IMG/VR virus record: IMGVR_UViG_3300017759_000058
Span: 1-26,600 of that record
Length of the DNA stretch: 26,600 nt
DNA from: a virus
Direction: 5' to 3' (one strand)
Positions 1-26,600 of this stretch are shown one piece after another. The first letter of the stretch is position 1. Each line of letters starts with the position of its first letter. A model generated the notes under the pieces. That model made no database searches. It was not told where the DNA came from and saw only the letters and a program-made list of their open reading frames with translations. The translations under genes and the position numbers were made by a program.

Positions 1-1
1 A

Positions 2-97
2 CTCGGAGCACTAAATCCTAAATCAGATGCATTATCGGAATTAGAAATTTTGTCTAAAAAATTATTTGATGCTGTTGACATTATGAATGATATTTAA
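2..97 (+). CDS. 3' end of an unidentified plus-strand gene
   Basis: The frame beginning at base 2 is open to a TAA at 95-97 and gives 31 residues, ending in VDIMNDI; the start lies outside the window. The visible part is helical in character (alternating Leu, Ile, Glu, Lys) and has no motif I recognise. It converges on the 2051-aa gene, whose stop lies 26 bases further on, and I see no strong terminator hairpin between them. The open frame is short, so it could be chance; a real gene end is favoured because coding density is near complete elsewhere and nothing else explains these bases. Confidence 0.5.
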   Translation, partial: LGALNPKSDALSELEILSKKLFDAVDIMNDI

Positions 98-123
98 GAC
101 TATTATAACACTATTTAACATGA

Positions 124-3100
124 TTACGCAAGATAATCTGGAGTTCCTGGTATATCCAAACCTGTTTGATTATCAAGAGTATCAGTACCAAGACGTATCG
201 TTCCAGACGAATCTTTCTTGACCACTCCAGTAATACTTTCTTCTAAAGTATCATAAATCTGAACTGGATCTCCAGGTGTTTCATAGTATCCTGCATATTT
301 AATACCATCCTCATAATAAACCGAACCATAATATGGTCTACCTTTATAGTAGCCGGTCTTTTTAACACCAACAAGGTCCGTAACGGTAATTAGCTTAGAT
401 GGGTCATCCGTAATTGGGTCACGAATAACATCAATAACCGGTATGAACCGAGCATTGACACCAGTCTCACTATTGATCATAATTGTAGGTCTCTTTGTGA
501 CTGGGCCTCCTGGATCAATTACATTGACCTTACGAATTTTTCCAAAAGGATCACACTCATATTCCAATTTTGCACCATTGTCTGGGGTGATTACGATCGG
601 ATCTCCTGCGCAATCATAATTAATACCAGGATCACCTACGATTACTTCTTTAAGCTTAGCAAGGACCGGATAGTTAGGTTCGCCAGGATCTCCTCCCCCA
701 GGATCATTATCATCACCATCATCACCACCACCAGTGTCATCACCAGTGTCACTACCTTCACCACCACCATCACCATCATCGTCATCACCTGGCTCTGGTC
801 CCTCAGGTTCGCCTGGTTCTGGTTCCTCAAAGGGGGGTGGATCCCCACCACCATTAATGTTTCCACCCTCTTCTAATAGGATGATGTCTGTTAAACCACC
901 ATCACCTGGTTCTTTTACTATACATGGTGGAGGAACTAAAACGGCGGAAATTCCTATTGGGTTATCAACCCAGGTCTCATCCTTTCCAGTGTCGATTTCG
1001 ACTGGGGTTGTTATTTTTGCTGCAACAAAAGTTGGGTTAACTTTATATTTTGTGTAGCGAACTTTATCTGTTCCCATACGTCGATTTTGAAGTTCAATCT
1101 CAATTATCCTTTTGCCAGGAGATTTAACCTCAATAAAATCCTCAACAACACCATCATCTTTTGTAGCTTTACATATTTTCTCGCCATCAATAAACAGTTT
1201 GGCCTCATCATCTCCTTCTAATTGAATTCTATAAATTCCAGCTTCAGGGAAATCGACATCTTCCCATCTCAATTTCCAAGTCTTACCCATAATATGTTTT
1301 GAATGGTAAAACACTGGGGTCATCCGAAGGCCGATATCACCCTTTTTGGCTAAGCGACTATATGCAGTAACTTCGATATCCTGACCATCATACTCTGACA
1401 TAAATCTAGCATCTCCAACACTTTTTATATAATCAGATTGGTCATCAAGTTCAAATCTATATGTCAAATCATACGTACCTCTTCCACGTACTCCTTCCCC
1501 ATACTTCTTAACAAACTTATCAGAATCTTTGGACAATCTTCTTTGATTTGATGGCGTAAATAATCCATCTGCAGCTTTGACCCTAATATCATCATCATCA
1601 TTAGCGGATTTATAATAATCTGCAAATATTTCATTACTAATATCCTCTACCTTACCCTCACGATTTTTAACTATAGTCCCCTGCTCCAATATGCCACTAT
1701 TTTTTTCGTTCTTAGCAAGTCCAATGGCATCAACTTTTAGAGTTTTTTCTTTATCTCCCTTTTTCCCCCTCTGCTTAAATACAAGATCACCAACAGTAAG
1801 TTGCCCAACTGCTTGACCATTTTTATATACATCATCACTCCACTTCAATTCCAAATCTACTGTTCCGTTACCTCTTCCATGCACAATCAATTCGCGCCCA
1901 CTTGGACTAAACTCTGCTTTTATTCCAGGCGATGTTGATTTAATTAAAAATTCTGCATCAGTATCATCTTGACTGACCGAATCTGTATATTTAATCCTCT
2001 TTTTAGAAACATCCTTAATTGCAGATGTAGGACTGCCCATAGTTTGTATAGTAAATCTTCTGAACTTTTGTAAGGGTGTTACATCCATAGGCACTGCTTT
2101 AACATCATAGTCAGTATTTGGCTTCAGTCTAACAGCTATTTTTTCCTTGACATTACCTGTCTTAGGATTCCTAATTGTAAATGTATGTGGATCATAAGTA
2201 TACTTCTTACCAATCTTCTCAGTAAATTCAAATTTTATTGCACGATGTCCTATCGTACCCTGCCCCTCAACAGTAAAGTAAACCTCAACAAATCTAGGAG
2301 GTTTCTTTTTAGTATATACCCAATCTGCAGTATGAAAAACTTTTTTATTTATATTTTTTAAAATATCTGTATTTGAATTTTTGACTTCAGCTTCAACTTT
2401 ATACTTTCCCTTTTTTAATTCAAAAGTAAGAAATTCTGGGTTGGTAAATTTAGCAGGACGCAGTTTCCCAATGTTCTTTTCTTTCAGATTTTTTTTAACT
2501 TCACTACTAAGTTCATACTTATTCGTATGAATAATTGCAACCATACTAGAATTTCCTTCATCATCTTTTTTGTGAATAGAAACTTGCCCATGCTTGTCAC
2601 AGGCTCCCTTCAAGCCATATGTGCCATCATGCAAAATCTCAAGATCCCAAGTATTCTTATAGTAATCTAAACCAGTAGCAGTTCCTTTTATTGCAGATGG
2701 TTCTACTGGAGATATCGCATACTGCTCCATGAAGCGACCCCACTTATTATTTGGATCAATCACTGGCCACCAAGACTTTTTAGAATTATTAGTTTTAAAT
2801 TTCGTTGACCATAATGGATTAGGGGGACATTGATCCTTCTCCCACTTCCTACCATCTTCCAATTCTAATTTTGGTGGTTTGGGTGCTTTGATAGTTAGGG
2901 CAACTCCAAGTGGATTTTCCTGCCAAGATTGATCCAACTCAAAACTTACTTCCCCTTTAGTCTTTATATTCAGTCCAAAAGACAACAGCTTCCCTTTCTT
3001 GACCTCTTTAATTTTCTTTTGCTGTACCATAGCAGCAATTCTATAAGTACCTGCCGTAAACTTTTCGACCTTAGTTCCTTTATCCATGGCCTTAAAATCA

Positions 3101-6100
3101 TGATATACATAAGCAAGTGTCTTTTCTTGATACACAGGTCCCAACTGACCAGCTTCACGAATCGTTAGCAAAAGATTGTCACGAGCAGCATAGTCAATCT
3201 CATATTCTCCATCAACAGGAAAAACTACATTATCCCATACAACCTCATAAGCTTCAGAAATTTCAGACAAATCAAGAACATCTTCCTTCACAGTAAGTTG
3301 TTTAATTTTCTTAATCTTAAGACCAATATTCTCATCAAAACCATTACTAATATTGTCATCAAAACCAACTGTGGTTTTATCAATTGTTTTAAACCCAGAA
3401 TCACTACTTCCACCAATAATTTTTACCTTATACTTTTTGCCACCAGTAAACTCTCCTTTACCTTTAACTTTTTCCTTCTCTTTACCAGTATAATAACTTG
3501 ACCTGTTACTTCCTCTACCATTACCTCTCCCAAAACGACCATCGGGAGGAAGTGCCCTAGAGGTAGAATTTAGTGTTACATCTCTTTTTAAAATAAGTGG
3601 TTGGGTGTCAGTTTCAATTCTTATTTCACTGGCAGCCAGTCCAGAATCTGTGAGATTATCATTAACATCCATTAAAAAATCAATCTCTACTTCACCAACA
3701 CCATTCAATTTCAAAAATAAGTCTGATCCATCTTTATCAAATTTTGCAGTAACTTTGTTCCTATTTTCTACAGTTGCTACCTTTCTATATGGGCGCACAC
3801 CGTACCTATTGAAAAAATCAGAGAGGTCACCTTCTCCGGATTCACCATCTGTTCTCCACAGCTTTTGATTGGCATCCTTAATACTATCTTTAGTATTAAA
3901 AATTGATACTACTGATTTGTCTCGTTTTTCAGGCGCATCAAATATCAATTTGCATCTGTTTCCATTGATGTTAATAAACCTACCACAACTAACAGTGCAA
4001 ACTAAAACTGACTGATCATCATCTCCATTATCTTCCATTTGAAGAACATTTTCTCCAGCAGTTTTAAGTTTAATATTAGCTTTTTTACGACTACTATCAC
4101 CACCACTTACCTTAATAGTTTTCGTTACATCATCTTTCCTATCTTTATGTGCTGTCTGCTTCCACACCTCACCACCAACTTTAATATTGCCAACTGCCTC
4201 TCCATTTTTATTTGGATTTTCATCCCACTTCAATTGTAAAGTGACATCACCCTCACCTTTAACAATTAACTTAAGATCCTTATCATTGCTCCCACTAAAC
4301 CTAGCACTAACTCCAGGTGATGTTGATAAAATTTTGAATTGTGCGTCAGTATCCATTTGATAAGCCGCATCTGTGAATTTAATTGTCTTATTGGAAACAG
4401 ATTTAACTTGAGCAGTAGGTCCCCTACCCAAAGATCCAGGGTCTGCTACTCGAATCTTATATTCATTACTCTTTCCTCCACCGCCAGGACTACTGCTAGT
4501 GCAAGTAACATCATACTCTTTTCCATGTTCAACCGTGCGCGAGAAAGATTTATTTAATTGCTCACCCCCACGATCTTTAGTAAAATCAATATTTAAATCA
4601 GGAATTTTAATTCCACTTGCAAAATCTGAATCTGTAGTTACTTTAAAATCAATTTCAGTTGGACAGCCACCACGACCACCATTGCTATAAATTTGTTTTA
4701 GATCTCTGGTCTTAATTTTAGGCTCATTTAGAACATCCAATCTAACTTCATGAACACCCCTCTCTATTTTCCTTGTCCACTTACCTGGCTTTTCTTTGTT
4801 TGTTATTCCCGGCAAATCGTCAATCGTTTCACCATCAATCAATAACTGCCCACCAGTATCAGCCTGCCCTTTAAATACGTAATCTCCAGTGATTGGGAAA
4901 TTTATATCCCACTTCATTATATATTGAATATTGGAATAATCTGATCCAGGTGAATCTGATGCGGGAACTGGAGATATCGCATACTTATTCATAAAGCTTT
5001 CCCGTGGCTTGGGATCTTTATCAATGCGGAAAGTTAGACTATGAGAGTTTCTAGCTTGATCTTTCAGAGGATCTCCTTTCAAGAGTTTAGTACCTCTAAA
5101 TTCACCACGTCTAGAAAAAATCTGCAAGTCATCATTATCATTTGCCGATCCAATGATATCGAAAAATGCAGCTTTACTCTTTGCAGCATCCGTCAAATCT
5201 GTATAACTACCCTCCCTATCAAGTACCTTTTCAACACCATCTTTACCAAAAGAGCGTTCCTTAAGTAACTGCTGTTCTATTTTTTCTTTTGCCGTTCCTT
5301 TAAGACCTTTAGGAGTTACTTTGTATGTAGTGTTTAGCTTTACTTTTTTCCTAAATGTTTGAGTAAAATTCTGATTTATTCCCTTCAAAGTAAATTTATG
5401 ACCACTATCATCTTGAGCAACAAATTCTACCTCAATTCTTCTATTCTTTATGCTTCCACTACTAAAGACATCAAACTCTGTAAATACAAAATCTGTATCA
5501 TATATTTTCTCTCCCCACTTCCAATGCTCAACATCATATTTCAACCTATTGAAATTTATTTTAGAAGATGTTTGAGCAAAACTACGAGTTCTAGTAGACC
5601 ACCAAGGATTCGTAAGATTTTTCATGTATCTCTGATACATTTGTATCTCAGTGAAGTTTGGGATATTAGTATCTGTCAGATAGGCATCGGGATCCCAATC
5701 TCCAATTTCATACCCATTCTCATCGTAATCAGAAGATAATGTATTGTCTTCTACCGGTATTTTATAATCCTCAAAATCAAAGTCACCAAAACTAATAGCT
5801 TCAGTTTCAACAGGCCCAATTCTTGAGAGAAATTTTGGCATCAATCTTGTACCATCATCCTCAATAGTAACCTTTGGCTCACAAGTATAACCAAATCCGT
5901 GACTAATAACCTCAACTGATAAAACAGAATTATCTTCTGGACTAATAACTATATTAGCTGCTGCACCTACTCCACCACACCCACTTATGTTAACTTTAGG
6001 TACACTCTTTTTATCATTTTTATTGATTCCTTTTACGCCTTTACATTTTTTCTTAGTTTTTACATCTTCGGTTGTTAGTTTATTTACTTTATTAATTGTC

Positions 6101-6279
6101 AGATATTTAGTCTTATCTCTAGTCTTAAGAATAAATACTGTGCCAGGGTTCTTTTTCGCATACTTATTGGCTTCTTCAATAGTAACATTATCAATGTAGC
6201 CTCTTTTGGGGTCAACATATCCGACACGAATATTATCAGAACTTGCTCTGTCAAATAGGGTAAATTTACTATCTATCAT
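124..6279 (-). CDS. Giant modular virion structural protein (2051 aa), probably tail/baseplate-associated fibre or adhesin
   Basis: The protein has 2051 residues and is predicted to be almost all beta-structure. The first ~60 residues (GYVDPKRGYIDN, then IEEANKYAKKNPGT) resemble the start of structural proteins I know from other T4-like cyanophages. It then carries repeated beta-sandwich units of PA14-like appearance: two share the motif KYAISPV/QYAISPV near residues 429 and 1182, and related WD-x-FP-x-G-Y units sit near 1011 and 1670. A ~105-residue segment near 617-724 is repeated near 1411-1518. Residues ~1804-1870 form a Gly/Pro/Asp/Glu linker, followed by a Tyr/Gly-rich C-terminal domain. 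No protease, lyase or membrane segment was recognised. A GAGG ribosome site lies before the ATG. It is the last gene of the minus-strand baseplate block, starting 3 bases after the gp5-like gene ends. Host-surface binding is inferred from carbohydrate-binding-like modules and position. Confidence 0.85.
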   Translation of the reverse strand: MIDSKFTLFDRASSDNIRVGYVDPKRGYIDNVTIEEANKYAKKNPGTVFILKTRDKTKYLTINKVNKLTTEDVKTKKKCKGVKGINKNDKKSVPKVNISGCGGVGAAANIVISPEDNSVLSVEVISHGFGYTCEPKVTIEDDGTRLMPKFLSRIGPVETEAISFGDFDFEDYKIPVEDNTLSSDYDENGYEIGDWDPDAYLTDTNIPNFTEIQMYQRYMKNLTNPWWSTRTRSFAQTSSKINFNRLKYDVEHWKWGEKIYDTDFVFTEFDVFSSGSIKNRRIEVEFVAQDDSGHKFTLKGINQNFTQTFRKKVKLNTTYKVTPKGLKGTAKEKIEQQLLKERSFGKDGVEKVLDREGSYTDLTDAAKSKAAFFDIIGSANDNDDLQIFSRRGEFRGTKLLKGDPLKDQARNSHSLTFRIDKDPKPRESFMNKYAISPVPASDSPGSDYSNIQYIMKWDINFPITGDYVFKGQADTGGQLLIDGETIDDLPGITNKEKPGKWTRKIERGVHEVRLDVLNEPKIKTRDLKQIYSNGGRGGCPTEIDFKVTTDSDFASGIKIPDLNIDFTKDRGGEQLNKSFSRTVEHGKEYDVTCTSSSPGGGGKSNEYKIRVADPGSLGRGPTAQVKSVSNKTIKFTDAAYQMDTDAQFKILSTSPGVSARFSGSNDKDLKLIVKGEGDVTLQLKWDENPNKNGEAVGNIKVGGEVWKQTAHKDRKDDVTKTIKVSGGDSSRKKANIKLKTAGENVLQMEDNGDDDQSVLVCTVSCGRFININGNRCKLIFDAPEKRDKSVVSIFNTKDSIKDANQKLWRTDGESGEGDLSDFFNRYGVRPYRKVATVENRNKVTAKFDKDGSDLFLKLNGVGEVEIDFLMDVNDNLTDSGLAASEIRIETDTQPLILKRDVTLNSTSRALPPDGRFGRGNGRGSNRSSYYTGKEKEKVKGKGEFTGGKKYKVKIIGGSSDSGFKTIDKTTVGFDDNISNGFDENIGLKIKKIKQLTVKEDVLDLSEISEAYEVVWDNVVFPVDGEYEIDYAARDNLLLTIREAGQLGPVYQEKTLAYVYHDFKAMDKGTKVEKFTAGTYRIAAMVQQKKIKEVKKGKLLSFGLNIKTKGEVSFELDQSWQENPLGVALTIKAPKPPKLELEDGRKWEKDQCPPNPLWSTKFKTNNSKKSWWPVIDPNNKWGRFMEQYAISPVEPSAIKGTATGLDYYKNTWDLEILHDGTYGLKGACDKHGQVSIHKKDDEGNSSMVAIIHTNKYELSSEVKKNLKEKNIGKLRPAKFTNPEFLTFELKKGKYKVEAEVKNSNTDILKNINKKVFHTADWVYTKKKPPRFVEVYFTVEGQGTIGHRAIKFEFTEKIGKKYTYDPHTFTIRNPKTGNVKEKIAVRLKPNTDYDVKAVPMDVTPLQKFRRFTIQTMGSPTSAIKDVSKKRIKYTDSVSQDDTDAEFLIKSTSPGIKAEFSPSGRELIVHGRGNGTVDLELKWSDDVYKNGQAVGQLTVGDLVFKQRGKKGDKEKTLKVDAIGLAKNEKNSGILEQGTIVKNREGKVEDISNEIFADYYKSANDDDDIRVKAADGLFTPSNQRRLSKDSDKFVKKYGEGVRGRGTYDLTYRFELDDQSDYIKSVGDARFMSEYDGQDIEVTAYSRLAKKGDIGLRMTPVFYHSKHIMGKTWKLRWEDVDFPEAGIYRIQLEGDDEAKLFIDGEKICKATKDDGVVEDFIEVKSPGKRIIEIELQNRRMGTDKVRYTKYKVNPTFVAAKITTPVEIDTGKDETWVDNPIGISAVLVPPPCIVKEPGDGGLTDIILLEEGGNINGGGDPPPFEEPEPGEPEGPEPGDDDDGDGGGEGSDTGDDTGGGDDGDDNDPGGGDPGEPNYPVLAKLKEVIVGDPGINYDCAGDPIVITPDNGAKLEYECDPFGKIRKVNVIDPGGPVTKRPTIMINSETGVNARFIPVIDVIRDPITDDPSKLITVTDLVGVKKTGYYKGRPYYGSVYYEDGIKYAGYYETPGDPVQIYDTLEESITGVVKKDSSGTIRLGTDTLDNQTGLDIPGTPDYLA
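670..867 (-). repeat. Low-complexity acidic Gly/Pro/Asp linker-coding tract
   Basis: This stretch of the 2051-aa gene encodes a run rich in Gly, Pro, Asp and Glu (blocks such as EPEPGEPEGPEPGDDDD). On the plus strand it reads as degenerate CAT/CAC/CCA repeats. It separates the long beta-rich body from the C-terminal domain and is probably a flexible, strongly acidic hinge. Imperfect trinucleotide repetition makes it prone to length change by slippage. Confidence 0.8.
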
Positions 6280-6282
6280 TTA

Positions 6283-7911
6283 CTATTCCTCGTTTACAAG
6301 AGATGGCTCATTAGCATCGGGTTGAGCAAAAGGCATATCCTTACCAATACTAGTCATTTTTTCAGTAACTGCTTTATCAAAGTCTCCAACAATATCAGTA
6401 TTCAATGTATTGGTCAAAGCAGTATCAAGAGGTGCATATGCATCAGTAAGACGATCATCTGCAGCATTTATCCTCCCATTTATATCATCTGCCATCTTAG
6501 AAAAGTCTGGGATAGAATCTGATGCTGCAATACCACCCATAGCAAATTGATACAAATCAGATGCAGTTGGTAGAGGAGAAATTTCACAACCAAAAATATT
6601 GAAAGATAGATTTGCAAAATTAAGTGCAGAAGCAATATTTCCAATCATACCTTTTAATTTTGAAGTTATGTTTGTCATATCATCAACAGTTTCACCAACT
6701 TGATTGAGAGTATTTGTAACATTGGCAAGTTTTCCCTCAACATCTCCAAGAAAACCATCAACTGCTTCAAAGATACTTTTATTTGTGTTATCAATTTTAT
6801 CCCAGTTTTCAACAATCAAATCAGAAGTAAGATCTTCAGACACGCACATTGGGACTACAGGCTTTTTCCTATTTTTATCTCCGGTATTTTCCTTTTCCAA
6901 CTCTTCAATATTAAATATTTTATCCAAAAGTGATTGCACCATACTACAACTAATCATTTTATTATATAAACACTCAATTAGACCAGTAATTTTATCTTTA
7001 AGTTGTGATGCCAAATTCCTAACACTACATGGAAGAGCTGCAATCACAGCTGACATACCAATATTTAGTTTCTTTAATTGAAACTCCATGATTTGATTAA
7101 AAATAATCTTCATATATTTTGCAATTTGGCATGCTATGTTGGACATATACTTTCGTATATCCCGAATTCTTTCTGTAGCCGCATCAACATAGCTATGAAG
7201 CCTAGACAAGTGTTTGTCAATCCGTTGTGCCAAATTATCTAATATGGTTTGAATTGCTGTAAGAGCAGAGTTTATTAAATTACCATTCTGAGGTTTAACA
7301 AGACATATTTTCTTCTCCATTTCTTCTTGCATAATAGAGTCGGCAACGTTTTGCCGATGTGGCGTATCAATAGCTTCATCTATAGCACCATTCTCTGAGT
7401 CGGTAAGCAAGCAATAATCTGGAACTTTTTCCTCCAGAGGAACTGCCCTTCCAGAAACTCCACTAAGAGGTGTAAATGGTTTCTGAGGCTTTTCTTTAGA
7501 ATCCCCTTCAGCATCTTTAGCCTTTATGAGCTTTGTTTGAGTGTTGTTGCCAAGCACACCCATAATTACTGGAACTTGCTGGTCATTCCCATCCAGGAAA
7601 AAACCAAAAACAAACATGCCTTGGCGCAAATTTGCAGTCTGTTTTGATCCTGCTTGCCCACCACCAGCAGTTACTGGGTACATAATCTGTGCCCATGGAA
7701 GTTGGTCGGAAGAAAGTTCGTCTTCACTCTGCGGATGCAATCCAATGATTCTCACTTTCCTACGAGCACCCCAACCAGGAACTCCACTTGTACCTACAAA
7801 TTTAGTAGAGGGCATATTATCCCTCCAGTAGGAATCGTCAGCAATCTGACCAACCCACCAAAAGAAATTGCCCCCCAAAAAGCCTGGATTAAATGCAGTT
7901 CCGGTTTCCAT
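6283..7911 (-). CDS. gp5: gp5-like baseplate central hub/spike protein with N-terminal OB-fold, no lysozyme domain seen
   Basis: Residues ~1-130 carry the gp5 N-terminal OB-fold signature (NFFWWVGQIADDS near the start, KVRIIGLHP, then LPWAQIMYPVTAGGG and MGVLGNN). In T4, gp5 forms the central spike below the gp27 trimer and also carries a lysozyme and a C-terminal triple beta-helix. At 542 aa this protein is near the T4 length, but I see neither the lysozyme catalytic motif nor the octad repeats of the beta-helix. Residues ~185-490 are long amphipathic helices with several Cys. It lies between a 73-aa gene and the giant structural gene, in the hub cluster. A GAGG site about 12 bases upstream supports the ATG. 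The hub assignment is strong; absence of lysozyme is read by eye. Confidence 0.85.
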   Translation of the reverse strand: METGTAFNPGFLGGNFFWWVGQIADDSYWRDNMPSTKFVGTSGVPGWGARRKVRIIGLHPQSEDELSSDQLPWAQIMYPVTAGGGQAGSKQTANLRQGMFVFGFFLDGNDQQVPVIMGVLGNNTQTKLIKAKDAEGDSKEKPQKPFTPLSGVSGRAVPLEEKVPDYCLLTDSENGAIDEAIDTPHRQNVADSIMQEEMEKKICLVKPQNGNLINSALTAIQTILDNLAQRIDKHLSRLHSYVDAATERIRDIRKYMSNIACQIAKYMKIIFNQIMEFQLKKLNIGMSAVIAALPCSVRNLASQLKDKITGLIECLYNKMISCSMVQSLLDKIFNIEELEKENTGDKNRKKPVVPMCVSEDLTSDLIVENWDKIDNTNKSIFEAVDGFLGDVEGKLANVTNTLNQVGETVDDMTNITSKLKGMIGNIASALNFANLSFNIFGCEISPLPTASDLYQFAMGGIAASDSIPDFSKMADDINGRINAADDRLTDAYAPLDTALTNTLNTDIVGDFDKAVTEKMTSIGKDMPFAQPDANEPSLVNEE

Positions 7912-7917
7912 TAACTA

Positions 7918-8139
7918 TCAATCCTCGTATAACTTACACTCAACTGCCCATGGTTGCTCATCACAGAACATCTCAAAATCTGTTGGATCATGAGAATCCT
8001 CTGGATGACTTATCTTATACTTTTCAAGTCTTTCCAATTCTTCCTGAGTATGACGACGCTTTTGGGGAGAAATCATTGGGTCATCTAAAATCTGTTTATC
8101 AGCTTCAATGTGCTGATCAATTGTTCTTTTTTCGGTCAT
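7918..8139 (-). CDS. Small acidic protein between the gp27-like and gp5-like hub genes
   Basis: This is a 73-aa protein with many Asp/Glu residues, a central basic patch (PQKRRH), and a C-terminal part with two Cys and a Trp (EMFCDEQPWAVEC). There is no signal peptide or membrane segment. GAGG lies 5-8 bases before the ATG, and the gene starts 12 bases after the gp27-like stop and ends 6 bases before the gp5 start, so it is very likely made together with the hub proteins. I do not recognise a family. A small hub-assembly or chaperone role is possible from position only. Confidence 0.75.
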   Translation of the reverse strand: MTEKRTIDQHIEADKQILDDPMISPQKRRHTQEELERLEKYKISHPEDSHDPTDFEMFCDEQPWAVECKLYED

Positions 8140-8151
8140 TTGAAACCTCGT

Positions 8152-9480
8152 TTAACGGTTTGGTGTACCAGTTCTACCAAATGAATCTCGGATGAGATTA
8201 CAATAAGTGAATGATCCTTTTATGGATATTCTATGACGAATATCAGTTATAATATATAGACCACCACTCCGCTTGTCAACATCATCAGATTCCCCATCAC
8301 TTAATTTGGGGAAATCAACAAATATTGCATCTCCGGCATGGATGGATAAGTTAAAAGGTATTGCAATCTTATATCTATATGAAAACAATTGGTTGTATCT
8401 CATAATAGATTGGACCATAATACTCTTATGATCGAATCTTAATTGTTTAGATTTTTTAATCTGCTCATTTGTATTACCAACTGGAAGTGTGCCCCTATCA
8501 GTAAGCTGATATATTGTTCTAGTAATATTATTTATTGCGGCAAACTCAGGATTCTGATGGCACTTTATATTTTCTCCAGCGGTTTTTAATCCATCTTCAG
8601 TATCATCAATAGTTATAGCCCTCTCCTCATAATATGAATTGAATGGATCAAATAACACAAGCTTTGACCCGTATGTTCCCATCATTGATTTTTTATTAGA
8701 ATTCAAAAAATTCTCTTTTTCATATTTGTGAATCTTCGAGGTATATCCTTCTGGCAAACGAGCTCCATTGGCATCAGGAGTGTCGTTATAAATCATAGAG
8801 GCTTTCTTTTCTTGATTAAGCAATCCATCAATAGATTTGAAAAAGTAACCCTCTGAAGTCTCATAAAAAAAGTATCCAGCAGTCTTCCCATACTCCTGAT
8901 TTGTAGAAGAGACAGCATGTTTTGATAAAAAATCTATTATGTAAAATGGCTTTTTGCGATTTCCAATAAAGTTGTAATGATTTGAAGTCAATTCACAATC
9001 TATTTTCTTTTCACTGCCCAATTCTACTTTAACTAAATCCTCTACAGTTTGAGATATTGCCCCATCAAGTCTTTTCATGACCTTAACGCCGGTATTCATG
9101 ATGAATTCCTTTGAAACCAATTCAAATTGAATAGTAGAATCAGATTGTATTGGAGTAAACTTATTGACATATAACCTAAGATCTACAAGGTTATCATTGA
9201 TGTCTCTAAATTTAACAAATACAGTTTCTTTCCCACATAATGGAAGACCTTCCGAAATAGACTGAGCTTCTTTTTTATCTTTGGTTGGAAGGGCACTTCC
9301 ACTATCGACGACTACACACTCAACCTTAACAGTATGGTTTAATACACTTTCATAATAATCAAATTGAACTAAACCACCAAGCATATCAATCTGCCTGTCA
9401 CCATCTTCGTTGGACACTATCGTTAACATCTCAACGTTCTTTGAGAGTTCAGAATCTGTACTTAAAACTATATTAGACAT
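8152..9480 (-). CDS. gp27: Baseplate hub protein, gp27-like
   Basis: This 442-aa beta-rich protein directly precedes the small acidic gene and gp5. In T4, gp27 forms the trimeric hub ring that carries gp5 and connects it to the tail tube. Features that fit are the N-terminal region with a duplicated tail-tube-like beta fold (GLVQFDYYESVLNHTVKVEC; later FVKFRDINDNLVDLRLYVNKF) and a C-terminal barrel-like part (PFNLSIHAGDAIFVDFP, then GGLYIITDIRHRI). T4 gp27 is 391 aa. Sequence identity to T4 gp27 is not evident by eye, so the call rests on fold pattern, size and neighbours. It has the strongest ribosome site of this block, AAGGAGGT at about 9490-9497. A general gpD/VgrG-like hub protein is the same role under another name. 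Confidence 0.75.
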   Translation of the reverse strand: MSNIVLSTDSELSKNVEMLTIVSNEDGDRQIDMLGGLVQFDYYESVLNHTVKVECVVVDSGSALPTKDKKEAQSISEGLPLCGKETVFVKFRDINDNLVDLRLYVNKFTPIQSDSTIQFELVSKEFIMNTGVKVMKRLDGAISQTVEDLVKVELGSEKKIDCELTSNHYNFIGNRKKPFYIIDFLSKHAVSSTNQEYGKTAGYFFYETSEGYFFKSIDGLLNQEKKASMIYNDTPDANGARLPEGYTSKIHKYEKENFLNSNKKSMMGTYGSKLVLFDPFNSYYEERAITIDDTEDGLKTAGENIKCHQNPEFAAINNITRTIYQLTDRGTLPVGNTNEQIKKSKQLRFDHKSIMVQSIMRYNQLFSYRYKIAIPFNLSIHAGDAIFVDFPKLSDGESDDVDKRSGGLYIITDIRHRISIKGSFTYCNLIRDSFGRTGTPNR

Positions 9481-9501
9481 AAGAATACCTCCTTGTATTA
9501 T

Positions 9502-11985
9502 TTAACCAATAAATTCAAGGAATTCATAACTATCTTCTCTGGAACCACCAGAACCAATACTAGCTGCAACTTGAGATGTTTTATTAATAATAGTAGTATT
9601 AGTCCCAGGTATTACTACAGTCAAGGATCCTTCAGATCCACTCTCATAAGATGCATATTGGCTAATATCGTTTGCCATGTTATTCATTTTATCACTTGCT
9701 ATAATTCCTCCTTTTTCAAGAGCTACAGGTTCTCCTAATAATTTCTGCCAATCTTTTGGAATATTACTTGGAATTGGGTCCGACTTTGCTTGCTGTTCAG
9801 CATAATGATAGAAGTTTCCCATAGTGGCGAACCTAATATCACTATCACCCATAAATTGACCCATACTGCTAAATGCTTTGAAGTCAGTTCTACCATCTAA
9901 TTTTTTCAAAGCATCAATAATTTTACCCTGATTATCCTTTAACTGTTTAGCAAGATCCTCATCTCTATATGCTTTACCACTAAATACTGCCTCAAATTGT
10001 CCAGGGGCAGTCCCAACACCCATAATAGTATTTGGATATCTAGGATCAGCAACTCTATTAAGGACAGCTGCAGCAACAGCATACTCATCATTAGTTCCTC
10101 TCAGTGCCTCATGGCTGACAATGAAAGCAAGATCACTAAAGTCCTGGTCACTCATATCCTTGAGAGATCCTCCACCGGATCCAAGTGAGGAAACATGCAC
10201 ATCACTGACAGGGTCTTTTGAGTTGTCATCAGACATGCCATTGCTACTTTCGTCTCCATCACGATTATTTACTCCTCCTCCCCTTCTCCTACCTTTATTC
10301 TTCTTCTTCTTTTCTAGAGGCTTCTTTTTATCAAATTCTTTCTTAACGAGGCTTTCTAACATACCAGTTGTATAAATTTCATGCAACTTCTTATCAGACA
10401 CCATATTAAAATCCTTAAGCATTAATGCAAGACCATCTTCAATTTTTCTATAGTCTGAATTTTCAAGTATATAATTCTTTTTATCATCATCATCTTCATT
10501 ATCCACATTTATCATCTTTGATGTGGCTTCAACGATTGGACCAAAATATTCAACTTGACTTATTCTATCCGCAACCTCATTCTCAAATCCATCTGATTTC
10601 GGTTTCCGTATTGGAGTAATATATTTTTTAGATTCAATTTCTGGAGTGTCATCTGAAACTTCTCCACCCCTACTTCTAGCTCTTGTTCTTGTTCTTATCC
10701 TAGATGGACCCTTCTTCCCAGTAATCATATCATAAATCGCACTACCCAAAAGAGATCCGCCAGTGCCACCCAAGAACATACCAATAGCAGTTCCTACGCC
10801 TGGAACAGGAATCAGTGTTCCAAGTGCGCCACCAATCCAAGTACCCAACCCAGCACCAATACCTTTGAATGCAGCCTTTCCAACTGGATCCCCAGATATC
10901 AAAGAAAGAACGAACTCAGTGATACCACCAATCAAAGGAATATTTTTTACAAGTGGTTTGAGTATTCCTGCAGCAGCTTTAATTGATTTTGCCGCACCTC
11001 TTTTGCCAAGAACCTTTACAGCAGCATTTCTACTAAAGTTTGTGATGGAAGATCTAGCATACTTACCACCCAAACTCTTAACTGCATCAGAACCAAACCT
11101 TTGTATAGCAGCATCTTTACCAAACCTAGAAGCATATCTTCGTGCGGCATCAACAGCTACAGCTCCTCGTTTAGCTCTACCAGGTCCAATTCCACGAATT
11201 GTATCTATACCTTGTTGATTGTTTTGTGACGATGCAGCAGCTGAAGCAGCAAGTACCGTGACAATTGCTAGATTTAAAAATGTAGTCAGGGTCGATGATA
11301 ATTTATCAAATATACCTAGGCCCAAATCTCCAGTAAGTTTTCCAACAATACCACGAGTAAAATCATATGCTTTAAAACCAAAATCAATAAATGTAGCACC
11401 AGCATCTAAGATTTTCTTTCCAACACTGTAAATGAATTTTGCTACAGGAGCCAAAAGACCAAGAAGACCTTTTAACATAGGAGCAAATTCCAACATCTTG
11501 ATCAAAAACCTCCCAAACAAAACATTTACAATGAATGATTTTATAGCATCAAATATACCAGTTCTAGGCATACTAGGTATTGGAAGTTTTATTTTTGAAT
11601 TTTTCTTTTTCTTTTCTTTATTGGCTTCTCTTTCTCGCCTATCCTGCTGTTGCTGTTCTCTATTTTCTTCATCCTGCTCTTCCCTATCCCTAAGATTCTG
11701 GTCTCTAAGTTCTTCTTGAGATGAGCTATCTTTTTTACTAATATTTTTTTCTATTGCTTCATATCTTTCAGATCTAAAAGATATAGATCTATTAATATTA
11801 GATAATGTATCAGATATATTATTAAGAGACCCCGATACGCTACCCGAAGAAACTAGATTTGATGCAGTAGATCTATCAGAAGAGCTAGTAATATTGTATC
11901 TACTACCACCACTACCACCATCACCAGTAATATTAACCCTTCCCCTTTTTCTCTCTCTTATATCCTTCATCTTATCATACATCAT
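9502..11985 (-). CDS. Tape-measure-like virion protein with a SleB-type cell-wall hydrolase domain
   Basis: The protein has 827 aa. Residues ~85-135 are a highly charged coiled-coil (Glu/Arg/Gln/Lys rich). Hydrophobic helices follow at ~150-215 (SFIVNVLFGRFLIKMLEF and neighbours), a short Ala-rich hydrophobic helix lies near 235-255, and a Gly-rich hydrophobic segment (GIGAGLGTWIGGALGTL) near 375-420. Residues ~615-755 match the SleB/Hydrolase_2 pattern: SHEALRG with a candidate catalytic Glu, AVAAAVLNRV, then GQFEAVF. SleB-type enzymes are glucosaminidase/transglycosylase-like peptidoglycan hydrolases. Virion tape measures often carry such a domain and release it into the periplasm during injection. 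It starts next to the 774-aa gene with a similar layout. An AGGA site and tandem ATGs at 11985 and 11982 leave the exact start open by one codon. Confidence 0.75.
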   Translation of the reverse strand: MMYDKMKDIRERKRGRVNITGDGGSGGSRYNITSSSDRSTASNLVSSGSVSGSLNNISDTLSNINRSISFRSERYEAIEKNISKKDSSSQEELRDQNLRDREEQDEENREQQQQDRREREANKEKKKKNSKIKLPIPSMPRTGIFDAIKSFIVNVLFGRFLIKMLEFAPMLKGLLGLLAPVAKFIYSVGKKILDAGATFIDFGFKAYDFTRGIVGKLTGDLGLGIFDKLSSTLTTFLNLAIVTVLAASAAASSQNNQQGIDTIRGIGPGRAKRGAVAVDAARRYASRFGKDAAIQRFGSDAVKSLGGKYARSSITNFSRNAAVKVLGKRGAAKSIKAAAGILKPLVKNIPLIGGITEFVLSLISGDPVGKAAFKGIGAGLGTWIGGALGTLIPVPGVGTAIGMFLGGTGGSLLGSAIYDMITGKKGPSRIRTRTRARSRGGEVSDDTPEIESKKYITPIRKPKSDGFENEVADRISQVEYFGPIVEATSKMINVDNEDDDDKKNYILENSDYRKIEDGLALMLKDFNMVSDKKLHEIYTTGMLESLVKKEFDKKKPLEKKKKNKGRRRGGGVNNRDGDESSNGMSDDNSKDPVSDVHVSSLGSGGGSLKDMSDQDFSDLAFIVSHEALRGTNDEYAVAAAVLNRVADPRYPNTIMGVGTAPGQFEAVFSGKAYRDEDLAKQLKDNQGKIIDALKKLDGRTDFKAFSSMGQFMGDSDIRFATMGNFYHYAEQQAKSDPIPSNIPKDWQKLLGEPVALEKGGIIASDKMNNMANDISQYASYESGSEGSLTVVIPGTNTTIINKTSQVAASIGSGGSREDSYEFLEFIG

Positions 11986-11986
11986 A

Positions 11987-14311
11987 TCATCCTACCCCCA
12001 AAGTTTTGAGCTTTCTAGATGATGCAAATGTAGCATCAAACATTTCAACTTCACCTAATTCAGATCCACCAGTCTCAATAGTTTGATTCTGGTCTGGGGA
12101 AGAAATAAATGTTATCCTTGGTTGTTTGATTTGAGGAGGTTCTGGCATCTCAATATTGCCACTATTACGACTTGCGAATGAAGTTCCATCATCATACATG
12201 TTAATAATATTTTCAATATGATGGAGACCGCCACGTTGGACAACTTCATTTGGAACAATTACATGCGCTTCTCCGGGTTGAACATTAATAGACAATTTCT
12301 GACGATCGGCTGTACCACCAGGTATGTCCATCCCAGTATTTTCTTTTATAATTGTACTACTTGATATATCAGAATCATTTCTTACGGTATTACTTACTGT
12401 ATTACCAAGATTAAAAATATTACTACCATGCTTGATAATATTATTGACTATACTATTATCAAGTATTTTCCCAAAAATATTTTTAGAATGTGATTTAGAA
12501 TTATCAACACTTGTATTGCCACCAAAAAATCTATTAGAAGAATTAACCGTGGGATAACTCATAAAATTATTCTCAGATGGAAAAAATGTATCTTCATTTA
12601 CAGAAGGAATATTAAAAAGTTGTTCCGAAGAAAACATATTTTCTGACATTAAAAAAGAATTATCAGAAATATTATTAGTAAAATTACCAAAAGAATTATC
12701 AGAAATATTGTTAGTAAAATTGTCAGAAGAGTTGTCAAAAATATTATTAGTAAAATTGCCCAAATAATTATTTGAGAATGAATTATTAGGCGTCATCATT
12801 TTTGGTGCCGCAGTAGTTTCTCCCTGACCCAGGTACTTATCACGCCCAATGACACCACCACCAGATGCATAGTAAATTTCATTTTTGATTGTTGGCCTGT
12901 TTGCATCAGGAGACCCATCCATATTAAATACCAATGGGTCCATTCCCGTTTCTTTAATAGCACGATCTCTGGCTTTTTCAGTCAATACGATTTCACCATC
13001 TGTAAGCCAACCAAGATTTTTATCCTTTCCCTTCTTTCCCTTTACAATACCACCATCTTCAGCATCAAATGGCTTCATACTACTCAAATCATTTTCACCT
13101 CCACCAGAAAACTGAAGTTCAGGGGTAGAAGAACCCTCCAAATCATCCCCAGAACTTTCAAGTTCTTTTTCTTCTTTTGGAGTAGATACCGCAGAAACTA
13201 TAGCAGAACCTATGGCTGCTGTTCCCAAAATGCCAGCACCAATTAACGCAGCTTTTCCACCTTTGCCAAGCATTCCAGAAAGTGCCCCACGAAGATTTCC
13301 CATCCTCTGTTGAGTTCTAAGAAAACGAATTGCCTTAATTAAAGCTCCAACTCCCTTTACTGTCGCCCCAATAGATGCTCTTATAAATTTTCCAAAGGTA
13401 GTGCCAAATAGAATATATGAACCAAGAATTGCTGGCCACCAGGTCTGGAGAAATCTAATAATATTTTTTACTTTAGATCTGTTTTTTGGATCGCTTGCCC
13501 ATTTTAAAAGATCTTCAAGAATTTTACTTAGAAATATATTTGAAATGAATTTAAATACATTATCAAAAATGTCATTAACTGGAGCTAGTGTTTTCTGAAC
13601 GCCAGCCACCAAACCTTTGATAATATTTTCCGATGCCGCCTCTCTCTTTAATCTCTTTTCCTTTTGCTTCTGCCGTCTATTTCTTCTCTCTTCTCTAGAG
13701 CTATTTCTTCTAGCGATATTTCTTAAGTTATTCTCAGCATCTCTTTCTTCCCTCAACCCATCAACAATACCATCTAAAGAAGTATCCTGCTCCGATAAAA
13801 CCTCTTCAATATTTGTTACACTTTCTTCTATATCATTTATTGAATTTGCAGCATCATCCGTATCATCTGCATCACCAGAATCCCTCCCAATAAACCTCTC
13901 CGTATCTAGAGTTTCTCTATCATATCTTGCTCTGTTGAAAAAGTTCTTATTAAATTCTTCGCTATTAAAGAATTGTCTATTCCTTTGTGAGCCCCTTTGC
14001 TCTTGAGAGATAATTCTATCGGCACGATTTCTAAGGTTTGGATCACTATCATCTTCCAAATCTCTTTCACGAGCCCCTTCCAATCTATCTACTTGAGTAT
14101 TTTTTTTGAAAAACTTACGAGCCATTCTATGGAGAGCAGTGTTCTCCTTAGCAGAATCAGTTATATCACTTATATACTTATCTTCTTTTTTTAGATATTC
14201 ATCACTCAACTCTTCAACTTGATCGTTAGAAAGCAAAGACAAATCCAGCCCCAGTAAACTCTGGAGCTTGCTACGCATCTTTTGTATAGTTTCTGGCCTA
14301 GCGGTTGGCAT
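11987..14311 (-). CDS. Probable tail tape-measure / hub-associated structural protein (774 aa)
   Basis: The N-terminal ~230 residues are charged and helical, ending in a basic run (EERRNRRQKQKEKRLKR). Hydrophobic helices follow near 285-330 (WWPAILGSYILFGTTFGKF) and 350-380 (AALIGAGILGTAAIGSAIV). Around residue 430 is GGIVKGKKGKDKNLGWLTDGEIVLT, shortened here to its key part DGEIVLT, a motif often seen in the C-terminal parts of phage tape-measure proteins. An Asn-rich tandem repeat occupies ~517-552. In T4, gp29 sets tail length at this point of hub assembly; I cannot align the two by eye. The start overlaps the gp51 stop by 14 bases, implying translational coupling, and the stop lies 1 base before the ATG of the 827-aa gene. 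Tape measure is inferred from helical content, hydrophobic segments, size and place. Confidence 0.65.
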   Translation of the reverse strand: MPTARPETIQKMRSKLQSLLGLDLSLLSNDQVEELSDEYLKKEDKYISDITDSAKENTALHRMARKFFKKNTQVDRLEGARERDLEDDSDPNLRNRADRIISQEQRGSQRNRQFFNSEEFNKNFFNRARYDRETLDTERFIGRDSGDADDTDDAANSINDIEESVTNIEEVLSEQDTSLDGIVDGLREERDAENNLRNIARRNSSREERRNRRQKQKEKRLKREAASENIIKGLVAGVQKTLAPVNDIFDNVFKFISNIFLSKILEDLLKWASDPKNRSKVKNIIRFLQTWWPAILGSYILFGTTFGKFIRASIGATVKGVGALIKAIRFLRTQQRMGNLRGALSGMLGKGGKAALIGAGILGTAAIGSAIVSAVSTPKEEKELESSGDDLEGSSTPELQFSGGGENDLSSMKPFDAEDGGIVKGKKGKDKNLGWLTDGEIVLTEKARDRAIKETGMDPLVFNMDGSPDANRPTIKNEIYYASGGGVIGRDKYLGQGETTAAPKMMTPNNSFSNNYLGNFTNNIFDNSSDNFTNNISDNSFGNFTNNISDNSFLMSENMFSSEQLFNIPSVNEDTFFPSENNFMSYPTVNSSNRFFGGNTSVDNSKSHSKNIFGKILDNSIVNNIIKHGSNIFNLGNTVSNTVRNDSDISSSTIIKENTGMDIPGGTADRQKLSINVQPGEAHVIVPNEVVQRGGLHHIENIINMYDDGTSFASRNSGNIEMPEPPQIKQPRITFISSPDQNQTIETGGSELGEVEMFDATFASSRKLKTLGVG
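12657..12764 (-). repeat. Three 36-bp tandem repeats encoding an Asn/Ser/Phe-rich 12-residue unit
   Basis: Units begin at 12657, 12693 and 12729. Each encodes a version of DNSFGNFTNNIS. Unit 2 differs from unit 1 at only a few bases and unit 3 is more diverged; less regular copies of FTNN and DNS continue on both sides. They keep the frame of the 774-aa protein. Such units suggest recent expansion inside a spacer or a beta-solenoid-like segment. Confidence 0.9.
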
Positions 14312-14477
14312 TTTGTTCTGCTTTTAGTTTTTCTTCTTCAAGATGATTTTTTAATAATATAACATAAACATCGCGCTCCCAGGGGATCATATTCTCAATC
14401 TCTGTCAATGAATATTTATGGTACTGCATTAGAGAAAAATTTAATTTGTAATAGCTCATAAGATCCATATGAGCCAT
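14298..14477 (-). CDS. gp51: gp51-like baseplate hub assembly catalyst (short gene)
   Basis: A 59-aa frame runs from ATG at 14475-14477 to TAG at 14298-14300. Its core, YSLTEIENMIPWERDVYV, is the pattern I associate with the gp51 family of T4-like phages, in which gp51 helps hub assembly and is absent from, or minor in, the finished particle. The gene starts 2 bases after the gp26 stop and overlaps the start of the 774-aa gene by 14 bases, so translation of all three is probably coupled. Later in-frame ATGs (codons 4 and 7) are possible starts; no clear ribosome site separates them. The C-terminus is a charged helix (LEEEKLKAEQ). In T4, genes 51 and 26 are also close neighbours in the hub cluster. 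Confidence 0.85.
   Translation of the reverse strand: MAHMDLMSYYKLNFSLMQYHKYSLTEIENMIPWERDVYVILLKNHLEEEKLKAEQNANR
14413..14420 (-). promoter_or_regulatory. Possible late promoter (CATAAATA) inside gp51, before the 774-aa gene
   Basis: CATAAATA on the minus strand matches the NATAAATA late motif and shares the nine bases CCATAAATA with the motif before gp26. It lies about 100 bases before the tape-measure-like gene. In DNA this AT-rich, such 8-mers also occur by chance. Confidence 0.35.
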
Positions 14478-14479
14478 GC

Positions 14480-15199
14480 CTAGGCGAAAAAAGATGCAAG
14501 TCCCTCAAGTAAAATATCACTCTCGACCTTGGTATTTGGGTTTGTAAGCTTTATTTCATGCGATAGTTTTGGCATAGTCTCAAAGAATTTTTCAATCTCT
14601 TTGAATTGAGATGAGTTCATTGACTCCAAAAACTCAACCATTTCTTTTTTAGTACAATCTGATGAAGACCAAGCCTCTTCCTCAGTAAAAATTGTTCCAA
14701 TACAAGAAGCAACTAACTCAAAAGTCTGATCCATACTAGTCTTTTTAGAAAAATCAAAATTACTTTTGATGAATTGATCCAGAGATGGGTATTTCATCTG
14801 AACCATTATAGTATCATCGATTTTGATTTTATCATTATGATCATCATACTTCTTGACTTTTATATCATCCAACCAAATCTTTGCCTTTACCTCTGTCTCC
14901 CCATCATCCGGACAGAGAAGATTGACCTCGATAGATTCGCCAACAGATTTTCCACGAATATTTAAAAACAAATATTCAATATCAAAAGTTGGAAGATCTT
15001 GAACCTTTATACCAGATGTCAGAATACAATTTCGTAGTACATTTTTAATACCATTTGTAATCTGCTTCATATCTTCACTCTCAAGAGCAATTATTAAAAG
15101 CTTCTCTTCTTTAACAAGAAATGGTCTGTATTCTATAGTTTCTCCAGTTGATGGCAATTCAAGCTCATATGTTGGAGCAGCAATTTTTGGCAATGGCAT
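14480..15199 (-). CDS. gp26: gp26 baseplate hub subunit
   Basis: This 239-aa protein matches the T4 gp26 / T4_baseplate family: a short N-terminal beta region (PTYELELPSTGETIEYRPF), then the signature EEKLLIIALESEDMKQI, a Cys-containing segment (LRNCIL), LPTFDIEYLFLNIRGKSVG, and a helical C-terminal half. T4 gp26 (208 aa) belongs to the central hub complex. The gene stands between the tail-tube-fold gene and gp51. No convincing Shine-Dalgarno sequence lies before the ATG, while a late-promoter motif does (CATAAATA at 15226-15233), which suggests that transcription can start just before this gene and that initiation does not rely on a strong ribosome site. Confidence 0.9.
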   Translation of the reverse strand: MPLPKIAAPTYELELPSTGETIEYRPFLVKEEKLLIIALESEDMKQITNGIKNVLRNCILTSGIKVQDLPTFDIEYLFLNIRGKSVGESIEVNLLCPDDGETEVKAKIWLDDIKVKKYDDHNDKIKIDDTIMVQMKYPSLDQFIKSNFDFSKKTSMDQTFELVASCIGTIFTEEEAWSSSDCTKKEMVEFLESMNSSQFKEIEKFFETMPKLSHEIKLTNPNTKVESDILLEGLASFFA

Positions 15200-15225
15200 A
15201 TTTTAAAAACCAATATCAGTAGAAG

Positions 15226-15233
15226 TATTTATG
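15226..15233 (-). promoter_or_regulatory. Late promoter motif (CATAAATA) before gp26
   Basis: CATAAATA, followed by CTTCTAC, lies 27 bases before the gp26 ATG, in the only gap of this operon that is wide enough for a promoter. It fits the T4-type late element read by gp55/gp33 with the gp45 clamp. The start point would be near 15217-15219. Confidence 0.65.
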
Positions 15234-15248
15234 GGGTATTTTTTAAGT

Positions 15249-15935
15249 TTATGTAGAGGATTCTTCTTTAGAATCCTTTTTTTTCTTTTGAGATGGTGTC
15301 ATTGTATATCTAGTATAACTCATTGTAACATTACATTTCAAAACTGCAGATGTATCATAACTAACAGGCATTGAATTGATACTTAAAGGAAAAGAATTAT
15401 AAAATCTATAAGTAAGTGATGAGCTATTTTCATGCTCCTTCTCAAATTTTGTTATCTGAAAGCCATCACTACACATATAGTCTTTAGGAAATTTCATACT
15501 ATATGGTTTAGTTGGAGAGAAGGACTCGCCCGATTCAACTGTAAGATCATTGGAAATGAATTTCATCCACCCCTCAAAAAATCTAATCGGTAAATGATCT
15601 TCACCATTAACATAAAAAGTTAACTCTATTTGATTGTCAAACATCCTTCGGTATGGATGAAACTCACTGATACCAGTCCTATCATTTGAGATCTCATGAG
15701 TCATAAATTTTGATCCAGGTAAGGATGCTTCTGCACAGAGAAGACTAATACCCTCTTCATACAATTTTTTCTCAATTCCCACATACTTCGTAATCTCCCC
15801 ATTCATAGCACCATCAAGCTTGGAAGTATCAATACTTACTCTGTATAGAGAGGTTAAAGATGGTCGCAGAACTAAAGATTTTATATCATCAATACTTTTC
15901 TTTGATTTGAATTGATTTTTATTTTCCTCTGACAT
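15249..15935 (-). CDS. Tail-tube-fold protein, candidate gp54 (baseplate tail-tube initiator)
   Basis: The 228-aa sequence shows the pattern of the gp19/gp54 tail-tube fold: LPGSKFMTHEI early, then IELTFYVNGEDHLPIRFFEGW, a YSMKFPKDY segment, and the C-terminal pair YRFYNSFPLSI and NVTMSYTRYTMT. In T4, gp54 (320 aa) and gp48 start tube polymerisation on the baseplate. Because gp48 is recognised on the other strand nearby, and the main tube protein gp19 normally sits with the sheath gene, gp54 is the better guess, although this protein is shorter than T4 gp54. The C-terminus is a Lys/Ser/Glu tail. It is the first gene of the minus-strand virion block, divergent from gp4. There is no clear Shine-Dalgarno site; a late motif lies about 60 bases upstream. 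Confidence 0.65.
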   Translation of the reverse strand: MSEENKNQFKSKKSIDDIKSLVLRPSLTSLYRVSIDTSKLDGAMNGEITKYVGIEKKLYEEGISLLCAEASLPGSKFMTHEISNDRTGISEFHPYRRMFDNQIELTFYVNGEDHLPIRFFEGWMKFISNDLTVESGESFSPTKPYSMKFPKDYMCSDGFQITKFEKEHENSSSLTYRFYNSFPLSINSMPVSYDTSAVLKCNVTMSYTRYTMTPSQKKKKDSKEESST

Positions 15936-15937
15936 TG

Positions 15938-15944
15938 CTAAATA
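15938..15944 (+). promoter_or_regulatory. Possible late promoter (CTAAATA) for gp4
   Basis: CTAAATA is a near-match to the late motif and lies 31 bases before the gp4 ATG, which puts a start point near 15951. The same heptamer recurs before gp48 (16926-16932). No -35 element is visible, as expected for T4-type late promoters. Confidence 0.45.
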
Positions 15945-15974
15945 TTTTTTTAGAATGTTTATTATATACTATGT

Positions 15975-16415
15975 ATGAGAGAAAGTAAGAAGAGTATTTA
16001 TCGTCCATCATATCCGCAAAAATATAGAGGAAACGTTGATAATATAATATGTAGAAGTAGTTGGGAGAGAAAATTTTGTAAGTGGTGTGACTCAAACCCA
16101 AACATATTAGAATGGAGTTCTGAGGAGATGTGGATTCGTTATATCTCACCTGTTGATCATAAATCTCATAGGTACTTTCCAGACTTTATAATCAAAGTAA
16201 AAGAGTCTAATGGGCAAGTTAAAAAATACTTGATTGAAGTCAAACCAAAAAAACAAACAGAGCCGCCAGTTAAGAAAAAGAAGCCAACAAAATCCTACAT
16301 ATATGAATGCACAACGTATGCAGTTAATCAAGCAAAGTGGAAAGCAGCAAAAGAGTGGTGTGATGATCGCAGAATAGAATTTAAACTTATTACAGAAGAA
16401 GAGTTAGGTCTATGA
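15975..16415 (+). CDS. gp4: gp4 head completion protein, TnsA-like PD-(D/E)XK nuclease fold
   Basis: The 146-aa protein matches the T4 gp4 family (T4 gp4 is 150 aa), which finishes filled heads before tail joining. The nuclease-fold residues are all present: Glu31 in SSWERKF, Asp70 in RYFPDF, and Glu88-Val-Lys90 in LIEVK, the D...ExK arrangement seen in TnsA-like endonucleases. A helical C-terminal part contains KWKAAKEWC. Activity is therefore plausible, perhaps trimming DNA at the portal; this is inference. It is the first gene of the plus-strand block and its stop overlaps the next start as ATGA. An out-of-frame ATG at 15971 opens only a five-codon frame, so 15975 is the likely start. Confidence 0.88.
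   Translation: MRESKKSIYRPSYPQKYRGNVDNIICRSSWERKFCKWCDSNPNILEWSSEEMWIRYISPVDHKSHRYFPDFIIKVKESNGQVKKYLIEVKPKKQTEPPVKKKKPTKSYIYECTTYAVNQAKWKAAKEWCDDRRIEFKLITEEELGL
15995..16002 (-). promoter_or_regulatory. Late promoter motif (GATAAATA) for the minus-strand virion block
   Basis: GATAAATACTCTTC on the minus strand resembles CATAAATACTTCTAC before gp26. It lies inside the first codons of gp4, about 60 bases before the tail-tube-fold gene, and would give a leader of roughly 50 bases. A TATAATAA sequence nearer the gene (around 15959-15966) is an alternative. Confidence 0.5.
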
Positions 16416-16924
16416 AAAGAAATCCACTGTCAGCATTTTTACAAGCACTATATGAAGTTGGAACTAAAATTGCCAGATTTCTTCGTTCTAAATTCAAAAC
16501 TGCAAGACCAGTAACAAGACTTGGAAAGATTGCAAATGAATCAGTTCCAACAGAAACTGAGTTAGAAACTAGAAATAAAATCCTACCTAGACTTGAAGAT
16601 TTATATAATCCATCTTTAACTGTAGATCAAAGGATGGATATGATTATTGATATCCTAGGAGAAGAAAGGAGAACTAGTTTTCCAATATTAGGAAGATATT
16701 ATACATATAGATATATGGTAACAACAAAACAAGAGCAGTGGGACTATCATCCCTTGATTGTTTGTGTTGACTATACAGAGACAGGTTGGAAAGGTATAAG
16801 TTTTCATTGGAATGAATTTAGAAACTACTCTAGAGATGGAATGAGATCTAGCTTATATGAAGTCTATGATGAAGAGTTGAAGGATCTCATGTCTGTCCCA
16901 TATATGAAAATAGTTAAAACCTAA
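16412..16924 (+). CDS. Conserved-looking 170-aa protein between gp4 and gp48, function unknown
   Basis: The ATG overlaps the gp4 stop (ATGA), so the two are translationally coupled. Residues ~5-35 form a basic amphipathic helix (LYEVGTKIARFLRSKFK), followed by a helical part to ~90 and a beta-rich C-terminal half with GRYYTYRYMV, then WDYHPLIVCVDYTETGWKG. That last pattern (aromatic strand, HPLI, Gly-Trp-x-Gly) is vaguely like proteins annotated as DNA end protector (gp2-like) in related phages, and in T4 gene 2 lies beside gene 4; I would not name it on this alone. There is no membrane segment. Head completion or DNA-end handling is inferred from coupling to gp4. Confidence 0.8.
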   Translation: MKRNPLSAFLQALYEVGTKIARFLRSKFKTARPVTRLGKIANESVPTETELETRNKILPRLEDLYNPSLTVDQRMDMIIDILGEERRTSFPILGRYYTYRYMVTTKQEQWDYHPLIVCVDYTETGWKGISFHWNEFRNYSRDGMRSSLYEVYDEELKDLMSVPYMKIVKT

Positions 16925-16928
16925 GCTA

Positions 16929-16936
16929 AATAAATA
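16929..16936 (+). promoter_or_regulatory. Late promoter motif (AATAAATA) before gp48
   Basis: The gap between the 170-aa gene and gp48 contains GCTAAATAAATAAAAG, which holds both CTAAATA and AATAAATA. It lies about 16 bases before the gp48 ATG, giving a very short leader without a Shine-Dalgarno site. Confidence 0.55.
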
Positions 16937-16951
16937 AAAGTTCTGCATAAA

Positions 16952-18517
16952 ATGGCTAAAAAAGGAGATAAGATAAAAGTTACATTTTATGGATCCTCCT
17001 CGCATGTAGGATTTGAAGGTTCGGAAGATGAAGTATATGGTGGGCAAGGAAATGAAATAATATATGGAGACAATCCTTCTGAGGATAAAGTTACCCTCCA
17101 TACAGTAATTGAATCTAATGCGGTAATTACAAAGCCAAAATACGATGAACGTGGCAGACCAATAGAAGATACGGTTGGTGAAATAGATTTCGATCCAGAG
17201 AAGTCCAATACAACAAAATTATATAAGTGCCCAACAAAAGAAACTCACATAAACCAAAGTAAAATTGATGATGGGACATGCAAACTAGTAGCAACTAAAA
17301 AACCAGAAGAAGAAAGGGAAGAAGATGATCCAGTTTGGGATATATCAGAAGATGAAGAGATAACCAAAACTGTTCCGGAATCATTCTTGCAGGATTTAGC
17401 AAAGCCCGGATCGGAAACAAATGCAAAAGTTAATGATGCTCAGGACAGCATACTGAAGCTTCACGAAACTTTTGTTACAGACGATTCTGTAGCAGAAGCA
17501 CTTAAAAGTGAGAAAGAAAAGAAAGTAAAGGAAGAAGAAAAAGCAGAGCAGAGTAATGCTGCTCTCTCAGAAGGACTAGCTCAAGCAGCCTCTGCTAAAG
17601 CAAGGGACAGCTATTCAAAATCAGCTATCAGATATCCAGAAGATCTAGACCCAAAGGTACAAGATTTTATCAAATTTGGAATTTTAAAATACAAACCCAC
17701 AAAATTTGAAGGCTCTGGAGAGCAAATGGGATTTTCTGATCGGGATATCAGGAGAAAAACCAGTGAATATATTGGAACAATTATTCTACCAATACCAGGA
17801 GGAATACGAGATCAAAATCAAGTTGATTGGGGAGGAGATGAGCTAAACGCATTCAAGGCTGCACTCGCTAACCTCGCATTAAAAGGGAGACCTGGTGATG
17901 GAAATAATACACTTGAGGAAACTTTAGGAAAATTCACAACTAATTCTGAGGCAGTTAAGGAAGCACTTAAAGCTACCTTTGTGAATAGAGCACTGGGAGT
18001 GAAAAGTCTTCTTTCCAGAACTGAAGGTAAAGTAATCAACCCAAATTTAGAGTTATTATTTAATGGACCAAAGCTCAGACAATTTTCATTTGATTTCTTT
18101 CTTTCCCCTAGATCTGCAACTGAGGCTCAAAATGTTATAAAGATAATTAGAATGTTTAAGCAAGCATCAGCAGTTCAGAGAACTGATGCTAGAATATTCC
18201 TATCAGCACCAAATACATTCCAAGTTACATATCATATGGCAGATTCGGGAATAGATGATACATTTGAATCTAGAGAGCATCCCTATATAGGTAAAATGAA
18301 AGAATGTGCTATCACATCGGTAGGCGTTGAATATACACCAGAAAATAACTTCGCTAGATTTGATGGTGGATATATGACACAATACAAACTATCACTACAG
18401 ATGCAAGAGCTTGAACCAATATTTAATAATGATTATGATGATCCCAACTTTAACAATGAAAACAATCAAACATACGCAGATTCGACACAGAGCTGGACAC
18501 AAAACATAGGATTCTAA
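16952..18517 (+). CDS. gp48: gp48 baseplate tail-tube cap protein
   Basis: The C-terminal half carries the gp48 pattern: VINPNLELLFNGPKLRQF, FDFFLSPRSATEAQ, and VGVEYTPENNFARFDGG, a tail-tube-like domain. The middle holds YIGTIILPIPGGIRDQN. In T4, gp48 (364 aa) sits on the hub with gp54 and starts the tube. Here the protein has 521 aa; the extra length is an N-terminal ~230-residue extension with charged stretches (EEEREEDD, EKEKKVKEEEK) and an Ala-rich helix, probably a spacer or binding arm. A GGAG lies just inside the gene (codons 5-7) with no useful downstream ATG, so 16952 is kept as the start. gp53 follows after one base. A late motif lies directly upstream. Confidence 0.88.
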   Translation: MAKKGDKIKVTFYGSSSHVGFEGSEDEVYGGQGNEIIYGDNPSEDKVTLHTVIESNAVITKPKYDERGRPIEDTVGEIDFDPEKSNTTKLYKCPTKETHINQSKIDDGTCKLVATKKPEEEREEDDPVWDISEDEEITKTVPESFLQDLAKPGSETNAKVNDAQDSILKLHETFVTDDSVAEALKSEKEKKVKEEEKAEQSNAALSEGLAQAASAKARDSYSKSAIRYPEDLDPKVQDFIKFGILKYKPTKFEGSGEQMGFSDRDIRRKTSEYIGTIILPIPGGIRDQNQVDWGGDELNAFKAALANLALKGRPGDGNNTLEETLGKFTTNSEAVKEALKATFVNRALGVKSLLSRTEGKVINPNLELLFNGPKLRQFSFDFFLSPRSATEAQNVIKIIRMFKQASAVQRTDARIFLSAPNTFQVTYHMADSGIDDTFESREHPYIGKMKECAITSVGVEYTPENNFARFDGGYMTQYKLSLQMQELEPIFNNDYDDPNFNNENNQTYADSTQSWTQNIGF

Positions 18518-18518
18518 T

Positions 18519-19172
18519 ATGTCAAATTACTTTTCAAAGCTACCAGATTTTGAATATGTCAGTCGCAAACCAAATGCGAAAATCTCTGAGTTTATCCCCG
18601 TAAAAAACTTATTCAAGAGGGGATTTATTAGAGAGGATATCCTGCAAAATGTAGCATTCTTCAATAAGTACACTATCGATGGAGACGACCGTCCATATAC
18701 AGTAGCATATAATGTCTATGATAGTGAGGATCTAGATTGGCTAGTACTAGCATGTAATAATATAATCAATGTACAGAGTGAGTGGCCAATGACACAAGAA
18801 GTATTCAATGATTATCTATTGAAAAAGTACAAAACATATGAAAAGATGTCAGATATACACCACTACGAAACAAGTGAAGTTAGAAAACCAACTGGAGAAG
18901 TGGTGTTAGAAGCTGGTCTGGAAGTAGATGAAGGCTTTACATATACTTTCGGTCACGGCAATCAAATCATCACAGAGAATCCAACAGTACCAGTAACATG
19001 TTATGAATATGAGGAAAAACTTGAAAATAAAAAGAGACAACTATTTTTATTGAAACCAAAATACGTACACATTGTATTAGATGATCTTGATGAGATGATG
19101 AGATATGCAAAAGGGGCAGACAATTACATCAACAGAAAATTAAAAAGAGCAGATAATATCAGACTATATTAA
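18519..19172 (+). CDS. gp53: gp53 baseplate wedge subunit
   Basis: The 217-aa sequence (T4 gp53 is 196 aa) starts MSNYFSKLPDFEYV and contains YTIDGDDRPYTVAYNVYDS and LDWLVLACNNIINV, the pattern of the Phage_gp53 family, whose first part has a LysM-like fold. gp53 joins the six wedges to the hub during baseplate assembly. Its N-terminal half ends near WPMTQEVFNDYL and the C-terminal half contains a Lys/Arg-rich helix (YEEKLENKKRQLF). AGGA lies about 10 bases before the ATG, inside the gp48 end. It is the last plus-strand gene before the convergent gp32 operon; on this strand the following hairpin lacks a U-tract. Confidence 0.9.
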   Translation: MSNYFSKLPDFEYVSRKPNAKISEFIPVKNLFKRGFIREDILQNVAFFNKYTIDGDDRPYTVAYNVYDSEDLDWLVLACNNIINVQSEWPMTQEVFNDYLLKKYKTYEKMSDIHHYETSEVRKPTGEVVLEAGLEVDEGFTYTFGHGNQIITENPTVPVTCYEYEEKLENKKRQLFLLKPKYVHIVLDDLDEMMRYAKGADNYINRKLKRADNIRLY

Positions 19173-19177
19173 GACAT

Positions 19178-19202
19178 AAAAAAACCACCCCGAAGGGTGG
19201 TT
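19178..19202 (-). terminator. Intrinsic terminator of the gp32 transcript (UUCG tetraloop)
   Basis: On the minus strand an 8-bp stem (AACCACCC/GGGTGGTT) closes a TTCG tetraloop and is followed by a run of seven T, two of which come from the stem. It begins 10 bases after the gp32 stop. Read on the plus strand, the stem is followed by GATG, so it should end gp53 transcripts poorly. Confidence 0.93.
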
Positions 19203-19212
19203 GATGTTCTAA

Positions 19213-20151
19213 TTATGCGTCAGCGAGTTTTTGGAAATAACTCAGTGCATCATCTTCATCCTCATTGTTACTAGTAGTAGCTTGAGGTGTGATATCAGGT
19301 GCATTGAAGTCGCTCTCAACAGGTGCAGATCGCTCAAACTTTGGTTTGAAGGAACCACGACCTTCGCTTTCGTCACTCAACTCCTCATCATAAACAGCAG
19401 GACGATCAACTTGCTTCTTAGCAAGAACAAGATTCAAACGAGCTTGCAACTGTTCATATGTTTTGAACTGATCGGGAGCAACAATTTGCTCAAGAGAATA
19501 CTCTTGGTTCCAGATTGCTTCCATTGCGTCGTCGTCTTCCAGAAGAGGTTCAGGTGTACCAAACTCTGACTTGTCATAGTTCCAGTAACCATCCTTACGA
19601 ACGATCTTCAACTTGAAGTTTGCACCTTCCCAGAAATCAAAAGGATTGATAGGAGTCTCATCTTCAAACTCGGGTTGCATAGCTTCCATGACCTTATCAA
19701 AGATCTTTTTGCCATACTTGAAGAGGAATACTCGTCCTTCGTTACCAGGATTTGCTTTGTCCTGCACAACATAGATATTGCTGTAATAGCTCAGCTTACG
19801 CTTTTGCTTACGAACAGTATCTTTATCGGCTTCATTGCCACTATTCCAAAGCTCTCGATTGTATTCACCAAGTGGATCTTTCTGACCAAGGGTAGTCAGA
19901 GAGTTTTCAATATACCAGCCACCAGGACCTTGGAATGCATGAGCATACATCTTTGCCCAGGGCAGCTCTTCCCCATCCGGAGGAGGAAGAAAACGGATAA
20001 CGGCATAACCATTACCTGCTTTATCAACTTCTGGCTTCCAGAGGCGCTCATCAGCACCTGAGCCAGCGTTATTCATCTTCTCAACTTCTTTTACCAATTT
20101 AGTGGTAAGTGAACCGAGACCGGATTGCTTCTTGAGATTTGCGAAAGACAT
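19213..20151 (-). CDS. gp32: gp32 single-stranded DNA-binding protein
   Basis: This 312-aa protein (T4: 301) shows the gp32 plan: an N-terminal basic region for cooperativity (NLKKQSGLGSL), an OB-fold core with WKPEVDKAGNGYAVIRFLP, SYYSNIYVVQDKANPGNEG and NPFDFWEGANFKLKI, and an acidic C-terminal tail (NNEDEDDALSYF) that recruits partners such as gp59. The T4 zinc site (one His, three Cys) is not kept: the matching stretch 71-97 has His71 but Asp and Gly where Cys are expected, and the whole protein has no Cys. It coats replicating and recombining DNA. No clear Shine-Dalgarno site precedes the ATG; a strong sigma70-like promoter lies upstream and a terminator directly downstream, so a separate gp32 mRNA is likely. 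Confidence 0.95.
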   Translation of the reverse strand: MSFANLKKQSGLGSLTTKLVKEVEKMNNAGSGADERLWKPEVDKAGNGYAVIRFLPPPDGEELPWAKMYAHAFQGPGGWYIENSLTTLGQKDPLGEYNRELWNSGNEADKDTVRKQKRKLSYYSNIYVVQDKANPGNEGRVFLFKYGKKIFDKVMEAMQPEFEDETPINPFDFWEGANFKLKIVRKDGYWNYDKSEFGTPEPLLEDDDAMEAIWNQEYSLEQIVAPDQFKTYEQLQARLNLVLAKKQVDRPAVYDEELSDESEGRGSFKPKFERSAPVESDFNAPDITPQATTSNNEDEDDALSYFQKLADA

Positions 20152-20195
20152 AGGATTTTTTAGATTAGTTGGATTTGGCTTGTGTTGACAAAATT

Positions 20196-20224
20196 ATTCT
20201 ACAGGTCTGAGCCTGTTTCGTCAA
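20196..20224 (-). promoter_or_regulatory. Strong sigma70-like promoter for gp32 (TTGACG-17-TAGAAT)
   Basis: The -35 TTGACG (20219-20224) and -10 TAGAAT (20196-20201) each match consensus at 5 of 6 bases with an ideal 17-bp spacer. The first three bases of the -10 are the stop codon of the preceding gene. A start near 20189 would give a 37-40 base AU-rich leader for gp32. Confidence 0.7.
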
Positions 20225-20543
20225 TTTTTATTCGTATTTTTTTAAGCATCTCGCTCATGTTAGAAAAGACCACACTCATATCCATATCAGTAGGCATACC
20301 AATCATGGATGCAGACTCAATGATCTTTTCCTTCATCATAGATGCATCTTCATCATCAGATAAACTTAAGCGAGTGTATAATATTCTTTGCTTCTCCAGA
20401 AGTTCCTCAAGCTTATCCACATGGTGGATTTTGTCCTCTTTAGTCATAGAAGAAAAGCTAAAAATATCATTATAGATTTCTTCTTGAAGTTGACTAATGC
20501 GATGCATTTCTTCACGAACAACTTCGGAATCAAAGAAACTCAT
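20199..20543 (-). CDS. DUF1825-like cyanobacterial-type protein
   Basis: The 114-aa protein begins MSFFDSEVVREE and continues with a helical body, a RLSLSDDEDA segment and a C-terminal stretch with GMPTDMDMSVVFSNM. This matches my memory of the cyanobacterial DUF1825 family (start MxFFDSExVxxE, then LSED, then GMTPxxMFxxM), a small helical family of unknown function in host genomes. GGAGTG lies about 5 bases before the ATG, and the gene starts 11 bases after the preceding stop. Its stop codon forms part of the gp32 promoter. It is probably made with gp59 and gp32. Acquisition from a host is likely from the family's distribution, but the function is unknown. Confidence 0.85.
   Translation of the reverse strand: MSFFDSEVVREEMHRISQLQEEIYNDIFSFSSMTKEDKIHHVDKLEELLEKQRILYTRLSLSDDEDASMMKEKIIESASMIGMPTDMDMSVVFSNMSEMLKKIRIKIDETGSDL
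20201..20216. promoter_or_regulatory. Palindrome ACAGG-N6-CCTGT in the gp32 promoter spacer / leader
   Basis: A 5-bp inverted repeat with a six-base loop lies 50-65 bases before the gp32 ATG. In DNA it falls within the promoter spacer and could be an operator; in read-through RNA it would be a hairpin in the gp32 leader, at about the distance of the T4 gp32 autoregulatory pseudoknot. No second pseudoknot stem was found. Confidence 0.4.
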
Positions 20544-20554
20544 TCTTCACTCCA

Positions 20555-20887
20555 TCAAACTGTAGCTGCTTCTTCTGCTGCAGCGAAACGACTAGTAGGA
20601 CCTTCAGACCCCTCAGCAGTCTCTTCAGAGACCTCTTCAGTTACTGCTTCTGGCGCATCAACTGCATCTTCTGCAGTAACTTCTTCACCTTCTGGAGTTT
20701 CTACTTTGCTGTCTTCAATCTGCGTCAGAACTTCAAGTGCTCCACTGATCTTGCCATGCATGATGCGGAGGCGCTCGCATTCCTGCTCAAGCAATTGCTT
20801 TTGGCTAGCAAATTGCTCGAACTTAGTTTCGATGTCTTCCTTCTGCTTGGTAAGATTCTGGATGACTTCAGTATTTTCAAGTGCCAT
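20555..20887 (-). CDS. Small coiled-coil protein with acidic Glu/Ala/Val tail
   Basis: This is a 110-aa protein. Residues ~5-60 are a heptad-like coiled coil (VIQNLTKQKEDIETKFEQF, then QLLEQECERL). Residues 61-110 are an acidic, low-complexity Glu/Ala/Val/Thr tail. The ATG has a good AAAGGAGAT site about 10 bases upstream and overlaps the gp59 end by 11 bases. The coding style is somewhat richer in G+C than the neighbours. I do not recognise a family. The position between gp59 and gp32 suggests a role in the replication or recombination apparatus, and the acidic tail could mimic the gp32 C-terminus, but both are inference. Confidence 0.85.
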   Translation of the reverse strand: MALENTEVIQNLTKQKEDIETKFEQFASQKQLLEQECERLRIMHGKISGALEVLTQIEDSKVETPEGEEVTAEDAVDAPEAVTEEVSEETAEGSEGPTSRFAAAEEAATV

Positions 20888-21476
20888 GGATTACAATCTC
20901 CTTTAAAATATTTTTATAATGAGCTGTGTTGATATTTAGGAAGGAAGAATACTTCCTCATTTTAAGACTTACGGATTCCCACACCGGGTCTGTGAGCTTT
21001 GCATCGAAATCGTTGCGATACTCTAGTATTTTATCACATATCACGAGAGTTTCAAGTGATATATCACCACTCAAATACATTTTAAGTATGAGTGGGTGTG
21101 TGCTACTTCCTACGAATAATGAATTTAAATCATTCTCCGTAAGAAGAGATGACATTTCTTCTTTAAAAACATATGAAAGAGATTGTGTTCTCTTCTTCCA
21201 TAAAGTATAGCGTTCTTCCCCCTCACGGATCATCTCACCAATCCATAGTTTCCCAGGATCAGTGCATGAAACAAAATTTGATAGGAAGAAATCAATGACT
21301 TCTTGATCACTTTTATTTCTGGCTAATTTTTCAAACCAGAAGCGATCTTTACGTTTATAAAAAGACTGGACTGTTGCACGAGTTTTACCACAATATTTGT
21401 GATAATCATATTTATCTTTAGTGAAATGGTTCTTCAAAGACAAATAGCATTTGTATGCATCAAAGGGCATCATCAT
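20877..21476 (-). CDS. gp59: gp59 loader of the gp41 DNA helicase
   Basis: The sequence is helical throughout and matches the gp59 family (T4: 217 aa; here 199 from the chosen start). Visible features are the N-terminal PFDAYKCYLSLKNHF, TRATVQSFYKRKDRFWFEKLA, then SNFVSCTDPGKLWIGEM and, in the C-terminal domain, LILKMYLSGDISLETLVI. gp59 binds fork DNA and gp32 and places the replicative helicase. The frame is open back to a TTG at 21479, but three ATGs follow at 21476, 21473 and 21470. The first shares its A with the TGA of gp33 (TGATG), a usual coupling arrangement, so it is preferred. Co-location with gp32 and gp33 repeats the T4 gene neighbourhood. Confidence 0.92.
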   Translation of the reverse strand: MMMPFDAYKCYLSLKNHFTKDKYDYHKYCGKTRATVQSFYKRKDRFWFEKLARNKSDQEVIDFFLSNFVSCTDPGKLWIGEMIREGEERYTLWKKRTQSLSYVFKEEMSSLLTENDLNSLFVGSSTHPLILKMYLSGDISLETLVICDKILEYRNDFDAKLTDPVWESVSLKMRKYSSFLNINTAHYKNILKEIVIHGT

Positions 21477-21733
21477 CAAAGGGGTAGTTTTGCTCTGGAA
21501 GTTTTCTTCAAAAAGTTGAGTTCCATCGCCTCGTATTTAATTTTTTCTTTCAATGGTTTTGAAATTAGTTTTGGAACTGATTCTATATCAATACTATTTT
21601 GCTCACAAAAGTGAACAATAGCATCAATATACTTCATATCAGAATTATACTTCACAATCTGCTCAATCTCTTGAACAAACTTAGCAGAGCTATAGAACTT
21701 TTTTTCTAATTCCTTTTCTAATTCACTTGACAT
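21476..21733 (-). CDS. gp33: gp33 late-transcription coactivator
   Basis: From the preferred ATG at 21733 the protein has 85 residues, with the family pattern MKYIDAIVHFCEQNSIDIES followed by LISKPLKEKIKYEAMELNFL. In T4, gp33 (112 aa) bridges RNA polymerase (beta flap) and the gp45 sliding clamp and, with gp55, activates late promoters of the NATAAATA type, which are present in this window. The open frame extends to a TTG at 21763, but the ATG overlaps the upstream stop by 11 bases and fits better; no Shine-Dalgarno sequence is visible for either. The C-terminus (SRAKLPL) is hydrophobic but lacks the acidic residues of the T4 clamp-binding tail, so clamp contact may differ. Confidence 0.85.
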   Translation of the reverse strand: MSSELEKELEKKFYSSAKFVQEIEQIVKYNSDMKYIDAIVHFCEQNSIDIESVPKLISKPLKEKIKYEAMELNFLKKTSRAKLPL

Positions 21734-22409
21734 TGGTTGGTAGCAGAGTATTGTGTTGTACAAATTCTTTAATATACCTCACTAATAGTTTAATGTAGAC
21801 ATCTTTATCTCGTTTGTCAAATACTTTGACATCACCACTTGGAGTAACCATGAGAGTGATAAGTTTTTTAACTGGAATACCAGTCATTTCATAATATGCT
21901 GAAGCATAAAACATCTCCTGAACGAAATAATTTTCCAACCATTCTTCGGGTTTGATTTTATCAGAGGTCTTAAAGTCAATTACTGCAAGTTCACCTTCAT
22001 ATTCACCAATACAATCTACACGACCTGCTAATCCAAGATATTCAGAGTAGAGAGTTCGTTCGATTGCATGAATATTATTGATACGATCAAGATAGGGTTT
22101 TGCATGAGCAAACATTATTTTTGTCAAAGGTCTAAATTCATTCCAATGCAAATCAAGATTCATTAGATATGCCTGAGCTGCTTCATGGAAATCAGTGCCG
22201 CGAGTTGTGGCACGTTTTGTAATCCGATCGGCTTCTGCATCCCCAACTTTCTTACGCCAGTTAATAAAGATCTGTCGATTATAAAAAGAAGTTACAGAAG
22301 TAATTGAAGGAACCCAATCGCCATTTGGGAGATTATACAATCTCATTCCTGGTGTTTCTTTTTTAGTCAACTCAATATCGCCTAGGTAATTATGATGAAT
22401 AAAATTCAT
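21723..22409 (-). CDS. PD-(D/E)XK exonuclease (RecB/MGME1-like)
   Basis: Counted from the ATG at 22409, the 228-aa protein has an ordered RecB-type nuclease core: GTDFHEAAQAYL (71-82), AGRVDCI with Asp132, and IDFK with Asp145 and Lys147, followed by a Q-x3-Y helix (VQEMFYASAYY, from ~163). These are the metal and motif residues of PDDEXK_1 exonucleases, which include Cas4, lambda-type nucleases and mitochondrial MGME1. The start LxHNYLGDIEL plus PSITSVTSFY also fits the exonucleases of other cyanophages. A role in processing DNA ends for recombination-dependent replication is likely, given gp59 and gp32 downstream. The frame opens further up at a GTG (22430) with AAGG before it, but a promoter -10 sits there, so the ATG is preferred. 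Confidence 0.85.
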   Translation of the reverse strand: MNFIHHNYLGDIELTKKETPGMRLYNLPNGDWVPSITSVTSFYNRQIFINWRKKVGDAEADRITKRATTRGTDFHEAAQAYLMNLDLHWNEFRPLTKIMFAHAKPYLDRINNIHAIERTLYSEYLGLAGRVDCIGEYEGELAVIDFKTSDKIKPEEWLENYFVQEMFYASAYYEMTGIPVKKLITLMVTPSGDVKVFDKRDKDVYIKLLVRYIKEFVQHNTLLPTNVK

Positions 22410-22431
22410 ATTGCAGTAAAGGTTCTCCACT

Positions 22432-22460
22432 ATTATACACCTTGATTAGGAATAATACAA
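22432..22460 (-). promoter_or_regulatory. Sigma70-like promoter (TTGTAT-17-TATAAT) before the exonuclease-gp33-gp59 genes
   Basis: A perfect TATAAT (22432-22437) is spaced 17 bases from TTGTAT (22455-22460; 3 of 6 matches), in the only gap between the epimerase and exonuclease genes. The GTGTATAATA core is identical to that of the 25.54-kb promoter. A start near 22424 would lie downstream of the GTG, favouring the ATG at 22409. Confidence 0.55.
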
Positions 22461-22461
22461 G

Positions 22462-23529
22462 TCATGGTTGATATCTATCTAATAAAGAGCGCAGACATTG
22501 TTCTTCAATCCAAGCATAAGTCTTTGCAATTCCTTCTTCAAGTGGCATTTGATAATCCCAATCAAGTTCTTCGCGAATTACATCATTGTTTGAGTTTCGA
22601 CCACGAACACCAGTAGGACCATCAATATGCTTTGTGGCTACATATTTTTCTGCAACCTTTGCGGTAATATCAACCAACTGATTGATGGTTACCATTTCCT
22701 CTGATCCTATATTTACTGGTCCAATAAACCCAGAATTCATCAACCTTCGAGTCGCTTCAATGCATTCGTCAATGAACAGGAAGGAACGAGTTTGTAAGCC
22801 ATCTCCCCACACCTCGATGACTCCACCCTGGTCCGGGAGGAAAGCGATCTTACGGCAGATTGCAGCCGGTGCCTTCTCTCTTCCACCGTCCCAGGTCCCT
22901 TCTGGACCAAAGATGTTGTGATACCTAGCAATACGAACAGGAATAGAATAATTACGGTTGTAAGCCAAGTAAAGTCTTTCGCTAAAGAGTTTTTCCCATC
23001 CATATTCTGAGTCTGGGGCGGCTGGATATGCTGATTCTTCACGGCAATCTGGGTTGTTAGGGTCAAGTTGATTGTACTCTGGATACATGCAAGCAGAGCT
23101 AGAGTAAAATATTTTTGTTTTGTTTAAAACAAGATAGTCATTAAATCTTCTTTGACATTCAAGAACATTTAAATTGATTTGAGCAGAATTATTCATGATA
23201 GCAGCATCATGTTCACCTGTAAAGACAAAACCTGCGCCACCCATATCAGCAGCAAACTGATAAATTTCATCAAAGCTATCATGATACTGCTGGGGGACCT
23301 CGGCATAAAAGTTACCAAGATATCCTTTGAATCTAATCACTCTATCCATGAAACTAGAGGAACGAAGATCACCCTGGATAAATTCATTCGCTTCAGATTC
23401 TCCAAACTCAGGTTCTTTTACATCAACTCCCCTTACCCAGTAACCTTCAGACCGAAGTCTCTTCACCATATGACTTCCAATAAAACCCCCAGCACCCAGG
23501 ACAAGTGCAGTCTTTACATATTCACTCAT
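22462..23529 (-). CDS. gme: GDP-mannose 3,5-epimerase (plant-type, SDR superfamily)
   Basis: The 355-aa protein is an extended short-chain dehydrogenase/epimerase. Residues 12-18 form the NAD-binding GAGGFIG; SSSACMYPE carries Cys147; Tyr176 and Lys180 form YxxxK; GGREKAPAA carries Lys219. In Arabidopsis GME the catalytic residues are Cys145, Tyr174, Lys178 and Lys217, so the whole set is kept at a constant offset of two. Further matching stretches are YHNIFGPEGTWDGG, WGDGLQTRSF and PVNIGSEEM. The enzyme converts GDP-mannose to GDP-L-galactose or GDP-gulose, feeding surface polysaccharide. TAGGAGAATG precedes the ATG. Parts of the gene (about 22795-22910) look richer in G+C than the neighbours, consistent with acquisition. 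It lies between phoH and the exonuclease in the early/middle block and is an auxiliary metabolic gene. Confidence 0.9.
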   Translation of the reverse strand: MSEYVKTALVLGAGGFIGSHMVKRLRSEGYWVRGVDVKEPEFGESEANEFIQGDLRSSSFMDRVIRFKGYLGNFYAEVPQQYHDSFDEIYQFAADMGGAGFVFTGEHDAAIMNNSAQINLNVLECQRRFNDYLVLNKTKIFYSSSACMYPEYNQLDPNNPDCREESAYPAAPDSEYGWEKLFSERLYLAYNRNYSIPVRIARYHNIFGPEGTWDGGREKAPAAICRKIAFLPDQGGVIEVWGDGLQTRSFLFIDECIEATRRLMNSGFIGPVNIGSEEMVTINQLVDITAKVAEKYVATKHIDGPTGVRGRNSNNDVIREELDWDYQMPLEEGIAKTYAWIEEQCLRSLLDRYQP

Positions 23530-23552
23530 AACAATTACATTCTCCTAGTTAA

Positions 23553-24302
23553 TTAAAGTCCAAGTTCATGCTTAGCAATTAGATATTCTTTACAAAGACC
23601 AGATCTCACAATATCATCCAAACCAAATTCAATAATATCAATAGATGGCATATTCCGGAGAATATTCATAAAGTCAATGATACCATTCTTTTCATTTGTC
23701 TTAATCAAATCAGTTTGAGTTGCATCACCACAGAACATGATTTTTGCATCCTCACCTACACGAGTAATTATACTATCCAACTCATGAAAATTCAAGTTCT
23801 GAAATTCATCAATAATCAAAATAGAACGATCAAGTGTAGTACCACGAATAAATGATGTACTCCAAAAACTAATAGTCTCTTGTGCTTTCAAATTACCATA
23901 AAGCATTTCAAAGTCAGCTTGAGTGGGGAGTTCAAACATATACTTTACCATATTCTTATAAGGAATCTGATAAAGAGAACTCTTGTCCTCATGATCACCA
24001 GGTAGGAAACCAATCTCTCTGGTGGCTACAAGCGATCTTACGATGTAAATCTTATCATATGGGGTATTTGGGTTTAAAACGTCTCTGAGAGCGTTGTAGA
24101 GGGTAATGAAGGTCTTTCCTGTACCCGCTGCACCATATGCAATGATGTTCTGTCCTTTTTTATATTGTTCAAATAGCTTCTCTTGATTCTCCGTTAATGG
24201 CTCAACGGTTTTCATCAGATCAGCATTAAGTGGTTTCTTCCGTTTCATCTGTCGATTACTCATTCCAAAAGGTGATACTGACTTTGAATTCCTCTTTGGC
24301 AT
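23553..24302 (-). CDS. phoH: PhoH-like P-loop ATPase
   Basis: A 249-aa P-loop protein with Walker A GAAGTGKT (57-64) and Walker B ILIIDE (161-166) followed by FQN, plus the PhoH marks LTENQEKLFEQY, RSLVATREIGFLPGD and CGDATQTDL. The first ~30 residues are basic (NRQMKRKKP). PhoH is part of the phosphate-starvation regulon in E. coli and is very common in marine phages; its biochemical task is unsettled, with helicase- or nuclease-linked roles proposed. No pho-box was recognised upstream. The ribosome site is weak (AGAAGAG next to the ATG). Gene order thyX, FmdB-like, phoH, epimerase forms one direction, with small gaps. Confidence 0.95.
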   Translation of the reverse strand: MPKRNSKSVSPFGMSNRQMKRKKPLNADLMKTVEPLTENQEKLFEQYKKGQNIIAYGAAGTGKTFITLYNALRDVLNPNTPYDKIYIVRSLVATREIGFLPGDHEDKSSLYQIPYKNMVKYMFELPTQADFEMLYGNLKAQETISFWSTSFIRGTTLDRSILIIDEFQNLNFHELDSIITRVGEDAKIMFCGDATQTDLIKTNEKNGIIDFMNILRNMPSIDIIEFGLDDIVRSGLCKEYLIAKHELGL

Positions 24303-24338
24303 ACTCTTCTATCTATTTGTTTAAAGTTAGGGTGACTG

Positions 24339-24369
24339 AAATGTTAGATCCTAATAAGGTCTAACATTT
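24339..24369 (-). other. Long hairpin across the stop codon of the FmdB-like gene
   Basis: AAATGTTAGA (24339-24348) pairs with TCTAACATTT (24360-24369), a 10-bp perfect stem, and CCT/AGG adds three pairs past a one-base bulge around an AATA loop. The TAG stop at 24351-24353 lies inside. There is no T-tract after it on either strand, so it is not a standard terminator; RNA protection or processing between this gene and phoH is possible. Confidence 0.75.
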
Positions 24370-24593
24370 GAACCAGGCATCTTCCCAACCCTCCGCAATA
24401 CATCGTTGAAACCTGGATGAGTCTTCTTCATCTTATCTTGAAACTCTCCAACTTCTCCAACACCAGCAACACCAGCTGACCAATCTTTATCCCATTCTGG
24501 ATTATCTTTTCTCCATTGATCATACTCACTCATTGTCATACGGAGCTCTTTTTTCTCTTTGCTCTCCTTATGAATTACAGGATACGTTGGCAT
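24351..24593 (-). CDS. FmdB-like small protein without the zinc ribbon
   Basis: The 80-aa sequence begins MPTYPVIHKESKEKKELRMTMSE in outline, followed by EYDQWRKDNPEWDKDWSAG and a C-terminal HPGFNDVLRRVGKMPGSNV. This arrangement (MPTY start, a short KxGE-like turn, a DNP helix and a final D/G-F-x-D-V-L plus GSN end) is what I know from FmdB-related proteins common in cyanophages. Typical FmdB proteins have a CxxC...CxxC zinc ribbon; here there is no Cys at all. A good AAAGGAG site precedes the ATG. An AATAAATA at 24615-24622 overlapping the thyX stop resembles a late motif but may be chance. Function is unknown; co-expression with thyX and phoH is expected. Confidence 0.8.
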   Translation of the reverse strand: MPTYPVIHKESKEKKELRMTMSEYDQWRKDNPEWDKDWSAGVAGVGEVGEFQDKMKKTHPGFNDVLRRVGKMPGSNVRPY

Positions 24594-24617
24594 ACTAATT
24601 CTCCTTTGTCTAGTTAT

Positions 24618-25346
24618 TTATTCAAGTGTGATAGCAGATTGATCAAAGCATTCTGGACACTCTGGTTTGGCTTCCCATCCTAATGCTTCAGCAACTTCAG
24701 GAAACTGGCAAATAAAAACACACCTACATCCCTCTGCAATCTCCATGTGCTCCTTCTGTGTACCATTTGCAGACCTCAAATTGATGTAATGTATCCAAGA
24801 CCTTACGGAACCCGTCATATAGATCCTTGTAGGCGTCGATAAGGGCAATACAAACCTCGCACACTCTTTTGCAATTCCCTCATCTACCATCTCACGATAC
24901 AAGTCCATCGCTTCACGAAAATGTTTTTGAGTTAAAATCTCATATCGTTGCATTGTAAATGGATCAAGGTCATCAATACTATTCTGACGATTCTTTGTAT
25001 CCTGTCTTCTCAGTTCTGGAAGAGGAATGTCTTGTGCTAACAATGAACTATCAGCATAGCGTTGTGAAAATTCCTGATATGTAAATGATCTATGACGCAG
25101 AATCTGAGCAGCCAATCCTCTAGTAGTATTGATCTCTAAAGTCATACTTGCTTGCTCAAAGATCGACCAGTGTTCATGTTTAATACAGTATCTAAGAAGA
25201 CCTGCAGCAGTATCAAAGTTTAGTTGATTATTTGGGTTGCTTACACGAGCAACATATGAAATAACTTCTTGTGCGGTTTTCCCAAGAAGTTCACCTGCAC
25301 CTTGAGTTAGGGCAATAAGCTTTACTTGATCAGTCTGGATACCCAT
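24618..25346 (-). CDS. thyX: Flavin-dependent thymidylate synthase ThyX
   Basis: From the preferred ATG at 25346 the enzyme has 242 aa. The ThyX signature RHR-x7-S is complete at residues 84-94 (RHRSFTYQEFS) and QRY follows; the substrate/FAD helices with FVLPLSTPTRIYMTGSVRSW are also present. ThyX makes dTMP from dUMP using folate, FAD and NADPH, supporting phage DNA synthesis. The frame is open for 30 codons further up, but AGGAG at 25353-25357 lies six bases before ATG 25346, and the shorter start MGIQTD fits; two ATGs directly before it are less well spaced. It overlaps the 61-aa gene by 17 bases. The C-terminus carries a CPEC pair (PECPECFDQ), which may be a metal site or simply family variation. 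Confidence 0.95.
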   Translation of the reverse strand: MGIQTDQVKLIALTQGAGELLGKTAQEVISYVARVSNPNNQLNFDTAAGLLRYCIKHEHWSIFEQASMTLEINTTRGLAAQILRHRSFTYQEFSQRYADSSLLAQDIPLPELRRQDTKNRQNSIDDLDPFTMQRYEILTQKHFREAMDLYREMVDEGIAKECARFVLPLSTPTRIYMTGSVRSWIHYINLRSANGTQKEHMEIAEGCRCVFICQFPEVAEALGWEAKPECPECFDQSAITLE

Positions 25347-25515
25347 CATCATCTCCTGTATACACTTCGTCATAGTCGGTAATGAAGTTTGCAATCTCTG
25401 CATACTTATCATCTTGTGGCTTATAAGCATCAACATCAGAATAAACTTCTGATTTCAATACCTCCACAAGAGACTCTAAGTTTCTTATGATAAGTTTTAA
25501 CTTTTCTCTATTCAT
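25330..25515 (-). CDS. Small acidic protein, first gene of the thyX-phoH operon
   Basis: This 61-aa protein has an amphipathic N-terminal helix (KLKLIIRNLESLVEVLKSEV) and a strongly acidic, Tyr-rich C-terminus (DYDEVYTGDDDGY). AAGG lies about 10 bases before the ATG. It starts 24 bases after the -10 of a perfect sigma70 promoter, so it is the first gene of the transcript and should be made very early. The stop overlaps the thyX start by 17 bases. No family was recognised. An acidic early protein that binds a host factor is one option; nothing in the sequence proves it. Confidence 0.85.
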   Translation of the reverse strand: MNREKLKLIIRNLESLVEVLKSEVYSDVDAYKPQDDKYAEIANFITDYDEVYTGDDDGYPD

Positions 25516-25538
25516 TTCTTATCAACCTTGGCAGAGTT

Positions 25539-25567
25539 ATTATACACAAAAAAAGAGGGTCTGTCAA
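25539..25567 (-). promoter_or_regulatory. Perfect sigma70 consensus promoter (TTGACA-17-TATAAT)
   Basis: TTGACA (25562-25567), 17 bases, then TATAAT (25539-25544): both hexamers are exact and the spacing is ideal. The -35 is formed by the tetraloop of the terminator hairpin plus its closing pair. A start near 25532 would give a leader of about 16 bases before the 61-aa gene. It should be read by unmodified host polymerase. Confidence 0.9.
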
Positions 25568-25575
25568 GACCCTCT
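25548..25575 (-). terminator. Intrinsic terminator after the 75-aa gene
   Basis: A 9-bp perfect stem (AGAGGGTCT/AGACCCTCT) with a four-base loop is followed on the minus strand by a run of seven T, the first belonging to the stem. It starts 9 bases after the stop of the 75-aa gene and ends the small-gene transcript while containing the -35 of the next promoter. Confidence 0.93.
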
Positions 25576-25583
25576 GTATGAAT

Positions 25584-25811
25584 TTACCAATCTAAGTTCC
25601 ACATATCCTTCGGACTTTTGCCCGTAGCTTTTTGATAGAACCATTCAAGCGAGTTAACCATTACCCATTTCTGGTAGTTAACCCCACGATAACAAAGATT
25701 CGCGTAAACATATTCTGGTTCAATTGGTCTGTTGACTTTTGTTGTTGCAAAATCCTTTGGTAATTGGTAATACATTGAGTTAGCTTCTTTGGGTGCATAT
25801 AGCGATGCCAT
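25584..25811 (-). CDS. Small protein with a YRGVNY motif, last of the small-gene cluster
   Basis: A 75-aa protein rich in Tyr and Trp. Around residue 42 it has NLCYRGVNYQKW, similar to the YRGxxY motif of DUF4278-type small proteins found in cyanobacteria and their phages; the 57-aa gene upstream has the same motif twice. The C-terminal part (EWFYQKATGKSPKDMW) may be a helix. No good ribosome site precedes the ATG, which lies inside the end of the 27-aa ORF, so translation is probably coupled to that ORF. The terminator follows 9 bases after the stop. Function unknown. Confidence 0.8.
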   Translation of the reverse strand: MASLYAPKEANSMYYQLPKDFATTKVNRPIEPEYVYANLCYRGVNYQKWVMVNSLEWFYQKATGKSPKDMWNLDW

Positions 25812-25863
25812 AAAAAAGACTCATCACTGCAAACATTGCAAGGCTAATTTCTAATACAAGCAT
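25780..25863 (-). CDS. 27-residue putative single-span membrane micro-protein
   Basis: ATG at 25861-25863 opens a 27-codon frame ending TAA at 25780. It has an excellent ribosome site (AGGGAGGA, 4 bases before the ATG). Residues ~2-23 are a hydrophobic segment with Leu, Val, Ile, Ala, Phe and Tyr (LAMFAVMSLFYGIAI), long enough for one transmembrane helix, followed by a short polar end (TQRS). It overlaps the 43-aa ORF by 20 bases and the 75-aa ORF by 32 bases. Good spacing of the ribosome site argues that it is made. Tiny membrane proteins are common in cyanophages and may act on host photosynthetic or envelope complexes; this is inference. Confidence 0.65.
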   Translation of the reverse strand: MLVLEISLAMFAVMSLFYGIAICTQRS

Positions 25864-25975
25864 TACTTCCTCCCTGGCAGTGTCCTGCCATGCAGATTTG
25901 TGCTCTCAAAAGTTTTTCTTCTTTAATTTTTTTCTGCTTAATGATCTCTAAAATATTAATAGAGACTTGTTTCAT
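25844..25975 (-). CDS. 43-residue basic micro-protein with a possible Cys/His metal site
   Basis: ATG at 25973-25975 overlaps the previous stop as ATGA, and GGAGGT lies about 6 bases upstream. The first ~25 residues are a strongly basic helix (IIKQKKIKEEKLLR). The last part carries Cys28, His32, Cys33 and Cys40 (CMAGHC, then GGSNAC), a spacing that could hold one zinc or an Fe-S-type ligand set. Codon composition is AT-rich like the neighbours. No family is recognised. Correct ribosome site, coupled start and lack of any other gene here support it as real. Confidence 0.7.
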   Translation of the reverse strand: MKQVSINILEIIKQKKIKEEKLLRAQICMAGHCQGGSNACIRN

Positions 25976-26145
25976 TTTGCTACCTCCACACCACGATACT
26001 TAAGAATTGTCTTAGGTTGTGATGCCTCGTTGAGTACTTTATTAGTGTACTCTGTGCTGTCATATCCTACACCACGATATGTGGTGCTATAACCGGAATT
26101 ACGGTTCTGAACATGAACTTTGACGAGTTCTTGTAGTGTATTCAT
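25972..26145 (-). CDS. 57-aa protein with two YRGV motifs (DUF4278-like)
   Basis: ATG at 26143-26145, stop TGA at 25972-25974, with CAGGAG about 7 bases upstream. The sequence has an N-terminal helix (LQELVKVHVQNRN), then TTYRGVGYDS and, near the end, LKYRGVEVA. The YRG motif is the mark of the small DUF4278 family of cyanobacteria and cyanophages, whose function is unknown. Doubling of the motif suggests a two-strand hairpin repeat. It shares four bases (ATGA) with the next gene. The region upstream contains the first copy of the repeated intergenic element (26178-26201). Confidence 0.8.
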   Translation of the reverse strand: MNTLQELVKVHVQNRNSGYSTTYRGVGYDSTEYTNKVLNEASQPKTILKYRGVEVAK

Positions 26146-26177
26146 TGGTTTACTCCTGAAGTAGTTGGATTTTTAGG

Positions 26178-26201
26178 CCCGTTCCTTCAGTCGTTTGCGT
26201 C
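26178..26201 (-). repeat. Intergenic repeat element, copy 1 (GACGCAA-N9-GGAACGGG)
   Basis: On the minus strand GACGCAA and GGAACGGG are separated by nine bases. The first part overlaps the last codons and stop of the 53-aa gene. All 15 fixed bases and the spacing recur at 26360-26383. Confidence 0.75.
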
Positions 26202-26348
26202 CCATTTACACTCAGGTGTTGCTTCCTTTACAGTCACAATCACCTCAGCCTTAACAATTTTACTTACGCTGTTACTTGCTTCAATGCGTCGAATCACATC
26301 CTTAGCATCGGTGCAGTGAATACTAGAGTAGAGTAAAAATTCAAACAT
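26187..26348 (-). CDS. Small protein of 53 aa, unknown function
   Basis: ATG at 26346-26348 to TGA at 26187-26189. The sequence starts MFEFLLYSSIHCTD, has a helix with DVIRRIEAS and a beta strand KAEVIVTVKEA, and ends in CKWDAND; this looks like a compact beta-alpha-beta fold with two Cys. No Shine-Dalgarno site precedes the ATG; instead CGTTCATCCC is joined directly to it, as also (with one extra base) before the 67-aa gene. It is bounded on both sides by copies of the GACGCAA-N9-GGAACGGG element. No family was recognised. Confidence 0.7.
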   Translation of the reverse strand: MFEFLLYSSIHCTDAKDVIRRIEASNSVSKIVKAEVIVTVKEATPECKWDAND

Positions 26349-26358
26349 GGGATGAACG
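26349..26358 (-). promoter_or_regulatory. CGTTCATCCC pre-start motif before the 53-aa gene
   Basis: The decamer touches the ATG and repeats at 26589-26598 before the 67-aa gene. Here it pairs partly with the sequence before it: GAACG, a GGG loop, then CGTTC, making a small hairpin just before the start codon. Confidence 0.5.
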
Positions 26359-26359
26359 C

Positions 26360-26383
26360 CCCGTTCCGCGACTTACTTGCGTC
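26360..26383 (-). repeat. Intergenic repeat element, copy 2 (GACGCAA-N9-GGAACGGG)
   Basis: It begins directly after the TGA of the 67-aa gene and runs into the CGTTCATCCC motif before the 53-aa gene. Fixed bases and nine-base spacing are identical to copy 1. Confidence 0.75.
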
Positions 26384-26587
26384 TCAAAGCAAATTACACT
26401 CACCTTCGACTTTGCTTCTAAGATATCTAATTAGAAATCTTTTGGAGCCATAGTCCAGATTATCATCTTCGATAATCTCTGCTGCTCTTTCTTGCCACCT
26501 TTCACATGGCATATGCCAGTTATAAGGTTTGGTCAAGTGATCAGCGTGAGAAGCGAAAATTGTTAATCCGAGTAAGATAGTTTGCAT
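26384..26587 (-). CDS. 67-aa protein with a possible signal peptide
   Basis: ATG at 26585-26587, stop TGA at 26384-26386. The first ~15 residues (MQTILLGLTIFASHA) are a short hydrophobic segment ending in an ASHA-type site that could be cut by signal peptidase, or else an N-terminal membrane anchor. The rest is helical and charged (CERWQERAAEIIEDDN, then FLIRYLRSKVEGE) with two Cys that might pair in the periplasm. No Shine-Dalgarno site is present; CGTTCATCCC lies one base before the ATG. It is the first complete gene of the small-gene cluster seen here; the promoter is beyond the window. Confidence 0.75.
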   Translation of the reverse strand: MQTILLGLTIFASHADHLTKPYNWHMPCERWQERAAEIIEDDNLDYGSKRFLIRYLRSKVEGECNLL

Positions 26588-26600
26588 TGGGATGAACGTA

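Follow-up and report, generated by a model that had tools for sequence, protein, structure and literature searches.

Can 37 bases of phage DNA both end one transcript and begin the next, or do the two signals found together there coincide by chance? The question arises at positions 25539–25575 of an IMG/VR record of 26.6 kb, analysed here over its whole length (the window), which is a fragment of a marine T4-like cyanophage (Kyanoviridae-type) and matches Synechococcus and Prochlorococcus T4-like phages of the family Kyanoviridae. On the comparisons set out below, we consider it very probable that the stretch serves both functions, as a fused one-directional terminator-promoter marking a transcription-unit boundary in a T4-like cyanophage. 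Judged by sequence, the element is one member of a class that recurs at many cyanophage gene boundaries.

Anatomy of the element and its gene neighbourhood

The initial annotation described a terminator on the minus strand with a 9-bp stem, a TGAC loop and a run of seven Ts, all of which proved exact on re-reading. From 25575 to 25539 the minus strand reads AGAGGGTC-TTGACA-GACCCTCTTTTTTTGTG-TATAAT; as had been stated, TTGACA lies in the loop plus its closing pair and TATAAT stands 17 bases further on, both hexamers being exact. The T run had also been given a double role, as terminator tail and as promoter spacer, and the positions of the parts agree with such a reading, the run falling inside the spacer:

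25554–25575, minus strand: predicted terminator hairpin with a 9-bp stem, AGAGGGTCT (25575–25567) / AGACCCTCT (25562–25554)
25563–25566, minus strand: hairpin loop, TGAC
25548–25554, minus strand: T7 run, putative U-tract of the terminator, also part of the promoter spacer
25562–25567, minus strand: -35 hexamer TTGACA, made of the loop and the closing T-A pair, kept in relatives
25545–25561, minus strand: spacer of 17 nt, comprising 3' arm, T run and GTG
25539–25544, minus strand: -10 hexamer TATAAT, with a predicted transcription start at ∼25532

Nowhere else in the 26.6 kb is there a 12/12 promoter match, and the element also tops the terminator list obtained by scanning the window. The RNA hairpin folds at -14.5 kcal/mol, and 3 of 200 shuffled sequences folded equally well. 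Perfect promoters with 17-nt spacing are expected 0.0125 times per random sequence of the window's size (same dinucleotide make-up, both strands), a figure for the promoter alone, with the hairpin not yet demanded. The intergenic gap that holds the element measures 68 nt, from the stop of the upstream ORF (which ends at 25584) to the next ATG (25515), both on the minus strand. Taken together, the exact anatomy, the chance expectation and the gap indicate that the observation is right and not a product of chance.

The stem is GC-rich and at least 5 bp long, the loop is short and the tail on the transcribed strand is U-rich, as in intrinsic terminators, and sigma70-type promoters are described by TTGACA, 16–18 nt and TATAAT, matched here at 12/12 positions with 17 nt. 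The hairpin has no T run on the plus strand and the terminator should therefore be one-directional. Searching Rfam with the window and six cyanophage loci gave no match at gathering score. We rejected a late promoter on sequence misfit: the T4-type late promoter TATAAATA is not matched by the window, which has TATAATAA, or by relatives, which have TATAATTA and TAGAATG. An attenuator of its own operon was also rejected, as the hairpin lies upstream of the predicted start.

The genes and signals around the element are the following:

25584–25811, minus strand: small upstream ORF of 75 aa without a Pfam family, candidate for the transcript ending at the hairpin
25330–25515, minus strand: 61-aa ORF, first 3' of the promoter, without a Pfam family
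24618–25346, minus strand: thyX, flavin-dependent thymidylate synthase of the Thy1 family (start picked from relatives)
23553–24302, minus strand: phoH-like gene
21476–21763, minus strand: gp33-like late-transcription coactivator, in the same minus-strand gene run as thyX
19213–20151, minus strand: gp32 single-strand DNA-binding protein, final gene of the minus-strand run
19183–19202, minus strand: strong TTCG-loop terminator, which would close the operon begun at 25532

Small ORFs lie upstream of the element, and 3' of it the order of genes, all on the minus strand, is the 61-aa ORF, thyX, phoH, an epimerase, a PD-(D/E)XK nuclease, gp33, gp59 and gp32. A homologue of the 61-aa ORF appears to be present in Synechococcus phage Bellamy (the N terminus is alike). 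Since the element has small ORFs on one side and, on the other, a minus-strand run that ends at the TTCG-loop terminator, it stands at a likely transcription-unit boundary. A plus-strand gene (18519–19172) converges on the terminator after gp32.

Orthologous junctions upstream of thyX

DNA upstream of thyX was taken from 80 related viral contigs, and 77 loci with at least 300 nt upstream, the window included, were counted. At 42 of these 77 loci there is a terminator whose hairpin has a -35 at the apex, with a -10 at 16–18 bases. The spacing is exactly 17 in 36 of the 40 distinct elements, which between them have 28 different 3' arms; several kinds of base pair occur at almost every position of the stem. 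Among the -35 hexamers TTGACA, TTGACT, TTGACG and TTTACA predominate, and among the -10 hexamers TATAAT, TAAAAT and TAGAAT. Comparing related phages for joint conservation of loop, stem and -10 was the check proposed in the initial annotation, and at the thyX loci the stem drifts while loop and spacing stay. That one element would act as terminator and sigma70-type promoter at once is thus well supported by comparison: the loop, the 17-base spacing and the -10 are kept while the letters of the stem change and their pairing is kept. Related viruses rebuild the double signal with different letters, which marks it as a real, recurring device for punctuating compact genomes.

The changing stems also bear on the possibility that only the promoter is functional and that the palindrome over its -35 is an operator or forms a DNA cruciform. 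Palindromes over the -35 are common operators; this palindrome, however, varies in sequence between sites and even between near relatives, and its stem is GC-rich, a T run comes next on the transcribed strand, and the whole lies just past a stop codon. We regard a promoter without a terminator as very improbable.

As a control against selection, decoy motifs were scored in all terminators upstream of thyX (67 distinct), each hexamer being required to match at 5/6 positions or better. The combination TTGACA/TATAAT/17 occurs in 26 of the 67, compared with at most 9 for each of the other 179 anagrams of TTGACA, at most 8 for each other anagram of TATAAT and at most 5 for each other spacing from 8 to 39, counts that are not independent trials, because the sequences are related, and that come from a hairpin search which itself demands a T run.

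The thyX site can do without the device: the terminator at 16 of the 77 loci lacks a fused -35, and at 19 of the 77 no terminator was found within 850 nt. A second fused layout was seen upstream of thyX in Bellamy (3900–4030 of the stretch read) and at eight further loci. In these relatives TTGACT-17-TAGAAT, or a similar or weaker promoter, is followed directly by the hairpin GGGAGGGNNACCTCCC (GGGAGG-GNNA-CCTCCC) and then by a T run and ATG, an order that places the predicted transcription start within the hairpin.

Spread among cyanophages and other gene boundaries

Eleven Kyanoviridae genomes, read in pieces, gave 146 usable coding-strand terminators. An apex -35 (at least 5/6) is present in 19 of the 146, where random loops of equal composition would give 5.4 ± 2.3, so fused elements are a minority of terminators; many cyanophage genomes have one to four. 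A -10 at exactly 17 follows 12 of the 19 terminators with a -35 but only 18 of 130 without one (Fisher p = 1.1e-5). Chance overlap of the two signals was rejected on the anagram and spacing tests and on this association. The same results weigh on the view that the element is a terminator only and the promoter hexamers are accidental. Many cyanophage terminators do have other loops, TTCG being the commonest, but no other anagram or spacing scores as high as TTGACA and 17, and loop and -10 are associated across genomes, which leaves such an accident very improbable.

Promoters of both kinds lie close behind terminators in the 11 Kyanoviridae genomes: an exact TATAAT occurs within 30 nt after 21 of 147 terminators (2.0 expected) and the T4-type late promoter NATAAATA within 40 nt after 22 of 147 (1.4 expected). 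Near-consensus sigma70 promoters with 17-nt spacing show a strong forward-strand bias in cyanophage records (for example, 22:0 in Bellamy and 25:1 in SynMITS9220M01).

By whole-genome count the fused element is absent from T4 and from Pelagibacter phage HTVC008M, and S-PM2, Syn9 and P-SSM2 have no fully fused simple-loop element in that count. S-PM2 nonetheless has one element before hli03 (TTGACT, spacing 17, TATAAT), outside the whole-genome count. A GC-rich stem accompanies the -35 in 23 of the 81 exact TTGACA-T5-TATAAT matches listed for viral contigs and in 0 of the 81 listed for bacterial and archaeal genomes. Among the matches listed, 22 of the 23 stem-bearing viral contigs encode Kyanoviridae-like or other T4-like phage proteins.

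That the device recurs at many boundaries had not been noticed in the initial annotation. It was found at the following other gene boundaries, the boundary genes being taken from annotation in Bellamy, S-CAM3, ACG-2014i, S-RIM8, P-RSM4 and S-PM2 and from likeness of the flanking sequence in S-CAM1 and Sf-FR1:

pstS or a small ORF / hli, ahead of psbA: Bellamy 184228, S-CAM3 187624, S-CAM1 186199, Sf-FR1 169224, S-PM2 124309
hsp20 / ORF preceding DNA polymerase (gp43): Bellamy, S-CAM3, ACG-2014i and others
hsp20, two-part hairpins (record coordinates): Bellamy 136457, Sf-FR1 137122, SynMITS9220M01 120425, S-CAM3 159490, S-CAM1 158282
regA / restriction enzyme: S-CAM3 157537
ORF / helicase, in two genera: S-CAM3 50466, P-RSM4 43964
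ORF / dam: S-RIM8 31941
ORF / talC: P-RSM4 164204

In most phages the hsp20 site carries a two-part hairpin (outer arms GAGGGG/CCCCTC, inner arms CTGG/CCAG) whose internal loop holds the -35 on its 3' side, and the outer 3' arm and the T run make up the spacer. This position of the -35 is why the terminator finder misses these elements, which were found by reading and folding the sites. In ACG-2014i the hsp20 site has a simple loop. Across sites the constant feature is that the -35 is unpaired and immediately precedes the 3' arm. In S-CAM3 a type II restriction enzyme and methylase (157526–158857) follow regA with a fused element in front, like a self-contained cassette.

The idea of a promoter fused with a stem-loop in T4-type phages is not new. 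Arbiol et al. reportedly described in 2010, in the T4-type coliphages RB49 and phi1, promoter-early stem-loops (PeSLs), in which a sigma70-like promoter is joined to a stem-loop with terminator activity. Like the cyanophage elements, the PeSLs of RB49 combine a strong sigma70-like promoter with a stem-loop between genes of a T4-type phage. Among 69 strong promoters in the RB49 sequence, a hairpin fills the spacer in 12 (for example, TTGACA-GGGGATCGGTGATCCCC-TATAAT) and lies over the -10 or start in 7, whereas the -35 stands in a hairpin loop in none. Kyanoviridae, in contrast, have 14 promoters with the loop on the -35 (most, not all, with a T run) and 2 with a hairpin in the spacer. A hairpin within the spacer or over the -10 or start distinguishes the PeSLs of RB49, and the window element is built otherwise, with the -35 in the loop, the 3' arm and a canonical U-run as spacer, and then the -10. 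This suggests that T4-type phages have arrived at three or more different solutions for placing a promoter inside a stem-loop.

Could the element, like the PeSLs of RB49, be a mobile recombination cassette, kept chiefly because a shared element permits gene shuffling? The distance from element to thyX ranges from 211 to 782 nt in several clusters, the window and Sf-FR1 have different genes right behind the element, and accessory genes are flanked by elements, all of which would fit. The stems, however, share little sequence between sites and so offer little homology for recombination, and we consider this explanation unlikely. Copies of one mobile repeat were rejected, as the stems differ between sites.

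Proposed mechanism and significance

On the preferred reading, a fused terminator-promoter, host RNA polymerase entering from the small genes upstream would transcribe the hairpin and the U-run and halt near 25548. Initiation near 25532 would fall to host sigma70-type RNA polymerase, which would contact TTGACA within the loop and TATAAT beyond the T run; the new transcript would carry the 61-aa ORF, thyX, phoH, the exonuclease, gp33, gp59 and gp32 as far as the TTCG terminator at 19183–19202. As the new RNA would begin below the hairpin, it would not be stopped by it, and we infer the same for all layouts, including those at hsp20 and the Bellamy-type thyX site, where the predicted new RNA lacks the 5' arm. 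The fused layout can work because a 3' arm plus U-run has about the length of a promoter spacer; in a terminator only the loop and the bases past the U-run would be free to carry the -35 and the -10. What the phage chiefly gains is probably a sharply defined boundary that takes up very little DNA, and compaction with insulation is the simplest account.

The predicted RNA 3' end falls between the -35 and the -10, and the occupancies of the two polymerases must therefore overlap. Upstream traffic might then control the firing of the thyX-phoH operon through the overlapped signals; as a matter of geometry, a terminating polymerase could cover the promoter, or a promoter-bound one could block the incoming polymerase. 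The initial annotation had suggested that a stalled polymerase or an extruded hairpin would compete with promoter binding; extrusion of a 9-bp stem as a cruciform is unlikely. Such regulatory coupling agrees with the retention of the layout over many relatives. Yet the same layout precedes unrelated genes, other layouts replace it at the same site, and compaction alone explains it with no need for regulation, which makes coupling rather unlikely. A more specific version, distinctly unlikely in our view, is a control device particular to the T4-like cyanophage lineage: transcription from upstream and initiation downstream would physically exclude each other, and as early small-gene transcription decayed the thyX-phoH-gp33-gp32 promoter would be freed, which would help to time the passage to replication and late transcription.

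The element can be compared with several other known arrangements. With cyanophage intrinsic terminators it shares a GC-rich stem, a 4-nt loop, a U-run and a position past a stop codon, but their commonest loop is TTCG whereas that of the window element is the -35. Back-to-back pairs of a terminator and the late promoter in cyanophages likewise place a promoter directly 3' of a terminator; the late promoters, however, have no -35 and thus make no use of the loop. In Escherichia coli the ampC attenuator also ends the frd operon, so that, as here, a single stem-loop closes one operon beside the start of another. That stem-loop, unlike the one in the window, lies downstream of the start and attenuates the transcript of its own promoter, whereas the window's is upstream of the start. 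Morons of lambdoid phages, genes with their own promoter and terminator (PMC1524935), resemble the present case in having autonomous transcription signals at accessory genes, but there the two signals flank the gene and are not fused.

We found no description, in the literature that could be searched, of a fused terminator-promoter with this geometry, a -35 in the loop and a full U-run, recurring at conserved cyanophage junctions; this is not proof of novelty, and the comparison with PeSLs draws on general background and the RB49 sequence. The organization of early and middle transcription in cyanomyoviruses was termed still unclear in a 2010 review (PMC2984593). The element supplies a sequence-based rule by which the transcription units of uncultured marine phages can be drawn, one that covers conserved boundaries, including those ahead of the hli/psbA photosynthesis genes and of the thyX-gp32 operon, and it is a compact natural part that is predicted to end one transcript and begin the next in less than 40 bp.
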